In this document: positions 1 to 64,000 of the stretch, piece by piece
How positions within the stretch are numbered: position 1 is the first letter of the stretch
How the letters are laid out: each line of letters starts with the position of its first letter
Position numbers and translations under genes: made by a program
The notes under the pieces: generated by a model
Databases searched by the model: none
What the model was told of the DNA's origin: nothing
The model's input: only the letters and a program-made list of their open reading frames with translations
Origin: Nitrospira sp. KM1
Lineage (GTDB): Bacteria > Nitrospirota > Nitrospiria > Nitrospirales > Nitrospiraceae
Direction of reading: 5' to 3'
Length of the DNA: 64,000 nt
Assembly: GCF_011405515.1 (NCBI RefSeq)
Contig: NZ_AP022671.1
Location: 3,038,001 to 3,102,000, forward strand

Positions 1-33
1 TTTATCCTGAAATTCCGACAGAGCGGGAAGGCG

Positions 34-1461
34 ATGCGCGTCATTCGACCGTATGTAGGATGTCTGTGGCTCTGCGCGGCAGGATTTTGCCTCACGCAGG
101 TGGTCCCTGTTGAACGGGCATGGGCCGGAGCCAACCTCATTCCCGTGGCGGCCGCCCATGATCTTCAGGCGCAAATCAAGGGGACTGCAGCCAAAGTTAT
201 TCCCGCGGTCGTGAGCATCGCGTCGACCGTGATGGTGCGGGACCAGGCGTTCGGCGATGAGGCCCTGCCGTTCGGACTATTCAAAGAACCGCCCGCCCGG
301 CGCCAATACGGTCAGGGGTCGGGCGTGATCGTGACGGCTGACGGCTATATCATTACGAACAACCATGTTGTGGCCGATGCGGTGAACGTCGAGGTGATCC
401 TGGCCGACAGGCGGCAATTCAAAGGTCGAGTGGTCGCCACCGATCCGAAGACCGACGTGGCTGTGGTCAAGATCCAGACAACGAATCTTCCGACAGTTTC
501 ATGGGGTGATTCGAGCCGTCTCGCCGTGGGCGATTTTGTGCTGGCGATCGGCAATCCTTTGGGACTGAGCCGAACGGTGACGTTCGGAATCGTGAGCGCG
601 GTGGGGCGCGCCGACGTCGGCGTGGCAGATTTCGAGGACTTTATCCAGACAGATGCGCCAATCAATCCCGGGAACTCAGGCGGTGCGTTGGTCAATATCA
701 ACGGGGAACTGGTCGGCATCAATACCGCGATTGCGAGTCCGACGGGCGGAAGCGTCGGGGTCGGGTTTGCGATTCCCAGCAATATGGCCAAGTCGGCGAT
801 GCAGAGCCTGATCAAGACCGGCCGGGTTGTCAGAGGATTTTTGGGAGCATCGACCCAGGACGTGACACCGGCGCTTGGGAAGATCTTTCGATTGCCCGAT
901 GTGAAGGGCGCCATTGTCACGGACGTACAGGCAAAAGGCTCCGCGGAAAAAGCCGGTCTGAGGCGCGGAGACGTCGTGGCCCGCTTCGACGGCCGCGATG
1001 TCATGGATAGCGGCCATCTGCGCAATCTGATCGCAGCCGCCACGGTCGGCAGCAAACACCGCTTGGACATCGTGCGGGACAGCAAATCCCTGCAGGCGGA
1101 ATTGACGGTCCAGGAAGCGCCCCGCGAGCGTGCGAAGCGCAATCAAGGAGAGGCGGCTCCGGACTCGACTTCGCAACATCCGTTGTCCGGAGTGGTCTTC
1201 GACGATATCACGACCCCGCTCGCCCGGCAGATGGATCTGCCGGTCAACAACGGCGTGGTCGTCACGGATATCGAGGAGGGCAGCCTCGCGGAATCGTCCG
1301 GACTCCAACCGGGAGACGTGATTCTCGAGCTGAACCGGCAGCCCATTCCGAATTTCTCAGTCTTCCAACGCCTGGCCGATCCCATGAAGCCGAACGATTT
1401 GGCGCTCCTCCTGATCAACCGCCAGGGAACCGTGCTGTACATCCCCGTGCGCGGCGAATAG
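34..1461 (+). CDS. Periplasmic serine protease, DegP/HtrA (Do) family
   Basis: 475 aa, the usual size for a two-PDZ HtrA protease. A hydrophobic N-terminal segment (about residues 8-31, ending AWA) looks like a signal peptide, placing the enzyme in the periplasm, where the family degrades or refolds damaged envelope proteins. The trypsin-like catalytic triad is visible: His111 (TNNHVVADA), Asp141 (DPKTDVAVV) and Ser215 in GNSGGALV. Two PDZ domains follow, about residues 260-360 and 385-465. The start at 34 is preceded by GGGAAGG. It stands alone at the window start, with no partner regulator visible. Family assignment is firm; DegP versus DegQ/MucD cannot be decided from sequence. Confidence 0.95.
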   Translation: MRVIRPYVGCLWLCAAGFCLTQVVPVERAWAGANLIPVAAAHDLQAQIKGTAAKVIPAVVSIASTVMVRDQAFGDEALPFGLFKEPPARRQYGQGSGVIVTADGYIITNNHVVADAVNVEVILADRRQFKGRVVATDPKTDVAVVKIQTTNLPTVSWGDSSRLAVGDFVLAIGNPLGLSRTVTFGIVSAVGRADVGVADFEDFIQTDAPINPGNSGGALVNINGELVGINTAIASPTGGSVGVGFAIPSNMAKSAMQSLIKTGRVVRGFLGASTQDVTPALGKIFRLPDVKGAIVTDVQAKGSAEKAGLRRGDVVARFDGRDVMDSGHLRNLIAAATVGSKHRLDIVRDSKSLQAELTVQEAPRERAKRNQGEAAPDSTSQHPLSGVVFDDITTPLARQMDLPVNNGVVVTDIEEGSLAESSGLQPGDVILELNRQPIPNFSVFQRLADPMKPNDLALLLINRQGTVLYIPVRGE

Positions 1462-1662
1462 GCGAGTCCCTAACGGGGAATTCGCTGCGCTCCCTCCTAA
1501 GCACACGGCGAGATCAGGGCCGGGCCGCCTGCCAGTTCCGCCTCGAGCCACTGGCTGCAGGCACGTAACCTCGTCGAAATCGGCTAGGATCTCCTGTCCG
1601 TCCGCCTCGGCATCTTTGACGCACATTCTCCTGTCCGTGCTCATCGTGCGGTGCACAAGTGG

Positions 1663-1692
1663 TTGACGCCCTGTCACCATAGGTGTTATGAA
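1663..1692 (+). promoter_or_regulatory. Probable sigma70 promoter for nikR
   Basis: TTGACG (1663-1668), 18-nt spacer, TATGAA (1687-1692), 35 nt before the nikR start. A small palindrome GTGC-N3-GCAC (1646-1656) lies just upstream of the -35 box. Inferred from sequence only. Confidence 0.4.
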
Positions 1693-1727
1693 TTTCACAA
1701 TCGTGCTACTGACTGTTCGGTCTGGTC

Positions 1728-2150
1728 ATGAAGAAACTCGTCCGATTCGGCGTCTCACTGGATCATCACCTGCTCGGGGACTTTGACAGAGTCGTCAAGC
1801 GCCGCAAGTACGCCACTCGTTCCGAAGCCCTTCGTGATCTGATTCGAGAGCAGCTCGTCAGTGAGGAATGGACTGAGGACCGGGATCGGGAAGCCGTGGC
1901 GACGATCACGTTCGTCTACGACCACCATGTGCGGGATCTCAGTCGCAAGCTGACGCATATCCAACACGATTTCCAGGGGCATGTCATGGCCGGGATGCAT
2001 GTGCATCTCGACCACGATCACTGTCTCGAAGTGTTGGTCGTCAAAGGCACGGCCGCTCAAATCAAGAAGATCGCCGATACCCTGATCAGTGTAAAGGGCG
2101 TCAAACACGGCAAGCTTACGATGACGACAATGGGGAAGGGGCTGAGCTGA
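1728..2150 (+). CDS. nikR: Nickel-responsive transcriptional regulator NikR
   Basis: 140 aa, full length for NikR. The N-terminal ribbon-helix-helix DNA-binding domain covers about residues 1-45 (RFGVSLDHHLLGDFD, TRSEALRDLIRE) and is followed by the ACT-like metal-sensing domain. All four high-affinity nickel ligands of E. coli NikR have counterparts: His80, His91 and His93 (in GMHVHLDHDHC) and Cys99. NikR represses nickel uptake genes when nickel is sufficient. It is followed after 3 nt by the DUF3842 gene and then by a TonB-dependent receptor gene, which suggests local control of outer-membrane nickel import. Confidence 0.95.
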   Translation: MKKLVRFGVSLDHHLLGDFDRVVKRRKYATRSEALRDLIREQLVSEEWTEDRDREAVATITFVYDHHVRDLSRKLTHIQHDFQGHVMAGMHVHLDHDHCLEVLVVKGTAAQIKKIADTLISVKGVKHGKLTMTTMGKGLS

Positions 2151-2153
2151 CTC

Positions 2154-2579
2154 ATGCGCGTCTGTGTCATCGATGGGCACGGAGGCGGCTTGGGACGCCG
2201 GCTCATTCAGGGGCTTCGAGATGAACTTGGTCGGGATCATGAATTGATTGCCCTCGGAACCAATCAAACGGCGGTCGAGGCCATGCGGATACCGGGAATG
2301 ACCGGGGCGGTCATGGGGCCGGAGTCGATCGCCGGCACCGTTCAAACGGCCGACATCATCGTGACTTCGTTGAATGTCCTGCTGCCTTACCAAGAGAGCG
2401 AGGAGGTCACGCGTCATATCGTGAAGTCCATTCTGGAATGCCGGGGCACCAAGATCCTGCTGCCTGTCAATCAATACCGGTTGGAAGTCGCGGGAACCCA
2501 GTCGAGCAAATTGGAGCAATTGATTGCGAGTTCTCTTTCCCGGGTACGTGCCTTAGTGTCCAGCGAACCGGATCATTAA
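2154..2579 (+). CDS. DUF3842 family protein
   Basis: 141 aa cytosolic protein that begins with a Rossmann-like motif (VCVIDGHGGGLGRRL, residues 3-17), typical of the DUF3842 family. Its function is unknown. The start lies 3 nt after the nikR stop, so the two are probably one transcript. The link to metal homeostasis is by position only. No membrane segment or signal peptide is visible. Confidence 0.75.
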   Translation: MRVCVIDGHGGGLGRRLIQGLRDELGRDHELIALGTNQTAVEAMRIPGMTGAVMGPESIAGTVQTADIIVTSLNVLLPYQESEEVTRHIVKSILECRGTKILLPVNQYRLEVAGTQSSKLEQLIASSLSRVRALVSSEPDH

Positions 2580-2626
2580 GCCGCTGCCGGCAGTCAAACC
2601 TACCAGGCCACGAAGGTCTGAATCGC

Positions 2627-2645
2627 GTGCGCACATGATGCGCAC
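2627..2645. promoter_or_regulatory. Perfect inverted repeat upstream of the TonB receptor
   Basis: GTGCGCA-CATGA-TGCGCAC, 7-bp perfect arms (2627-2633 and 2639-2645), 43 nt before the TonB receptor start. It could be an operator for NikR or another metal regulator, or a hairpin. A shorter GTGC-N3-GCAC palindrome lies upstream of nikR. Neither matches the E. coli NikR site, so regulator identity is open. Confidence 0.35.
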
Positions 2646-2688
2646 TTTCCGTGGGATAGACGCCCACGAATCAGACGGAGGTGGTCGA

Positions 2689-4749
2689 ATGTTCAGACTG
2701 CAGCTCGCAGGCAGGGGCGTGGTCATGCCGGGTGTTCTGTGGATGGCGCTGTCATCCGCAGTCGTACATGCCCATGATCCGGACGAAACGGTTCTTGAAG
2801 TCCCTGAGGTCTCGGTCATTGCCGAGCGGCCCGCTGCATCTTCCTCACAACAATTTATTCCCGACAAAGAATACCTGCTTCAACCACAAGGGCGGCCGGC
2901 GCAGGTTCTGAGACTCATTCCGGGCTTCATCGCGGTCGAACATTCCGGCGGCGCCGGTAAAGCGGATCAGTATTTTTTGCGAGGTTTCGATGCGGATCAT
3001 GGCACCGACGTCGCATTTTTTTCCGACGGTATGCCGATTAACTTCCGTTCGCATGCCCATGGGCAGGGCTACGCCGATCTCAACTTCATCATTCCGGAAA
3101 CGATCGAAGGGCTCGACGTCTACAAGGGCGCCTACCTGCCGGAATTCGGAGACTTCGATACCGCCGGCGCGGTGAATTTCCGAACGCGTGAAGTCGTCAA
3201 GGAGGGATTGGTGCAGGCGGCCGGCGGCCAGTTCGATACGCAACGGTACATCCTGATGTTTTCGCCTACGAAGGACAAGGTCCGCACGCTGTTCGCAGGC
3301 GAGGGGTATTACACCAATGGACCGTTTCAGAATGACAACCGGTATTTCCGAGCCAACCTGCTCGGAAAGATGACGACCAATTTTACGAGCCGCGATGAAT
3401 TGAGCGTGACGGGGACGTTTCACAAGGCGCAATGGAATGCATCGGGAGAAATCCCGCTCCGCGCCGTCGATGACGGCACGCTCGACCGTTTTGGAGCCAT
3501 CGATCCGTCGGAGGGCGGCAAGACGCTCCGGACGACCGGTAAATTGAACTACCACTACGATACGCCTTCGCGCGGGCAGTTCTTTGTGAATGCCTATGCG
3601 CAATACTATAAATTCGACCTGTATACGAATTTCACCTATTTCCTGAACGATCCGGTCAACGGGGACGGGATTCAGCAACACGACACCAGGGTCATGTACG
3701 GCGGCGACCTCGGCTACAAACAGCGTGGAGAGCTGCTGGGTATTCCCAGCATCGGAACGATCGGACTACAAACCAGAGTGGACAACATCCACGCTCGTTT
3801 GGGAACACAAGTCGCCAGGAATCCCCTCGGCACGACCACGGACAGCGACATTCTCGAGGCCTCCTATGCCCCCTATCTCAAAGCCGAGCTTCAACCCCTG
3901 TCATGGATGCGAGTGAACGGCGGCGTTCGGGCCGAAATGTTTACCTTCGACGTGCGCAATCGCTGCGAGACGTGTGCGGAGCAGCCGGCCGGACGAACGA
4001 CGTCAGGATTGGTCCTGCCCAAAGCCAACTTGATCCTGGGTCCCTGGGTCAGAACCGAATTGTTCGCCAATTACGGGGAAGGCTATCACAGCAACGATGC
4101 ACGATCCGCGGTTGCGCCCGGTTCGTCGCCGCTGGCTCGAGCTAGGACCTACGAAGTCGGCCTGCGCTCGAAGCCATGGGGCGAGGAAGGCATAGAGCTG
4201 ATTGCCACCCTGTGGGCGATCGACCTGAAATCCGAACTGGTGTTCGTGGGTGACGAGGGAACAACGGAAAGCCGTGGCCCGACCCGTCGGCGCGGCGTCG
4301 AGGCGGCCGTGCGTGGTCAGGTGTGGGGGCCGCTGTATGTCAACGGCAGCATCACGTGGTCGAAAGCAGAATTTACCAACGGCGATGCCATTCCTCTGGC
4401 CCCCGAATTGACGGCCTATGGTGCGGTATTGCTCCAATGGCCCGAAGGGCTTCGTTCGCAAATCCAAGCCACGTATCTCGGCGTGAGACCGCTGGTCGAA
4501 GATCGAAGCGTGAAGGCTCCGTCATGGGTGGACATCGATCTCTCGGAGCGGTATATCCTTCCAGTGAAACTTCCACATGGTCGCCTGGAAGCGTTCCTGT
4601 TCGTTCAAAACATTCTCAATACGAAGTGGGAGCAAGCCACGTTTTACTTTGAGTCGCGACTTCGTAACGAGGCCAACGGCGTCAACGACATTCATTTTGT
4701 CCCGGGCAATCCCAGGTTTTTCATGGGTGGGTTAGCCTGGTATTTTTGA
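2689..4749 (+). CDS. TonB-dependent outer-membrane receptor, probable metal (nickel?) uptake
   Basis: 686 aa from the ATG at 2689, chosen because GGAGGTGG lies just upstream and a signal peptide follows directly (hydrophobic stretch ending VVHAHD). An in-frame ATG at 2635 would add 18 residues before the signal peptide. The plug domain (about residues 45-160) contains YFLRGFDADHGTDVAFFSDG and a His-rich SHAHGQGYADL loop that recurs in putative metal-receptor relatives. The rest is a 22-strand barrel, ending on an aromatic residue (WYF) as usual for BamA recognition. Location behind nikR suggests nickel or a nickel chelate as substrate; that is inference from context. Confidence 0.85.
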   Translation: MFRLQLAGRGVVMPGVLWMALSSAVVHAHDPDETVLEVPEVSVIAERPAASSSQQFIPDKEYLLQPQGRPAQVLRLIPGFIAVEHSGGAGKADQYFLRGFDADHGTDVAFFSDGMPINFRSHAHGQGYADLNFIIPETIEGLDVYKGAYLPEFGDFDTAGAVNFRTREVVKEGLVQAAGGQFDTQRYILMFSPTKDKVRTLFAGEGYYTNGPFQNDNRYFRANLLGKMTTNFTSRDELSVTGTFHKAQWNASGEIPLRAVDDGTLDRFGAIDPSEGGKTLRTTGKLNYHYDTPSRGQFFVNAYAQYYKFDLYTNFTYFLNDPVNGDGIQQHDTRVMYGGDLGYKQRGELLGIPSIGTIGLQTRVDNIHARLGTQVARNPLGTTTDSDILEASYAPYLKAELQPLSWMRVNGGVRAEMFTFDVRNRCETCAEQPAGRTTSGLVLPKANLILGPWVRTELFANYGEGYHSNDARSAVAPGSSPLARARTYEVGLRSKPWGEEGIELIATLWAIDLKSELVFVGDEGTTESRGPTRRRGVEAAVRGQVWGPLYVNGSITWSKAEFTNGDAIPLAPELTAYGAVLLQWPEGLRSQIQATYLGVRPLVEDRSVKAPSWVDIDLSERYILPVKLPHGRLEAFLFVQNILNTKWEQATFYFESRLRNEANGVNDIHFVPGNPRFFMGGLAWYF

Positions 4750-4843
4750 GAGGAGGATCCATCTTGGGACCTGGAGGCGCCGATTCTGCTACCATGGCAA
4801 TGGTGCAAGGCTTCACGATAATGTTCAACCTTTACACAGGACG

Positions 4844-5827
4844 ATGATGATGAAACCGACATCGATTTCGCATTTTATCGATCACCACTATAGACATTTC
4901 AACGCCGCGGCGATGAAGGACGCCGCGCAAGCCTACCGTAAACATGTCGAAGGCGGCGGAAAGATGTTGGTCACTCTCGCCGGTGCGATGAGCACGGCGG
5001 AATTGGGGCTGTCGCTCGCCGAAATGATCCGGCAGGACAAGGTGCATGCGATCTGTTGCACCGGTGCCAATCTGGAGGAGGATGTGTTCAACCTGGTTGC
5101 GCATGACCATTATGAGCGCATTCCCCATTATCGGGAGCTGAGTGGAGCGAATGAAGAAGCGTTGCTGGAGCGGCATCTGAATCGAGTGACCGATACCTGC
5201 ATTCCGGAGGAAGAGGCGATGCGCCGCGTGGAGCGTGCCGTATTTGAAGAGTGGGCTCTGGCCGAGCGAAACGGGGAACGGCATTTCCCGCATGTGTATC
5301 TCTATCGTCTTTTGAAGCAGGGAACGCTGAAGACGCATTATCAAGTCGACCCACAAGACAGCTGGTTGCATGCAGCGGCCGAGAAAGATCTGCCGATGTT
5401 CGTCCCGGGATGGGAGGACTCGACGCTGGGAAATATTTACGCGGCGCATTGCATCACGGGAAAACTTCGAAGCGTGCATACGGTTCGGACCGGTGTGGAG
5501 TATATGACCGAGCTGGCCGGATGGTACATGCGGGTCGCCTCGGCACGTTCGCTCGGATTTTTCCAGATTGGAGGCGGAATCGCCGGAGATTTTCCGATCT
5601 GCGTCGTGCCGATGCTGAGCCAGGATCTGAAGCGGGAACATGTGCCGCTCTGGGGATATTTTTGCCAGATCAGCGATTCCACGACCAGTTATGGGTCGTA
5701 TTCGGGTGCCGTGCCGAATGAAAAGATCACATGGGGCAAGTTGAGCATCGACACACCAAAATTCATCATCGAATCGGATGCCACCATCGTGGCGCCGATG
5801 ATCTTTGCGTATGTCCTCCACTGGTGA
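4844..5827 (+). CDS. Deoxyhypusine synthase-like protein (bacterial)
   Basis: 327 aa. The C-terminus carries the signature of deoxyhypusine synthase, including the active-site lysine that forms the imine with the aminobutyl group (Lys299 in NEKITWGK) and the SDATIVAPM strand. The NAD-site glycine run GGGI is present, but the following residues (AGDFPI) differ from the eukaryotic His-containing segment. Bacteria lack eIF5A, so the substrate is unlikely to be that protein; relatives transfer the spermidine aminobutyl group to other amines, for example in homospermidine formation. Three ATGs in a row (4844, 4847, 4850) follow AGGA. hldD starts inside its 3' end. Reaction unproven. Confidence 0.8.
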   Translation: MMMKPTSISHFIDHHYRHFNAAAMKDAAQAYRKHVEGGGKMLVTLAGAMSTAELGLSLAEMIRQDKVHAICCTGANLEEDVFNLVAHDHYERIPHYRELSGANEEALLERHLNRVTDTCIPEEEAMRRVERAVFEEWALAERNGERHFPHVYLYRLLKQGTLKTHYQVDPQDSWLHAAAEKDLPMFVPGWEDSTLGNIYAAHCITGKLRSVHTVRTGVEYMTELAGWYMRVASARSLGFFQIGGGIAGDFPICVVPMLSQDLKREHVPLWGYFCQISDSTTSYGSYSGAVPNEKITWGKLSIDTPKFIIESDATIVAPMIFAYVLHW

Positions 5828-6869
5828 GAGGACGCGTCGCCTGGAAGATTGTCGAGTGCTGGTGACCGGTGGTGCCGGGTTCATCGGCAGCGCTCTCATT
5901 TGGGGTCTCAATCGACAGGGATGCACCGACATCGTTGTCGTCGATCGGTTGCGCCACACCGACAAATGGCGTCATCTCGTTCCTTTGCGATTTCGGGATT
6001 ATGTGGAGGCGGAGGACTTCTTAGCCCGTTTGCAAGACGGGGAGCTTGGAACATTCGACATCGTGCTGCACCTCGGCGCATGCTCGTCAACCACCGAACG
6101 GGACGCGACCTATCTGGTCCGCAACAATTTTGAATTCACCAAAGCGTTGGCCCGAACTTCATTGGCGACCAATGCGCGGTTTCTCTATGCGTCATCGGCG
6201 GCGACGTATGGTAATGGGGCGGCAGGGATGAGCGATACCGAGCCAGATCTGGACGGATTCAGCCCGCTCAATGCATATGGCTTTTCCAAGCACCTCTTCG
6301 ACCGACACGCATGGAGGAACGGCTGGCTCGACCACATCGTCGGGTTGAAATACTTCAACGTCTTCGGCCCCAACGAAGATCATAAAGGCGATATGCGCAG
6401 CATGGTTCACAAGGCCACTGTGCAACTGCAGGAGACAGGAACCATCCGGCTCTTCAAAAGCTATCGTCCTGACTACAAGGATGGCGAACAACAGCGGGAC
6501 TTTCTCTATGTGAAGGACGCCGTGGCGATGACATTGCACCTGGCGACGAGGACGGGCGCGAACGGGTTATTCAATATCGGATCCGGTACGACTCATACCT
6601 GGAACGAGTTGGCCGCAGCCGTCTGTCGGGCTCTGAAACGGGAAACGGCCATCGAATATATCGACATGCCGGAGGATCTACGGCCCCGATATCAATATTT
6701 CACAAAGGCGGATATTGGAAAATTGCGTGGCAGCGGATTTTCTGATGCATTGACACCGTTTGAGTCAGCCATTCATGACTATGCAACGAACTATCTGCTG
6801 CGGGACCGCTACTTGGGATCGCCCGTTTCTTCAGCTTCCGGTCTCGAGATCGACCGGGGCACTCCCTGA
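5811..6869 (+). CDS. hldD: ADP-L-glycero-D-manno-heptose-6-epimerase
   Basis: 352 aa extended SDR enzyme. It converts ADP-D-glycero- to ADP-L-glycero-manno-heptose, the last step in the heptose precursor pathway for the LPS inner core. NAD(P)-binding motif VTGGAGFIGS is near residue 18, the catalytic Tyr-x3-Lys is in YGFSKHLFD, and the family-specific segment is FNVFGPNEDHKGDMRS. The ATG at 5811 overlaps the end of the deoxyhypusine synthase-like gene by 17 nt; a TTG at 5805 is also in frame. No strong Shine-Dalgarno is visible, so translation may be coupled. Its presence implies an LPS-bearing outer membrane. Confidence 0.92.
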   Translation: MSSTGERTRRLEDCRVLVTGGAGFIGSALIWGLNRQGCTDIVVVDRLRHTDKWRHLVPLRFRDYVEAEDFLARLQDGELGTFDIVLHLGACSSTTERDATYLVRNNFEFTKALARTSLATNARFLYASSAATYGNGAAGMSDTEPDLDGFSPLNAYGFSKHLFDRHAWRNGWLDHIVGLKYFNVFGPNEDHKGDMRSMVHKATVQLQETGTIRLFKSYRPDYKDGEQQRDFLYVKDAVAMTLHLATRTGANGLFNIGSGTTHTWNELAAAVCRALKRETAIEYIDMPEDLRPRYQYFTKADIGKLRGSGFSDALTPFESAIHDYATNYLLRDRYLGSPVSSASGLEIDRGTP

Positions 6870-7524
6870 TCGCGTGTGGCGCGGCAGCGCAGGACGTCCA
6901 GCCATTTCCCTAGCGAACGGCCGACTACCGTCTGAGGCCGATTATGTCCTTCGCCCGACTGCATCGGCGGGTTCCTTCTCAGGGGCTTTGATCTCCGACT
7001 TCTTCAGCATTCCGAATACGAACACGTAGAGCCGTGGCTATATACCTTATGTCCAATCAGGCTTCAGGTGGAGTCGAGAGTCTCCGTCATCGCCCGCAAA
7101 CAACGTAAGGACCTGGAGCGACGCGACCCGGTCTTTCGGGTGCGGGGCGGAGGACGCACGAGTGGTCCGACATTGACGGAACGGTGTAAGAAGGCCGGAT
7201 GAGATGACCTATCGGTCGTCGAGAAAAAGTCGAGCCGCGTACGATGGTTAATATTCGCTCTTCCGAGGGCAACCGAACGAATGTTGGAGAAAGGCAAGTG
7301 GTAGGGCATCCGTCATTGGATGAAGCATCCTTCGGTACATATTGGGTCAGGTCCTGCTGGCAGAGATGTTCTGGGCTTTGTCATAATCTGCCGCCGGCCG
7401 TTGACCCTGCTCCCGCCGCTCTGCGAAACAAGAGAGATGATGCTCAAGAGGAGGGTACGCTCTTGCCGGTCGGCATAAGGAGAGCCATGCATCGGAGAAC
7501 CCAACTCGGACACGCGATCTCACA
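6870..7524. other. 655-nt stretch without a supported gene
   Basis: No ORF here has a convincing Shine-Dalgarno plus a recognisable product, and no tRNA was seen. On the minus strand around 6960-7030 a short open stretch reads like a hydrophobic-then-charged protein tail (VFVFGMLKKSEIKAPEKEP) but a stop codon lies directly upstream, so it could be a gene remnant. A small inverted repeat AAGAG...CTCTT lies near 7447-7465. Confidence 0.4.
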
Positions 7525-8136
7525 ATGATGTTCCATGGTGAAGGGATGTTCAAGCTGCAACAGAATCACGCGAAGGGAGCCGTGCTTCGAAGGCATTATT
7601 TCGACCGGCCGACCCTTACCGTCGCGAAGAGCCTCCTGGGGAAATATCTGGTGCGTCAGAACGATGGGAGGATGATTGCAGGCCAGATCGTTGAAGTAGA
7701 AGCCTATGTCGGCCCAGATGACTTGGCCTGTCACGCGTCAAAGGGCCGAACTGCCCGCACCGATGTCATGTTCGGTCCGGCAGGGATGGCCTATGTTTAT
7801 CTGATTTATGGCATGTACCATTGCCTCAATGTCGTGACGGAGCGGGAAGAGTTTCCAGCGGCGATTCTCATTCGTGCTATAAACGTTGAGGGTACGTTGA
7901 TTGACGGTCCCGGACGTCTGTGCCGGTTCATGACGATTGATCGTTCCTTGAACCGGGTCGACCTCACATGTGGCCAGCATCTATGGTTCGAGGATCGGCA
8001 AGCTGTGCTGCGCGGCCTGAAAATCGAAACGTTTCCGAGGATCGGCGTCGACTATGCAGGTCCGTGGGCGTCAAAACCCTGGAGGTTTAGAATTGTCGCC
8101 ATGGAGAGCGGCAACGGTAGAGCGCGGAGAAAATAA
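7525..8136 (+). CDS. 3-methyladenine DNA glycosylase, Mpg/AAG family
   Basis: 203 aa. It excises alkylated purines (3-methyladenine, hypoxanthine) in base excision repair. Family signatures in order: RRHYFDRPTLTVAKSLLGKY, IVEVEAYVGPDDLACHASKG with the catalytic Glu, MFGPAGMAYVYLIYGMYHC, DGPGRLCRFM, and RIGVDYAG near the C-terminus. The start is uncertain: ATGs at 7525, 7528 and 7546 are possible and none has a well-spaced Shine-Dalgarno. A terminator hairpin follows the stop codon. Confidence 0.9.
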   Translation: MMFHGEGMFKLQQNHAKGAVLRRHYFDRPTLTVAKSLLGKYLVRQNDGRMIAGQIVEVEAYVGPDDLACHASKGRTARTDVMFGPAGMAYVYLIYGMYHCLNVVTEREEFPAAILIRAINVEGTLIDGPGRLCRFMTIDRSLNRVDLTCGQHLWFEDRQAVLRGLKIETFPRIGVDYAGPWASKPWRFRIVAMESGNGRARRK

Positions 8137-8150
8137 GTACACCAAATACA

Positions 8151-8183
8151 ACGGGGAAGCCGTGGACTGCACAGCTTCCCCGT
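8151..8183. terminator. Bidirectional-type intrinsic terminator
   Basis: A perfect 10-bp stem ACGGGGAAGC (8151-8160) / GCTTCCCCGT (8174-8183) with a 13-nt loop and TT after the stem. It lies between the convergent 3' ends of the DNA glycosylase gene and the small exported-protein gene, so it could serve both. Confidence 0.7.
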
Positions 8184-8206
8184 TTCATAAGAAGAGAACG
8201 TAGGCC

Positions 8207-8572
8207 TTATTCGATTTTCCGGTCCCCTGTGATCTTGGTAGCCGAGGTTACGGGGGGAGCAATCTGAATCTGAGGGCCCTGAACCTTCGGAAGACGGCCG
8301 GCGCCCTCGGTTGCGGTGATACGGGCGTTGTCAGTTTTCGTCAGGTCCTGTTTTGCACTCTTTACAGAATCGGCTGACTTCAACAAGGTGGATTCCCCGC
8401 GGGCGTCATTCTGGCCAGGATCATTGGCAGTAGGCTGACCATTGACGGGGCTTCCGCTATTCTTCATCGGATAGCCCTCATGCTTGGGAAGCAACGCGGG
8501 ATTGGCCGAAGCCATGGACAGCGCAAACAGGACACCGGAGACCGTCGCAACAGCGCCTAATAAGAGCTTCAT
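8207..8572 (-). CDS. Small exported protein of unknown function
   Basis: 121 aa from the ATG at 8572, selected because an excellent Shine-Dalgarno (AAAGGAGAAGGGGT) precedes it. Residues 1-23 form a signal peptide (MKLLLGAVATVSGVLFALSMASA). The mature part is low-complexity, polar and rich in Asn, Ser, Lys and Asp, with no cysteines and no recognised domain; it is probably a disordered periplasmic protein. Transcribed toward the terminator it shares with the glycosylase gene. Confidence 0.7.
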   Translation of the reverse strand: MKLLLGAVATVSGVLFALSMASANPALLPKHEGYPMKNSGSPVNGQPTANDPGQNDARGESTLLKSADSVKSAKQDLTKTDNARITATEGAGRLPKVQGPQIQIAPPVTSATKITGDRKIE

Positions 8573-8800
8573 ACCCCTTCTCCTTTGAATAAATGGTGGC
8601 TGAAGGATTGCCGTCAATTACGTTCCGTCATAAAGCCGAATCAAGTGGGCGAATGATAGCCATAGGGGGGGAGACCTGTCAAGGGTGAACCTCCGATGAA
8701 AATTGACGTCCAGTGCCTTGGCAGCGACGAGTCAGGGCCACATGTCGGCATGAGCAAGTGGTGGTGACGGGAGAGAGAGAACGTCAAACCTGAAAGAGCA

Positions 8801-10624
8801 TCAGGTCCCGCGTCGAATCGGCCGTCTCGGGCGGCCGCGATGATGCCGGAAGGCGGGCCCGCGGCTCACACCCGGCAGTCGGATCGTGACCGACGTCCCT
8901 TCACCCGGGGCGCTGCCGATGGCGATGGATCCTCCATGCTCCTCGATAATCTTCTTGACTGTGGCGAGTCCCAGGCCGGTCCCGGCTTTCTTGGTCGTAA
9001 AAAACGGCTCGAACACTTTATCGACGATTTCTGGCGGGATCGGTGCCCCATCGTTCTTGATGACGATCTGATCTTCGATGCCGCGGCCGGCCCGATGCTG
9101 GGTCACCTGGATCGTCAGATGCCCTCCGGGTGTCATGGCCTCCCCGGCGTTCTTGAAAATGCTGAGGAAGACCTGCTGCAGCTTGGCCTCATCTCCCCGG
9201 ACGGGAGCAAGGACCTGCGCATATTCTTTGGCGACATGGATTCTCGTGACTTCCAGATCGGTCGCGACAACGGTGAGGGCGCTTTCGATGACTTCGGGGA
9301 TTCGGACAAGGCGACGGTTCAGCTCCAATGGCTTGGCGAAATCCAGAATTTCGTTCAGGATCACTTCGACCCGCATGAGATCGCGCATCGCATTTTCGAC
9401 CCGGGTTTGAGGGTCGAAATCCAAAATGCCTTCAGTGGTGACTTCTTCCAACTGGGAACGGATCGACGCGAGTGGTTCCCGCACCTCCGTGGCGAGAAAG
9501 GCGCTGAATTCTCCGATAGCCGCCTGTCGCTCCTGCTTCCTGATTGCGGGCTCCAGGGGCGCGACGGGAGGTGCCGACGGGGCGGTGGCTGCGCTGTCCT
9601 CTCCGGCCACCGGTACCGGAGCGACGGGGGCCGGCGCCGGAGCCTGAAGCAGGTCGGCAAGCTTGAGAATCGTCGGTTCCAGTGTCCGCGCATCGGTCGG
9701 CTGATATCTGCCGGCCTCGCGCGATGCGAGCGTTAACGTTCCTCCCACCTGGCCCCGCACGAAAAAGGGAAAGACCAGAGAGGATTGAAAGCGGTCCTTG
9801 AAGAGTTGTTTGTGATCGAGAAAGCGCCCTTGAGTCGATGCCAAATCATGATCCACACGGGGCTTGCGGTGGCGGATCGCCCACCCGGCGGCGGAACTAT
9901 CCAGCGTCAGCCGTTGGCCGGCCTTCATCTCCTTGCGCCCGTCTTTCTGTTCCCCTTTCAAGTCGCCGGCGATGCCAAGAACTTCCACGTTGCCGGCCAT
10001 GGGATCATAGTGGCAAACCCAGGCACGATCATACGGCACGGTCTGATTGGCTTCGGCGAGCACCGAGAGAATCTGTTCTTGCAACTCCGGGGTCAGCTGC
10101 GAGACCGGCGCGGCGTACAGCTCGGCAGGGGATGGCGCGGCAGCCGGTTCGTTCATCACCAGCGGACGGCTCAGGACCACATTCATGTTGAAGAGCCCTT
10201 CGCGCTCCAGGGCCTTCGAGACATCCTCGCCGGCCTGATCCATCAATCCCTTTTCCTTCTTGGTAAACGTCGCGCTCTCTTTTCGTGCGATGACCAAACA
10301 GCCGTAGGTACGATTGCGATGCTTGAGTGGAATGGCCAGGAGGGATTTGGCTCCCGGCGTGATCATCCGCAGACGCATGGTACGACTGCCGTCCTGATCG
10401 CGCGTCGAGCCGTCGACCATATGGGGTCCGGAGAGCGTGCGAAGAATGGCTCTGACGTCACGAATGGTGAATCCCCGCGCAGCATGTGCGACCAGCGGTC
10501 CCTGTTCCCGGTGATAGACGGCTGCCAGCGCGGAGTCCACGGGCAGTTCGTTCAAGACCGAGGTGAGCGTCCGTTGCAGATGGGTCTCAGGCTGGGACTT
10601 GTCGGGTATAGAAGATGGCGCCAT
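8801..10624 (-). CDS. GAF-domain histidine kinase-like protein lacking the H-box histidine
   Basis: 607 aa, no membrane segment, so cytosolic. Two GAF sensor domains (about residues 15-145 and 175-325) are joined by a Pro/Ala-rich linker (328-360) to a kinase core. The ATPase has its boxes: N-box (Asn492 in IFKNAGEAM), NDG at 524-526 and GTGLGL at 549-553 region. The dimerisation helix reads FLATEVREPLAS where active kinases have xxAHExRNPL, so the phospho-accepting His is Thr379. It may be a pseudokinase, may phosphorylate through another residue, or may act on a partner. The C-terminus is Arg-rich. No response regulator is adjacent. Confidence 0.85.
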   Translation of the reverse strand: MAPSSIPDKSQPETHLQRTLTSVLNELPVDSALAAVYHREQGPLVAHAARGFTIRDVRAILRTLSGPHMVDGSTRDQDGSRTMRLRMITPGAKSLLAIPLKHRNRTYGCLVIARKESATFTKKEKGLMDQAGEDVSKALEREGLFNMNVVLSRPLVMNEPAAAPSPAELYAAPVSQLTPELQEQILSVLAEANQTVPYDRAWVCHYDPMAGNVEVLGIAGDLKGEQKDGRKEMKAGQRLTLDSSAAGWAIRHRKPRVDHDLASTQGRFLDHKQLFKDRFQSSLVFPFFVRGQVGGTLTLASREAGRYQPTDARTLEPTILKLADLLQAPAPAPVAPVPVAGEDSAATAPSAPPVAPLEPAIRKQERQAAIGEFSAFLATEVREPLASIRSQLEEVTTEGILDFDPQTRVENAMRDLMRVEVILNEILDFAKPLELNRRLVRIPEVIESALTVVATDLEVTRIHVAKEYAQVLAPVRGDEAKLQQVFLSIFKNAGEAMTPGGHLTIQVTQHRAGRGIEDQIVIKNDGAPIPPEIVDKVFEPFFTTKKAGTGLGLATVKKIIEEHGGSIAIGSAPGEGTSVTIRLPGVSRGPAFRHHRGRPRRPIRRGT

Positions 10625-10695
10625 AAATTCTGTCGATCATTGGAGGCGCATTGTAGCAACGGCCACCACCCATTTCAACGGAAAGTGGAGGCGGG

Positions 10696-11151
10696 TCATT
10701 CCGGCGGGTTGATGATTTTCGGCTGCCGCGGTTCCGTGGAGCGGACTTCTACTATACGGCGATCGGTTCCCAAGAATGTCAGCACACCCGTTACCACGCT
10801 GATAACGATCGAACCGCCCACGGCCGGCCAGAATCCGGTGACGATGAACCCCTTCACCAAATAGGCCGTCAGCTCCAGCAAGAGGGCGTTCAACACGATG
10901 AGAAACAGGCCGAGCGTCAGCACGATCAGCGGGAACGCCAGCACGAGAAGAATCGGGCGGAGCAAGACATTCAGCAGAGTCAGAACGAGTACCGCAGCGA
11001 AGCCGGCGCTCAGACTGGTGACTTCGATTCCAGGCACGATCGAAATAGCCAGGAAGACCGCGATACCGGTAATCAAGATCCGGGTGAACACGTCGGACAA
11101 ACCTCCGTCCGAGGATGAAGGGTATGCAGATGCAAACTGGACGATCTGCAT
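10696..11151 (-). CDS. Phage holin family 4-like (YvlD-type) membrane protein
   Basis: 151 aa with about four transmembrane segments (roughly residues 24-40, 50-68, 75-98 and 105-130). The core LTLLNVLLRPILLVLAFPL matches the YvlD / mycobacterial holin-4 superfamily, chromosomal membrane proteins of unknown role despite the name. The start ATG lies 5 nt after the stop of the upstream gene with AAGGGAC before it, so it is the last member of a minus-strand run beginning at ispA. The polar tail after about residue 130 is cytosolic or periplasmic. Confidence 0.75.
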   Translation of the reverse strand: MQIVQFASAYPSSSDGGLSDVFTRILITGIAVFLAISIVPGIEVTSLSAGFAAVLVLTLLNVLLRPILLVLAFPLIVLTLGLFLIVLNALLLELTAYLVKGFIVTGFWPAVGGSIVISVVTGVLTFLGTDRRIVEVRSTEPRQPKIINPPE

Positions 11152-11156
11152 GTCCC

Positions 11157-11516
11157 TTAATGACCGTGACCGGCAGAGGGTGCGCCGGCGGCTGGCGCGT
11201 CTTCTGCGGAGGGGAGACGCTTTCCAACCGAAAAATGCACTTCGGTCGCGATCAGCACCTTCTCGTCCTTCGTCGCTTCGACCACGACCCGGTCGCCGAC
11301 AGTGGGCCGATCCGTGGATTTCGGATTGCCCTTCTGCTTGAAGCGCGTGTCCTTCGTCAGTTTGACGGTGACATTTGTGCCCTTTTGAGTCTTCACCTCA
11401 ACATGGTCGTTGTCGATGGCGGTGACGGTCCCGAGCACATGCAGGCCGCTGCCGTGGGCGAACACAGTCGTGGAAAACAGCAAAAATGTACAAGCCAGGA
11501 TGAAACGATGCAGCAT
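11157..11516 (-). CDS. Small exported beta-rich protein (DUF5666-like), unknown function
   Basis: 119 aa from the ATG at 11516, which begins a clear signal peptide (MLHRFILACTFLLFSTTVFA). A TTG 11 codons upstream is also in frame but less likely. The mature domain has alternating strands (HVLGTVTAIDNDHVEVKT, VTVKLTKDTRFK, PTVGDRVVVEAT), typical of OB-like DUF5666 domains, and ends in a His/Gly/Ala tail (SAGHGH). The His-rich end could bind metal, as the neighbouring cytochrome also ends in histidines. No catalytic residues recognised. Confidence 0.7.
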   Translation of the reverse strand: MLHRFILACTFLLFSTTVFAHGSGLHVLGTVTAIDNDHVEVKTQKGTNVTVKLTKDTRFKQKGNPKSTDRPTVGDRVVVEATKDEKVLIATEVHFSVGKRLPSAEDAPAAGAPSAGHGH

Positions 11517-11545
11517 GGTCGTTCGAGTCTCCTTCTTCTTTGAGA

Positions 11546-12166
11546 TCAATGGTGATGCCCGCCGCTGGAGTGGCCGGCGGCCGATTCGTCTCCCTCTAAA
11601 AATTTGTCGAAGGCTTCGTTCTCTTCCACCTCGTGCTGGGATTTCGGGTTCAGCGACTCCATTTCATCCAACTCCTCAGGTGTGAGTTTCGAGAGATGGC
11701 GGATGAAGTGAACAAGTTTCCAGCTGTCGAGGTCTTTCTCCGGCTCTCCCTCGCCCCAGCCCGGCATCGCGGTAAAACGGATTCCGTTATGAATGACCCA
11801 AAACAATTCGCCGTCGGACATCGACTGGGTGTCGGACAGGCGCAGGTCCGGCGCTTTGGGATACACGTTCTTGCCGATAGGCGTGTTGCCGCCGCCGTTA
11901 TTCGCATGGCAAATGGCGCAATGATCGGCGAAATGCGCGAGCGACTCTTTCAGAACGTCCGGAGTCAACACCACCGGGTTCAATGCATTCCGCTGTGCGA
12001 TGGGGATTGCCAGGTGGCGAATCTGTCTTGCCGCCATGACTTCCAATACATGCGGCTCGGTTTTCGCGCTGAATCCTGTCGCATAGAGCCGGTAGGCCAC
12101 CCAGCTGAAGGCCAATACAGCGGCGATGACCACAATGACGAACAGGCCCACAATCTTTTTTTTCAT
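11546..12166 (-). CDS. Membrane-anchored class I cytochrome c
   Basis: 206 aa. An N-terminal signal anchor (residues 5-25) precedes one heme-binding site Cys83-Ala-Ile-Cys86-His87; the distal ligand is probably Met134 in FTAMPGWG. This is a monoheme c-type cytochrome facing the periplasm. The C-terminus ends GHSSGGHHH, a His-rich tail that might bind metal. A Shine-Dalgarno GAAGGG precedes the ATG. It is located between the cruF-like gene and a small exported protein gene with close spacing. The redox partner is unknown. Confidence 0.88.
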   Translation of the reverse strand: MKKKIVGLFVIVVIAAVLAFSWVAYRLYATGFSAKTEPHVLEVMAARQIRHLAIPIAQRNALNPVVLTPDVLKESLAHFADHCAICHANNGGGNTPIGKNVYPKAPDLRLSDTQSMSDGELFWVIHNGIRFTAMPGWGEGEPEKDLDSWKLVHFIRHLSKLTPEELDEMESLNPKSQHEVEENEAFDKFLEGDESAAGHSSGGHHH

Positions 12167-12178
12167 AGCCCTTCGACA

Positions 12179-13009
12179 CTATACAAACTTATCGGACTCA
12201 ATGCCACCGGTCCGATGTGAGGCCAATGGCGGAAAGATTCTCAGCCATAGGAGGACCGTCGGAATGAGGAAGGTCAATATCCCAGCGACTGCCAGCAGAG
12301 TTTCACCGATCCAGAACGTGACGGCAAGGTTGAAGGTCAGGACGCCATAATACAGGCCGGCTCCCAACAGCAGGCGAGGCGTCATAGAGGGAGACGAGGG
12401 CTGTGGAGGAAGACCACGGTCCAGTGGAAAATAGCAGAGCAATGACAGAACGCCCACCGTGATCCAGCCGAGATAGTTGGCGATCGGCACGCCGAAATGA
12501 ACACCCGGATCCGGATAGTAGTAGATCTTTCCGAGAAACCAGCGATCGCCCCGCAGCGCCACCGGATCGATGACGGTGTCGATACCTGCAAAAAACAAGG
12601 CGGTGAGGACAAGTGTCTGCCAAGAGGTTCGGGTGTGGAGATCCATGGTGATTCGTGCCGGCCCGATCTCTCGTTCCCGGTTGGTCGTGATCGGCAGGAG
12701 AAACGTCAGCGCCATGCAGTATGCGGCATACAGCAGAAAACTGAAGGACAGAGAGTCGATGAAGGGAATGTTCGACAGGTAGAGCTCTTGCCCCACGGTC
12801 GATCCATTATAGTGGTACCACCCGAAGGGTATGCCGGTCCGGGTGGAGCTGTATTCACAGATGAATGCGGTGATCCAGCTGACGAGCCAGAATCTCCAGG
12901 TTCGCGGCCAGCCGATCAATCGGATTGCAGAGAAGAGAAAAGCGGCCAGAAACACAAATACATATGGACGAAAGACGATGGTGCCGAGGAACAGCAAAAA
13001 GACATCCAT
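12179..13009 (-). CDS. Carotenoid biosynthesis membrane protein, CruF-like (DUF422)
   Basis: 276 aa integral membrane protein with about seven hydrophobic segments. Signature elements of the CruF / bisanhydrobacterioruberin hydratase family are present: FGWYHYNG, an acidic motif GIDTVIDPVALRGDRW (about residues 142-157), and GVPIANYLGWI. The family hydrates the psi-end group of carotenoids at the 1',2' position. The ATG at 13009 is preferred over a TTG two codons upstream. It sits behind ispA and hpnA, consistent with isoprenoid metabolism. No carotenoid desaturase or synthase is in the window, so the final product is unknown. Confidence 0.8.
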   Translation of the reverse strand: MDVFLLFLGTIVFRPYVFVFLAAFLFSAIRLIGWPRTWRFWLVSWITAFICEYSSTRTGIPFGWYHYNGSTVGQELYLSNIPFIDSLSFSFLLYAAYCMALTFLLPITTNREREIGPARITMDLHTRTSWQTLVLTALFFAGIDTVIDPVALRGDRWFLGKIYYYPDPGVHFGVPIANYLGWITVGVLSLLCYFPLDRGLPPQPSSPSMTPRLLLGAGLYYGVLTFNLAVTFWIGETLLAVAGILTFLIPTVLLWLRIFPPLASHRTGGIESDKFV

Positions 13010-13040
13010 CAGCAATCCGGTCGACCGATGGCCCGCATGG

Positions 13041-14024
13041 TCAGGCGTATCCGTGCGACCTGAACCATCGCACGGCTTTTCCCAGGGCGACTTCGGGAGG
13101 AGTCTGCGGTAATCCGAGCTCGCGGATGGCTTTGCTGCAGTCGTAGTGCATTTTGTACTTCGCCATTTTCACGCCTTCGAGCGGGATGCGCGGCGGTTGG
13201 CCCGTCAGGTGTGCGATCCACTCGTTGGCATAGGCCAGCGGAAGTATCGCCAGTCTGGGAAGCTTGATCGTCGGGGCCCGAACTCCCGTGAGCCGGCTGA
13301 GCACCTCAAACACCTCATGCAACATGAGGTTGGCATTTCCGAGGATGTATCGTTCACCAATCCGTCCCTTGTGCATGGCCAACAGGTGTCCGGCTGCGAC
13401 ATCGTCAACGTCGACGATATTCATGCCGGTTTCGATGTAGGCCGGCATCCGGCCTTTCATGAAATCCACAATGACCTGACCCGTAGGCGTCGGTTTTACG
13501 TCGCCTTCACCCACCGGAGCGCTGGGGTTGACGATCACGACCGGGAATCCGTCGCGGGCCATCTTGAGAACTTCCTGCTCGGCAAGATACTTGGATCGTT
13601 TGTAATGACCCGCCATTTGATCGAGCGATACGGGCGTCTCCTCGGTGCCCACGCCTCCGCCGGGGGGCAGTCCGATCGCTCCAATAGTGCTGCAATACAC
13701 CGTGCGTTCCAAGTCAAGTGATCGTGCGGCCTCAAGCAGATTTCGCGTGCCGGTGACGTTGATCTCGTAAAAAATAGACGGATCCTTCGCCCACAGCGCG
13801 TAGTGAGCAGCCACGTGATACAACTGCCGGCATCCGCGTAATGCGGCTCGAAGCGAAGACGGGTCCCGAAGGTCTCCCGGCACCCGTTCCACCGACGCAC
13901 CGTCCAAGTTGTGAAAGTCGGAGTCGGAACGCGCCATCACACGGACGTCGGTTCCCGCCCGTGAAAGCGCCCGCGCAACCGCACCCCCAACGAATCCGGT
14001 GGCTCCTGTGACAAGTACCTTCAT
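13041..14024 (-). CDS. hpnA: Hopanoid-associated sugar epimerase HpnA
   Basis: 327 aa extended short-chain dehydrogenase. The NAD(P)-binding motif is VTGATGFVGG (residues 4-13), the catalytic Tyr-x3-Lys is in HYKRSKYLAEQE, and the segment HVAAHYALWAKDP is characteristic of HpnA proteins found in hopanoid gene clusters. Its exact substrate is unproven; the family is linked to modification of the hopanoid side chain. The neighbours ispA and the cruF-like gene support an isoprenoid role. No squalene-hopene cyclase is in the window. Confidence 0.88.
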   Translation of the reverse strand: MKVLVTGATGFVGGAVARALSRAGTDVRVMARSDSDFHNLDGASVERVPGDLRDPSSLRAALRGCRQLYHVAAHYALWAKDPSIFYEINVTGTRNLLEAARSLDLERTVYCSTIGAIGLPPGGGVGTEETPVSLDQMAGHYKRSKYLAEQEVLKMARDGFPVVIVNPSAPVGEGDVKPTPTGQVIVDFMKGRMPAYIETGMNIVDVDDVAAGHLLAMHKGRIGERYILGNANLMLHEVFEVLSRLTGVRAPTIKLPRLAILPLAYANEWIAHLTGQPPRIPLEGVKMAKYKMHYDCSKAIRELGLPQTPPEVALGKAVRWFRSHGYA

Positions 14025-14126
14025 AGGTGGTCGTCGCCGAGTGTGTTATGCGGCATCGCAGTGTGGCGGGACATGCGCTGCGACGATGGGCGCGATGAAC
14101 GAGAAGACGCCGTCTGCGAAGGGCCG

Positions 14127-15017
14127 TCAATTTTTCCGCGAAGTGATATATCGGGCGATGTCGCGAAGCGCGTCAGCCGAGGTTCCGAACGCATGCAGTC
14201 GGTCAATCGCCCGCGTCACGCACTCGTCCGCGAGCCGTTTTGCCCCCTCTACACCATAGAATGCCGGGTAGGTCTTCTTGCCCCGCTCCGCATCGGTATT
14301 GGGATTCTTCCCCAGCTCCTCGCGAGTCCCCGTGACGTTCAGCACGTCGTCGGCTATTTGAAACGCCAGTCCAATATCCTCGGCATAGCCGGTCACATCG
14401 TCCAATTGTCGGTCAGTGGCCCCTGCCGCGATCGCGCCCATCCGCACTGCCGCTCGTATCAGCATGCCGGTTTTATGCTTATGGATATTTTGAAGGGTGG
14501 GAAGGTCGATGTCGCGATGCTCGGCTTCGATGTCCAGGACCTGCCCGGCCACCATTCCCAGATTGCCGGACCCGTGTGCCAATTCCTGAATCAAACGGAC
14601 CTGCCGCTCCGGCGGGCATCTTTTCATGAGATCGGGTCTGCTGCAAAGGTCAAACGCCAGCGTGAGGAGCGCATCGCCCGCAAGAATCGCCATCGCATCG
14701 CCGTAGACCTTGTGGTTGGTGGGTTTGCCGCGACGGAAGTCATCATTGTCCATTGCAGGAAGATCGTCGTGGATGAGGGAGTAGGTATGAATCAGCTCGA
14801 GTGAACAGGCCACGGCCATCAGTCCCGGAGGCGATGAGCCCACCGCCTCGGCGGTCGCGATGGCCAGAATCGGGCGGATGCGTTTGCCGCCCGCCATCAG
14901 ACTATACCGCATGCTCTCGTGCAAGGTGAGCGGGTGCACGGCGGCCGCGGGCGCCACGTGATCCAGGAAATGATCGACCTCAAGCCGTTTCAGTTCGAGA
15001 TAGTCCTTGATGTTCAT
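14127..15017 (-). CDS. ispA: (2E,6E)-farnesyl / geranylgeranyl diphosphate synthase
   Basis: 296 aa trans-prenyl diphosphate synthase. It condenses isopentenyl diphosphate with allylic diphosphates to give C15 or C20 precursors. First Asp-rich motif DDLPAMDND (Asp84, Asp85, Asp90) with the two-residue insert of bacterial enzymes, substrate segment GGKRIRP at 43-49, and second Asp-rich region QIADDVLN near residue 225. The two residues before the first motif give little steric block, so C15 versus C20 product is uncertain. It is the first gene of the minus-strand isoprenoid run. Confidence 0.92.
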   Translation of the reverse strand: MNIKDYLELKRLEVDHFLDHVAPAAAVHPLTLHESMRYSLMAGGKRIRPILAIATAEAVGSSPPGLMAVACSLELIHTYSLIHDDLPAMDNDDFRRGKPTNHKVYGDAMAILAGDALLTLAFDLCSRPDLMKRCPPERQVRLIQELAHGSGNLGMVAGQVLDIEAEHRDIDLPTLQNIHKHKTGMLIRAAVRMGAIAAGATDRQLDDVTGYAEDIGLAFQIADDVLNVTGTREELGKNPNTDAERGKKTYPAFYGVEGAKRLADECVTRAIDRLHAFGTSADALRDIARYITSRKN

Positions 15018-15367
15018 GGAGATAACGGGCTCTCGTGAGAAAAAAATTGTCAGACCCGCGCGGAGAGTAGCAAACGGGTCTTGGGGGAGTCAAACGAGAG
15101 CGAGGGAGGCCACGCAAGAATGTTTCAAAGCGATAAGAAGCAGATTGAAAGTGCTTCCGTGCCCTAAACAATTGAATGCGAGCGAGCACGAGGGTAGGTT
15201 GCCCGTGACAGGATCTGCACCCTGACGTTTCTTCCTCAAGAGTGAGCGTGAGCGCCTGCTTGCTGCATCCGCATGTCGTCGACATTGTCCCCTTTAACAT
15301 CTCCGCATGGTCACGGCATAATAAAATGAACTGTACAAACTGTTATGGTAACAATGGGAGGTCAAGC

Positions 15368-15664
15368 ATGCCGGTCACGTTGATCAATGTGTTCACGGTT
15401 CCCAAAGGCCAGGAAGAAGCGTTCACCAAATGGTGGCAGGACGTGAAGGCCGACATCACGTCGCAGCCCGGCTTCATCAGCGGGAAGTTTCACCGGAGTC
15501 TCAAACCCGATAGCAAGTACAATTTCATCAATGTGGCGATATGGGAAAACGAAGATGTCTACTGGAAAGCCTACGAGAAGAGCGTGACGCCGATGAAAGC
15601 CAAGCTCGTGCAACTCGGCGTCGAGATGGTTCCCGCACTGTATCAGGTTGCATTCGAGTATTGA
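15368..15664 (+). CDS. Antibiotic biosynthesis monooxygenase (ABM) fold protein
   Basis: 98 aa, a single dimeric alpha/beta ferredoxin-like ABM domain: strand VTLINVFTVP, helix EEAFTKWWQDVKADI, then QPGFISGKFHRSL and FINVAIWEN. ABM proteins range from heme degraders to quinol monooxygenases, and many have no known substrate. The ATG at 15368 is selected by GGGAGG 6 nt upstream. It is transcribed divergently from ispA. Its role here is unknown. Confidence 0.8.
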   Translation: MPVTLINVFTVPKGQEEAFTKWWQDVKADITSQPGFISGKFHRSLKPDSKYNFINVAIWENEDVYWKAYEKSVTPMKAKLVQLGVEMVPALYQVAFEY

Positions 15665-15684
15665 TTCGATGTCCTGCCGCGTGA

Positions 15685-15713
15685 TTGACCTTGGGTCGGC
15701 CTGCTTCTACACT
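15685..15713 (+). promoter_or_regulatory. Probable sigma70 promoter of the cobalamin riboswitch RNA
   Basis: TTGACC (15685-15690), a 17-nt spacer and TACACT (15708-15713), placing the start of transcription near 15720, about 20 nt before the riboswitch begins. This means the riboswitch has its own promoter rather than being read only from the upstream ABM gene. Confidence 0.5.
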
Positions 15714-15743
15714 CCGGCCCCATTGCTGGTTCTCTGATTCATT

Positions 15744-15905
15744 TTGGAGAGCAACGAGGGAACCCCGTGATAATCCGGGGCTGTCCCGCAGCGGTAAGCG
15801 AGAACGACTCCACGATGCGCACTGACTCCTCCGAGTCGGGAAGCGGTGGAAAGTTAGGAACACGGCGAAATCCGAACTCGCAAACCGAAGACCTGCCGGC
15901 ATCCG
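15744..15905 (+). ncRNA. Cobalamin (B12) riboswitch, apparently orphan
   Basis: Conserved blocks in the correct order: GAGGGAACCCCGTGATAATC (15751 on), the core CTGTCCCGCAGCGGTAAGCG, GCACTG with a following CTCC...GGGAAGC stem, and the closing GAAGACCTGCCGG near 15887-15900. This is the standard aptamer layout that binds adenosyl- or methylcobalamin and represses downstream expression. Downstream there is no B12 transport or synthesis gene; the next real gene on this strand is the desaturase about 880 nt away. Confidence 0.88.
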
Positions 15906-16784
15906 GTGCGGGAGAGACACCAGGCGCTGTGTTGACCTGGAAACCTCGCGGGAGATCCATGGGTCTGAGCTGGCACGGATTCCTTTTTCTCTCTCCGTTC
16001 TCTGTTTTCCCCGTCGATTTCCTGTCACCCGCGGGGTGAAGGTCTCCTAAGCGTCGTGCGTTTCCTCGACAGATACTTCGGTCGCCCTCAACCTCTCGCG
16101 CCTATTCGCAAGGCGTCAGCCGACAGCGTGAATATTGACCGGATACCTCTAAGGCGATTATGAAGCTTATCAGTGGTTAATTGGACGGAATTGCCCTGAT
16201 CATCACACCGCTGTAATCGGAGAATCCCGTTGCGCGCTGGATTGCACGCACATGAAGGCTGTTTTCGAGGGGGTAGGAGGAATACCTGAAATAGTATGAG
16301 GCCGCTGGTGTGATCGCCATCCGAACGGCTGCCTCTGTACACCTCGGTGGGACCGTGAAGGGCAGGAGTATGCCCTTGCCATTTACCTGTGTGAAGCCCT
16401 GATCAGGTGCCCTCAAAGCCCAGGTCTTTCACCCAAAAGACCGTAGAGGGCTATTGCCTCGACCGACGGTCTCCTGCTACTCACGAGGGATGTTATGGGA
16501 GGGGGCTCGGTTTTCTCTTTATTCCTATGGTACTGATGGGCTATATCAAGACGATCAAGTTCACAGACGATGCGTCCTCCGGGATGCTCGTGAAGGATTG
16601 AATATTCGGCAGGTCAGATGGCGTATGGCGGCGATGTATCTTGCCCTCACCGTACTCGGGTAGCGCATCGTCAAAAAATTATACAAATCCAGTCATTGGC
16701 GAGGAAGAGGCTACTGGACGCCCTATTGTGCGTCAAGTAGCCGCTTGTTATTGTGCGTCGATTGAGGAACGTGAGGTACGACAT
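15906..16784 (+). other. Long region between riboswitch and desaturase, no supported gene
   Basis: Directly after the aptamer come small hairpins (GGTG...CACC at 15905-15921 region, CCAGG...CCTGG at 15920-15940 region) and ATCC...GGAT followed by TTCCTTTTTCTC near 15975-15995, which may be the expression platform or a terminator. A 26-codon ORF (ATG 15959, stop ending 16039) has GGGAGA before it and a hydrophobic peptide; it could be a leader peptide or the truncated start of a lost target gene. A minus-strand open stretch 16177-16416 (TTG start) is protein-like but unrecognised. Otherwise nothing identifiable. Confidence 0.4.
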
Positions 16785-17702
16785 ATGAATACTGCGCACT
16801 CTCAAACCGCCGGTGCGGTTTCTGAGCGTTCCTGGATGGATCTGTTTCGGTATTGGGATGCCATTCCCTTTCTTGCCATCCATGTGTTGTGTTTGTTCGC
16901 GATTCAGACCGGTGTCCGATGGGAGTGGGTGGGGCTCGCCATCGGGAGTTACTACGTGAGGATGGTCGGTGTGACAGCCGGCTACCATCGATACTTTTCA
17001 CACCGCTCATTCAAGACCGGACGTGTGTTCCAGTTCTTGCTGGCGTTTGTCGCCATGACATCGGCTCAAAAGGGGGTCTTGTGGTGGGCGGCCCACCACC
17101 GGCATCACCACAAGTATTCCGATCGCGAAGAGGATTTCCATTCGCCGTTGCAGCGAGGATTTTGGTTCTCGCACGTCGGCTGGATCCTTTCGGAGGACCA
17201 TGTCCGGACGGACTTGACCTTGGTCAAAGACCTGAAGCGCTATCCGGAACTCCAGTTTCTCGACCGCTTCTATTTCATCCCTCCGCTGCTCTACGCGGGG
17301 GGGATGTATGTGTTCTGGGGATTCCCTGGCCTGGTCTGGGGCTTTTTCATCTCGACCACCGCTCTCTATCATTGCACGTTCTTCATCAATTCGTTGACTC
17401 ATCTGGTCGGTACAGTCCGGTACCGGTCTGGTGACGGGAGCAGAAACAATGTCGTCCTGGCCATCCTCTGTTGTGGCGAAGGGTGGCACAACAACCATCA
17501 CCACTATCAATCGACGGCCAATCAAGGATGGTTTTGGTGGGAGGTGGATTTTTCCTATTACGTGTTGATCGTCCTTTCATGGCTGGGTCTTGTGTGGGAT
17601 TTGCGCACGCCCCCACCTTACATCAGGGCCGCGACCATTGCGGCCGAGTCACTTGCTCAATCTCAATCCCTCGACCGGCGTAAGCCGATCGTTCCATGCT
17701 AG
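16785..17702 (+). CDS. Membrane fatty acid (acyl-CoA type) desaturase
   Basis: 305 aa. The three histidine clusters of the di-iron desaturases are present: HRYFSH, HHRHHHKYS and GEGWHNNHHHYQ, with hydrophobic pairs between them giving four transmembrane segments. It introduces a cis double bond into an acyl chain. The ATG at 16785 (GAGG upstream) begins a sequence that fits the family; longer in-frame versions extend into noncoding-looking DNA. The next two genes are a Cfa-like methyltransferase and an FAD reductase, so its product is probably the unsaturated substrate for methylation. Regiospecificity cannot be read from sequence. Confidence 0.9.
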   Translation: MNTAHSQTAGAVSERSWMDLFRYWDAIPFLAIHVLCLFAIQTGVRWEWVGLAIGSYYVRMVGVTAGYHRYFSHRSFKTGRVFQFLLAFVAMTSAQKGVLWWAAHHRHHHKYSDREEDFHSPLQRGFWFSHVGWILSEDHVRTDLTLVKDLKRYPELQFLDRFYFIPPLLYAGGMYVFWGFPGLVWGFFISTTALYHCTFFINSLTHLVGTVRYRSGDGSRNNVVLAILCCGEGWHNNHHHYQSTANQGWFWWEVDFSYYVLIVLSWLGLVWDLRTPPPYIRAATIAAESLAQSQSLDRRKPIVPC

Positions 17703-17754
17703 CCTGAGAGTTCTGGGCCGGTACAGACCGGCCGCCATCCGAGGGATCACCATC

Positions 17755-18864
17755 ATGAAACACAAACAAGTCATCGAACAATTGCTTGGAAAAGCCAGGG
17801 TGCGGATCAACGGCATGGAGCCCGGCGACATCCTGGTGCACAACGACAAGTTTTACGGCCGCGTTCTGGCCGAGGGATCGTTGGGCTTGGGCGAGTCTTA
17901 CATGGACGGGTGGTGGGACGCTGGACGCCTGGATGAATTTTTTTCGAAGTTCCACAGCGTGCCGCTGGATCAGGCCGTGGTCGACAAGCATTTGGTCATC
18001 AACGCGCTGAAGGCACGCTTGTTCAATATGCAGAACAAGCGGCTCTCGAAGAGAGTCGCTCAGCAGCATTACGATTTGGACAGCGCATTCTACGAAAAGA
18101 TGCTGGGTCCGCGGATGCAGTACACCTGCGCCTATTGGAAACGGGCGCAGGACCTGGAGGCCGCGCAGGAACACAAGCTGGACCTGATCTGCAGGAAGTT
18201 GCGCCTTCAAAAAGGTGACCGGGTGCTTGAACTGGGATGCGGTTGGGGAGGGTTTGCCCACTATGCCGCGACGACATATGGATGCCACGTGACCGCATAC
18301 AACATCTCGGCCCAGCAGGTTGCGTACGCCCGTCAATGGTGCAAAGGGCTTCCCGTCGAGATCGTCCACGGGGACTACCGGGAGGCTCGCGGCGAATTCG
18401 ACAAAGTCGCGGCCATCGGTCTGTGCGAGCATGTCGGATACAAGAACTATCGCACGCTGATGCAGACCATTCACCGCTCGCTCAAGCGACGGGGACTCTG
18501 TCTGGTGCATACGATCGGGAACAACGCGTCGGTTTCGACAGCCGATCCCTGGTTCGACAAGTATATTTTCCCGGGCGGCATGCTGCCCTCCGTCGCGCAA
18601 TTGAGTGCGGCGATGGATGATCTCCTGGTGATGGAGGATTGGCACAATTTCGGTCCGGACTATGACCGGACGCTGGTGGCCTGGCAGGACAACGTCGACC
18701 GCCACTGGGAGGAATTGAAGACGTCCTTCGACGAGCGGTTCTACCGGACGTGGCGCTACTACCTGCTGTCCTTGGCTGGCGCATTCCGCGCCCGCCGGAT
18801 CCATTTGTGGCAGATCGTGATGTCGAAGCAGGGGGTGCTCGGCGGTTACGAGCCGGTGCGATAA
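17755..18864 (+). CDS. Cyclopropane-fatty-acyl-phospholipid synthase family methyltransferase
   Basis: 369 aa, slightly shorter than E. coli Cfa (382 aa). An N-terminal lipid-binding domain (about 1-95) precedes the SAM-dependent methyltransferase with motif RVLELGCGWGGFAHYAA (about residues 155-171). The catalytic-site segment AAIGLCEHVGYKNY and HTIGNN match the Cfa family. It transfers a methyl group from S-adenosylmethionine to the double bond of a phospholipid acyl chain. Because it is followed 5 nt later by an FAD oxidoreductase, it may work like actinobacterial TmsB/UmaA-type enzymes that make a methylene-branched intermediate rather than a cyclopropane ring. Start chosen at 17755; the ORF is open further upstream but reads as noncoding. 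Confidence 0.88.
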   Translation: MKHKQVIEQLLGKARVRINGMEPGDILVHNDKFYGRVLAEGSLGLGESYMDGWWDAGRLDEFFSKFHSVPLDQAVVDKHLVINALKARLFNMQNKRLSKRVAQQHYDLDSAFYEKMLGPRMQYTCAYWKRAQDLEAAQEHKLDLICRKLRLQKGDRVLELGCGWGGFAHYAATTYGCHVTAYNISAQQVAYARQWCKGLPVEIVHGDYREARGEFDKVAAIGLCEHVGYKNYRTLMQTIHRSLKRRGLCLVHTIGNNASVSTADPWFDKYIFPGGMLPSVAQLSAAMDDLLVMEDWHNFGPDYDRTLVAWQDNVDRHWEELKTSFDERFYRTWRYYLLSLAGAFRARRIHLWQIVMSKQGVLGGYEPVR

Positions 18865-18869
18865 CCCAC

Positions 18870-20210
18870 ATGATAGCGTTTGAAGCGTATGCCGAAAAGC
18901 GTGCGCGAGCGATTGCGGATGCACGGAACGCCCATATCGGTCCTCTGACCCTGGACAAGCCTACCTCCAATCTATTCCGGCACCGTCCTTCAGACAGAGG
19001 ACACCGTCTCGACCTGCGCGGGTTTAACCATGTGATTCGTGTCGACGAAGCAGCCAGGACGGCGGACGTCGAGGCATTGACGACCTATGATGATCTGGTG
19101 AGGGAAACACTGCGGTTCAATTTGATGCCGGCTGTCGTACCGCAGCTCAAGTCGATCACGATCGGAGGAGCGATCGCCGGCATCGGCATCGAGTCGACTT
19201 CGTTCAAATACGGTTTCGTGCACGAGACCGTGCGGGAGCTCGAGGTGCTGCTCCCCGGAGGAACGGTCGCGGTCGCCGACCGCGAAAACGAATATCGCGA
19301 TCTCTTTTTCGGATTTCCCAATTCTTACGGAACGCTGGGATACGCGCTCCGCGTCGTCATTGAACTGGTGCCGGTGAAGCCGTTCGTGCGCCTCACGCAC
19401 CGTCGGTATGCCGATCCGGCTCAGTATTTTGAAACCATGTCGCAGGTTTGCCGCGATGGCGCCGTGGATTTCGTGGACGGCACCATGTTCGACGGGAGGA
19501 CCTTCTATCTGACCACCGGAGAGTTCGTTGATCAGGCGGAATGGCTCAGCGACTACACGTATCTGCAGATGTACTACCGGTCAATCACGGAACGGACCAC
19601 CGACTACCTGACCGTGCATGACTACCTCTGGCGTTGGGACACCGATTGGTTCTGGTGTTCCAAACACTTCCTGCTGCACTATTCCCTGATGCGAAGGCTC
19701 TGGGGCAAGCAGAGACTGAACTCGACGGTGTACTGGAGCGTCTGGAAGCGTGCGCACGCCTCCCGCGTGGCACAACTGGCCTTGGGAGTGCTTCAAGGCC
19801 GGCAGGAAGCCGTCATCCAAGACGTCGAGATTCCGATTGAAGAGGCGGGGCGGTTTGCAACATTCTTCAATGAGGCGATCGGCATAAAACCGGTTTGGCT
19901 GTGTCCGGTCGCCGCCCGCGATCCCTCGGTCTCCTATACGCTGTACCCCATGGATTCACGCAGACTCTATGTGAATTTCGGTTTCTGGGACACGGTGAAG
20001 AGCGCGCATGGCGATGGGCACTACAATCGCATGATCGAAGCAACCGTCCGCGAATTAAAAGGCCACAAATCACTGTATTCCAATTCATTCTATTCAAGAG
20101 ACGAGTTCGACCGGCTGTACAACGGTCTTCAGTATGGGATGCTCAAGGAGCGCTATGATCCTCGAGGACAGTTCAAGGGTTTGTATGAAAAATGTGTGCT
20201 CAAGCAATAG
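18870..20210 (+). CDS. FAD-binding oxidoreductase, UfaA1/TmsA-like (DHCR24-like)
   Basis: 446 aa. FAD_binding_4 (PCMH-type) domain at the N-terminus: LDLRGFNHVIRVDEAARTAD, VPQLKSITIGGAIAGIGIES, the latter carrying the FAD-pyrophosphate loop. The C-terminal half is rich in aromatic residues, as in the sterol reductase DHCR24 family. In mycobacteria the homologue next to a Cfa-like methyltransferase reduces the 10-methylene group to the methyl branch of tuberculostearic acid. The start at 18870 lies 5 nt after the methyltransferase stop, so the two are co-translated. The assigned lipid role is inferred from this pairing. Confidence 0.85.
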   Translation: MIAFEAYAEKRARAIADARNAHIGPLTLDKPTSNLFRHRPSDRGHRLDLRGFNHVIRVDEAARTADVEALTTYDDLVRETLRFNLMPAVVPQLKSITIGGAIAGIGIESTSFKYGFVHETVRELEVLLPGGTVAVADRENEYRDLFFGFPNSYGTLGYALRVVIELVPVKPFVRLTHRRYADPAQYFETMSQVCRDGAVDFVDGTMFDGRTFYLTTGEFVDQAEWLSDYTYLQMYYRSITERTTDYLTVHDYLWRWDTDWFWCSKHFLLHYSLMRRLWGKQRLNSTVYWSVWKRAHASRVAQLALGVLQGRQEAVIQDVEIPIEEAGRFATFFNEAIGIKPVWLCPVAARDPSVSYTLYPMDSRRLYVNFGFWDTVKSAHGDGHYNRMIEATVRELKGHKSLYSNSFYSRDEFDRLYNGLQYGMLKERYDPRGQFKGLYEKCVLKQ

Positions 20211-20280
20211 ATCGTACGCTTAGTAGGCATCATCGCGTCCCTCTCGCGCATAAGATCCTCATCAGCCCGTTGCCTGCCGC

Positions 20281-20310
20281 TTGTCATTCCGCGGGCCCCT
20301 TGGCTATAAT
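20281..20310 (+). promoter_or_regulatory. Strong sigma70-like promoter
   Basis: TTGTCA (20281-20286), 18-nt spacer, perfect TATAAT (20305-20310). The predicted start of transcription near 20317 is at or just before the ATG at 20319, which implies a leaderless message or a start at the later ATG at 20355. Confidence 0.6.
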
Positions 20311-20318
20311 CCGTGACC

Positions 20319-20606
20319 ATGAGCATCAGGAAAGCGGGAGGCGATTGGGAGCCGATGCTGCTTCCGATCGAACCTCGGCATTGCAAGGTCTGCAAGCAGG
20401 GACTGTATCGGGACAAGACGATTTTGCGTGGCGGGTGGTCCCGCTGCACAGTCTGTGATGAATTCGTTCACTATAGCTGTCTTGCAAGCGGAAAGGTCTC
20501 ATTTCTGAAGGCCCGGCCGCGCGTCTGCAAGACATGCCGGGCGGCTCAAATCGCCGGTTCTAACCCAGGGATTTCAACGGACCATCCGGTCGCTGTCGGC
20601 TCGTGA
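20319..20606 (+). CDS. Small cysteine-rich putative zinc-binding protein
   Basis: 95 aa. Three Cys pairs, CKVCKQ, CTVCDEFVHYSC and CKTC, suggest two zinc-binding knuckles in a RING/PHD or treble-clef arrangement. The segment DEFVHYSC resembles FVHYTC in another small zinc-ribbon protein at 27896-28099 on the minus strand. The ATG at 20319 is only 9 nt past the -10 box; an in-frame ATG at 20355 has GGGAG before it and would give a normal leader. Function unknown. Confidence 0.6.
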   Translation: MSIRKAGGDWEPMLLPIEPRHCKVCKQGLYRDKTILRGGWSRCTVCDEFVHYSCLASGKVSFLKARPRVCKTCRAAQIAGSNPGISTDHPVAVGS

Positions 20607-20938
20607 CCTCGAAATCCGTTACCCACCCTGCTCAGCACCACCCCGCCTGGCACCATCCGTTTGCGTTTGCCGTCCGCTATGTGCTGGCTCCGCTGATCCT
20701 GTCGTTCAGCGGCTTCTTCAGCGCAAATTTTTTCATCAGCGGACACTATACCTGGCCGAGAACGAGCCGCATGCTTGCCCTGACCTTAACACTGCTCGTA
20801 CTGTCCTATGAGTTTGTGTACAAGGAGCAGCGGGCAAGATCAGGTTCACCCGAACAGGCTCGGGCTGCGGTCTTGTATGCCTGCATCATCCCGTACCTCG
20901 CCGGCGTGGCGCTGATGTTGGCGTTGTGGAAACTGTAG
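20603..20938 (+). CDS. Small membrane protein of unknown function
   Basis: 111 aa beginning at a GTG that overlaps the previous stop codon (GTGA), so translation is probably coupled to the zinc-binding protein. Three hydrophobic segments (about residues 24-46, 55-72 and 88-109) predict an inner-membrane protein. The N-terminus is His-rich (AQHHPAWHHP). No known family recognised. Confidence 0.6.
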   Translation: MTSKSVTHPAQHHPAWHHPFAFAVRYVLAPLILSFSGFFSANFFISGHYTWPRTSRMLALTLTLLVLSYEFVYKEQRARSGSPEQARAAVLYACIIPYLAGVALMLALWKL

Positions 20939-20992
20939 CGTCGCCATCTCGGCGGCATCCGCAGGGACGACCATCAGAGAGGTACAGGCGTC

Positions 20993-21370
20993 GTGGCGCA
21001 GGTCTTTCGTAGCGGTGCATTTCTTCAGCAATGCTGGTCGGTCCATCCTCTATGCCTTGCAGTCAAACGGATGGCCGAAGGCAACACGCTCATCCTGAGT
21101 TGCAGCTCCTGCCGGTTTGCTCACCACCTGGCTGTATCCAGCATTGCACTCCGTGCATCGGCCGTTCCGGATCAAGTGGATGATCCGGCGATTGACCGCC
21201 CCGTCTCGACCGATGGACCATCCCGTTTCGCAGAGTGTCTGCATGCCCATGCCCAAGAGCTTTCTCTTCGGTCGATGGACGTGTTCGAAGATCTGGCCAT
21301 GATCCGTTGCGCTGAGTGCCGCCGACACTATGTCGTCGTGGTGGCATCGTTTGAAACGCATCAAAAATGA
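20993..21370 (+). CDS. Small hypothetical protein with two Cys-x2-Cys motifs
   Basis: 125 aa from a GTG at 20993; an ATG at 21071 would give 99 aa and removes a poorly composed N-terminus. The protein has CSSC early and CAEC near the end, which could hold a zinc ion across the chain. No recognised family. Its gene lies in a run of small uncharacterised genes on the same strand. Coding status is moderately supported by position and the paired Cys motifs only. Confidence 0.45.
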   Translation: MAQVFRSGAFLQQCWSVHPLCLAVKRMAEGNTLILSCSSCRFAHHLAVSSIALRASAVPDQVDDPAIDRPVSTDGPSRFAECLHAHAQELSLRSMDVFEDLAMIRCAECRRHYVVVVASFETHQK

Positions 21371-21418
21371 AATGACCGCCACGGCATGGCTCACCTGTCA
21401 ATTCCGTAAATCACGCTC

Positions 21419-22078
21419 ATGACCTCGTTATCCCCCGGGCATCCGGCCGGCCGAGAACGCTCGCTGTCGTTGAACGAGGAGGAGCTTGCGCTGGTGTCGG
21501 ACGGGCAACTCTTCCGCAAAAAATCCAAGATCACCGAGAAGATCCGCGCGCAACTCGAAATGGTCAAGCAGATGCTCGACGACGAACTGAAGACGACTGG
21601 ATTGTTGTATCCGGATCGCTTTGACCGCAATGCGGTACAGTTCGTCAAAGGAGAACATCTGGAAGATTGCCCGTATCAGTATCTCGATTATCCCAAGCAC
21701 TTTCACGGTGTGGACAAGTTTACCTTCCGCACGCTCTTCTGGTGGGGGCACCACGTCGTCGTCGCGTGGATTCTGGAGGGACAGCGGATCAAGCAGTACA
21801 AGAAGAATCTTGTCGACCGATTCCATGCCGTGGCGGGCCGAGGCGTCGAACTGTCGACGGCGCCGACCTTATGGGAATGGAAACGGGGAGAAGGGTATAC
21901 CGTGAGTGTTTCTCACGATCGAAAGGCGACCATCGCCGCGGTCATGGCCGAGCGGTCGTTCATCAAACTGATGAGGGTGGTGCCCCTGGACGATTTGCTG
22001 ATTCGGGAAGGTCGTCTCGACGCAGTCGTACGCGAGGCGTTTTCGGCTATGCGGTCCGTCGTGACCGTCAAATCCTGA
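21419..22078 (+). CDS. Hypothetical cytosolic protein
   Basis: 219 aa, not recognised. It is charged, with a central aromatic block (LEDCPYQYLDYPKHFHG, FRTLFWWGHHVVVAWI) and a C-terminal alpha/beta part. No signal peptide or transmembrane helix is certain. The length, composition and lack of competing ORFs with Shine-Dalgarno support it as a real gene. It lies between two small genes and a lipoprotein gene on the same strand. Confidence 0.6.
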   Translation: MTSLSPGHPAGRERSLSLNEEELALVSDGQLFRKKSKITEKIRAQLEMVKQMLDDELKTTGLLYPDRFDRNAVQFVKGEHLEDCPYQYLDYPKHFHGVDKFTFRTLFWWGHHVVVAWILEGQRIKQYKKNLVDRFHAVAGRGVELSTAPTLWEWKRGEGYTVSVSHDRKATIAAVMAERSFIKLMRVVPLDDLLIREGRLDAVVREAFSAMRSVVTVKS

Positions 22079-22174
22079 ATTGTGCATGCCGACGTATTTC
22101 GGTAGACTAGCGCCCGGTCGCCCTATGATTATGGTTCAGTTGAACGCGGTGCGCTGACGCAGAAGGAGGTTATC

Positions 22175-22822
22175 GTGGACAATGAGTGGATGCGGTCGGT
22201 CGCGCGAGTGCTATGCATGGCAGGGGTGTTGGCAGTCGTTGGCTGCGGAGGATCCGGGCAGACTGTACACGTCGATGTGACCCCTAAGCAGGTTCCGGCG
22301 CAAATGGCAGAGCCGGAAGCCGTCAAGATCGTCATCGAGCCATTTGAAGACCGCCGCGTCGAAAAAAATCGCGTCGGGATGCGCTCTCATCTGTGGGGCG
22401 GTGTCACGTATTTCAATGTGACCGGCGAAAAGCCCGGAGAGATGTACGCCAAGGCCATGGCCGAGCGCCTGAGGACCCGAGGCTGGCATGATCGCTCATG
22501 GGACGCGCGGGTCGCGCCGGCGGGATCCGCCACCGATGCCGACATTGTCATTACGGGACAAATTCTGGACGTATCCGCCAACGCCAAGAGCCGGGTGTTT
22601 TCAACCGCGTTGACGACGAGCAGCAAATTGACGATTTCGGCCAGGAACAACACCGACCGGACGGTCACGAACCGGACTATCGAAGGGGCGCAGAGTGACA
22701 CGGTCTTCTGGTTCAGCGAGGAAGATGTCAAGAAATTACTCACTGCGACCGTTAAAGACACCCTCGACCGATATCTGGAGGACACCAAAATTTCTCAACG
22801 GGCTGTCAGGCCAAGCCGGTGA
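22175..22822 (+). CDS. Putative lipoprotein of unknown function
   Basis: 215 aa starting at GTG 22175, 5 nt after AAGGAGG, a very strong Shine-Dalgarno. A lipoprotein signal peptide ends in the lipobox AVVGC (Cys near residue 25). The mature protein has a YajG-like or penicillin-binding-protein-activator-like feel (VKIVIEPFEDRR, AMAERLRTRGW, ADIVITGQILDV), a pattern seen in small outer-membrane lipoproteins. Inferred location: periplasmic face of a membrane. Function unknown. Confidence 0.75.
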   Translation: MDNEWMRSVARVLCMAGVLAVVGCGGSGQTVHVDVTPKQVPAQMAEPEAVKIVIEPFEDRRVEKNRVGMRSHLWGGVTYFNVTGEKPGEMYAKAMAERLRTRGWHDRSWDARVAPAGSATDADIVITGQILDVSANAKSRVFSTALTTSSKLTISARNNTDRTVTNRTIEGAQSDTVFWFSEEDVKKLLTATVKDTLDRYLEDTKISQRAVRPSR

Positions 22823-22849
22823 TCGCGTGAAGGCGGGAGGAGGACAGTC

Positions 22850-23911
22850 GTGCGCGAGCGTCGCTGGGAAACCATTGCGCCACTGACGTTCGGGCAGATT
22901 CTTGCCGTCGGAGAAAGATTGGCCGCCCTGGGATTGAAGCCGGCGGCTCCGGCCAACGACGTCATCTGCTACGTCGAAGAATGGACGGTCGAGTCACCGG
23001 AAGATTTCGACGAGCTTGACGCTTGGGCCACCGAAGATGTCACGCTCATCCATATACGGGAAGGATGGCGTGGCGATTTTTTCCTCCTGTCCGGTTCCTA
23101 CCACACCGTCTACCAGCGCCATCAAGACGTTGGAACATACTGTTCGATCAGCCACCCGTGGCGCATACGGGAACCCCTGAGGTGTCACGAGAGCCGGAGC
23201 ATGCTTTGGCTGGGATTTCGCCATGCCCATTCGTTTGTGCGGGTACGCCTTCAAACGACCGAGGTGATCAGCCCGGGCGAAACCCGAGGTGACGCGCAGC
23301 GGGGCCGCTGGCTGGACGAGCGGCGAGCCGCATTCCTCGAAGCGATCACGACGTTGGAATTGCCCGTCGAGACGGCCATTGACCATTCTCAGGTGACCCT
23401 CCGTCCCTCGGATCCTGCCGTGCCGTTCTTCTGTTCCTGGCCCGATGCGTTTGGTCCATGCCAATTCGAGTACAACTCGTCCGATGCGTTCGAATTTCTG
23501 GTTCCCGCCAGCCGGCTGGCAGCCACCTTTGCCCCTGAGCCGGCCGGCGTCAGGGCATATCTGACCGGGTTCAACGAAACGGCACTCAATGAGTTCGCCG
23601 CCTTCGAGCCGACGCCCCGCCTGGCCTACCGATGCTCAGTCCATTGCCCGCTTGATGACTTGCCGGAGATCCGGTCGATAATCGAAACGGAGGGACGGCT
23701 CTACGCCACATTATGTGAATTCCAAACTCAGGAGTTAGTGCCGGACGGCGAGGACGCCTCTGCCATCGTGGGTATCATGGGTACTGAAGCAGGATTCCAT
23801 CTGGAAGTGCGTCTCAACCGCGCGCCACTGCCTGAAGAGCATATGGAACATTGGCTGGAACGACTACTTGGGCACGAGGTGAGCTATGCGCCGCTGCCGG
23901 CCTTTGTCTGA
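22850..23911 (+). CDS. Hypothetical protein
   Basis: 353 aa from GTG 22850, with GGAGGAGG upstream. No signal peptide or membrane segment. The sequence is rich in aromatic residues, His and Cys (TYCSISHPW, CHESRSMLWLGFRHAH) and ends with an acidic alpha/beta domain. Not recognised. Probably co-transcribed with the lipoprotein gene 27 nt upstream. A 7-bp inverted repeat GGGCCAT (23916-23922) / ATGGCCC (23943-23949) follows the stop codon. Confidence 0.6.
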   Translation: MRERRWETIAPLTFGQILAVGERLAALGLKPAAPANDVICYVEEWTVESPEDFDELDAWATEDVTLIHIREGWRGDFFLLSGSYHTVYQRHQDVGTYCSISHPWRIREPLRCHESRSMLWLGFRHAHSFVRVRLQTTEVISPGETRGDAQRGRWLDERRAAFLEAITTLELPVETAIDHSQVTLRPSDPAVPFFCSWPDAFGPCQFEYNSSDAFEFLVPASRLAATFAPEPAGVRAYLTGFNETALNEFAAFEPTPRLAYRCSVHCPLDDLPEIRSIIETEGRLYATLCEFQTQELVPDGEDASAIVGIMGTEAGFHLEVRLNRAPLPEEHMEHWLERLLGHEVSYAPLPAFV

Positions 23912-24047
23912 CAGAGGGCCATGGGGTACTTCCGCTTCCATTATGGCCCGCCTAGACTCGGCACGACGCTCTTCGTCATGATTATGGACCCGTCAACTTT
24001 TCCCTCTCTATTTGACAATTCGGCAGGATCTTGAAACCTTAAGCCGG

Positions 24048-25157
24048 ATGTCCCCGAGTTCCGCACTGAGATCCTTCCTTGCCAAACCGTTCATGCCCGC
24101 CGTGTTTTTCCTGTCGGGAGTGATCTACGACACGGTGACACTGACCAGAATCGACCGCCTGCAGGACAATCTTCTGCTACTGGTCTACATCCTGCTGCTG
24201 GGAATCATGGTCGTGCTGACCGGACGGCTGGGCATCGAACCACCGCCGGACCGTGATCAACTCGCTGCGTTGACACCATTTTCCCGTTGGGTCTTGCGAA
24301 CCCGTCCCTACTATCCCATGGCGAGTCAATTTCTGATGGGAGGCCTGTTCAGCGCCTATGCAATTTTTTATTCGCGTAGTGCCACATTGACCGGGACTGC
24401 GGTGTTCCTGGGGTTACTCGTCGGCCTGCTGGTTGCCAATGAGTTTTTGCGTGACCGCCTCTCGAACCTTCGACTTCTGATCAGCCTGTACGCGCTCGTG
24501 TGCTTTGCGTTCTTCACCTTTTTCCTCCCCGTCATCACCGGCTCTATGAACAGTCTCGTCTTCCTCTCGGGTGCGGTTCTCAGCGCAGTGGTGACCTCGC
24601 GCGTGGTTCATCTGGTCTACCGCGATAACCCGGATCGATCACGCCGGGAAGCAATCGGCGTCATCGCGCCGGCATTCGCCCTTATCGGTCTTCTTATCGG
24701 ATTCTACTTCATGAATTGGATTCCTCCCGTTCCTTTGTCTCTGAAGTTCGGGGGGATCTACCATGAGGTGAAAAAGACAGATGGGTCGTTTGAATTGTCG
24801 TATGAGAGGAAATGGTTCGAAGTCTGGAAGCGATCGGACACGACATTCCCCGCCCACGAGCCGATCTATTGTTTCACGGCGGTATTCGCTCCGGTGGCGC
24901 TCAATACGACCGTCTATCATCATTGGTACTACCGGGAGAAGGCCGGGAGGGCGTTCACGCACGCGGACCGGATCCCGGTGAAGATTTCAGGGGGTCGCGA
25001 GGGCGGCTATCGAGCCTACACGTTCAAGCAGCAGTTGGATCCCGGCGACTGGCGCGTGGACGTGGAATCGGAAGACGGGAGAATCATCGGACGGGTTGCG
25101 GTGAAGGTGGTCGATCAGCCGGGTGGGTCTCCTCTCCTGACAACTCTCTTGTATTAG
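24048..25157 (+). CDS. Membrane protein with C-terminal DUF2914 domain
   Basis: 369 aa from ATG 24048; a TTG at 24012 is in frame but lacks a Shine-Dalgarno. About seven transmembrane segments occupy residues 15-225. The C-terminal DUF2914 domain is soluble, with WYYREKAGRAFTHADRIPV and the closing pattern PGDWRVDVESEDGRIIGR. The domain is commonly fused to membrane or signalling modules; its function is unknown, although the beta-sandwich is likely periplasmic. Confidence 0.78.
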   Translation: MSPSSALRSFLAKPFMPAVFFLSGVIYDTVTLTRIDRLQDNLLLLVYILLLGIMVVLTGRLGIEPPPDRDQLAALTPFSRWVLRTRPYYPMASQFLMGGLFSAYAIFYSRSATLTGTAVFLGLLVGLLVANEFLRDRLSNLRLLISLYALVCFAFFTFFLPVITGSMNSLVFLSGAVLSAVVTSRVVHLVYRDNPDRSRREAIGVIAPAFALIGLLIGFYFMNWIPPVPLSLKFGGIYHEVKKTDGSFELSYERKWFEVWKRSDTTFPAHEPIYCFTAVFAPVALNTTVYHHWYYREKAGRAFTHADRIPVKISGGREGGYRAYTFKQQLDPGDWRVDVESEDGRIIGRVAVKVVDQPGGSPLLTTLLY

Positions 25158-25203
25158 GTCGTTGCCGGTTGCGGAGGGGCGGTGCAGGGCATAGAGTTCA
25201 ACC

Positions 25204-25566
25204 ATGAACCGGCGATCACTCACCTCCTGTCCGTCAAGCCCCAATTGCGTATCGACACAGGCGCAAGACGAGGGGCATGCCATTCGTCCGTTGAATTTCC
25301 AACGGTCTCCGGCCGAAGCGATGGAGGTGCTCAAATCGGCGATTGGAACGTTGCCCCGGACACGCCTCGTAGAACAGGACGGTCTGTACTTGCACTACGA
25401 ATTTACAAGCCTGCTCCTGCGATTCGTGGACGATGTGGAATTCCTTTTCGACTCCGAGACGAAAACCGTTCACTTTCGATCCGCATCGCGCGTCGGGTAC
25501 GGCGATTTCGGCGTCAACCGGCGCCGCATGGAGGACATTCGGCGGCTGGTAGCGGGAAAGATGTGA
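25204..25566 (+). CDS. DUF1499 family protein
   Basis: 120 aa. The N-terminal CPSSPNCVST followed by H-A-I-R-P-L, and the central LVEQDGLYLHYEFTS, are the family pattern of DUF1499. Members are small proteins of unknown function, often near membrane or lipid genes. No signal peptide here. The start ATG has only a weak Shine-Dalgarno (GAG). Confidence 0.75.
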   Translation: MNRRSLTSCPSSPNCVSTQAQDEGHAIRPLNFQRSPAEAMEVLKSAIGTLPRTRLVEQDGLYLHYEFTSLLLRFVDDVEFLFDSETKTVHFRSASRVGYGDFGVNRRRMEDIRRLVAGKM

Positions 25567-25650
25567 TGCTGTCCGACGTCGGGATCGTATGCTCGCAATT
25601 GCTTTGCGAGTACCGGCGTATTTGTTAGGGTGCTCCTGAGAGAGGGATGC

Positions 25651-25974
25651 GTGGGATTCAAACGTAAACATTCACGGATGGATGTCGGACGGAGCGGCCA
25701 ACTGCAGAGGGGCTCGCTCTCGGCCTCCTGTACCGTTCTCGACGTCAGCGAGTCGGGGATGAGAATTGAAAGCAGGATGTTCGTCAAGACGGGAGACAGC
25801 CTCCAGTTGACCATAGATCTCGGTCGGGGGCAGGCACTGTCCTGTACGATTCAGCCTGCGCATGTCAGGTCCCCGCGCTTTGGCGCAAAAATCACGGCGA
25901 TTACCGTGGAAAATCAGGAACGACTGACTCAGATCCTGGATGAACGCATCCAACGGCAATTCTCCTCACGCTAG
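25651..25974 (+). CDS. PilZ domain protein
   Basis: 107 aa from GTG 25651, with GAGAGAGGG before it. A single PilZ domain: a basic N-terminal stretch (FKRKHSRMDVGRSG) where c-di-GMP-binding RxxxR would lie, then DVSESGMRIES, the D/N-x-S-x-x-G motif. The canonical RxxxR is imperfect, so nucleotide binding is uncertain. One of five PilZ proteins in this window. Confidence 0.75.
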   Translation: MGFKRKHSRMDVGRSGQLQRGSLSASCTVLDVSESGMRIESRMFVKTGDSLQLTIDLGRGQALSCTIQPAHVRSPRFGAKITAITVENQERLTQILDERIQRQFSSR

Positions 25975-26140
25975 CCCAACGAACGACGTGCGACCGCTCT
26001 GTGTGTGGTGAATAGTGTCAAATGCACCTAGATCTACTCCGATTCGCCGCTCCAGGCGGATCCCTCTTTGGGATTTATTGACAGCGTCGAACCTCCTACT
26101 CTAGGCTTTTTCCCCTGCGCATATCATCGGAGGCATCTTC

Positions 26141-27700
26141 ATGAACCGTTCGATGCTTTCACTTCCCATGATCCTCCCCGGGGTCTGGGCGAACAAGCAA
26201 ACTTCTTCCTTGCAGCCTGTGTATGGCTGTTGATCGCCGCGTGCAGTAACGGGGGCAACGATTCGGCTCCGCAATCGGGAATCCCTGCACCGGCGCCAGG
26301 GATGGGATCAGCGAGTTCCGTTGTGTGCATGGCGGATCAAGAAATCGACGGGATCAACGAATTATATCTGGCCGGGTCTAACGTAAAACTCAATCCACCA
26401 CTGCAGCCTGGGAATTCTATCTTGGATTTCCAAATGCTACCGGATGGCTCCGGCGTGGTGTACCACGAGTTAGTCTCTACCATCGACCGCAGGGAGACAT
26501 CGATCTATGGGAAATCTCTTTCGTGCGGTTTGCAGCTCCAGGCGCCGGCATCAAGCTCAACCCTCCAGTAACGTTTGACAACGAAGTCGTCGAGTATCAA
26601 GTGACGTCCGATAGTCGCGCCGTGGTGTACGCCTTTGCCAATCGACATCTCTACTGGAAGAAGTTTTTGCGGAGGACGTTTGATCAGCCGGGTGAGGGAA
26701 TAGACCTGAACCTGCCCCTCGAAGCCGATCAATATCTGGTGGGGTATAAACTGATGCCCGATGCGTCCGGCGTGGTAATGCTGATTGGAAACGGAAATCA
26801 TAGCAAACTCTATCTCAAAACGATTTACACATCCGTCAGACAATATTCTGTTGACGCCGGCGTGCACGGCATCGATTTCAGACTTTGCGGTTGTATCCGG
26901 CGGAACCCGCGTGGTCTATGCGAATGAGGGTCTGTTCATAATGGGTTGTACTATGTGGATGTTTCCGCCCCGCAGGTTGCCTTCATTTTAAATGAGCCGT
27001 TGGCACCGAATGACAGGATTAAACCGTTTGCAATTGTCCCGGATGACAGCGGTGTGGTGTATGTCAGAAATCCTTATGCCTCCTCCGTTGACGAAGTCTG
27101 TCTGGTTACATTTGCCGCGTCCGGGTCCTGTGCGAGGCTCGATGATCCGGCAGATCCAGGTCTGGTTGTCAGGGATATCGTGGCGGTGACCCCGGACAGC
27201 ACGAGCATCGTGTACCTGTGGTGGTCCCAATCCAAGCGAACGACCGAGTTGTATCGGGCGCTGTTTGCAATCCCGGGAACAAGGCCGAAACTCAATAGTC
27301 CGCTGGGAACTGGTCAGCAGGTGAGGGAATTGGCTCTGACTCCCGATGGCTCGAGCGTCGTCTACATGAGCTCTGAACAGGTCAATTTGCAGGGAGGGTT
27401 CTTTGACTACTATTTGACCAACACGGAATTGCGCAGAGCGGCGTTTCCCGCTCCTGGATCCAGCACGCTGCTGTTCAAGGCCGTGAATCCGAGCACCGAG
27501 GTCAACGAGTATACGATCATGGCCAACGGCACGGCGTTGGTGTATCGCTCCTGCAAGGCGTTTAACGACGCCAACGTCTATGGAGAGCAACCCGTGCTAT
27601 ATCGATTGAACGTTGCGATGCCTGGAACGGTGAATAAAAATCAGTGGAACCGCAGTTCCAATGGGAGGCGTCCGTGGGTTTCAAATGCTAGAAGGAGTCT
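26141..27700 (+). pseudogene. Frameshifted beta-propeller (WD40/PD40-like) lipoprotein gene
   Basis: A strong Shine-Dalgarno (CGGAGG) and ATG at 26141 begin a signal peptide, but the lipobox part (LIAACSNGG) is in another frame. The repeats keep switching frame: frame 1 to about 26500, frame 3 about 26520-26850, frame 1 about 26860-26940, then frame 3 again from about 26943 to at least 27640. At least four frameshifts are needed. Repeat units share the ending PDGSGVVYHE / PDDSGVVYV / PDGSSVVYM about every 45-60 residues, as in PD40 propellers. Sequencing error is possible but neighbouring genes are intact, so decay is more likely. Confidence 0.8.
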
Positions 27701-27857
27701 CAAGCGGAGGTCCATTGTGATTCATCCCTGCGAATTGCGCCGACCAGCCGATCAAGCCCGCATGGCAAAACCGGCTCCCCGCAATGGCCAAAGATTGAAC
27801 AGGTACGTGGCATGCGTTCTGTATTGGCAATCACGCCGCTCACTTCGAACGTGCCCG

Positions 27858-27884
27858 CGGGCTTCGCCACTGGCGAGAAGCCCG
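27858..27884. terminator. Intrinsic terminator-like hairpin
   Basis: CGGGCTTCGCC (27858-27868), ACT loop, GGCGAGAAGCCCG (27872-27884) with a bulge, then TTCTTTAT on the plus strand. It lies between the pseudogene and the minus-strand zinc-ribbon gene and best serves the plus strand. Confidence 0.6.
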
Positions 27885-27895
27885 TTCTTTATGAA

Positions 27896-28099
27896 TCAGT
27901 GGGCCGGAGATCCCGGTTTCGGACCCAGTCGAGTGGTGTGCTGAAAGATGCACTTGGGGCAGGTGTAATGGACGAACTGTCCGCTGGCGACCAGCCGTTT
28001 CTTCATCGGAACCTTGCACCAGGTGCAAAAGCGGTCCGGAGGTTCGGCGGCTGGGGTGGTACCTGAGGAATGGGTTTGAGCGACTGTCATGTGCTGCAT
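27896..28099 (-). CDS. Small zinc-ribbon protein
   Basis: 67 aa. CTWC and CPKC pairs about 24 residues apart form a likely zinc ribbon, with FVHYTC between them resembling the cysteine protein at 20319-20606. The ATG at 28099 has GGGGACA before it; an in-frame ATG at 28090 is an alternative. Divergent from the SpeD-like gene. Function unknown. Confidence 0.6.
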   Translation of the reverse strand: MQHMTVAQTHSSGTTPAAEPPDRFCTWCKVPMKKRLVASGQFVHYTCPKCIFQHTTRLGPKPGSPAH

Positions 28100-28259
28100 T
28101 GTCCCCGACCGTGGAGAAAGTTGTCAACTGATTGACTCCGGGCCTCCGCGAGCGAAAAAATATCCGCTTCTCGTAGCATCCGAAAAAAATCATGGTATAG
28201 TGCAGGAAATTTCCCGCGCGTTGGTTTCCTCACCCACATACAGAAAGGCGGACAGCCCT

Positions 28260-28703
28260 ATGAGCGTTCCCGTTGGTTCCGATGAGACGATTTTGCCGTC
28301 CCATGCCCCGGCGGTTTCCTCACCTGTGCAAGCGCACGACATGGTCGGTGAGGGAAAAGCATGGGGACTCTGTACCGCCGTTGATTTGCAAGATTGCAAT
28401 CCGGAGTTGATCCGGAATGCGGACCACATCCGCCGCTATGTCGTCGAGCTCTGCGAACTCATCGACATGAAGCGTTTCGGCGAGTGTCAGGTCGTCAATT
28501 TCGGCTCAGGACGGGTCGCCGGGTATTCAATGGTGCAGCTGATCTCGACTTCGTTGATCAGCGGCCACTTCGCCAACGACACCAACAACGCGTATCTCGA
28601 CATTTTCAGCTGCAAGGGCTATGACCCTGCCATTGTCGAGGCGTTCTCCAAACAATTTTTCGGGGCGCAACGCAGTACGGCCACCGTCACGCTTCGGTAT
28701 TAG
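28260..28703 (+). CDS. S-adenosylmethionine decarboxylase (SpeD) family protein, divergent
   Basis: 147 aa from ATG 28260 with AAAGGCGG upstream. The C-terminal half matches the pyruvoyl-dependent AdoMetDC family: YSMVQLISTSLISGHF then NNAYLDIFSCKGYDP. Mapped onto the Thermotoga class 1b enzyme, the pyruvoyl-precursor serine is Ser98, the processing histidine His103 and the catalytic cysteine Cys118; all are kept. The residue before the cleavage serine (Glu in the model) is Thr97 and the His after it is Leu99. The family includes AdoMet decarboxylases and neofunctionalised arginine or ornithine decarboxylases, so the substrate is open. Confidence 0.75.
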   Translation: MSVPVGSDETILPSHAPAVSSPVQAHDMVGEGKAWGLCTAVDLQDCNPELIRNADHIRRYVVELCELIDMKRFGECQVVNFGSGRVAGYSMVQLISTSLISGHFANDTNNAYLDIFSCKGYDPAIVEAFSKQFFGAQRSTATVTLRY

Positions 28704-28710
28704 GTCATTC

Positions 28711-28739
28711 CCGGGAGCCGCAGGGCTCGCGGCTCCCGG
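28711..28739. other. Strong intercistronic hairpin
   Basis: Perfect 10-bp arms CCGGGAGCCG (28711-28720) and CGGCTCCCGG (28730-28739), 9-nt loop. No T-run follows, so it is more likely an RNA stabiliser or attenuator between the SpeD-like and SCP2 genes than a simple terminator. Confidence 0.55.
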
Positions 28740-28764
28740 ACCGGACGGCCGCCCTCCCTTCTTC

Positions 28765-29097
28765 ATGAAAGCCACCAACGTGAAAGAATTCTTTCGATCC
28801 CTCCCGGCCAAATTGGATGTCGAGGCTGCCGAGGAGGTCGAAGCGATCTATCAGTTCGATCTGAGCGGCGCGCAAGGTGGTCAGTACATCGTCACGATAC
28901 GGCAGGGAACCTGTGAGGTGACCGAGGGCCTGCATGAGGATCCGCACGTCACCTTGTCGATGGCGGGAGAGGATTGCATGAAGGTGTTGAACGGTCAACT
29001 CAGCGGTCCGGCTGCCGCGATGTCGGGACGGCTCAGAGTCAGCGGCGATCTCGGCCTTGCAATGCAGCTGAAGTCGTTGTTCCCGGGTGTCGCCTGA
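28765..29097 (+). CDS. SCP2 sterol-binding domain protein
   Basis: 110 aa, one SCP2 domain: IYQFDLSGAQGGQYIVTIRQG, then DPHVTLSMAGEDCMKVLNGQ and SGRLRVSGDLGLAMQLKSLF. The fold holds lipid or other hydrophobic ligands. The ATG at 28765 has no visible Shine-Dalgarno; translation may depend on the preceding gene. Ligand unknown. Confidence 0.82.
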   Translation: MKATNVKEFFRSLPAKLDVEAAEEVEAIYQFDLSGAQGGQYIVTIRQGTCEVTEGLHEDPHVTLSMAGEDCMKVLNGQLSGPAAAMSGRLRVSGDLGLAMQLKSLFPGVA

Positions 29098-29109
29098 GCT
29101 CCCGACCGG

Positions 29110-32100
29110 TCAACCCGGGACGGGGAATTCGGCCTGAAGAGCGCTCTCCCGGGGCTCTTCTCCAGGGAGAGGCCGGGGGAATCGCTCTTCTAAGATCATG
29201 TAGACGGTCGGAACCAGAAACAGCGTGAGAAGCGTCGAGACGCTCAACCCTCCGACGACGGCCCTTGCCAGTGGCGCGTTCGTCTCGCCTCCCGTTCCCC
29301 AGCCGATGGCCATCGGAAGCAGGCCGAAGACGGTGGCCAGCGATGTCATGAGGATGGGACGAAGCCTCGTCCGCCCGGCTGTCACCACGGCCTCATGGAG
29401 TGCAAGGTCTTTTCGCCGCAGGACGTTGGTATAGTCCACCAACAAGACCCCGTTTGAGACGACGATTCCGAGCATCATGATGATTCCCATCATCGAGGTA
29501 GTCGAAAGGGTAGTGTCCGTCAGAAACAGGGCGAGAATGACACCGGGAAATCCCATGGGAACCGAAAACATGATGATGAATGGATCGACCAGGGATTTGA
29601 ATTGCGCAGCCATGACCATATAGACAAGCATGAGCGCCAGGATGGTCGCAAACAGAAGACCCTGAAAGGTTTCACGCTGTTGTTGAATCTGGCCGGCCAA
29701 TTGGACGTTGAAGCCCGTCGGCAGTTGCAATTGGGCAAAGCCCGCCTCCAGATCATCGGCGATCGCGCCGAGATCACGGTTCACCGGGTTGGCGGTGATG
29801 TGAACGACCCGCTGAAAGTATTTCCGGTCGATCTTCACCGGCCCGGCGTTTAATTTCAACGACGCGACGTTTTTTAACAGCACCGGTTCGCCGTTTCTCG
29901 CCGTCAGCAGAATGTTCTCGATGTCCGTCAGATCCTTCCGGTGTTCCTCGGCGAGCCATGCGCTGATGTAATATTCGTTCCCGTTTTGCGGGTCTGTGAA
30001 GATAATCGGATCGGTCTGCCCGTTTCCGTTCAAGGAAAACAGCACGGCATTGGCCACGTCGGTTTCACTGATGCCCAACAGGGCGGCCTTCTCCCGGTCT
30101 ACCACCACGTTGATCTCCGGGTAATTTTCCTCCCGGCTGACCTCGATGTCGGCTAAGCCTTCGATCCGGTGCATTAATCCTTCGACCTCCCGGATGACTT
30201 GCCGGGCATTTTCAAAATCATAACCGTAAATCTCGACGTCCACGGCCTTCTGCGAGCCGAAGCTCGTCACGCGCTTGACGAGCCCCCCGGGATCGAAAAA
30301 CATCGCGACACCAGGAAACAGCTTGAGGACTTTGGGACGGACGTCGTTCATGATTTCCACCTGGCTGCGTGTCCGCTTGTCCGGAGCCGTCAGATAGACG
30401 GAGATGACCGACGTATGGGGACCGGTGTTCGGGTTGAACAGGGAAGAGCGGCCCTGAGCCAGCACGCCGGTACTGGAGACGATCGTCTCCAGCTCATGCG
30501 GCGGGATCTGCTCGCGCATGATCCGTTCGACTGCGGCGACCTGCTGTTCGGTTTTTTCCACCCGCTGTCCCACCGGAGCGCGGAGAACGATGCGGAACTG
30601 GCTTTCATCCGATACCGGAAGAAACTCCGTCCCGATTTTCGGAATCAAGGCCAAGGATGCCCCGAAGATGAATATGATGCCAATGATGAATACCCGCCGA
30701 TGCACGAGGACCCACCTGAGCGAATTTTCATATCCGCGGTCGAGAGACTCGTACCGGTCGCGGCTCCACATCATCAGACCGACAAACCACTGGGGCATGG
30801 ACCGATGGGCGTCGTCCTCGGGTTTGAGGAACTTAAAGCATAGTGCCGGAGTGACCGTGCGAGATACGAAAAAGGAAGTGAACAGCGAAATGGCGATCGT
30901 CAGGGTGAGCGGGATGAGCAGCAGCCTGGCGATGCCGACGACGAAAAAGATCGGAAGGAAGACGACGACCGTCGTCACCGTGGAGGCCAGGATTGGCATG
31001 GCGACCTCGCGAGCCGCATCGAGAATCGCCTCCCAACGACGTGAATTCGTGTTGAGATGGCGCTGAATATTCTCCAGTTCAACGATCGAGTCGTCCACCA
31101 GGCGGCCGATGCCCAAGGCCAGCCCGCCCAAAGTGAATACATTCAAGGTCTGCCCGGTAAAGTACAGCACGATGAACGTCACCATGATCGACAGTGGAAT
31201 GGCGACCGAAATGATCAGGGTGCTGGTGAGGTTACGCAGGAACACGAGAATGACCGCTGCCGCCAGGAGCGAGCCGTGCAACGCCTGCTCGATCAGATTC
31301 TGAATGGATTGGCGAATGTACACGGATTGGTCGAACGAGATGCCCAGGGCGACTCCAGGCGGAATGCCAATCATCTTGGGAAGGGCTTCCTTGAGTGCAT
31401 CCACCACCCCGACCGTATTGGCGATGGGCTGTTTGTTCACCCGCAAGTAGACGGCGCGTTTGCCATCGGTCCTGACGATGTTGGTCTGGATATCGGATGA
31501 GTCCGTGACAGACCCGAGATCCCGCACACGCACGGGATTGCCCTGCTGGTTGACTTTGACGATGACGTCCTGAATCGGCTCGACCGTGCGGAACTGATTG
31601 TTGGTAAAGACGTTATAGTCAAGGTTCCCGGCCTTGATGTCTCCCGACGGCAGAATCAAGTTGGCTGCTTTCACGGACTTGACCACGTCCAGAATCGAAA
31701 GTCCCCTGGCGTTGAGCAGCGCGGGGTCCAGGTTGATGTTGATTTGTCGGATCTTCCCGCCCTCGACCGTCGCGGCGGCGACGTTGGCGATCTGTTCTAT
31801 TTGAGGGGCGATCGTATTATAGGCCAGATCGTAGAGCGCCCGTTCGTCCAGCGACTCACTGGCCACCGTGACAAACGCCACGGGGATGTTTGAGACGTCA
31901 AACTTGACGATAAAGGGTTGGAGGATTCCAGGCGGAAGACTATTGAGGATCTGCGTGATCCGCTGCATGACCTCCATCTGGCCCACGTTGATGTCCGCGC
32001 CCCAATTGAACCAGACCTGGACGCCACCGATCCCCTGTTTGGAAAATGATTCCACGTGTTCGACGTTGGAAGCTGAACTGACGGCCTTCTCGATCGGATA

Positions 32101-32292
32101 AACCACGCTTTGTTCGATATCGAGGGGGGGAGCGCCTTTATAAATGACGCCCACAAAGGCCACAGGGACCTGGATGTTCGGGAAGAGATCGACCGGCAGG
32201 CGGTTGAGCGAGGATGCTCCGAGCACGATCATGGCCAGCGACAACATGAGAATACCGATCCGATTTCTCAATGCCAGCAGCGTGAGCCACAT
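29110..32292 (-). CDS. RND efflux transporter permease (AcrB/HAE1-type)
   Basis: 1060 aa, full size for an RND inner-membrane pump. N-terminal TM1 (about 10-30), a large periplasmic porter loop, then TM4 with the proton-relay Asp pair in GRLVDDSIVELENIQ near residue 400, a second periplasmic loop, and TM8-12. Conserved GIVVSNGVLLVDYTN and GRTRLRPILMTSLATV near the C-terminus. It exports hydrophobic compounds with proton influx. It forms an operon with the upstream membrane-fusion protein and TetR genes; no outer-membrane TolC partner is in the window. Confidence 0.95.
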   Translation of the reverse strand: MWLTLLALRNRIGILMLSLAMIVLGASSLNRLPVDLFPNIQVPVAFVGVIYKGAPPLDIEQSVVYPIEKAVSSASNVEHVESFSKQGIGGVQVWFNWGADINVGQMEVMQRITQILNSLPPGILQPFIVKFDVSNIPVAFVTVASESLDERALYDLAYNTIAPQIEQIANVAAATVEGGKIRQININLDPALLNARGLSILDVVKSVKAANLILPSGDIKAGNLDYNVFTNNQFRTVEPIQDVIVKVNQQGNPVRVRDLGSVTDSSDIQTNIVRTDGKRAVYLRVNKQPIANTVGVVDALKEALPKMIGIPPGVALGISFDQSVYIRQSIQNLIEQALHGSLLAAAVILVFLRNLTSTLIISVAIPLSIMVTFIVLYFTGQTLNVFTLGGLALGIGRLVDDSIVELENIQRHLNTNSRRWEAILDAAREVAMPILASTVTTVVVFLPIFFVVGIARLLLIPLTLTIAISLFTSFFVSRTVTPALCFKFLKPEDDAHRSMPQWFVGLMMWSRDRYESLDRGYENSLRWVLVHRRVFIIGIIFIFGASLALIPKIGTEFLPVSDESQFRIVLRAPVGQRVEKTEQQVAAVERIMREQIPPHELETIVSSTGVLAQGRSSLFNPNTGPHTSVISVYLTAPDKRTRSQVEIMNDVRPKVLKLFPGVAMFFDPGGLVKRVTSFGSQKAVDVEIYGYDFENARQVIREVEGLMHRIEGLADIEVSREENYPEINVVVDREKAALLGISETDVANAVLFSLNGNGQTDPIIFTDPQNGNEYYISAWLAEEHRKDLTDIENILLTARNGEPVLLKNVASLKLNAGPVKIDRKYFQRVVHITANPVNRDLGAIADDLEAGFAQLQLPTGFNVQLAGQIQQQRETFQGLLFATILALMLVYMVMAAQFKSLVDPFIIMFSVPMGFPGVILALFLTDTTLSTTSMMGIIMMLGIVVSNGVLLVDYTNVLRRKDLALHEAVVTAGRTRLRPILMTSLATVFGLLPMAIGWGTGGETNAPLARAVVGGLSVSTLLTLFLVPTVYMILEERFPRPLPGEEPRESALQAEFPVPG

Positions 32293-32301
32293 GAAATGCC
32301 G

Positions 32302-33534
32302 TTATCCTTTGGATGAGAGCGAGAGGGATGGCTCCTGAGGAGACGGGTTGGTGTGGGGAAGCGATTCGATGGGCTGCGCGTGCACCGGTGTGCCGTCATG
32401 AACGAGGTCTTTTCCTGAGACGATGACCGTCTCCGATCCGGTCAGTCCTTTGGTGACCTCGACGCGATTCTCGTCGCGAACCCCTATTTCCACCGGGACC
32501 CGTTCGGCTTTTCCTTCCCGGACGATGTAGACGTACTGCGCATCTTCCAGCCGGCTGACGGCGTCGATCGGAATCTGAAGCGCATCGGCGTGTTTCCCGA
32601 CGAGCACTTCGACACGCGCGAACATGCCTCCTTTTAACAGCTGTTCTGCATTCGGCAGGTCCACCTCGACGGTCATGGTGCGAGTCGCACGGTTCAACGC
32701 TTGGACAATCCGCGTCACGGTGCCTTCGAACACGCGGTGCGGATACGCCTCCGCGCGGACCTCTGCCTTCTGCCCGGTCCGGACGAGCGGCACGTCCTTT
32801 TCGACGACTTCGATCAATGTGCGGACGATTTCGACATCGTGAAGGTTCAGAATGCCCCGCGAAGTCGTCGAAGTGCTGGTGGCAGCGCCCGTCACATAGG
32901 CACCGAGGTCGAGGTTGCGCTCGGCGATATATCCGGCAAATGGAGCGCGAATGTACGAATACGCCAGATTGGTTTCCGCCTGCGCGAGGGCCACTTCCAT
33001 CTGCTTCACCTGCGCGCGCAGGGATTCCAATGCGGCGACGGCTCCGTCGAAATTGACGAGCGCGGTATCCAGGTCCTGCTGGGAGACAAACTGCTCTTTG
33101 ATCAGGGCCTGCATGCGATCGAGGGTCAGTTTGGCGTTGCGGACTGAGGCATCCTGCTGGGTGACTTTCGCACGCGCCGCGGCGAGATTGGCCTTGGCCT
33201 GGTTCACGGCATGCCGATAATCCGTATGGTCGATTTCGATCAGGAGTTGGTTGGCTTTGACGAAATCTCCCTTATCGACGTAGAGCTTGGCGATATAGCC
33301 GTCAACCCGGGAGAAGATATTTACAACCTGATTCGGCGTGATGTCCGCGGTATAGGCAAGCCTGATATCCAGATCACGTTTCAACGGGGTGACTGTTCCT
33401 ACGGAGATGAGCCGTGTTTTCTTGGAGTCGACCTTGGCCCCGCTGCTGAGTCGAAAGACGACGAGCGCGGTGACCGCAAAAAAGATGATCACCCCCAGCG
33501 TGACGATAGGATGTCGTCTGACGGACCGCATCAC
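32302..33534 (-). CDS. RND efflux membrane fusion (periplasmic adaptor) protein
   Basis: 410 aa HlyD/AcrA-type adaptor. N-terminal signal anchor (residues 10-28), barrel-sandwich half DGYIAKLYVDKGDFVKANQL, an alpha-helical hairpin (about residues 105-190), then the second lipoyl half YSYIRAPFAGYIAERN, a beta-barrel and a C-terminal domain. It links the permease to an outer-membrane channel. The ATG at 33534 overlaps the TetR stop codon by 4 nt and the permease starts 9 nt after its end, so the three are one operon. Confidence 0.93.
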   Translation of the reverse strand: MMRSVRRHPIVTLGVIIFFAVTALVVFRLSSGAKVDSKKTRLISVGTVTPLKRDLDIRLAYTADITPNQVVNIFSRVDGYIAKLYVDKGDFVKANQLLIEIDHTDYRHAVNQAKANLAAARAKVTQQDASVRNAKLTLDRMQALIKEQFVSQQDLDTALVNFDGAVAALESLRAQVKQMEVALAQAETNLAYSYIRAPFAGYIAERNLDLGAYVTGAATSTSTTSRGILNLHDVEIVRTLIEVVEKDVPLVRTGQKAEVRAEAYPHRVFEGTVTRIVQALNRATRTMTVEVDLPNAEQLLKGGMFARVEVLVGKHADALQIPIDAVSRLEDAQYVYIVREGKAERVPVEIGVRDENRVEVTKGLTGSETVIVSGKDLVHDGTPVHAQPIESLPHTNPSPQEPSLSLSSKG

Positions 33535-34157
33535 GTCCGCCTCCGGCCGGGGCGACGAAGGCCGGCCAGGAAAATATCCACGATCGTGGTCACCGTTTCC
33601 TCGTGCGAGCGGTGCATGGGCACGCCGAAGATTTCGTGCAAGAGACGATGATGAACGACCATACCGACAAACGCCCGCGCGGCGAGGAGGGGATCCACCG
33701 TCCGGAACGCACGTTCACCGATCCGCGTGTCGATGTAGGCGGCCAGCCGTTCGTAAAACACCCGATGATGTTTGCCGAAAAACATGTCTGAAAGCTCGTC
33801 CCCTTCGAGCGCACTGAACAGCAGCAGCCGCAAGAAGGTGGAATCCGTATGCGGACGAATCCGGAAGGCGGCGATGAGCGTGAAGACCCGGCGGTCATCC
33901 CTTTTCTTGGCGGATTCCTCCACCGCCTCAAGCAACTCGTTGATCGTGACTTTTTCAGCTAAAATGGCCGCGTACAACGCCCGTTTTGTCGGGAAGTATT
34001 TGAAGACCAGTGCCTCGCTTACTCCCGCTGACTTCGCGATTTCCTTCGTGGTCGTCCCATTAAAGCCCTTCGCAGCAAAGAGCGATGCTGCGGCCGCAAT
34101 GAGACCGGCCTGACGTTCTTGACTTGATGGACGTCGTCGCGAGTTCGATGGCGTCAT
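33531..34157 (-). CDS. TetR family transcriptional regulator
   Basis: 208 aa. The N-terminal helix-turn-helix (TTKEIAKSAGVSEALVFKYF, about residues 36-55) is typical of TetR; the C-terminal ligand domain has no strong family match. First gene of the RND operon, so it probably represses its own operon through the palindrome centred at 34178 until an effector drug or lipid is bound. No clear Shine-Dalgarno precedes the ATG. Confidence 0.92.
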   Translation of the reverse strand: MTPSNSRRRPSSQERQAGLIAAAASLFAAKGFNGTTTKEIAKSAGVSEALVFKYFPTKRALYAAILAEKVTINELLEAVEESAKKRDDRRVFTLIAAFRIRPHTDSTFLRLLLFSALEGDELSDMFFGKHHRVFYERLAAYIDTRIGERAFRTVDPLLAARAFVGMVVHHRLLHEIFGVPMHRSHEETVTTIVDIFLAGLRRPGRRRT

Positions 34158-34170
34158 GGGGACATGGTGA

Positions 34171-34186
34171 GTGAGTAGTTACTCAC
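34171..34186. promoter_or_regulatory. TetR-type operator palindrome
   Basis: GTGAGTA-GT-TACTCAC, perfect 7-bp arms with a 2-nt centre, 14 nt upstream of the tetR start. A direct GTGAG repeat (34167-34175) extends it on one side. Position and symmetry fit binding by the adjacent TetR protein. Confidence 0.7.
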
Positions 34187-34360
34187 CGGGAGACTACCAT
34201 GCCGTGCGTGGGCATGACAAATAAACGACCGGGAATCTACACATGCATTCTGAAGTCTAAAGAACGGCGGCCTGTATCGTAGGAAGAAAGAGGAAAGTCG
34301 TGAGGGTTTCCCACGGCAGGAAGGTTTCGGCGACTGCCACTTGTGAAACGGAACGGAGTG

Positions 34361-34747
34361 CTAGGCCGATGCCTTCGGGTTCAAAGACAAAAAATAGTGG
34401 AGTCTATTCCTTTCGCGGAGATTCATTTTAGTGATCTCGACTCCAAAACGATGACCTGACGTCCATGTCACGCGGGACTCCATAATCAACAGAGGATCCT
34501 GGCCATCGGGCAGATACAGAAACAGAGTCACCTCCGTCCCGCGGCGTACCGGCACGGTGCCGTGAACTCCCAAGCCATGATGCGAGAGGTCCGTGGCCGT
34601 GCCGTCACCCATCAGGACGTCCCGGCATCCCGCTTCTGCAGAGTACATGAGTCTACAATCGGCATGTGCGCGGGTGTGTTGTCGCCGGTTACGGAAGCGT
34701 GGGACATCTCGGCTGACGCGGACGGCCGAGCCTCGGGCGGTTTTCAT
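34361..34747 (-). CDS. PilZ domain protein
   Basis: 128 aa from ATG 34747, chosen for the perfect Shine-Dalgarno TAAGGAGG. PilZ domain with RFRNRRQHTRAHADC at the N-terminus and DLSHHGLGVHG as the D-x-S-x-x-G motif, followed by VTLFLYLPDGQDPL and WTSGHRFGVEI. The first of three adjacent PilZ genes that share this layout. Possible c-di-GMP sensor for surface or envelope behaviour. Confidence 0.82.
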   Translation of the reverse strand: MKTARGSAVRVSRDVPRFRNRRQHTRAHADCRLMYSAEAGCRDVLMGDGTATDLSHHGLGVHGTVPVRRGTEVTLFLYLPDGQDPLLIMESRVTWTSGHRFGVEITKMNLRERNRLHYFLSLNPKASA

Positions 34748-34772
34748 AGCGGTCCTCCTTACAGGCAGCAAT

Positions 34773-35159
34773 TTAGTACCCTGTGTGCCGGGCGCGGGTC
34801 GCGCAATTCCAAACATGAAAGCGCAATTGATTCTGGGCTTCGAGGTCCCACGAGATCATCTCGACGCCGAACTGACGCCCGGAAACCCATGCCACCTTGG
34901 TCTGGGCGATGCAGACGGGCTCATCGGCGCCCGGCAAGTCGATATAGAGCGAAAGGTTCATGTTCGGATTGACCAGGCGATTTCCACGTATTCCGATCCC
35001 CCGGTCCGACATATCGGTAACCAGTCCATCACCGATCAGCATGTCTCCCGCCGCCATGCCTGAATACATGAGGGCGACCTCGGTTGGTACACGCTCCGTC
35101 AGCCTCCGGTTCGGGCGGATTTCCGACTTCGCCGTCTTGTCACATTGATGAGATTTCAT
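34773..35159 (-). CDS. PilZ domain protein
   Basis: 128 aa. Shine-Dalgarno ACAGGAGG before the ATG. N-terminal NRRLTERVP gives an R-x3-R type motif, then DMSDRGIGIRG, LSLYIDLPGADEPV and WVSGRQFGVEM. Same size and architecture as its two neighbours, with each gene having its own strong ribosome binding site; they are probably products of tandem duplication followed by divergence. Confidence 0.85.
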   Translation of the reverse strand: MKSHQCDKTAKSEIRPNRRLTERVPTEVALMYSGMAAGDMLIGDGLVTDMSDRGIGIRGNRLVNPNMNLSLYIDLPGADEPVCIAQTKVAWVSGRQFGVEMISWDLEAQNQLRFHVWNCATRARHTGY

Positions 35160-35201
35160 GCCGTGCCTCCTGTAAGTTCTACGGGATCTCTCTCCAACGG
35201 C

Positions 35202-35621
35202 CTAGCCCATCGATGCAATTCGAAAGGCGGTTCGATGTTCGCTTGACGTTGACAATGTCGCATGTTTCCAGACGACTTCTTGCACGCGCTTGCGTTCGTC
35301 AGCATTCAACGTTGGAAACCTGGCGGCGAACTTGAGGCCTGAAACCCAGGAAATGGTGGTTCCGGTGAGGCAAACAGGGGGTTTACCGTCTTCTAGATAC
35401 AGGAACAGGGTTACGGTGCTTCCGGCGAGAGGAGGAGTGGTGCCGACGACCTTACAGCCGGTCTTGGAAAGATTGATGAGCAATCCATCCGCCGTCACGC
35501 ACCGAGAACCGGTTTCGCTGACATAGAGGACGCGGAGGTGGGTGGGTACCCGTTCGGCATACCGTCTGTCTAACTGCGCATGCGTCCTTACCGCCGCCAT
35601 CTCCTTCACGCGCGATTTCAT
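35202..35621 (-). CDS. PilZ domain protein
   Basis: 139 aa from ATG 35621 (GGTGG 6 nt upstream); an ATG at 35633 is also in frame. DRRYAERVP provides R-x3-R and NLSKTGCKVVG the D/N-x-S-x-x-G motif, then VTLFLYLEDGKPPV and WVSGLKFAARF. It is the most divergent member of the triplet and the first transcribed. Confidence 0.83.
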   Translation of the reverse strand: MKSRVKEMAAVRTHAQLDRRYAERVPTHLRVLYVSETGSRCVTADGLLINLSKTGCKVVGTTPPLAGSTVTLFLYLEDGKPPVCLTGTTISWVSGLKFAARFPTLNADERKRVQEVVWKHATLSTSSEHRTAFRIASMG

Positions 35622-35897
35622 ATCTGCCACCATCCTTTCTTTGCAGGGTCTATTTTGCCCGACACCTTGAAGGTAGCGGGTTTCCCGGTTTCCGGCATTC
35701 CTAGAGAGAGGGGGCAGGATACCCTGCAGAAGAGGGGGAGGTGCGACACAGCCCGTGAATAAGGCTGTGAAACGTCTGCTGTTCCTTGGAATGGCCCTTG
35801 GAATATCAGGTCGAAACGCCGGTTCAAGACCGCAATTGGCCCGTTACCGGTGAGAACCGGTTTACAAATGTGTGGGGGGCCGCGAAAGCGAGAGCGG

Positions 35898-36434
35898 CTA
35901 GGGAGCCGTCAGCAGGCTGCCTTCAAGAATTGTCGAGCGCAGGGTTTGGCTTTCAAAAAAGATGATTCCTTGGTCATTGCGAGTTTCATAGCGCAGAGTC
36001 ACTTCCGTCTCGAATCCCTGCCAAGCATGGAATCTGGCCGGGCCAATGGCGATTTGTCCAGGTGTCCGATCAAGCGGTCCATATCGCGACTGCAGAAATT
36101 CCAGCATTTGATCATGCGCAACTTTCCCGTGATATCTGACAATGACCCGAGCGAACTTATCGTCCACGGTGACAAATCGCATGGATTCGACATTCACTGA
36201 GCCGAGGGTCAGGGGTACGGATTTCAGTTCGAATGTTTTTTGCCGCCCTCCCGTATCAACCTCTCTGAATGTCTCAGACTCCGATAGCGCGGCTCCCCAG
36301 GGAATGCCTTCGAATCCATTTGGATCGTCCTTCATTTGCACGGCAAAGGCGAGCGGACTCACGATCAAGATGGTCAAGAGTCTCACAAAAAAGATGAGAT
36401 AAAACATGCGTAGGAGTAAAGAGCTGAACCGCAT
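35898..36434 (-). CDS. Exported protein of unknown function, tandem paralogue 1
   Basis: 178 aa with a signal peptide (hydrophobic residues 6-30). The mature part shares a pattern with the upstream neighbour: DPNGFEGIPWG, then FARVIVRYHGK, QMLEFLQSRYGPLDRTPGQ, and a C-terminal IIFFESQTL. No catalytic motif. Start not firmly fixed because no Shine-Dalgarno is evident. Confidence 0.68.
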   Translation of the reverse strand: MRFSSLLLRMFYLIFFVRLLTILIVSPLAFAVQMKDDPNGFEGIPWGAALSESETFREVDTGGRQKTFELKSVPLTLGSVNVESMRFVTVDDKFARVIVRYHGKVAHDQMLEFLQSRYGPLDRTPGQIAIGPARFHAWQGFETEVTLRYETRNDQGIIFFESQTLRSTILEGSLLTAP

Positions 36435-36439
36435 TGCAA

Positions 36440-36973
36440 CTAGTCGGCCGTGTCTGCGATAAAGTCATTAAACCGGGGAACCAGCGTACGACTGTCCAGA
36501 AAGATAAACCCGCGTTCGGTACCGGCCTGGTAGGTAAGATTGATCTCGGAATCGGTTCCTCGCCAATTATATTGCTGATTGAGTCCCCGAATCATCTGTC
36601 CCGGCAGACGCTCGATCGGACCGAATTGCTGCTCCAGATAATGTAAAACTCGCGTATGCGTATTGTCTCCATGATAGCGAATCGTCACGCGGGCGAATTG
36701 ATCGTCCATGGAGGAAAAGAGGATACTATCGACGGGAATATCAGCGAGGGCAGGGGTCACATTCTTGAGGCGATACTCGGTCACGTGCTCTCCCCTCCGA
36801 GCGATTTCGAAATCGGGTTGTGACTGCAAACCCGTTCCCCAGGCGATGCCATGAAATCCTCTTGGGTCGTTCAGCATCTGCCCGGCTTCGACCGGTGCAA
36901 ACCATGACGCGCAGAGCGCGAGCACAATGGCTCTTTCCCATCTACATTTTCGCCATCGAGCAGTGGCGGTCAT
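36440..36973 (-). CDS. Exported protein of unknown function, tandem paralogue 2
   Basis: 177 aa with a signal peptide ending near VEA. Shares DPRGFHGIAWG, FARVTIRYHGD, VLHYLEQQFGPIERLPGQ and FIFLDSRTL with the gene 5 nt downstream, so the two are diverged duplicates. Likely periplasmic. Divergent from the phosphonate-type operon, whose promoter lies in the shared gap. Function unknown. Confidence 0.7.
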   Translation of the reverse strand: MTATARWRKCRWERAIVLALCASWFAPVEAGQMLNDPRGFHGIAWGTGLQSQPDFEIARRGEHVTEYRLKNVTPALADIPVDSILFSSMDDQFARVTIRYHGDNTHTRVLHYLEQQFGPIERLPGQMIRGLNQQYNWRGTDSEINLTYQAGTERGFIFLDSRTLVPRFNDFIADTAD

Positions 36974-37021
36974 TCTGGCACGCTAACACGCAATCCATCG
37001 AGGCGCAACCGGCCCTTTTTC

Positions 37022-37051
37022 TTGAGAATGCGTCTGGGCATGGCTTATAAT
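37022..37051 (+). promoter_or_regulatory. Probable sigma70 promoter of the phosphonate-type operon
   Basis: TTGAGA (37022-37027), 18-nt spacer, perfect TATAAT (37046-37051), about 50 nt before the first gene. Likely drives the cluster from 37100 to 41420. Confidence 0.55.
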
Positions 37052-37099
37052 GCGCGCGCCTTTTCTGTTCGCAATCCAAGGGGGCTATTGGGCAGGATC

Positions 37100-37597
37100 A
37101 TGATCGACAGCGGCGCATTTGTTCAGGCCATGCAGGACATGGGCGTCAATTTCTTTACGGGCGTTCCCGACTCGATCCTCGGCGGAATCATCGCGGAGTT
37201 GATGGATCGGCGCATGTACACGCCGGCGGTTCGTGAGGATGAAGCAGTCGCGATGGCTGCTGGAGCCTATATGGCTGGAAAGATCCCCGCCGTGCTCATG
37301 CAAAACTCCGGACTGGGAACGTCACTCAATACCTTGATTTCGTTAAATATCATCTACCGTCAGCCCTGCGTCCTGATCGTCTCTTGGCGGGGACAGGGCG
37401 GGAAGGATGCACCTGAACATCTGGTCATGGGAGAGGTCATGCCTCAATTCCTCGACACGATGAAAATTCCTCACCGCACATTGACGGAAAAAGCGGCCGT
37501 TGAAGATTTCAAATGGGTGGCGGAAACCTTCATGAAACAACGCATCCCGGTAGCGCTGTTTATTACCAAAGGCGTGGTGAGAGGATTACACCCATGA
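37100..37597 (+). CDS. Phosphonopyruvate (or sulfopyruvate) decarboxylase, alpha subunit
   Basis: 165 aa, equivalent to the N-terminal Pyr domain of thiamine-diphosphate decarboxylases: FFTGVPDSILGGIIAEL, REDEAVAMAAGAYMAGK with the activating Glu, and QNSGLGTSLNTLISL, the family hallmark of phosphonopyruvate / sulfopyruvate decarboxylases. In most phosphonate pathways this enzyme is one chain; here the domain is a separate gene joined by an ATGA overlap to the beta gene. Decarboxylation of phosphonopyruvate yields phosphonoacetaldehyde. Start at 37100 (AGGATC upstream). Confidence 0.85.
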   Translation: MIDSGAFVQAMQDMGVNFFTGVPDSILGGIIAELMDRRMYTPAVREDEAVAMAAGAYMAGKIPAVLMQNSGLGTSLNTLISLNIIYRQPCVLIVSWRGQGGKDAPEHLVMGEVMPQFLDTMKIPHRTLTEKAAVEDFKWVAETFMKQRIPVALFITKGVVRGLHP

Positions 37598-38172
37598 GAC
37601 CCGAACAAGGGACATTGATTAGCAGGGCGCAGGCCATCGGCGCGTTGCTTGAGTTGTTGACGGATCAACCGGTCATCATCTGTAATGGGTTTCCGTCTCG
37701 CGAAACCCATAAAATTGCCGACCGGCCGACGCATTTTTATATGATCGGATCCATGGGAAACGCTCCCGCCATTGCACTCGGAGTGGCTTTGGCGAAACCC
37801 GGGAAACAGGTCATCACCTTCGACGGAGACGGGAACGTGCTGATGGGAATGGGGACGTTGGCGACCGTCGGGGCGTTGAAACCGAAGAACTTCATTCACG
37901 TGGTCTTCGATAATGAAGTGTATGGGACGACGGGGAATCAGCCGACCATTTCGAACGTCGTACCGTTGGAAAAGGTGGCGAAAGCGGCCGGGTATGTCAA
38001 CGTCGAGCGGGTTCTGGACCGAGAAGACCTCGTGTACGAATTCAAAGACATGCTTAAGAAGGATGGCCCTAGTATGCTGTTGATCAAGGTGAATGAATTT
38101 GCGGAGGATGCCGGTCGCGTGCTTCATGAGCCGGCAGATATGACCAAGCGTTTCATGGGCGCCATTGCCTAA
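37594..38172 (+). CDS. Phosphonopyruvate (or sulfopyruvate) decarboxylase, beta subunit
   Basis: 192 aa thiamine-diphosphate (PP) domain. TPP/Mg motif FDGDGNVLMGMGTL (about residues 76-89), continuing through FDNEVYGTTGNQPT. Together with the alpha gene it completes the decarboxylase. ATG overlaps the alpha stop codon by 4 nt. Followed 43 nt later by PhnW, which transaminates phosphonoacetaldehyde, favouring phosphonopyruvate over sulfopyruvate as the substrate. Confidence 0.85.
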   Translation: MRPEQGTLISRAQAIGALLELLTDQPVIICNGFPSRETHKIADRPTHFYMIGSMGNAPAIALGVALAKPGKQVITFDGDGNVLMGMGTLATVGALKPKNFIHVVFDNEVYGTTGNQPTISNVVPLEKVAKAAGYVNVERVLDREDLVYEFKDMLKKDGPSMLLIKVNEFAEDAGRVLHEPADMTKRFMGAIA

Positions 38173-38215
38173 CGGTAGACCGATATAACGACATGATGAA
38201 CGATGAGGTAAAGGC

Positions 38216-39298
38216 ATGATGTTGCTCAATCCCGGGCCGGTCAATGTCAGTGACCGTGTCCGCCAGGCGCTGTCCCGCCAGGATATCTGTCATCGGGACT
38301 CCGAGTTCGCGGACCTGCTACACGGTATCCAGGCCAAACTCTTGAAAGCATTCGTTCCAGGAGCCGAGTCGGAGTATGCCGCTGTCCTGATTTCGGGTTC
38401 CGGCACCGCCGCCGTCGAATCTGCAGTGATGTCTTCGATCCCCCACGGAAAGCGGATGCTGATCCTCAACAACGGCGTCTATGGTGAACGACTGTCCCAG
38501 ATGGTCGGTCTGCATCGCCTGGGCGTCTCTGAATTGAAATACGAGTGGACGGCCAGGCCTGACCCGGAGCGTGTGCGGCTCGCCCTGCGTCAACATCCCG
38601 AAGCGCATGTGGTGGGCATGGTTCATCATGAAACGACAACCGGTCTCTTGAATCCTGTCAAAGAAATAGCAGAGGTTGTTGACAGTCAGAACCGTGTCTT
38701 CATTCTCGACGCTGTCAGTGCCCTGGCTGGAGAGAGCCTCGATATCGCTTCGTCCCATATCTATATGGTTGCCGGCACTGCAGGAAAATGCATCCAGGGA
38801 TTCCCCGGGGTCTCGTTCGTCCTGGTTCGTAAAGGATTCCTCGAGCGTATGCGCGCATACCCCAAGCGCTCCTGGTATTTGCACCTGACGCATTACGTGG
38901 ACAACGAAGGTCGGGGAACGACGCCCTTCACTCCTGCGGTTCAGTTGTATTACGCCTTTGATGAAGCGCTCAACGAATTGTTAGAGGAGGGGGTGGCCAA
39001 ACGCATTCAGCGTTACAAGAAAATGGCCGCGTTGATTCGTGACCGAATGGCAAAATTGAGCGTCAAGCCGGTGCTCACGCCGGACCGTCAGTCCAACAGT
39101 CTTACCGCGTATTACCTGCCGGAGGCGTTAAGCTATCAGGTCCTACATGACCGACTGAAAGACCAGGGCTACGTGATCTATGCGGGACAGGGAAACCTTG
39201 AAAACCGGATTTTCCGAGTCGCCAACATGGGCGCGCTGACTGAGGAGCAGTTCACCGGTTTTCTGGACACGTTCGAGCGGATCTGTCTGGCCGCATGA
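38216..39298 (+). CDS. phnW: 2-aminoethylphosphonate-pyruvate transaminase (PhnW-like)
   Basis: 360 aa class V aminotransferase. N-terminal LLNPGPVNVSDRVRQALSRQ and DICHRDSEF match PhnW. The PLP lysine is Lys191 (VAGTAGKCIQG) and the ring-nitrogen aspartate Asp165. In the biosynthetic direction it converts phosphonoacetaldehyde to 2-aminoethylphosphonate. Strong Shine-Dalgarno GAGGTAAAGG. Its stop overlaps the next gene by 4 nt. Related alanine-glyoxylate aminotransferases are the main alternative, but the neighbours favour phosphonate use. Confidence 0.85.
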   Translation: MMLLNPGPVNVSDRVRQALSRQDICHRDSEFADLLHGIQAKLLKAFVPGAESEYAAVLISGSGTAAVESAVMSSIPHGKRMLILNNGVYGERLSQMVGLHRLGVSELKYEWTARPDPERVRLALRQHPEAHVVGMVHHETTTGLLNPVKEIAEVVDSQNRVFILDAVSALAGESLDIASSHIYMVAGTAGKCIQGFPGVSFVLVRKGFLERMRAYPKRSWYLHLTHYVDNEGRGTTPFTPAVQLYYAFDEALNELLEEGVAKRIQRYKKMAALIRDRMAKLSVKPVLTPDRQSNSLTAYYLPEALSYQVLHDRLKDQGYVIYAGQGNLENRIFRVANMGALTEEQFTGFLDTFERICLAA

Positions 39299-40014
39299 AA
39301 GCCATCATCCTCGCCGCCGGTGTCGGGAAGCGTTTGTGGCAGGTAACTCAGCATCGTCCCAAGTGTTTAATTGAAATCGGGGGACGAACTCTTCTCAATC
39401 GGTATCTACGATCACTGGCCGAGGTCGGAATCCGCCGAGCAGATATCGTCGTCGGCTACAAGCAGGAGATGATCCGCTCCGCCGTAGCCTCCAACGATTG
39501 TGGCCTTCACGTCCAATTTCTCGTCAACGAACAGTTTCATCGGGGCAGTATTTCGTCGCTCTGGATCGCGCGGGCGGCATTGGACGACGATACCATCGTG
39601 ATGGATGCGGATGTCCTGTTTCATGCGGAAATTCTGCGGCGGTTGGTACGCTCGCCCCACTCCAATGCGCTGCTGATGGACGAGTCGGTGAAACAGACGG
39701 GAGAGGAGTGTATGGTCATCGTCGAAGGCGGACGTGTCATTGCATTGACCAAGCAGATGCCGGCGCGTTTTGACTATGCAGGCGAGGGAGTCGGATTTTT
39801 GAAAGTGAAGCATGCTGATGCCGCGCACATGGTTGCCTCGCTCAAGACATTCGTCGATCGGGAGTTGTGGCACATGGAATATGAAGACGGACTGATCGGA
39901 TTTTTTCGCGATGTCAAGGTCGGTCATGAAAAAATCGGAGGTCTGCCGTGGACCGAAATCGACTTTCCGGATGATGTTGAGCGGGCGAGCCGGGATATCC
40001 TGCCAAAACTCTGA
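39295..40014 (+). CDS. Nucleotidyltransferase, PntC/LicC-like (CTP:phosphonate/phosphocholine type)
   Basis: 239 aa sugar/choline-type nucleotidyltransferase. ILAAGVGKRL (residues 4-13) binds the nucleotide, VMDADVLF the metal, and PWTEIDFPDDVERA at the C-terminus is typical of the LicC / PntC branch that activates phosphocholine or 2-aminoethylphosphonate with CTP. ATGA overlap with phnW shows tight coupling. The product would be CMP-activated 2-aminoethylphosphonate for transfer to a lipid or glycan. Confidence 0.83.
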   Translation: MKAIILAAGVGKRLWQVTQHRPKCLIEIGGRTLLNRYLRSLAEVGIRRADIVVGYKQEMIRSAVASNDCGLHVQFLVNEQFHRGSISSLWIARAALDDDTIVMDADVLFHAEILRRLVRSPHSNALLMDESVKQTGEECMVIVEGGRVIALTKQMPARFDYAGEGVGFLKVKHADAAHMVASLKTFVDRELWHMEYEDGLIGFFRDVKVGHEKIGGLPWTEIDFPDDVERASRDILPKL

Positions 40015-40031
40015 AACGCCGCTGATGCAAT

Positions 40032-41420
40032 ATGAGCGATCGTCTTGTCCATACCGAAACCGATGTGCAGGGGTTGTCGACGGCAATCTTATTGCCTTCG
40101 ATGGATCTTTTCGGTTCGCCCATCCGTTCCGCGGTGCCGCCGCTGACGCAGGTCGTCGGGATCGGATTGTTTCAACGGACGGTTCTCACCCTTCAGCGCG
40201 CTGGAATCAGACAGCTGATCGTCCTATCCGGATCTGACGAAGATCAATTGAAGGTCGCGCTCACCAAAGGACCCCGCGTGACGATTCCTGTGCGGTGGAT
40301 GCCGTTACGAGAATTTCCCGTCGATGATCCGAGAACGTGGGAAGCGTTAGGGGCGGAAGTGCGTGGATTTTGCCTTTTGTCGGGTGTCGGAGGGGTCTTT
40401 TCCCGTCCCCTTATCGAGCAGTTGCGTCAGGACGTGCAGGAGGGAGAGGCGATTGTGGTGGCTCATCGTTCTGGAGCATCTCCGGACGGCAAAGCGAACA
40501 TGAACGTCTTGCTCTCCAACCAAGAGGAAGAACTTGCCGACGTGGTGGTGTTACCGTGCGAACTGTTGGACGCCGCGAGCCTCGTGAGTATCGACGCGGG
40601 AATGGTTCCAGTTCGGAGATGGCTCCAAGAGGCCTCGCGCAATGGTCGGGTACGTATCTTGACGACGGATGCCAACGCCGGCCGGTGGTATCAGGAGATT
40701 CGGAATCCCGCCGATCTCCAGACCGCTGAACGAAAGTTGTTCCTTTCTCTGAAGAGCGAGTTCGAAGGATTTATCGACCGGTATTTTAATCGCAAACTTT
40801 CTCGATGGTTCACGCGAATCTTTCTCATGCTCGGTCTATCGCCCAACTCCATCACGATGGTAGCAACGATAATCGGTCTGCTCGCTGCAGCGGAGTTTGC
40901 AAGTGGTTCGTATGGCGCCGGATTGCTGGGTGCGGCGCTTTTTCAGCTATCAGCGGTGATTGATTGTTGCGACGGTGAAGTGGCACGCCTGACATTCACC
41001 GAATCGCCTTTCGGTGCATGGCTTGATATGGCCATGGACAACGTCGTGCATCTGGCCATATTCGGGGGCATTGCCTGGGGACTGTATTTGAGCATGGCGG
41101 GTGCCACCCATGACTGGGTCCCACTTGCTCTGGGCGCAACAGCCATTCTGGGTAATGTGCTGTCATTTGTCTCGGTGAATCGAGCGCAAGGGATCAAGGC
41201 GAGCAGCGGATGGAGGACGGCGCGGCATGCAGCCTGGGCGGAGTTCATGTTGAAGAATGTGGCCAGCCGTGATTTTTCTGTTGCGGTCTTTCTCTTTGCA
41301 CTGTTCGGCGTGCTTGAACTCTTTCTGTGGATTGCCGCGGCCGGGTCATTGGCCTTTGCCATGTCCATGTTGTGGATCATCCGACCGTCTGCTCGTTCCG
41401 AGCCTGCTCAGCGGGGTTGA
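40032..41420 (+). CDS. Nucleotidyltransferase-like / CDP-alcohol phosphotransferase fusion
   Basis: 462 aa. The N-terminal 230 residues resemble a degenerate nucleotidyltransferase (ILLPSMDLFGSPIR) like those fused to archaeal inositol-phosphate phosphotransferases, lacking a clear LAAGxGxR loop. The C-terminal domain is a membrane CDP-alcohol phosphotransferase with the full catalytic motif DCCDGEVARL...GAWLDMAMD near residues 311-333 and five or six transmembrane helices. It transfers a phospho- or phosphono-alcohol headgroup from a CMP carrier to an acceptor such as diacylglycerol. Preceded by the PntC-like gene, suggesting phosphonolipid assembly. Confidence 0.83.
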   Translation: MSDRLVHTETDVQGLSTAILLPSMDLFGSPIRSAVPPLTQVVGIGLFQRTVLTLQRAGIRQLIVLSGSDEDQLKVALTKGPRVTIPVRWMPLREFPVDDPRTWEALGAEVRGFCLLSGVGGVFSRPLIEQLRQDVQEGEAIVVAHRSGASPDGKANMNVLLSNQEEELADVVVLPCELLDAASLVSIDAGMVPVRRWLQEASRNGRVRILTTDANAGRWYQEIRNPADLQTAERKLFLSLKSEFEGFIDRYFNRKLSRWFTRIFLMLGLSPNSITMVATIIGLLAAAEFASGSYGAGLLGAALFQLSAVIDCCDGEVARLTFTESPFGAWLDMAMDNVVHLAIFGGIAWGLYLSMAGATHDWVPLALGATAILGNVLSFVSVNRAQGIKASSGWRTARHAAWAEFMLKNVASRDFSVAVFLFALFGVLELFLWIAAAGSLAFAMSMLWIIRPSARSEPAQRG

Positions 41421-41497
41421 GCGCTGAATCGCCGGCCATCCTGACGGGGCACAGAGGTAGTATGATCTGTAGGCCAATCGAACGTGCCCGATCCTCC

Positions 41498-41515
41498 GGA
41501 GGGCTGCCGCCCTCC
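41498..41515. terminator. Short hairpin between operon genes
   Basis: GGAGGGC (41498-41504), TGCC loop, GCCCTCC (41509-41515), then ACCTTCTCCTTC. Terminator-like but with C/T rather than a T-run; it could attenuate transcription into the flippase-like gene. Confidence 0.4.
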
Positions 41516-41529
41516 ACCTTCTCCTTCAC

Positions 41530-42522
41530 GTGATAAGACTTCTCCTACTTCTCACCGGCGCTGTGACACTGTGTGTTCTCGTGTGGCACATCGGTCCGAT
41601 GCACATCTACGACACCGTCACTCAACTCGGCCCCCTAGCGCTTGGCGTCATGCTCTTGCCTTCCGTGGTCATGTACCTTGTCGAGGCATACGGTTGGGAG
41701 GTCGCGCTACGAGCCATGGACCAACGTGTCCCGTTTATACGATTGCTGGCGATCAGAATGGCCGGAGAAGTGGTGAATATGACCACGCCGACAGCCTATG
41801 TGGGTGGAGAGCCATTGAAAGCCTATCTTCTTCAAGCCGACCGTGTTCCGATGGTGCACGGGCTGGCTTCCGTCGTCATCGCGAAAACGACCATGACTGT
41901 CGCACAGATTGCATTCATCTTGATCGGGATAGGACTTGGAGTGTGGGCCTTGGGCGCCGACAGGTCGTCCGGGCAGATGGCCGTGGCGGCGCTCCTGAGC
42001 GCCGGCCTGCTGGGGGTTGGGGTAGCGGCATTTATTTTCGTGCAACGGAGAGGATTGTTTACATGGATGCTCGGTATCCTTCGGGCGCTCAGGCTCCGTA
42101 TTCCGTTTCTCGAATCGAGAGAGGAGCAATTGCATTCGCTTGATCGCACGATTCTGGGATTCTATACGGATCATCAGGCGGCATTTTATACCTCCGCCGG
42201 CCTGTATTTGGTGGGATGGCTCGCCGAAGCGCTGGAGGTATTCGTCATTATCATCCTGCTCGGAGAGCCTGCGTTCTGGTGGTCCGCGCTGTCGATTGGT
42301 GCCTTGTCGGTGTTTATCAAAGGCGGCACCTTTTTCATTCCCGGCAGTCTGGGAGCGCAGGATGCGGGAAATCTATTGCTATTTCAGGCCTTCGGATATT
42401 CCGATGTTGCCGGAATCAGTTTTGCTCTTTTACGCCGTTTCAGGGAGCTTGTCTGGATAGGAGTTGGGCTGATCTGCTTGACGGTAATTGGGAATCGCAA
42501 GAAATGGAATCAAATCGGCTAG
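41530..42522 (+). CDS. Flippase-like (LPG synthase TM region / YbhN-type) membrane protein
   Basis: 330 aa with about eight transmembrane segments. Family motifs: AIRMAGEVVNMTTPTAYVGGEPLKAYLL and GTFFIPGSLGAQDAGNLLLF. Members move or modify lipid-linked compounds, for example polyprenol or phospholipid substrates. Starts at GTG 41530 without a clear Shine-Dalgarno. Position after the CDP-alcohol phosphotransferase suggests transport of the headgroup-modified lipid; that is inference. The 3' end overlaps the end of the convergent PilZ gene by 4 nt. Confidence 0.8.
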   Translation: MIRLLLLLTGAVTLCVLVWHIGPMHIYDTVTQLGPLALGVMLLPSVVMYLVEAYGWEVALRAMDQRVPFIRLLAIRMAGEVVNMTTPTAYVGGEPLKAYLLQADRVPMVHGLASVVIAKTTMTVAQIAFILIGIGLGVWALGADRSSGQMAVAALLSAGLLGVGVAAFIFVQRRGLFTWMLGILRALRLRIPFLESREEQLHSLDRTILGFYTDHQAAFYTSAGLYLVGWLAEALEVFVIIILLGEPAFWWSALSIGALSVFIKGGTFFIPGSLGAQDAGNLLLFQAFGYSDVAGISFALLRRFRELVWIGVGLICLTVIGNRKKWNQIG

Positions 42523-42920
42523 GGTATTGTGCCTGAGCGTTGCTGCTGAATCCTCTGAATTCGTTCGACCATCTGATCCCAGACAAAGCCGTGAAGGCGA
42601 AGGTTTGCCACGCGTTCCACCTGGATGAATTCAATGCCCGCTCTCACGCCCTGGACCCATCTGACCTGCCCTGCTTCGATTGGAAGAGACAATGGCTGGT
42701 CGGGAAGCAACAGTCGTAAGGCCAGACTGTGATCGCGCGGCAACGGTTCATCGGTCTCAACCGTACAGCCCAGGGCCGACAGATTCGTGATTGTCCCCTC
42801 TCCCACCGTCGCACTGACACAATAGACAGCCGGATAGGACATTGGAACCCTGTAGAGACTGCGCTGATAAGGTTTAAGCAATTCCTCCATGCAGCGAGTG
42901 TAACTGTGGCATCTGTTCAA
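42519..42920 (-). CDS. PilZ domain protein
   Basis: 133 aa from TTG 42920, selected because TTAGGAGG lies 7 nt upstream; a later ATG at 42890 has no Shine-Dalgarno. PilZ domain with QRSLYRVPM at the start, NLSALGCTVET as the D/N-x-S-x-x-G motif, and WVQGVRAGIEF. Fifth PilZ protein in the window. Convergent with the flippase-like gene. Confidence 0.8.
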   Translation of the reverse strand: MNRCHSYTRCMEELLKPYQRSLYRVPMSYPAVYCVSATVGEGTITNLSALGCTVETDEPLPRDHSLALRLLLPDQPLSLPIEAGQVRWVQGVRAGIEFIQVERVANLRLHGFVWDQMVERIQRIQQQRSGTIP

Positions 42921-43123
42921 AAATATCCCTCCTAAGGGGGGCGTTTGCGACTCGTGTGTGTATGGATGGTGACCTCGTACGTTCACCGTCTCTTGGCAGC
43001 GTGACTCCACTCCGCGAGGAGTGTGCCTGCTCGTATGTTAAATGTTCGCGCAATGTCGCTTGGCATCACCAATGATTGCAAGGTTCGCATGAGTTGCGTG
43101 TACGGTGTGATAGGATGCATCGC

Positions 43124-45133
43124 ATGAAAATACCGTCCATTCTATTTTGGGGAGGGCTTTCCGCCCTCGGAGCCGGTGCGCTTGCTTTTGTCACGGGAGT
43201 GGTGGCGCCGCAGGAAAAGGTCAACGGACTGTGGCTGGTGGTTGCGGCGTCGTGTATCTACGTGCTGGCGTATCGTTTCTATGGCCGGTGGATTGCCGCC
43301 CGGGTTGTCGATCTCGATGACCGACGTGTCACACCGGCGACCCGCTTAAATGATCTCGTCAATTTCCATCCTACCAATCGGGTTGTTCTGTTCGGCCATC
43401 ACTTTGCCGCGATTGCCGGAGCCGGGCCGCTGCTGGGTCCTGTCCTCGCTGCGCAGTTCGGGTTTATGCCGGGGTTTCTCTGGCTGGTCATCGGAGCGGT
43501 GCTCGGCGGAGCAGTACAGGACTTCATCATTTTGGTGGCTTCGATGCGGAGAAACGGTCGATCGCTTCCGGAGATTGCTCATGATGAACTGGGCATCGTA
43601 ACCGGCACGGCAACGGCGGTCGCCGTCTTGTTTATCGTCATTGTGGCACTGGCGGGTCTGGGATTTGCGGTCGTCAATGCACTCTACCAGAACGCCTGGG
43701 GCACGTTCACGATTGCCATGACTATTCCCATCGGGCTCAGCATGGGTTTTTACCTCCAGAAGTTTCGACCCGGCTCAGTGGCAGAAGTATCGCTGTTTGG
43801 CGTCGTCCTCCTGCTGGCCGCCGTGCTGTTCGGTCGTGTCGTGGCGCAGTCGTCGTACGCCTGGCTCTTCGAGTTCGACAAACCTGCGCTGGTATGGCTG
43901 TTGGCCGGCTATGGGCTGGTCGCGTCCATTCTGCCCGGTTGGATGCTTCTCGTACCGCGAGGATATCTTTCCACATTCATGAAACTCGGGGTGGTTCTTT
44001 TGCTCGGCCTTGGCGTCATCCTCATGGCGCCCACAATCGAAATGCCCCGGGTGACGCCATTTGCAACAGGCGGAGGCCCCATCATCCCCGGCACGCTGTT
44101 CCCTTTCTTGTTCATCACCATCGCCTGCGGCGCAGTATCGGGTTTTCACGCATTGGTGTCGTCCGGTACCACCCCGAAGATGATCGAACAAGAGTCCCAA
44201 GCTATTATCGGATATGCCGCCATGCTGCTGGAGAGTTTTGTTGGAGTTATGGCGTTGATTGCCGCCTCGGTGCTGATTCCGGGAGACTATTTCGCAATCA
44301 ACACAACCCTCTCGCCCGATGCACTCGCCGCCTTAGGGTTTGCTCCGGTACGCCTTGCCGAGCTTTCCCAATTGGTCGGGGTGGACATTGCGGGACGACC
44401 AGGAGGTGCTGTCTCTTTGGCAGTCGGGATGGCGTCCATCTTTGCTGGGTTGCCGGGCATGTCCGGACTGATGGCCTATTGGTATCAATTCGCCTTGGTA
44501 TTCGAAGCGTTATTTATTCTGACCACGATCGATACCGGCACTCGAGTAGCGCGATACCTCATTCAAGAGATGGCCGGTCGTGTGTACGGTCCATTTCGCC
44601 GTATGAACTGGTGGCCGGGCGTCATCCTCAGCAGTGGCATCGTGGTCGGATCGTGGGGCTATCTCATCGGCACAGGAAATATTTCGACCATCTGGCCTAT
44701 GTTTGGAGCGGCCAATCAATTGCTTGGGATGTTGGCGCTGTGTATCGCAACTACCGTATTGATCAAGATGCAAAAGACTGCATATGTATGGGTCACAGCC
44801 ATACCGATGGCGTTTATAGGGTGCATCACCATCGTTGGTTCCTACGAAATGTTTTGGTTGTTTATGGCAAAGGCGGCAACGCTCGCTGCCGGGCTTGCTC
44901 AAACACTATATCTAGATGCAGTTCTGGTTGCGGTAGTGGCGGGTTTAGGTTTGATCATTCTCACCGATAGCATCCGGCAATGGTATAGCTACGTCATTCT
45001 TAAGCGACCGTTTACGAGCAGTGAGGTTATTGTGTTGGCAGGCGGCGGTTCACCATCCGGGATAAGACACACGATCGACTCGTGCGAACTGGAAAAGAAA
45101 TTCCGATTGCCACATGGCAGCGGCTGTTGCTGA
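43124..45133 (+). CDS. cstA: Carbon starvation protein CstA family transporter
   Basis: 669 aa with 16-18 predicted transmembrane segments. CstA hallmarks: LNDLVNFHPTNRVVLFGHHF, AGAGPLLGPVLAAQFG, and VSSGTTPKMIEQESQA. The family carries pyruvate or peptides into the cell. The ATG at 43124 has AGG upstream; another at 43115 is in frame. In a chemolithoautotroph this may recover small organic acids; that is inference. Confidence 0.9.
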   Translation: MKIPSILFWGGLSALGAGALAFVTGVVAPQEKVNGLWLVVAASCIYVLAYRFYGRWIAARVVDLDDRRVTPATRLNDLVNFHPTNRVVLFGHHFAAIAGAGPLLGPVLAAQFGFMPGFLWLVIGAVLGGAVQDFIILVASMRRNGRSLPEIAHDELGIVTGTATAVAVLFIVIVALAGLGFAVVNALYQNAWGTFTIAMTIPIGLSMGFYLQKFRPGSVAEVSLFGVVLLLAAVLFGRVVAQSSYAWLFEFDKPALVWLLAGYGLVASILPGWMLLVPRGYLSTFMKLGVVLLLGLGVILMAPTIEMPRVTPFATGGGPIIPGTLFPFLFITIACGAVSGFHALVSSGTTPKMIEQESQAIIGYAAMLLESFVGVMALIAASVLIPGDYFAINTTLSPDALAALGFAPVRLAELSQLVGVDIAGRPGGAVSLAVGMASIFAGLPGMSGLMAYWYQFALVFEALFILTTIDTGTRVARYLIQEMAGRVYGPFRRMNWWPGVILSSGIVVGSWGYLIGTGNISTIWPMFGAANQLLGMLALCIATTVLIKMQKTAYVWVTAIPMAFIGCITIVGSYEMFWLFMAKAATLAAGLAQTLYLDAVLVAVVAGLGLIILTDSIRQWYSYVILKRPFTSSEVIVLAGGGSPSGIRHTIDSCELEKKFRLPHGSGCC

Positions 45134-45212
45134 TTCCAGATGGCGGCAACCGGTCAAGGCCAACAGTGTCCGGAAATCGAATGGCGCCCAGAAAGGGCCC
45201 TGGAGGAGAGAG

Positions 45213-45710
45213 ATGGCTGATCAATTTTCATTTGATGTGGTATCTGAAGTGAACATGCAAGAGCTAAAAAATGCGCTGGACCAAGCGACCAAAGAGATTA
45301 AGCAGCGGTTCGACTTCAAAGACTCGAAAACGGAAATTCTGCTAAAGGAGAAGGAGAAAGAACTCGTCGTTGTGTCCGATGATGAATACAAGCTGAATGC
45401 GGTGCAGGATATTATCAAGGCGAAGTGCGTCAAGCGAGGAGTATCCCTTAAGGCGTTTGAACATGGCGTTGTCGAACCTGCACTGAGCGGCACGGTTCGG
45501 CAAACGGCAATGATTCAAAGCGGGCTGGCATCGGAGAAGGCAAAAGAGATCACGAAATCAATCAAAGAATCTCGGATGAAAGTGCAGGCGCAGATTCAGG
45601 GAGAACAGGTCAGGATTCTCAGTAAGAGCAAGGACGAACTTCAGACGGCCATCGCTTTTTTGAAGGGAATGGATTTCGGAGTTGACTTACAATTCACGAA
45701 TTATCGGTGA
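45213..45710 (+). CDS. yajQ: YajQ family cyclic-di-GMP/nucleotide-binding protein
   Basis: 165 aa, standard size. Starts MADQFSFDVVSEVN and continues QELKNALDQATKEIKQRFDF, the family signature, ending FGVDLQFTNYR. Two ferredoxin-like halves. Homologues bind c-di-GMP and act as transcriptional co-regulators. Shine-Dalgarno GGAGGAGAG. The next gene starts at its stop codon or 45 nt later. Adds to the PilZ genes as a second c-di-GMP effector type. Confidence 0.93.
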   Translation: MADQFSFDVVSEVNMQELKNALDQATKEIKQRFDFKDSKTEILLKEKEKELVVVSDDEYKLNAVQDIIKAKCVKRGVSLKAFEHGVVEPALSGTVRQTAMIQSGLASEKAKEITKSIKESRMKVQAQIQGEQVRILSKSKDELQTAIAFLKGMDFGVDLQFTNYR

Positions 45711-45754
45711 TCAAGACGCCAGCCTTTTGTAAATGTAAATGTTCTGGCATTCCG

Positions 45755-46783
45755 ATGAGATGGATGCTCCTCACGCTCGTATGCCTGTCTCTTGAACTCA
45801 CTGGGTGTGACCGGGGCGATCCGATCGTCCTCATTCAGCTCCATCCAACAAACCAGGATATCATTTACGTCGCGACCAACGACTATATCTACAAGACTCG
45901 TGACGGAGGGCAGACGTGGACCAATCTCTCTCAAGGGATGAGTCATTCACGCGTCATTTCCATGGCTATCGATCCGACGTATCCGGCGACCGTGTATGCC
46001 GGGACGAAAGGAGATGCAGTATTCAAAAGTCACGACGGCGGACAGCGGTGGGTCTCCATGCGTTCGGGGCTCGATGATGCGACGATTTCATCAGTGGTCA
46101 ACCAGTTTGTGTTCGATCCGAGGGATAGCAATCATATATTCCTTGCAACGACGATGGGAGTATTTGAAACGAAAAACGGTGGTGAGAACTGGACAAAAAA
46201 AATGGAGGGCATGAAAGAAGTGCTGATGGTGGTGACGCTTGGCATGGATCCGACCCGCACGTCGACACTGTATGCAGGTACGAGTGGCGGCGTGTACAAA
46301 ACCGTGGATTCGGCAGGGCGTTGGGAACAAGTCAATAACGGTTTGGTCCCTCCGACAATGGTCAAGACATCCCGTGCACTCAATGTCACAGCAGTTGTGG
46401 TCGATCCCTTCGATTCTCGAACGGTCTACGCTGCGACGCTTGCCGGGATCTTTAAGTCTATCGATGAAGGCAAGTCTTGGAATCGGATCGGGGAATCGCT
46501 TCCCGACCAGATGATTATGGCCATGATTCATGATCGAGCACGCCAGGGAGTGATCTACGTGACAGGGCGGGATGGAGTGCATCGTACGACAGATGGGGGA
46601 GCTACCTGGAACGCGCTCAATACCGGATTGACAACCACCAACGTCCGGGCCGTTGCCCAGAGCGAGAGAGACTCAAATACGTTGTATGCGGGGACCAATG
46701 GAAGCGGCTTGTATCGAAGTCGTAACGCGGGAGAAACATGGGAGCCAATGCCGAAGCTCAATAACCGCCCGTCTGTGCATTAA
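45755..46783 (+). CDS. BNR / Ycf48-like beta-propeller lipoprotein
   Basis: 342 aa from ATG 45755; a GTG at 45707, overlapping the yajQ stop, is an alternative. A lipoprotein signal peptide ends in LELTGC. Six or seven repeats of the type TRDGGQTW, SHDGGQRW, TKNGGENW, SIDEGKSW, TTDGGATW, SRNAGETW spaced about 45 residues form a propeller like Ycf48 or sialidase BNR proteins. Probably membrane-anchored on the periplasmic side and involved in assembly or binding. No catalytic residues visible. Confidence 0.85.
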   Translation: MRWMLLTLVCLSLELTGCDRGDPIVLIQLHPTNQDIIYVATNDYIYKTRDGGQTWTNLSQGMSHSRVISMAIDPTYPATVYAGTKGDAVFKSHDGGQRWVSMRSGLDDATISSVVNQFVFDPRDSNHIFLATTMGVFETKNGGENWTKKMEGMKEVLMVVTLGMDPTRTSTLYAGTSGGVYKTVDSAGRWEQVNNGLVPPTMVKTSRALNVTAVVVDPFDSRTVYAATLAGIFKSIDEGKSWNRIGESLPDQMIMAMIHDRARQGVIYVTGRDGVHRTTDGGATWNALNTGLTTTNVRAVAQSERDSNTLYAGTNGSGLYRSRNAGETWEPMPKLNNRPSVH

Positions 46784-46788
46784 GCAGA

Positions 46789-47841
46789 TTATCTAGGCGA
46801 ACCTGTTCCCCTGTTCTGGAGACTGGAACTAACCGAGGAGCCGCCAAATGACGAGCCCACAGTCGAATCCTCGAGGCTGGATCCAATCGATGATGGTCGC
46901 AAGTTTGAGCCCACAGTGGAGTCTTGAAGATTGGATCCAACGGTGGATCGCTGCAGCGAAGAGTCGACCTCAGAAGATTCTTCACGATTGAACGAGGATT
47001 CTCCAATCATGGGACCCGCGCGTCCAGTCGCTCCGATCTCGAATCCGGTCGGACCATTCCCGCCGATATCTCTGCTATTTCTTGGCGAGAAGCCGATATC
47101 TTCCCCCGTGCGGCCCTCATTGCCGATTGCGGAGCCTGTCTTGGGAGTTCGCCCGATCTCAGGTCCTGCTGATGGAGCCTTGCCGATATCCGATCCAGTC
47201 CTTGCGCTGGACGGAAGCGTAGGTGCGCCGATGTCTCGCTGGATGGATTCCTCTACCTCTCTTGCGATTTCAGCTTCACGGCCGGCATGTTCAAAGTCTG
47301 AATGAGCTTGCTTGGAAGCCGCGTCCCCGATTTGTTCAAGACGGACGTGCAACGTGAGGAGGTCAGCCCGCGCTATGGCCACTGCACGAATCATGTCGCC
47401 GATCATGACTCCTCGCGAGGCAAACGAATAATTGGACAGCTGCGCCTGAGCAGAATTAAGGATCTCGCTCAGTTCATGCCCCAGCTCCTCGACATGCTGC
47501 AACTCAGTCAAATCAGTTTTACAACAGTCGAGAAACTTCCTGTATTTGGCAAGAAATGCAGAAACATTTTTTCTAAGCTCCTCGACTTTAAAGTCATAAG
47601 TGGCGCTTTGGTTTGCCGATCCAACTTCTTGATTTGGTGCGGTGTCTTTTTCCCCAATAAGTGGAACGCATCCCTGATCGGGCTTTGAGGAATATTGCCG
47701 ATCGGTTTTGCGATCGGGGCACCAATAGATTGGTGATGCCGCAAAGCCGCTTGGGGGCTGCTGTCCGTCGGACCATAGAATAAATAACAAGCAAAGTAGC
47801 GACCTAATCACTGTCGAGTGCGTCATAGCAATATTTTTCAT
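46789..47841 (-). CDS. Exported decapeptide-repeat protein of unknown function
   Basis: 350 aa from ATG 47841 (other in-frame ATGs at 47889, 47868 and 47826). Signal peptide, then a Cys-containing helical domain (about 35-200) and two repeat arrays: about seven copies of a 10-residue unit with I-G (SDIGKAPSAG, PEIGRTPKTG, SAIGNEGRTG, EDIGFSPRNS ...), followed by about five S/T-rich units (STVGSNLQD-like, DSTVGSSF). The array is Gly/Ser-rich and could form a beta-solenoid or flexible stalk. No known family recognised. Convergent with the BNR lipoprotein gene. Confidence 0.68.
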   Translation of the reverse strand: MKNIAMTHSTVIRSLLCLLFILWSDGQQPPSGFAASPIYWCPDRKTDRQYSSKPDQGCVPLIGEKDTAPNQEVGSANQSATYDFKVEELRKNVSAFLAKYRKFLDCCKTDLTELQHVEELGHELSEILNSAQAQLSNYSFASRGVMIGDMIRAVAIARADLLTLHVRLEQIGDAASKQAHSDFEHAGREAEIAREVEESIQRDIGAPTLPSSARTGSDIGKAPSAGPEIGRTPKTGSAIGNEGRTGEDIGFSPRNSRDIGGNGPTGFEIGATGRAGPMIGESSFNREESSEVDSSLQRSTVGSNLQDSTVGSNLRPSSIGSSLEDSTVGSSFGGSSVSSSLQNRGTGSPR

Positions 47842-48067
47842 ATAAAACTCATTGTTGATCCGATTCATCCCCTTGTCAATTAAAGGCATTCATACGGATG
47901 TGGCTGGGACGTCGATATTTGGAATACTTGAGTGAGTGATAGCTCTGAAGTTCCTAGATAGTGGCTCCCACCCGGACTTCTAACAACCAAATCCATCCAT
48001 TTAAGGCTGTTCCGGCGCATGGCTTTGGGACATTTTGACCTACTCCATTCAGTGCATGAAAATACGG

Positions 48068-48092
48068 ATGATTATATATTTCACACACCCAA
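48068..48092 (+). repeat. Left terminal inverted repeat of the IS1595 element
   Basis: 25 bp beginning ATGATTATATATTTCACACA and ending CCCAA. It matches the reverse complement of 50067-50091 at 23 of 25 positions (differences at bases 12 and 15). Confidence 0.8.
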
Positions 48093-48255
48093 AATGGCCC
48101 CTCCACAATCACCCACAAACGGTTGACTTCCATCTTATCGCCATTTTATAGTGGCGGCCTTTCTCTATCTCAGCAACCTCAAAAAAGAGGTTGCGAATTT
48201 TATCTACTAATGCTACGTAGTCACCACTGGCTAGTGCAATGCACAGGAGGCGCAC

Positions 48256-48660
48256 ATGAATAAAGAACTGTTCGAGCTTCAAGAGACGGTTCAAACGCTT
48301 GCACAAAAGCTTGAATCCCAGGAATCGGAGATGGAACGAATTAACAACCAGCTTCGCGACTGGAATAGGAAGGCACACGCTCACTGTCCATCGTGCGGCC
48401 AGAGAAGCCTTATTCGTAGCGGCAAAACACGCAACGTGCAGTTTGCCGATCTGGCGCTCCCAGAAGCTGTAATGATGTGTCTGTTTGAATTTGACTATCC
48501 GGTAAGCCCAAGAACGCTTCGATTGAAAATGGAAGAGCGAGGATATCCATCCATCAAACTGGGTCGTTATGCGAACAAGCTTCACACTGCTATCTGGAGA
48601 CTGATCGCATCGGGAAGAGTCAGTAGAGAAGAAGGAGACGAGATTATAGCAATTAGATAG
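48256..48660 (+). CDS. Passenger protein: coiled coil, Cys pair, winged-helix-like domain
   Basis: 134 aa with an excellent Shine-Dalgarno (CAGGAGG). Residues 1-40 are heptad-like (LQETVQTLAQKLESQE), followed by CPSCGQ, half of a zinc ribbon, and a C-terminal domain with SPRTLRLKMEERGYPS then LHTAIWRLIASGRVSREEG, the pattern of a small winged helix. Probably a DNA-binding accessory of the mobile element or a cargo regulator. Only two cysteines are present, so zinc would require dimerisation or His ligands. Confidence 0.65.
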   Translation: MNKELFELQETVQTLAQKLESQESEMERINNQLRDWNRKAHAHCPSCGQRSLIRSGKTRNVQFADLALPEAVMMCLFEFDYPVSPRTLRLKMEERGYPSIKLGRYANKLHTAIWRLIASGRVSREEGDEIIAIR

Positions 48661-48665
48661 CAACT

Positions 48666-48909
48666 GGGGGCAGTGCCCCTGCTTTAGCACATCATCTCTG
48701 GACATTGTTAGCCGTGTGCTGGGATTGGTTCCGCACGCAAACCGATCCCGACCACGCAACAATGAAAGGAGGTGATTGAAATGGGGAAAAGGAAAGGGAA
48801 GGGGAAAGGACCGCGTTTGCCCCGCGGTCCTATAACACGAGTACCCAAAATCCCAGGAACACCCTACTTCATTAAGTGCTAGGCTAACGAGCAGGGGACC
48901 ACTGCCCCC
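48666..48909 (+). ncRNA. Structured RNA region around a small ORF (novel candidate)
   Basis: An outer inverted repeat pairs 48666-48690 (GGGGGCAGTGCCCCTGC, then TTTAGCAC) with 48876-48909 (GTGCTA ... GCAGGGGACCACTGCCCCC). Inside, 48704-48763 folds into a long interrupted hairpin: ATTGTT/AACAAT, CGTG/CACG, GGGAT/ATCCC, GGTT/AACC with loop 48731-48739. It ends 4 nt before an AAGGAGGTGAT Shine-Dalgarno. A third hairpin, AGGACCGCG (48807-48815) / CGCGGTCCT (48823-48831), lies inside the ORF. Such nesting suggests a regulated leader or a functional RNA of the element. Confidence 0.5.
48781..48882 (+). CDS. Small basic peptide, 33 codons, in IS passenger region
   Basis: ATG at 48781 follows AAGGAGGTGATTGAA, nearly perfectly complementary to the 16S rRNA 3' end. 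The peptide starts MGKRKGKGKGPRLPRGP and ends IPGTPYFIKC; it has about eleven Lys/Arg and five Pro in 33 residues. Too basic and short for a known family. It could be a ribosome- or nucleic-acid-binding peptide, a toxin, or a leader peptide of the surrounding RNA structure. The stop codon lies at the foot of the outer RNA stem. Confidence 0.55.
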   Translation: MGKRKGKGKGPRLPRGPITRVPKIPGTPYFIKC

Positions 48910-48988
48910 TCCATTTTGGTGGGAGGAAGTGGTTTCACAGTATGGTGCCGATTGTCTTACTTTGTCAAGGGCGGGAGGATTCGATACA

Positions 48989-49138
48989 ATGCCAGGTATG
49001 GCAAAAGAGAAGCCGTTGTCGTTTAGTCCTTTGAGCCTCGACGAGGCCATGAAGAAGCTTTTATCTGTGAAGCCTGACAAGAAGTCAGTCAGGCGGAAAC
49101 CCTCTCGGTCCAAGTCTTCATCGAAGTCCTCTTCCTGA
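48989..49138 (+). CDS. Small Ser/Lys-rich hypothetical protein in IS passenger region
   Basis: 49 aa from ATG 48989 (GGGAGG 10 nt upstream; ATG 48998 also possible). LSFSPLSLDEAMKKLLSVKP resembles a small widespread family (DEA-x-x-x-LL-x-VKP) of unknown role, with a basic tail KSVRRKPSRSKSSSK. Convergent with the transposase gene, 4 nt apart. Confidence 0.5.
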   Translation: MPGMAKEKPLSFSPLSLDEAMKKLLSVKPDKKSVRRKPSRSKSSSKSSS

Positions 49139-49142
49139 CAAG

Positions 49143-50021
49143 TCATTTATACATCAGCCTCTTGCCTTCGATCTGATTGAAGGCCAGTAATGCTCGCGTT
49201 GCATCGTCCGTCTTGCGAGCGTTGTAACGGAAATCAAATTCCGCCAGATAGCGGTGCAAGTGATGCTTTGAAACGTGATGGAATGTTCCGTTGATTCCGC
49301 GCTTCAGTAGGCTGAAAAACCCTTCAATCGTGTTCGTGGTGACTTCACCGCGTACATAATGACCGCGTGAGTGATTTATAGTCTGATGATCAGCGAACTC
49401 TTTCTTGAGGCCACGATAGCCGAGGAATTCATCAGTCATGATCCGAGCATCGGTTGAAACATTTTCACGAATAACGGATCGAAGATTGCGCGTTGTCACT
49501 CTCGGCATAGCGAATGAACGGACATTGCCATTGCGCTCAACAAGCGCGAAAACAGCGGTCTTTTTTGATGGACCTGCGGAACGCTTCTCTTTTCCACCGA
49601 TGTAGGTTTCGTCACACTCCACAATGCCGCCAAGCTTGTTTCCGCCTGGAGCTTTCTGCATTGCATGCCGTAGACGATGACTCATAAACCATGCGCTCTT
49701 GTAGGTGATGCCAAGCATGCGATGGAGTTGATGGGAGCTAATGCCTTTCTTGGCTGAACACATAAGCTGACAGGCCATGATCCACTTAGAGAGTGGAATA
49801 TGGGAGTCTTCGAAGACTGTTCCCACGGTCGCGGAGAACTGTTTACGGCAAGAGCCGCACTTGAGAACCACACGCTTTGAGGCTTTGACGTTGAGCGTAT
49901 AAACTTTTTTAGATTTGCAATGCACGCAAATCGGTCCGTCCGGCCAGCGCATTTTTGAGAGATATTCATAGGCCGCTTTTTCATCGTTCAAATGTTTCCC
50001 TGCTAGTAGATTTTGCCCCAT
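49143..50021 (-). CDS. IS1595 family transposase
   Basis: 292 aa, intact. The N-terminal zinc ribbon has Cys32, Cys35, Cys55 and Cys58. The ISXO2-like DDE domain has Asp137 (ECDETYIGGKEK), Asp197 (IMTDEFLGYRG) and Glu233 (NTIEGFFSLLKRG). Catalyses cut or copy transposition between the terminal repeats. Shine-Dalgarno AGGGGG precedes the ATG. No frameshift, so the element may be active. Confidence 0.93.
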   Translation of the reverse strand: MGQNLLAGKHLNDEKAAYEYLSKMRWPDGPICVHCKSKKVYTLNVKASKRVVLKCGSCRKQFSATVGTVFEDSHIPLSKWIMACQLMCSAKKGISSHQLHRMLGITYKSAWFMSHRLRHAMQKAPGGNKLGGIVECDETYIGGKEKRSAGPSKKTAVFALVERNGNVRSFAMPRVTTRNLRSVIRENVSTDARIMTDEFLGYRGLKKEFADHQTINHSRGHYVRGEVTTNTIEGFFSLLKRGINGTFHHVSKHHLHRYLAEFDFRYNARKTDDATRALLAFNQIEGKRLMYK

Positions 50022-50066
50022 AAATACCCCCTGTTGTTGACCTGAACAGAGGATAACCCAAGAGGC

Positions 50067-50091
50067 TTGGGTGTGTCAAGTATATAATCAT
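50067..50091 (-). repeat. Right terminal inverted repeat of the IS1595 element
   Basis: 25 bp, read on the minus strand as ATGATTATATACTTGACACA then CCCAA. It pairs with the left repeat at 48068-48092 with two mismatches and is directly followed by the GAAAATACG direct repeat copy. Confidence 0.8.
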
Positions 50092-50121
50092 GAAAATACG
50101 CTGTAAGTGCATGAATAATTG

Positions 50122-50149
50122 TTGACAACTGTTTGACGAGGAGTATACT
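50122..50149 (+). promoter_or_regulatory. Promoter of the dcw cluster
   Basis: TTGACA (50122-50127), 16-nt spacer, TATACT (50144-50149), 20 nt before the rsmH GTG. It lies just outside the IS right end, so the insertion spared it but removed or replaced upstream control DNA. Confidence 0.6.
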
Positions 50150-50168
50150 CCGCTTTTGGTGGGAGAAT

Positions 50169-51104
50169 GTGGGAGAAGATGGAATCAGTAAAATTAAAGA
50201 CGTTTCTGGGCATGAACCAGTCATGCTCGAAGAAATCATTCATTGGCTTGATCTAAAACCTGGTTCGATCATTTTGGATTGCACTGTGGGTTATTGTGGG
50301 CATGCCGAGAAGATTTTGGAATCCACCGCGCCTGACGGTGCTCTCTACGGCATTGATCGTGACCCAGAGGCTCTCAATGCGGCTCGTACTCGTCTTGGAA
50401 GATTCGGTACGCGAATTATTACAATTCACGGAAGTTTTGCAGACTTGAAATGGCACCTTGCAGGACGTGGTGTCTCTAGAGTCGATGGGGTGCTGTTTGA
50501 TCTCGGGGTTTCATCCCCTCAACTCGACAATCCTGCGCGCGGGTTCAGCTTTCAGACGGATGGTCCTCTTGACATGCGTATGGATCCCACTACAGGACCA
50601 ACGGCGGCTGATATCGTGAATAGTACGGATGAGGCCGATCTTGCGGATCTGATCTATCGGTTTGGAGAGGAGAGATTCGCGCGTCGAATCGCTCGGTCGA
50701 TCGTCCGAGCAAGATCTGCTCGTCCGATCGGGACAAGCGGCGAACTGGTCGCGATTATCAGAGACGCCGTCCCGGCGCACTATCGACACGGACGACTCCA
50801 TTACGCCACGAGGACGTTTCAAGGGCTTCGAATTGCGGTGAACGCTGAGCTTGATCAATTGGAGTCGGCCCTGCTGGACGCCGTCGACGTGTTGTCACCG
50901 CGAGGGCGGCTGTGTGTCATTTCCTTCCACTCGCTTGAAGACCGAATTGTCAAACGAACCTACCGCTCGCTGTCCGAATCGCGGTTGCAGGTATTGACAA
51001 AGAAGCCGCAGATGGCGAGCGAAAACGAAGTGCTTCGAAATCCACGATCCCGGAGTGCAAAGCTTCGAGTCGCAGAACGCCTTGAGCTGGAGGGACGGTC
51101 ATGA
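50169..51104 (+). CDS. rsmH: 16S rRNA (cytosine1402-N4)-methyltransferase RsmH
   Basis: 311 aa from GTG 50169 with GGGAG upstream; a TTG at 50133 is also in frame. HEPVMLEEII at the N-terminus and VDGVLFDLGVSSPQLDNPARGFSF are family signatures. The SAM motif, usually GxGGHS, reads GYCGHAE here, with a Cys in place of a Gly. Modifies C1402 of 16S rRNA in the decoding site. First gene of the dcw cluster; mraZ, its usual predecessor, is not present upstream. Confidence 0.92.
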   Translation: MGEDGISKIKDVSGHEPVMLEEIIHWLDLKPGSIILDCTVGYCGHAEKILESTAPDGALYGIDRDPEALNAARTRLGRFGTRIITIHGSFADLKWHLAGRGVSRVDGVLFDLGVSSPQLDNPARGFSFQTDGPLDMRMDPTTGPTAADIVNSTDEADLADLIYRFGEERFARRIARSIVRARSARPIGTSGELVAIIRDAVPAHYRHGRLHYATRTFQGLRIAVNAELDQLESALLDAVDVLSPRGRLCVISFHSLEDRIVKRTYRSLSESRLQVLTKKPQMASENEVLRNPRSRSAKLRVAERLELEGRS

Positions 51105-51436
51105 AAATGATCGCATTGCTGGCGGGGTTATGCTTGGTCTTTGTGTTTGTTTGGGAACGAGTGGAAGTCGTTCGACTGGGATATCAGATCGAGCGGCTCA
51201 AGATCCAAAAAGTCTTGCTCGAACGTGAACGGGATCATCTGCAAGTCAAGTCGTCCGCACTGACGGCTCCCGAGCGTATCGCCAAGGTGGCCGTTGACAA
51301 GCTCGGATTGTTCCCGCCTCAGCAGGGACAAGTTTTTATGGTGCATCAACAGTTGGAGCCGATGACGCCGTCCGTCTCAGTACCTGATCAGATCCGTATC
51401 GCGAAAAACGTTCAAGGAGTGAAGGTGCGGGAGTAA
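51101..51436 (+). CDS. ftsL: Cell division protein FtsL
   Basis: 111 aa bitopic protein with one transmembrane helix (about residues 3-18) and a periplasmic leucine-zipper-like coiled coil (YQIERLKIQKVLLERERDHLQ). Overlaps rsmH (ATGA) and ftsI by 1-4 nt, as is normal in dcw clusters. Scaffold with FtsB and FtsQ at the divisome. Confidence 0.87.
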   Translation: MKMIALLAGLCLVFVFVWERVEVVRLGYQIERLKIQKVLLERERDHLQVKSSALTAPERIAKVAVDKLGLFPPQQGQVFMVHQQLEPMTPSVSVPDQIRIAKNVQGVKVRE

Positions 51437-53151
51437 TGAGAATGGGGCCGCCGAGAAGCCGGCAGTATTTGGTTACGCTCATACTACTCTTCGGTTTTGT
51501 CGGCATCATGCTCCGCTTGGTCAATCTTCAGGTGCTTCAGGCCAAGGAACTGACTGCGAAAGCCGACCGTCAACATCAGAAGAGTGTGACCTTCGAGGGC
51601 GCTCGTGGGACCGTCACGGACCGTCACGGTAAAGTCCTGGCCATGAATATCGACGTGCCGTCTGTATTTGGTGTTCCAACGGCACTCGAGAACCCGGCTC
51701 TTGTTGCGCGTCACCTCTCGCCCGTACTCCATTTACGAAAGGATGAACTGGAGAAAAAGTTGCGTCAAGATAAGAGTTTCGTCTGGTTGGCTCGTAAGGT
51801 GGAGCCGGAACAAGGTCACCTCCTTGAGCGGCTCTCGCTCGATGGCGTCGGGGTAGTGATGGAGGGACGACGGTTTTACCCCAAGGGACCATTGTTGTCG
51901 CACGTGCTCGGGTTCGCAGGAATGGATGGGCAGGGTTTGGAGGGCTTGGAGCGTCGCTATGAGGGGGATCTTCAGGGAGAAAAACGTATGACGGTTCTAC
52001 AGCGTGATGCGCTTGGCCGGACCGTGTTCCCAAAAGGATTAAAGGAAAACGCTCCTGCTTCCGGGCACACATTGGCATTGACCATTGACGAAGTGATTCA
52101 ATATATCGCCGAAAAGGAATTGGAAGATGCCGTCAATCGCGCACACGCGAAGGGAGGAACGATCATTGTCATGGACCCGCACAGCGGGGCGATTCTTGCC
52201 ATGGCTGTCAACCCACGATTTGATCCGAATGCCGTCGCGTCGCTCACGCCTGATCGCTGGAGGAATCGTGCGCTGACAGATACTTACGAACCGGGGTCTA
52301 CCATGAAAGTCATGGTGGCTGCCGCTGCCCTTGAAGAAAAGGTCATGATGCCCGGTTCCATGTTGTTTGCCGAAAATGGTCAGATGGCAGTGGCTAATAC
52401 GACGATCCATGATCACGAAAAGATGGGTTGGATCACATTCGCGCAAATGATTCAAAAATCAAGCAATATCGGTGCTGCCAAGACCGGAATGGCCCTGGGT
52501 GAACAACGCCTCTACCGCTACCTCCAGGCATTCGGGTTCGGGCAACGGACAGATATCGACCTGCCCGGAGAAGTAGCTGGATTATTGAAGGCGCCTAAGT
52601 TGTGGGGGCGACGTTCGCTGGCCTCTATTTCCATGGGGCAGGAAATCGGGGTGACGCCTCTGCAAATGGTCTCCGCTGTTTCGGCAATCGCGAACAACGG
52701 AGTCCTGATGAAGCCCTATGTGGTATCGGAAATCAGGGATCAGAAGGGAGGACTTCTGAAAGATTCCCTGACCCAGGTGAAGCGGCGCATCGTTTCTCCC
52801 GAGACGGCGAGAATCTTGACCACTATTCTCGAAGGTGTGGTTACAAACGGAACTGGGACGAAAGCGGCCATCCCTGGGTTCCGTGTTGCGGGTAAAACCG
52901 GCACCGCACAGAAAATCGATCCTCGTACCGGAACATACTCGAACACGCAGTTCATCGGTTCTTTTGTGGGATACGTTCCCGCCGATAGGCCTCGGCTGGC
53001 CATGATCGTCGTGATCGATGAGCCGCAGGGCGAAGCCTGGGGCGGAGTCGTGTCGGCACCGGTATTTCGACGGGTGGGAGAGCAGGTGCTGAACTACTTG
53101 GGCGTGTCGCAGGACGATCAGGTAAAGATTGCCATGGTGGCCAGAAGATAA
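51436..53151 (+). CDS. ftsI: Peptidoglycan D,D-transpeptidase FtsI (PBP3)
   Basis: 571 aa class B penicillin-binding protein for septal wall crosslinking. One N-terminal transmembrane helix, a dimerisation domain with the RGTVTDRHGKVLA motif, then the catalytic motifs: Ser-x-x-Lys in EPGSTMKVM near residue 288, SSN (KSSNIGAAK) near 340, and KTG (VAGKTGTAQK) near 486. Starts 1 nt from the ftsL stop. Works with FtsW. Confidence 0.95.
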   Translation: MRMGPPRSRQYLVTLILLFGFVGIMLRLVNLQVLQAKELTAKADRQHQKSVTFEGARGTVTDRHGKVLAMNIDVPSVFGVPTALENPALVARHLSPVLHLRKDELEKKLRQDKSFVWLARKVEPEQGHLLERLSLDGVGVVMEGRRFYPKGPLLSHVLGFAGMDGQGLEGLERRYEGDLQGEKRMTVLQRDALGRTVFPKGLKENAPASGHTLALTIDEVIQYIAEKELEDAVNRAHAKGGTIIVMDPHSGAILAMAVNPRFDPNAVASLTPDRWRNRALTDTYEPGSTMKVMVAAAALEEKVMMPGSMLFAENGQMAVANTTIHDHEKMGWITFAQMIQKSSNIGAAKTGMALGEQRLYRYLQAFGFGQRTDIDLPGEVAGLLKAPKLWGRRSLASISMGQEIGVTPLQMVSAVSAIANNGVLMKPYVVSEIRDQKGGLLKDSLTQVKRRIVSPETARILTTILEGVVTNGTGTKAAIPGFRVAGKTGTAQKIDPRTGTYSNTQFIGSFVGYVPADRPRLAMIVVIDEPQGEAWGGVVSAPVFRRVGEQVLNYLGVSQDDQVKIAMVARR

Positions 53152-53175
53152 CGAGCAGGAGCGGGGCTCAGCACC

Positions 53176-54675
53176 ATGAGGCTGGCGGAACTGGTATCGG
53201 CCCTTCACGGACACGTGGAAATTCTAGATCGCCGGGGTAACCTCGATCCGGAGGTGACTTCGGTGACCGATGACTCACGGTCGGTCACCGAAGGAAGTCT
53301 ATTTGTCGCCGTGAAAGGCGATCGGTTCGATGGGCATGCGTTCATTGAGGACGTTGTTCGAAGAAAGGCTTCGGCAGTCATGGCACAATCCGAGGTGCAA
53401 AGCGCGATCCTCCCCTTTGTGAGGGTCAGCGATTCTCGCAAGGCGTTGGGCCTGATCGGAAGCCGTTTTCAAGGCGATCCTTCTGCTCAGTTGACGATGA
53501 TTGGTGTGACCGGCACGAATGGGAAGACGACAACCACCTATTTGACCAAAGCGCTGCTGGAGGCATTAGGGCGCAAAGTGGGGCTGATTGGAACCGTCGC
53601 CTATCAGATAGGACGGCAAATTATTCCGGCATCACACACGACGCCTGGGGCGTTGGAGCTTCAAAGGCTTTTATCGACCATGCTTTCGGCAGGACTCGAT
53701 ACATCGGTCATGGAAGTCTCCTCACATGCGCTTGCGCTTGATCGCACGGCAGGTTGCGAGTACGACGTCGCCGTCTTCACGAATCTGACCCAGGATCATT
53801 TGGATTTTCATCGCACCATGGAGGAATACTTTGAGGCGAAGCTCAAGCTTTTTACGAGCCTGGGCGGTGGGGCGAAACGCGCACCACTGGCAATTGTCAA
53901 TATGGATGACTCGTGGGGTGCCCGCATTCGGGGGGCCTGTCGGGTTCCGGTATGGGGGTATGCCATTAACGCAAATTCGGATCTTCGGGCGGTATCGGTA
54001 CGTCTTTCCATGGCAGGCACTTCCTTTACAGTTGAAAGTCCTGCCGGGCGTTTCCCCATCGAAAGCCGGCTTGTCGGAGAACATAATGTGTACAATCTGT
54101 TGGCGGCCATCGGGGTTGCGTTTCATGCGGGCGCAACGTGTGATCAGGTGCGGGAAGCGGTGGCATCAATCGATAACGTGCCGGGTCGGTTTGAACGTGT
54201 TTTTGCCGGACAAAACTTTACGGTCGTCGTCGATTATGCGCACACCGAAGACGCTCTGCTTCGGCTGTTGACAGCCGCACAAGTTTTAAAAACACATCGT
54301 ATCATCACGGTATTCGGGTGTGGAGGCGATCGGGATCGAGGGAAGCGACCCAAAATGGGACGTGTCGCGGTGGAACACAGCGATGTTGTCGTTTTGACCT
54401 CCGACAACCCGCGAACGGAAGATCCTTTGGCCATTCTCCAGGCGGTCGAAGTCGGGGTTCGCGATGCCCTACGACGCAAGACCATCGAATACCACCTTGT
54501 GGCTGACCGTCGTGAAGCGATCGCTCTGGCCATTCGCTTGGCTCGCCCCGGTGACATCGTGCTCATTGCCGGGAAAGGGCATGAAGACTATCAGATTGTC
54601 GGGACCAAGAAACTGCATTTTGACGATCGCGAAGTCGCGCGCGAAGCCATCGAACAACTGAGGAGTTGCGCGTGA
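53176..54675 (+). CDS. murE: UDP-MurNAc-tripeptide synthetase MurE (meso-DAP type)
   Basis: 499 aa Mur ligase. ATP loop [14 protein letters not shown] (about residues 110-123), central LTQDHLDFHRTMEEY, and DNPRTEDP near residue 410, the motif that selects meso-diaminopimelate. Adds meso-DAP to UDP-MurNAc-L-Ala-D-Glu. In the continuous dcw operon; its stop overlaps the murF start. Confidence 0.95.
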   Translation: MRLAELVSALHGHVEILDRRGNLDPEVTSVTDDSRSVTEGSLFVAVKGDRFDGHAFIEDVVRRKASAVMAQSEVQSAILPFVRVSDSRKALGLIGSRFQGDPSAQLTMIGVTGTNGKTTTTYLTKALLEALGRKVGLIGTVAYQIGRQIIPASHTTPGALELQRLLSTMLSAGLDTSVMEVSSHALALDRTAGCEYDVAVFTNLTQDHLDFHRTMEEYFEAKLKLFTSLGGGAKRAPLAIVNMDDSWGARIRGACRVPVWGYAINANSDLRAVSVRLSMAGTSFTVESPAGRFPIESRLVGEHNVYNLLAAIGVAFHAGATCDQVREAVASIDNVPGRFERVFAGQNFTVVVDYAHTEDALLRLLTAAQVLKTHRIITVFGCGGDRDRGKRPKMGRVAVEHSDVVVLTSDNPRTEDPLAILQAVEVGVRDALRRKTIEYHLVADRREAIALAIRLARPGDIVLIAGKGHEDYQIVGTKKLHFDDREVAREAIEQLRSCA

Positions 54676-56159
54676 CTCCACAGCACAGTGGAGCATACAG
54701 CCACGGCGAGGAAGGGATGGCGTTGTTCACTATCGAAGAATTGCGTGAAGTCATCAGCGTCAAGGTGCTTGCGGGCGAAACGTCAACATCCGCCAAACGT
54801 CGTATCCGCGGTGTCGCCACCGATTCCCGTTCGATCCGACGAGGCGACCTTTTTGTCGCGCTCCGTGGAGAACGGTTCGACGGGCATGACTTCATTGCCG
54901 CGGTACTCGCGAAAGGTGCGACAGGGGTGATCGTGCATGACCAGTACCAGGTTCCCGCGAGCATTGCCCGATCGGGACGTTCCGTGCCCTTTGTCTTCGG
55001 GGTGCGCGATCCGCTCTTTGCGTTTCAGCAACTCGCGACGCACCATCGAAGTCGGTTTGCTATTCCGGTCGTGGCCGTCACCGGAAGCAACGGCAAAACG
55101 ACTACAAAGGACATGGTTGCGGCTGTGGCGGCCCAACGATGGCGAACGCTCAAAACAGAAAGTAATTTTAATAATCGAATCGGAGTTCCTCACACCCTGT
55201 TACGCCTGACGGCTCGCCATCAAGCAGCAGTCATCGAAATGGGAGTCGATGCGCAGGGCCAGACGACCAGGCTGTCCGAGATCGTCAGGCCAACTGTCGG
55301 ATTGATTACCAATATCGGACCCGACCATTTGGAGTTCTTCGGCAGCATGGAGGGGTCGGCTCAGGCCAAGGCCGAACTCTTGGACCAGTTGCCGGTGGAT
55401 GGCACGGCCATTCTCAATGCCGATGATGCGTATTTTGATTATCTTGCCTCGCGCGCCCGCTGCCGAGTCCTGTCGTTTGGAATTTCGCAAAAGGCCGATG
55501 TTCGAGCTACGGGGATTACGTCTGACAGCAAGCGGGGCATGACCTTCGCCGTGACGCTCCTTGGAAAGACCCGACCCCTCCTTATCCAGATCAAGGCGCA
55601 TGGTCATCACAATGTCAGCAATGCATTGGCTGCTGCGGCGGTCGGGTGTGCGCTTAATCTGACTGGAACAGCCATCGCGGAGGGGTTGGCGAAATTCCGC
55701 CCGGCTGCGATGCGTTCGCAGGTCGTGACGCATCACGGCGTTCACATCATCAATGATTGTTATAACGCCAATCCTGCCTCCATGAAGGCGGCCATACAGC
55801 TTCTTGCGCAGTGGGAACCCGCCCGCGAACGAATTGCCGTGCTCGGAGATATGCTCGAACTTGGCCCAACCGCTCGCCAAATGCATCTGGATGTCGGTCG
55901 GTTCCTTGCTTCACAACAGGTCACGAGGCTGATTGCATGCGGAGTGTTGGGACAAGACATTGCCGAAGGTGCCAGGAAGGGCGGCATGACACGTTCATCT
56001 ATTGTCGAGGTTCCCGATGCATCGTCTGCGGTTGACTGCGTTCGTCGGACGATCCGTCAAGGCGATGTCGTGCTGGTGAAAGCCTCGCGTGGCATGAAGA
56101 TGGAGCAAGTCGTCCAGGGAGTGACAGGTATGAGGGCCGTGACGAAGCAGGCGTCATAG
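54672..56159 (+). CDS. murF: UDP-MurNAc-tripeptide--D-alanyl-D-alanine ligase MurF
   Basis: 495 aa from GTG 54672, which overlaps the murE stop and has GAGGAG 6 nt upstream; an ATG at 54717 (MALFTIEEL) is an alternative start. ATP loop AVTGSNGKTTTKDM, NIGPDHLEFFGS and NDCYNANPASMKAA are Mur ligase hallmarks. Adds D-Ala-D-Ala to finish the pentapeptide precursor. Confidence 0.95.
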   Translation: MTPQHSGAYSHGEEGMALFTIEELREVISVKVLAGETSTSAKRRIRGVATDSRSIRRGDLFVALRGERFDGHDFIAAVLAKGATGVIVHDQYQVPASIARSGRSVPFVFGVRDPLFAFQQLATHHRSRFAIPVVAVTGSNGKTTTKDMVAAVAAQRWRTLKTESNFNNRIGVPHTLLRLTARHQAAVIEMGVDAQGQTTRLSEIVRPTVGLITNIGPDHLEFFGSMEGSAQAKAELLDQLPVDGTAILNADDAYFDYLASRARCRVLSFGISQKADVRATGITSDSKRGMTFAVTLLGKTRPLLIQIKAHGHHNVSNALAAAAVGCALNLTGTAIAEGLAKFRPAAMRSQVVTHHGVHIINDCYNANPASMKAAIQLLAQWEPARERIAVLGDMLELGPTARQMHLDVGRFLASQQVTRLIACGVLGQDIAEGARKGGMTRSSIVEVPDASSAVDCVRRTIRQGDVVLVKASRGMKMEQVVQGVTGMRAVTKQAS

Positions 56160-56190
56160 GTCGGGTCATCGGTCGGGGTCGGAAGGGTGC

Positions 56191-57267
56191 ATGCTCTACA
56201 TCTGGCTTTATCCGTTTCACACGGAATATTCGTTCCTGAACGTTTTCAGATACCTGAGTTTCCGCATCATCTACGCCGCTGTGACAGCGTTTCTCATCGC
56301 ATTCGTCTTGGCGCCGTGGTTGATCAAAAAATTGCAGGAAATCAAGCTTGGACAGCAGATTCGCGATGACGGGCCGAAGCGCCATTTGACCAAAAGCGGC
56401 ACGCCGACGATGGGAGGCATGCTGATCATCTTTGCCGTGCTGCTTTCGACTATGCTTTGGGCGGACATCTCGAGGTCGTACGTCTGGCTCGTCATTATCG
56501 CGACGCTCGGCTTCGGCGTCATAGGATTCATGGACGACTATCTCAAGTTTATGAAGGCTCGATCCAAAGGCCTATCGGCTGCACAGAAATTTTCCGCTCA
56601 GATCGTGGTCGCTCTGCTGATCGCGCTCGCGCTCTATTTCATGCCGGGCTACACGACGAAACTCAATGTCCCGTTCTTCAAGAATTTTATGCCGGACCTT
56701 GGCTGGTTTTATGTGGTGTTCGTCGTGCTGGTGATCGTCGGCAGTTCGAACGCCGTGAATTTGACTGATGGTCTCGATGGGCTTGCGATTGGCCCGGTGA
56801 TGATTGCGGCACTGGCATATACCATTGTCGCGTATGTTGCTGGACACCGCCTGATGTCGGACTATCTGCTGATCCCTCACATCGAAGGCGCGGGCGAGAT
56901 CGCCGTGTTTACGGCTTCTATTCTCGGCGCAAGCCTCGGGTTTCTATGGTTCAACACGTATCCGGCCACCGTATTCATGGGAGACGTCGGATCACTGCCG
57001 TTAGGCGCAGCGCTTGGGACTGTAGCCGTCATCAGCAAACACGAACTCCTGCTCCTGATGGTCGGCGGTGTCTTCGTGATCGAAGCGGTCTCGGTCATCT
57101 TCCAAGTCGTCTCATTCAAGTCGCGGGGTAAACGAATCTTTTTAATGGCTCCGATCCATCATCATTTTGAAATGAAGGGTTGGGAGGAGCCAAAAGTCGT
57201 CGTTCGGCTGTGGATCATCGCCATCCTTCTGGCGCTGCTCAGCCTGAGCACGTTGAAGCTTCGGTGA
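56191..57267 (+). CDS. mraY: Phospho-N-acetylmuramoyl-pentapeptide transferase MraY
   Basis: 358 aa polytopic membrane enzyme (about ten helices). Conserved KLGQQIRDDGPKRHLTKSGT, GTPTMGG, the metal site VNLTDGLDGLAIGP and APIHHHFEMKGW. Transfers phospho-MurNAc-pentapeptide to undecaprenyl phosphate to form lipid I. Follows murF in the dcw operon. Confidence 0.96.
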   Translation: MLYIWLYPFHTEYSFLNVFRYLSFRIIYAAVTAFLIAFVLAPWLIKKLQEIKLGQQIRDDGPKRHLTKSGTPTMGGMLIIFAVLLSTMLWADISRSYVWLVIIATLGFGVIGFMDDYLKFMKARSKGLSAAQKFSAQIVVALLIALALYFMPGYTTKLNVPFFKNFMPDLGWFYVVFVVLVIVGSSNAVNLTDGLDGLAIGPVMIAALAYTIVAYVAGHRLMSDYLLIPHIEGAGEIAVFTASILGASLGFLWFNTYPATVFMGDVGSLPLGAALGTVAVISKHELLLLMVGGVFVIEAVSVIFQVVSFKSRGKRIFLMAPIHHHFEMKGWEEPKVVVRLWIIAILLALLSLSTLKLR

Positions 57268-57273
57268 TGTCAT

Positions 57274-58680
57274 ATGGGGAGCGCTGAACACACTCCGTTG
57301 GAAGGGGCACATGTGACGGTACTGGGCGTGGCTCGTAGTGGGATCGCCGCCTGCCATCTTTTACAAGAAGCGGGAGCACGGGTCACCCTCGCCGACCGCA
57401 AAGAACCAGAAGAACTGATGTCGGCGCTCTCGTCAATCGATCGAAATCAGGTAAAGGTCGTCGCTGGAAGCCGCTATGAGACGTCTCTTGAGAAAGCCGA
57501 TCTGGTGGTGATCAGTCCTGGCGTTCCCCATCGGATCGATGCGCTGGAACAGGTGCGCCGTCGCGGCGTCAAGGTGATCGGGGAACTGGAACTCGCGGCG
57601 CAATTTCTGACTGCGCCGATTCTAGGGGTGACCGGTACGAACGGAAAGAGTACGACCGTGACCTTGATGGGGAAGATGCTGGCCGAACAGGGCAAGACGG
57701 CCTTCGTGGGCGGAAATCTGGGTACGGCCTTGAGCGAAGCCGCCTTAAAGACAAGACAAGCGCACGCACGAGGATTACCCGAACCGTTCGACTACCACGT
57801 GGTGGAAATCTCGAGTTTTCAGTTGGAAGCAATCGAACAGTTCCATCCATGGTTGGCCGCTATTTTGAATATTACCGTCGATCATCAAGACCGCTATGCC
57901 TCGTTGGATGAGTATCTTGCAGCCAAGGCGAGCATTTTCCAAAACCAGACGGAACGCGATTTCGCCCTGGTCAATCTCGACGATGCAAGGGTTGCGCCTC
58001 TCCGAGGCAGGGTGCGAGCCAAACGTCTGGGATTCACCCATACGCAACGACTGCCATCCGATGTGGACGGGGGAACGTTTCTCGAGGGTGATTCGATCAT
58101 CACGACCGTGACGGGAAAACGTGAGGAGGTCTTTCGGCGTGGAGAAATTAGAATGCTCGGGGCTCATAACGTCGAAAATGCGATGGCCGCGGCTACCTAT
58201 GCCGCACTCTGGGGCTGTCCGCCTGACATCATCAGGCGTGTCATCTCGACGTTTCCCGGCCTTGAACATGCCCTGGAATTGGTCCGCGAGCGCAGGGGGG
58301 TCCGGTTCGTCAACGATTCCAAGGGGACGAATGTAGATGCCACCCTGAAAGCGCTCCAGGGACTCGATCGGCCAATCTGGCTTATAGCAGGCGGGAGGGA
58401 TAAGGGAGGGGATTTTTCGCGCTTGACTGAAACCATTCAGCGGCGTGTCAAGCGCGTCATCCTGATCGGCGAAGCGGCGGCCTTGATGAAGGAGACCTGG
58501 AGCGGGATTCCTTCAAGCGATGCCTCGAGTTTGCGTGAAGCCGTCGAGTTGGCCGCGCATGAGGCAGTTTCCGGCGACGTCGTGCTGCTATCACCAGCCT
58601 GCGCCAGTTTCGACATGTTTGTGGATTATCAGGATCGCGGGCGACAATTTAAGGCGGCCGTTCAGGCGTTACCCGCGTAA
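57274..58680 (+). CDS. murD: UDP-MurNAc-L-alanine--D-glutamate ligase MurD
   Basis: 468 aa. N-terminal Rossmann [16 protein letters not shown] loop [18 protein letters not shown] near residue 115, [16 protein letters not shown], and [17 protein letters not shown]. Adds D-glutamate to UDP-MurNAc-L-Ala. Starts 6 nt after mraY. Confidence 0.95.
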
Positions 58681-58736
58681 TGTGCATTGTTGATAGACAA
58701 TGGTCGTGACTCGTGGCGGCTCGCTCTTCAGGAACG

Positions 58737-59909
58737 ATGTCTTTGCCATGGACACCAACCGGCAACCGGCCTGCCAGGCATCGAGTGCCAATGGATCACA
58801 CGATCCTTTTTATCACGCTCACACTGGCTCTGTTGGGCCTCGTGATGGTGTTCAGCGCCAGTGCAATCGTGGCCGGCAATCGATTTCACGATCCGGAGTT
58901 TTTTCTCAAGCGGCAGGTGGCATGGCTAGGGTTCGGGTTTGCCTTGATGCACATCGCGTCTCGCATCGACTACGCGCTATGGAAAAAATTGTCGCTCCCC
59001 ATTCTTCTCTGCATGACCGCGCTCTTGGTCATCGTGTTGATTCCCGGATTCGGAGTTGTCGCGAAGGGAGCCAGGAGGTGGCTGCATGTGGGGCCGATTT
59101 CCATGCAGCCGGCCGAGATGGTCAAATTGGTGGCCGTACTCTACCTCGCCGCATACCTGACCAAGAAAGCAGAGAAGCTCTCACTGTTTCGCAGCGGCCT
59201 CTTGCCGCCTCTGATTGTCATTGGGTTGCTCGGCGGCCTCGTGCTTCTCGAGCCGGACTTGGGGACCGTCGTTGTCATTGGACTCGTGAGTGTGGGACTG
59301 CTGTTTCTCGGAGGCGCGCGAGTCTCTCACCTGATCGCACTCGGACTCTGTGCGATCCCCGTCGTGCTGATGTTGATCCTAGGGTCGAGCTATCGCCGCC
59401 AACGGTTCCTGGCGTTTCTCGCGCCGTGGAAGGATGCCTCGGACGGGGGCTTTCAAATCACGCAGTCATTTCTCGCATTCGGCAGCGGCGGACCCTTGGG
59501 GGTCGGTCTGGGGGAGGGAAAGCAGAAGCTATTCTTTCTTCCGGAGGCGCACACCGATTTTGTGCTGGCGTTGATTGGCGAGGAACTGGGATTGGCCGGG
59601 ACGGCGACCGTGATTCTCTTATTTGCCGTTTTTGTCTGGCGCGGATTTGTGATCTCGTCGCGAGCGAGAATGCCCTTCGGAAAATTTCTCGGCATGGGGC
59701 TTACGCTCCTCATCGGCATCCAAGCCTTGGTCAATGCTGCGGTGGTGACGGGGTTGGTTCCCACAAAAGGGCTGACCTTGCCGTTCGTCAGTTATGGAGG
59801 GTCGTCTCTTGTCATTAGTTTCATATGCGTCGGGATTTTGCTCAGCATATCCCGCGACCGACACGCGGGAACGTCGAAGGTCGGGCGTGGTGATCCGGAT
59901 CACGGATGA
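58737..59909 (+). CDS. ftsW: Septal peptidoglycan glycosyltransferase FtsW
   Basis: 390 aa from ATG 58737 (AGGA upstream); ATG 58791 would start at MDHTILFITL. SEDS-family membrane protein with about ten transmembrane helices: LVMVFSASAIVAG, the RWLHVGPISMQPAEMVKL loop, EPDLGTVVVIGLV and FVSYGGSSLVIS. Polymerises glycan strands at the septum together with FtsI. Its stop overlaps murG by 4 nt. Confidence 0.94.
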   Translation: MSLPWTPTGNRPARHRVPMDHTILFITLTLALLGLVMVFSASAIVAGNRFHDPEFFLKRQVAWLGFGFALMHIASRIDYALWKKLSLPILLCMTALLVIVLIPGFGVVAKGARRWLHVGPISMQPAEMVKLVAVLYLAAYLTKKAEKLSLFRSGLLPPLIVIGLLGGLVLLEPDLGTVVVIGLVSVGLLFLGGARVSHLIALGLCAIPVVLMLILGSSYRRQRFLAFLAPWKDASDGGFQITQSFLAFGSGGPLGVGLGEGKQKLFFLPEAHTDFVLALIGEELGLAGTATVILLFAVFVWRGFVISSRARMPFGKFLGMGLTLLIGIQALVNAAVVTGLVPTKGLTLPFVSYGGSSLVISFICVGILLSISRDRHAGTSKVGRGDPDHG

Positions 59910-61033
59910 CGATCATCATTGCCGCCGGAGGGACAGGGGGGCATCTCTATCCTGCGGTTGCATTAGCCCGGGAGTTCCTTCGGCGCGATCCTACGATTCG
60001 GATTCAGTTCGTCGGGACGGCCCGCGGTATCGAGACGAAGGTGCTTGCGCACGAGGGGTTCGAACTCAGGTTGATCAGCGCGAAGCCGGTTATGGGAACC
60101 GGAGTCTTGGGAATTGCGAAGGGTCTTGCCGCCATGCCGGTCAGTTTGTGGCAATGCGTTCGAATGGTCCTGAAAGAAAAAGCGGATCTCATCGTTGGCG
60201 TGGGTGGCTACACCAGTCCAATGATGGTCGTGGCTGCGGCCATGGCCGGAGTGCCGCGAGTAATTCTCGAACCGAACGCCAATCCAGGTATGGCAAACAA
60301 AGCCATCGGCTGGGCGGCGAATCGCGTATTTCTGGCATTCGAATCAGCAGCCACCTCCTTCAACCGGGCACGCATCCGGGTCGTCGGGACACCGGTGCGG
60401 AGAGAATTTCTCGATCATGTCAAGGAAGCACAACTGACACCGAGGACAGCCGGTAGACGGCATGTTTTGATTTTCGGAGGCAGTCAAGGCGCAAAAGCCA
60501 TCAACACCGCAGTTCTGGAAGGGCTGAGCAAGCTCGCTATGGACAATCCATCCCTGACAATCACTCATCAAACCGGCCAACCGGACCATGCCCGTGTCCA
60601 ACAGGCCTACCGGGGGGTGGGGATTGCCGCTGAAGTGGTGCCGTTCTTATACGATATGCCGGCCGCGATCGGCGCGGCGGATCTGGTGGTCTCACGGTCC
60701 GGTGCCATGACCATAGCCGAATTAACCACCTGCGGCAAACCGGCGGTTCTGATTCCGCTTCCGACGGCGATCTATGGTCATCAGATGAACAACGCACAGG
60801 TTATGGAAGCCGCTGGAGGGGCAGTCGTGCTGCCCCAGTCCGAACTGACGGGCGACAAGCTGGCTGCGACCGTGACGTCGCTCTTGAAAGACGAGAATCG
60901 TTTGAGAGAAATGGGAACTGCGAGTCTGGCATTGAGACGAACGGACGCCGCGGAAATGATCGTCCGCGAATGCTATTCACTCATGGGAGACCGTCATGAC
61001 GACCATCAGTCTCATGGAGCCACGGGAGTCTAA
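59906..61033 (+). CDS. murG: UDP-GlcNAc:lipid I N-acetylglucosaminyltransferase MurG
   Basis: 375 aa GT28 enzyme that makes lipid II at the inner membrane. Glycine-rich loop AAGGTGGHLYPAVALA at the N-terminus, second loop VGVGGYTSPMMV, and C-terminal nucleotide-binding SRSGAMTIAELTTCGKP. ATGA overlap with ftsW. The 3' end runs slightly long compared with relatives. Confidence 0.95.
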   Translation: MTIIIAAGGTGGHLYPAVALAREFLRRDPTIRIQFVGTARGIETKVLAHEGFELRLISAKPVMGTGVLGIAKGLAAMPVSLWQCVRMVLKEKADLIVGVGGYTSPMMVVAAAMAGVPRVILEPNANPGMANKAIGWAANRVFLAFESAATSFNRARIRVVGTPVRREFLDHVKEAQLTPRTAGRRHVLIFGGSQGAKAINTAVLEGLSKLAMDNPSLTITHQTGQPDHARVQQAYRGVGIAAEVVPFLYDMPAAIGAADLVVSRSGAMTIAELTTCGKPAVLIPLPTAIYGHQMNNAQVMEAAGGAVVLPQSELTGDKLAATVTSLLKDENRLREMGTASLALRRTDAAEMIVRECYSLMGDRHDDHQSHGATGV

Positions 61034-61103
61034 TGGCATCGGACCAGGAAGCAGGCAAGGGTTCAATCCTTCCCAACCCGTCGGAGGTTTGAGGCGCGCA
61101 CCG

Positions 61104-62495
61104 ATGTTTCGCAAGACGCAACAGATTCATTTGGTTGGCATCGGCGGTGCCGGCATGAGCGGCATTGCGGAAGTGTTGCTCACGCTCGGATACAAAGTAA
61201 CGGGTTCCGACCTCCAAGCATCGGATACCACGCGCCGGCTGGAAGAACTCGGAGGAAGGATTTTTATCGGACACCAGGAATCAAATGTCGGAGATGCTCA
61301 GGTCGTGGTCATTTCTTCGGCCGTATCCCGGCAGAACCCTGAGGTGCTGGTGGCAAAGGCCAAGCAGATTCCAGTGATTCCGCGTGCTGAAATGTTGGCC
61401 GAGCTGATGCGATTGAAATTTGGAGTTGCGATAGCCGGTGCGCACGGGAAGACCACTACCACATCCATGGTGGCGAACGTGCTGGCTCAAGGGGGACTGG
61501 ATCCGACGATGGTCATCGGCGGGAAAGTCAATGCGCTGGGTAGCCATGCCCGGTTGGGGCGAGGCGATCTCTTAGTGGCGGAGGCCGATGAAAGTGACGG
61601 GTCCTTTCTTCGACTCTCTCCGACGATTGTCGCCGTCACCAATCTGGATCGTGAACATCTCGATCATTACGGCAGCATGGAACGCATCAATGAAAGTTTT
61701 TTGGAGTTCGTGAATAAGGTTCCCTTTTACGGAATGGCGGTGCTATGCGCCGACGACGACCGGCTTCGTTCACTTTTCCCGCAGATCGTCAAGCGGTATC
61801 ACACCTATGGCTTGCGAGAAGCAAGCGGTGTGATGCCTGATTTCAAGGCCGCCGATATTTCGCTCAAACAATGGGGGGCAGAGTTTAGGGCATTCTTCCG
61901 AGGTCGGAACCTGGGGCCGTTCCGCCTTTCAGTGCCAGGAATTCATAACGTCTCCAATGCGCTCGCCGCCATTGCCATCGGTGTCGAGCTCGATGTGCCG
62001 GTGGATCTCATTCGTAAGGCCCTGGCGGCATTTACGGGAGTTGAACGCCGATTTCATCTCCGAGGCGAGACGAACGGAATTATGGTTGTGGATGATTACG
62101 GCCATCATCCGACGGAGATCAGGGCGACGCTGGCTGCCGCGAAGCAAGGATGGGCTGAGCGACGGCTGATGGTCCTCTTTCAACCGCACCGCTATACGAG
62201 AACCCGCGATCTCCTGGATGAATTTTCTCAAGCGTTCAGCGACGCCGACCATCTCTTTCTCACAGAAATCTATCCGGCGAGTGAGCAGCCGATTCCCGGC
62301 GTCTCCGGATCCAAGCTCGCAGAAGCTATTCGATCCGTGGGACATCCGTCCGTGACCTTCGTCGAACGGAAAGACCAACTTGTCGATCAGGTTCTGCCTC
62401 AGATTCGATCTGGAGATTTGGTGCTGACTTTGGGAGCAGGAGACATCTGGAAGTCGGGACCGGAACTCTTGGCAAGGTTGACGAACGGAACATGA
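61104..62495 (+). CDS. murC: UDP-N-acetylmuramate--L-alanine ligase MurC
   Basis: 463 aa from ATG 61104, where family homology begins (MFRKTQQIHLVGIGGAGMSG); an ORF open from 60996 overlaps murG but lacks homology in that part. ATP loop AIAGAHGKTTTTSMVANV, DESDGSFL and DDYGHHPTEI are conserved. Adds L-alanine to UDP-MurNAc. Followed by murB. Confidence 0.95.
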   Translation: MFRKTQQIHLVGIGGAGMSGIAEVLLTLGYKVTGSDLQASDTTRRLEELGGRIFIGHQESNVGDAQVVVISSAVSRQNPEVLVAKAKQIPVIPRAEMLAELMRLKFGVAIAGAHGKTTTTSMVANVLAQGGLDPTMVIGGKVNALGSHARLGRGDLLVAEADESDGSFLRLSPTIVAVTNLDREHLDHYGSMERINESFLEFVNKVPFYGMAVLCADDDRLRSLFPQIVKRYHTYGLREASGVMPDFKAADISLKQWGAEFRAFFRGRNLGPFRLSVPGIHNVSNALAAIAIGVELDVPVDLIRKALAAFTGVERRFHLRGETNGIMVVDDYGHHPTEIRATLAAAKQGWAERRLMVLFQPHRYTRTRDLLDEFSQAFSDADHLFLTEIYPASEQPIPGVSGSKLAEAIRSVGHPSVTFVERKDQLVDQVLPQIRSGDLVLTLGAGDIWKSGPELLARLTNGT

Positions 62496-62499
62496 ACCG

Positions 62500-63447
62500 A
62501 TGCACCGGAGAGTTCGCGGAGAGGATGCCAGCCGTGACAGGAACACATTTCGTAAACGGGATCTGGCCGCGGCAGTGGCTGGCATTAAGGGCGCCGTGTC
62601 ATTCGATATTGGACTGGGACCGTATACGTCATTTCGCATCGGCGGCCCGGCTGATGTGCTGGTCGAACCGGCCGACATTGAAGACCTCGTCCAGCTTGTC
62701 CGTCAAGCACGTCGTCAACGTGTTCCGATATTCGTGGTGGGCGGTACCAATTTGCTCATCCGAGACGGTGGCATTCGGGGAATCGTGGTGAACATGTCCG
62801 CGCTGCGGTCCATCAAGGATGAGCCGGGTCAGGTGCTGTACGTCGAGGCAGGGGTCGGGATGCCGACGCTCATTAGTTATGCGATCCGCCGCTCTTTGGC
62901 GGGTTTGGAGTGGGCGGCCGGGATTCCCGGTACGGTCGGTGGCTGCGTGGTGATGAACGCCGGAACGAGACTGGGAGAGATGAAACAGTCAGTGCAAGCC
63001 GTTCGCATGGTCTCGATGCGCGGGAAGGTCATCGACATTCCTTCCTCAGCTATTCCGTTCGAGTACCGTCGCGCTGACCTGCCCAAGGGGATCGTGGCAG
63101 GCGTCTGGCTCCAATTGCGGCAAGGAGTCAAGGCCGACATTCAACAAGTGGTCAAAGAGTACCTGCACTATCGACGCGAGACACAGCCGCTTGCCCAGCC
63201 GAGCGCAGGGTGTGTCTTCAAGAATCCACCCAAGGATTCGGCAGGGAGGTTGATCGAATCGGCCGGGCTGAAGGGCATGCGCGTGGGCGACGCCGAAGTG
63301 TCGACCAAACACGGAAACTTTATCGTGAATAGAGGTCAGGCTCGGGCGGCCGACGTTGTGGCGCTGATCGAAAAGGTTCGCCGAATAATTCGACGGCAGG
63401 CCGGGATCCGGCTTGATCTTGAACTCAAGATCGTGGGGCAGAGGTAA
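62500..63447 (+). CDS. murB: UDP-N-acetylenolpyruvoylglucosamine reductase MurB
   Basis: 315 aa FAD enzyme. YTSFRIGGPADVLVEP, VVGGTNLLIRDGGIRG, GIPGTVGGCVVMNAG and PSAGCVFKNP match MurB; the last carries the catalytic serine/cysteine region near residue 235. Reduces the enolpyruvyl group to give UDP-MurNAc. Its stop overlaps the ddl start. Confidence 0.95.
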   Translation: MHRRVRGEDASRDRNTFRKRDLAAAVAGIKGAVSFDIGLGPYTSFRIGGPADVLVEPADIEDLVQLVRQARRQRVPIFVVGGTNLLIRDGGIRGIVVNMSALRSIKDEPGQVLYVEAGVGMPTLISYAIRRSLAGLEWAAGIPGTVGGCVVMNAGTRLGEMKQSVQAVRMVSMRGKVIDIPSSAIPFEYRRADLPKGIVAGVWLQLRQGVKADIQQVVKEYLHYRRETQPLAQPSAGCVFKNPPKDSAGRLIESAGLKGMRVGDAEVSTKHGNFIVNRGQARAADVVALIEKVRRIIRRQAGIRLDLELKIVGQR

Positions 63448-64000
63448 TGGCGAAGAAGCGTCGGTTACTGACCAGTTCCCGTGTTGGTGTGCTGATGGGA
63501 GGACAGTCATCTGAGCGGGAAGTGTCCCTGCGCACCGGCGCGGCGGTCCATCAAGCGCTTCTCCGACGAGGATATGACGCGGTGGCAATAGACGTCGGTC
63601 CGTCACTGAGTAAAGATCTTCAAGCACACAGTATCGCCATGGCATTTCTTGCGCTCCATGGACCTGGCGGCGAGGATGGCTCCATCCAGGGGTACTTAGA
63701 GACGTTGGGCATTCCCTACACGGGATCTGGCATCCATTCCAGTGCGGTAGGGATGCATAAAGAAACGACAAAGATTCTCTTGCGAGCGCAAGCCATACCG
63801 GTTCCGACGGGATTTGTCATTAGGCGCGGTGCATTGAGATCAAGTGGCCGGTCCTTGCGAAGTACCAAATTGCGCTTGCCGGTGGTCGTCAAGCCCGCTT
63901 CTGAAGGATCGACGATCGGAGTCACCATCGTGAAGAAGCCATCACAGTGGAACCCTGCCGTGGCCCTCGCGCATCAATACGACCGTGAGGCGGTCGTCGA
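63447..64000 (+). CDS. ddl: D-alanine--D-alanine ligase Ddl (5' part, truncated by window end)
   Basis: 184 codons are visible and the frame stays open to 64000. ATG 63447 overlaps the murB stop codon (TAATG) with AGAGG upstream. The N-terminus reads RVGVLMGGQSSEREVSLRTG, then ALHGPGGEDGSIQGYLETLG and VVVKPASEGSTIGVT, all conserved in Ddl. Makes the D-Ala-D-Ala dipeptide used by MurF. Confidence 0.93.
   Translation, partial: MAKKRRLLTSSRVGVLMGGQSSEREVSLRTGAAVHQALLRRGYDAVAIDVGPSLSKDLQAHSIAMAFLALHGPGGEDGSIQGYLETLGIPYTGSGIHSSAVGMHKETTKILLRAQAIPVPTGFVIRRGALRSSGRSLRSTKLRLPVVVKPASEGSTIGVTIVKKPSQWNPAVALAHQYDREAVV

Follow-up and report, generated by a model that had tools for sequence, protein, structure and literature searches.

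In actinobacteria, the products of bfaAB (formerly tmsAB) turn oleate into 10-methylstearate (tuberculostearate), with BfaA converting the 10-methylene to the 10-methyl group with NADPH (PMC7791843). The tmpBA system, found in Marinobacter, Thiohalospira and others, makes 10-methylpalmitate and likewise consists of a Cfa-family methyltransferase followed by a flavoprotein, acting on C16 chains, but TmpA is geranylgeranyl-reductase-like and not homologous to BfaA (PMC7791843). A third comparison is the route by which Rhodobacter makes furan fatty acids (UfaM/UfaD/UfaO), in which SAM-dependent methylation takes place at C11 of a cis-11 chain; this pathway differs in adding further unsaturation and O2 and, as described, includes no BfaA-type reductase. 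Mid-chain methyl-branched acids are among the lipid markers of nitrifiers, and in the literature we found no gene named for them in Nitrospira.

The first-pass annotation of the locus described here had drawn its parallels with TmsB/TmsA (now BfaB/BfaA), which is apt, and with UmaA/UfaA1, which is not, because these are both methyltransferases and do not form a Cfa/FAD pair (PMC5660069).

Organization and conservation of the locus

The window analysed is a stretch of 64,000 nucleotides from the genome of the nitrite oxidiser Nitrospira sp. KM1. Between positions 16785 and 20210 it carries adjacent genes for a desaturase, a Cfa-family methyltransferase and an FAD enzyme, in this order and on the same strand, with the following features:

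16785..17702, + strand: membrane fatty-acid desaturase, SCD/DesC type (PF00487, FA_desaturase, 59 bits; His boxes HRYFSH, HHRHH and HNNHH)
17755..18864, + strand: SAM-dependent methyltransferase (369 aa) of the Cfa family, E. coli (PRK11705) type (PF02353, CMAS, 254 bits; PRK11705, 533.6 bits)
18424..18426, + strand: codon for Cys224, beside the catalytic Glu225, corresponding to F238 in the alignment with E. coli Cfa
18870..20210, + strand: FAD oxidoreductase of the BfaA family with 446 aa and a VAO/PCMH fold, a putative NADPH-dependent methylene-fatty-acyl reductase (FAD_binding_4, PF01565, 56 bits)
19629..19661, + strand: motif WRWDTDWFWCS in the FAD enzyme, shared without change by 53/53 aligned family members, actinobacterial BfaA homologues included

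The coordinates and domain matches bear out the row of three genes first proposed for this DNA, with 5 nt between the Cfa stop codon (18862-18864) and the FAD start (18870). This gap is 4-6 nt in most of the 23 relatives examined. The Cfa and FAD orthologues occur together in 25 Nitrospiraceae genomes, with one further genome having the Cfa only and one the FAD gene only. At 24 of 26 Nitrospiraceae Cfa loci the desaturase-Cfa-FAD order is kept, with desaturases 66-83% identical to that of KM1 directly upstream of the Cfa; two loci (G010 and G148) have the cluster without an adjoining desaturase. Purifying selection acts on all three genes, as judged from the comparison of KM1 with N. japonica (Cfa, dN 0.11 and dS 1.4; FAD gene, dN 0.19 and dS 1.25; desaturase, dN 0.10 with saturated dS). 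Given this selection and the retention of the trio, the arrangement is not due to chance.

The desaturase is a cluster-specific paralogue, the KM1 genome encoding two further desaturases. It is ~47% identical to the desaturase common to all Nitrospira tested, and ~50% identical to a cyanobacterial DesC1.

A gene 2.6 kb downstream of the KM1 cluster was found in 10/10 genomes tested. Synteny was considered as proof of cluster loss and rejected: in other genera the cluster sits elsewhere, so that loss at the KM1-type site is not demonstrable.

The FAD enzyme belongs to the BfaA family

The FAD enzyme is 45-54% identical over its full length (~416-446 aligned residues) to the FAD genes of actinobacterial bfaAB-type operons, and shares with them the invariant WRWDTDWFWCS motif. 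It is of the FAD_binding_4/VAO type, not the TmpA type. An AlphaFold model (pLDDT 89.4), built from 48 sequences with plasmid sequences left out and replacing a first model from 16 sequences (pLDDT 67.5), predicts a VAO/PCMH flavoprotein fold over the whole chain. The fold matches in the PDB are DprE1 (Z 28.9, rmsd 3.2, 359 residues aligned), cytokinin dehydrogenases and galactonolactone dehydrogenase; identity to DprE1 is ~16%, far below that to BfaA. Kinship with DHCR24, proposed in the first-pass annotation, was not confirmed: DHCR24 is not among these matches, though its absence from the list is no proof either way.

Among 80 BfaA-family loci, found blind, ~64 adjoin a Cfa-family gene. The family members lacking a Cfa neighbour (~15/80) are mostly from Gammaproteobacteria, so the reductase may also act on other substrates.

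A methyltransferase of the E. coli type

The methyltransferase is the single strong CMAS-family protein of the KM1 genome (the next CMAS match has only 47 bits), and its PRK11705 score lies over the cut-off of 400 bits of this NCBIfam equivalog model. Its nearest solved relative is E. coli Cfa (397 bits), with which it shares an intact bicarbonate site (C125, E225, H252, I254 and Y303, corresponding to E. coli C139, E239, H266, I268 and Y317). Identities are ~49-51% to E. coli-type Cfas and ~32-38% to the BfaB clade. The enzyme is not BfaB-like in the phylogeny, in which KM1 Cfa falls within the E. coli-type cyclopropane-synthase clade, in a reductase-paired subclade (support 100/98), apart from BfaB, which forms its own clade (support 100/100). 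On this phylogenetic evidence, the partner of the BfaA-type reductase here comes from the E. coli cyclopropane-synthase clade, which is new, so that at least three distinct lineages of Cfa now serve as partners of BfaA-type reductases.

The KM1 locus resembles bfaAB in its homologous reductase, its adjoining methyltransferase of the Cfa family, in which the bicarbonate site is conserved, and its operon-like spacing. It differs in the origin of the methyltransferase, in the reversed gene order, with Cfa before FAD, and in having its own desaturase directly upstream. Among the actinobacterial loci only that of Amycolatopsis has a desaturase, which is 34% identical and lies ~600 nt downstream. 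In Tsukamurella the Cfa/FAD pair is found between a recR/Rv3717-type amidase gene and dnaX, presumably the same dnaX/recR setting that MSMEG_6283-6284 occupies in the mycobacterial gene order. The Cfa of the MSMEG_6283-6284 pair is required for tuberculostearate (PMC10127668). Proteobacterial pairs (Variovorax, Thiobacillus, Zeimonas and others), of which we found no description in the literature, have the BfaA-family FAD gene right after the Cfa, as in Nitrospira, but their Cfas form a third separate clade, and no desaturase was found beside them.

The residue at E. coli position 238

A further difference from E. coli Cfa, apart from the pairing with a reductase, is that F238 is replaced by Cys in KM1. 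A Phe occupies this position in five solved cyclopropane synthases (6BQC, 7QOS, 5Z9O, 1TPY and 1KP9). It is present in 0/48 reductase-paired Cfas versus 21/30 unpaired ones. The paired enzymes have Cys or Thr in the E. coli-type group, Thr in actinobacteria, Leu in proteobacteria and Met in a fourth group. Exceptions to this rule are unpaired Cfas that also lack F238, with Val in Leptolyngbya, Leu in Vibrio and Ala in Mycolicibacterium. From these alignments, the loss of F238 in all reductase-paired Cfas, which is a new observation, appears as a candidate and testable switch. We suggest only tentatively that an E. coli-type cyclopropane synthase became methylene-forming, independently of BfaB and TmpB, through loss of the Phe beside the catalytic Glu, with the same loss in every Cfa lineage working with a BfaA-type reductase.

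Proposed pathway

The three genes probably form an operon whose product is a saturated membrane fatty acid with a mid-chain methyl branch. A desaturate-methylate-reduce route is the best reading because the FAD enzyme is BfaA-like from end to end and the trio is so widely kept. The desaturase would act on a C16/C18 acyl chain, giving it a double bond in the cis configuration. At the methylation step, we infer that the cation would undergo a hydride shift and then be released as an exo-methylene, with no cyclopropane ring, and the BfaA-type flavoenzyme, with NADPH, would reduce the methylene to a methyl branch. A double bond at C9 would lead to a 10-methyl product; an 11-methyl product would follow from a double bond at C10, or from one at C11 combined with UfaM-like regiochemistry. 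In the literature we found no lipid profile of KM1, N. japonica or any cluster-bearing Nitrospira.

The mid-chain methyl branch is the part of the original pathway proposal that we retain; its assignment to the 11-methylhexadecanoate of Nitrospira we do not. That the cluster makes this acid from 16:1 cis-11, as the Nitrospira route to the marker lipid, seems rather unlikely. Both 11-methyl-16:0 and 16:1 cis-11 are known Nitrospira lipids (PMC3660363), mid-chain methyl branches are the product of this operon type, T. curvata BfaB also takes 18:1 cis-11, and UfaM converts cis-vaccenate to 11Me-12t-18:1. However, N. moscoviensis, the strain in which 11-methyl-16:0 was discovered and where it makes up >20% of the fatty acids (PMC3660363, Table 3), has none of the three genes: in its closed genome (4,589,485 bp) there is no BfaA homologue, no cluster-type Cfa (best match 37%) and no cluster desaturase (best match 46-49%). 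An orthology link to 11-methyl-16:0 was rejected for N. moscoviensis on these grounds, and this species must therefore use other genes for the acid. Its genome has desaturase, CMAS and Cfa genes at ~4.1437-4.1470 Mb. Strong production of 11-methyl-16:0 is also a trait of N. bockiana and N. calida, whose genomes are closed (PRJEB85292). A search of this genome for a TmpA-like reductase (TIGR02032) gave nothing above cut-off, a TIGR02032 match being present in N. defluvii and in another genome, G101; among the neighbours of its second-type Cfa, searched for the corresponding reductase, none was conserved besides the Cfa itself. In the 4,317,083 bp genome G034, which we take to be that of N. defluvii, there was no match to the cluster-type Cfa or the BfaA homologue, and this absence fits a species without 11-methyl-16:0. 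Both species produce 16:1 cis-11 although neither has the desaturase of the cluster. In addition, a cis-11 chain would yield a 12-methyl and not an 11-methyl acid with BfaB-type regiochemistry, in which the far carbon is methylated, since an 11-methyl product requires methylation at the carbon nearer the carboxyl, as with UfaM. In KM1 alone, the cluster may still give 11-methyl-16:0.

We consider it improbable that the methyltransferase simply works as a cyclopropane fatty acid synthase, with the FAD enzyme acting elsewhere, for example on a lipid-linked sugar like DprE1. The clade of KM1 Cfa and the solved structures closest in fold to the FAD enzyme favour this explanation, and a cyclopropane product is possible for an enzyme above the PRK11705 cut-off with such identity to E. 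coli-type Cfas. Against it stand the missing F238, the much closer relationship of the FAD enzyme to BfaA than to DprE1, and the recurrence of the BfaA-type/Cfa pairing across several phyla. Cyclopropane acids are also not marker lipids for any Nitrospira species in PMC3660363 (species that, as far as is known, lack the cluster), 19:0 cyclo being reported there only in two enrichment cultures, at 3.1% and 0.6%. An unsaturated methyl acid or furan precursor, as with UfaM/UfaD, in which the FAD enzyme would oxidise rather than reduce, is very unlikely: VAO-fold enzymes are mostly oxidases or dehydrogenases and UfaM works on cis-11 chains, but the close homologues of the FAD enzyme include methylene reductases, and the cluster desaturase is SCD-type and lies upstream of the methyltransferase.

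Implications

With the desaturate-methylate-reduce route as the preferred reading, the KM1 cluster is a candidate operon for mid-chain methyl-branched acids in Nitrospira. As N. moscoviensis must use other genes, one kind of lipid marker may have two origins. If the proposed role of the lost Phe is true, position 238 would act as the switch that decides, in the Cfa family, whether the ring closes or the methylene is released. Because BfaA-type reductases are found with separate Cfa lineages, each without the same Phe, the question of what leads an enzyme of the Cfa family to a cyclopropane ring, or else to a branch of the methylene or methyl kind, becomes directly testable.

Conservation of the gene trio

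The desaturase, Cfa-family methyltransferase and FAD enzyme that the first-pass annotation placed in a row on the + strand, with the last two separated by 5 nt, were verified at the following positions:

16785-17702, + strand, desaturase
17755-18864, + strand, Cfa-family methyltransferase
18870-20210, + strand, FAD enzyme

The operon is real and conserved. A profile search of 236 Nitrospirales genomes detected the FAD gene in 26 of them (4 of 37 genera), and a cluster-type Cfa (71-85% identity) is present in 26 of 175 Nitrospiraceae. Both genes occur together in 25 genomes; of the remaining two, G099 has a truncated FAD gene alone and G171, whose locus is at a contig edge, the Cfa alone. The desaturase lies immediately 5' of the Cfa in 24 of 26 Nitrospiraceae loci, most of the 23 loci read show a Cfa-to-FAD spacing of 4-6 nt, and substitution rates indicate purifying selection on the cluster genes. 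Taken together, these observations show a maintained unit rather than a chance row. The KM1 genome is one contig of 4,509,223 bp, the size also published for it beside N. moscoviensis M-1 (4,589,485 bp) and N. japonica (4,084,817 bp) (PMC7522533, Table 2).

More membrane-lipid genes, for a CruF-like carotenoid protein, the hopanoid-associated epimerase HpnA and farnesyl diphosphate synthase, lie 2-4 kb upstream on the opposite strand (12179-15017, - strand).

The FAD enzyme belongs to the BfaA family

Full-length matches to the KM1 FAD enzyme (44-50%) are found on plasmids of Tsukamurella, Nocardia, Nonomuraea, Prescottella and Variovorax, each adjoining a Cfa-family gene. The Tsukamurella pair sits between recR/amidase and dnaX, which we take to be the position of MSMEG_6283-6284 in mycobacterial gene order. 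The Cfa of the latter pair is required for tuberculostearate (PMC10127668), and BfaA uses NADPH to convert 10-methylene into 10-methyl acyl chains (PMC5660069, PMC7791843). The motif WRWDTDWFWCS is invariant across the 53 family members aligned, and a confident structural model (pLDDT 89.4) predicts a VAO/PCMH fold, near DprE1 among solved structures (Z 28.9, rmsd 3.2).

A blind scan using one genome per species retrieved 80 FAD loci at 45-69%, with an adjoining Cfa-family gene in about 64. In actinobacteria the FAD gene comes first, in Proteobacteria, Acidobacteria and Nitrospira the Cfa. Some 15 of the 80 loci, for the most part from Gammaproteobacteria, lack a neighbouring Cfa, which cautions against assigning one function to the whole family. 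FAD genes without a nearby Cfa, from Gammaproteobacteria and others (47-53% to KM1), are those of loci L056, L057, L059, L063-L065, L067, L085, L093, L097, L103, L107, L108 and L115. On the Prescottella sp. R16 plasmid (L045, 1030-6655) an inverted duplication holds two FAD-Cfa pairs in opposite orientations, with identical TetR and Rieske proteins at their flanks. Pairs on contigs labelled Magasanikbacteria, Woesearchaeota or Patescibacteria (L053, L055, L070, L104) are likely misbinned, since such lineages are not expected to carry them.

Lineage of the methyltransferase

The best solved relative of the methyltransferase is E. coli Cfa (397 bits; second best 168), and its NCBIfam score exceeds the cyclopropane synthase cut-off. 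A 62-protein tree places it within the E. coli-type clade, in a 100/98 subclade that contains only reductase-paired Cfas, from Nitrospira, Acidobacteria, Myxococcota and two MAG contigs. Two other clades, each 100/100 save one long-branched Chromatiaceae sequence, consist of BfaB from actinobacteria and of reductase-paired Cfas from Proteobacteria. The small group L070, L095 and L104, likewise paired, branches off basally in the E. coli-type clade. Judged by this tree, METHYLTRANSFERASE (17755-18864) can be ruled out as a BfaB.

In the FAD tree the Nitrospira, actinobacterial and proteobacterial enzymes each form their own group, and the acidobacterial and myxococcal enzymes stand apart from Nitrospira, unlike their Cfas, so that partners seem to have been exchanged. 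Three or more Cfa lineages have thus become partners of BfaA-type reductases.

Position 238 beside the catalytic glutamate

The bicarbonate residues of the methyltransferase are intact. The residue adjoining the catalytic Glu, F238 in E. coli Cfa, differs in every paired group: the 18 E. coli-type paired Cfas carry Cys (one has Thr instead), 13/13 actinobacterial BfaB Thr, 14/14 proteobacterial paired Cfas Leu and all three Cfas of the fourth paired group Met. Phe occupies this position in each of the five solved cyclopropane synthases for which alignments were examined (6BQC, 7QOS, 5Z9O, 1TPY, 1KP9) and, across the whole unpaired set, in 21 of 30, the exceptions carrying V, L, I, A or C. Lack of Phe is associated with pairing whether sequences (Fisher p ~3e-12) or the five paired lineages (p ~0.006) are counted, both values being rough because the test ignores relatedness and the pattern was seen before it was run. 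As a lead, an enzyme that has lost this aromatic residue may tend to let the cation go as a methylene instead of closing the ring.

A Streptomyces virginiae plasmid (NZ_CP108150.1; L237:898-3595) carries a similar triad with overlapping ends, comprising a fatty acid desaturase, another putative reductase (F420H2-quinone-reductase family, PF04075) and an E. coli-type Cfa, yet with Phe at 238. In a separate Cfa subfamily EMIEAVG/EMFEAVG replaces GMFEHVG; it includes L194 of N. defluvii and the proteobacterial plasmid loci L241, L242, L243, L246 and L250, which are FAD-oxidoreductase (amine-oxidase type)-DUF1365-Cfa clusters.

Branch position and probable product

The cluster had been linked to 11-methyl-16:0, which exceeds 20% in N. 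moscoviensis, N. bockiana and N. calida, reaches 0.8% in N. marina and is not a marker of N. defluvii (PMC3660363); genome sequences are on record for N. bockiana and N. calida. This link fails in N. moscoviensis, whose closed genome (G147) lacks a BfaA-profile match and has neither a Cfa of the cluster type (37% at best) nor the cluster desaturase; its closest desaturase shares 88% identity with a second KM1 desaturase and 46-49% with that of the cluster. Its 11-methyl acid must then come from other genes.

Two Cfas of a different type, carrying C or V at 238, are encoded by N. moscoviensis. One of them, of 432 aa (GMCEHVG), is grouped with a desaturase and a 301-aa CMAS-family methyltransferase at L193:5674-9029 (G147:C1 ~4143673-4147028, - strand), and this Cfa type is a candidate source of the species' 11-methyl-16:0. 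Orthologues of this Cfa type (53-56%) occur in four genomes devoid of the BfaA cluster (G017, G071, G076, G026), and none was found in six cluster-bearing genomes tested or in N. defluvii (presumably genome G034). This mutual exclusion across the 15 genomes tested fits two alternative routes. No TmpA-like protein above the cut-off was found in N. moscoviensis, nor any conserved neighbour of this Cfa pointing to a reductase.

As 16:1 cis-11 occurs in N. moscoviensis and N. defluvii without the cluster desaturase, the latter may differ in specificity. On a cis-9 bond BfaB adds the methyl to the far carbon, giving 10-methyl, whereas UfaM methylates the near carbon, giving 11Me-12t-18:1; an 11-methyl branch from a cis-11 chain would require near-carbon methylation as in UfaM. 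The genes of KM1 therefore do not by themselves fix where its branch lies, and we consider 11-methyl-16:0 an unlikely product of this strain.

The broader idea of a methyl-branch pathway is favoured by the conserved operon and its BfaA-family FAD enzyme, while the named 11-methyl product is not, the trio being absent from N. moscoviensis. The operon probably directs synthesis of a saturated membrane fatty acid with a mid-chain methyl branch, and differs from the known actinobacterial bfa operons in having its own desaturase and an E. coli-type methyltransferase.
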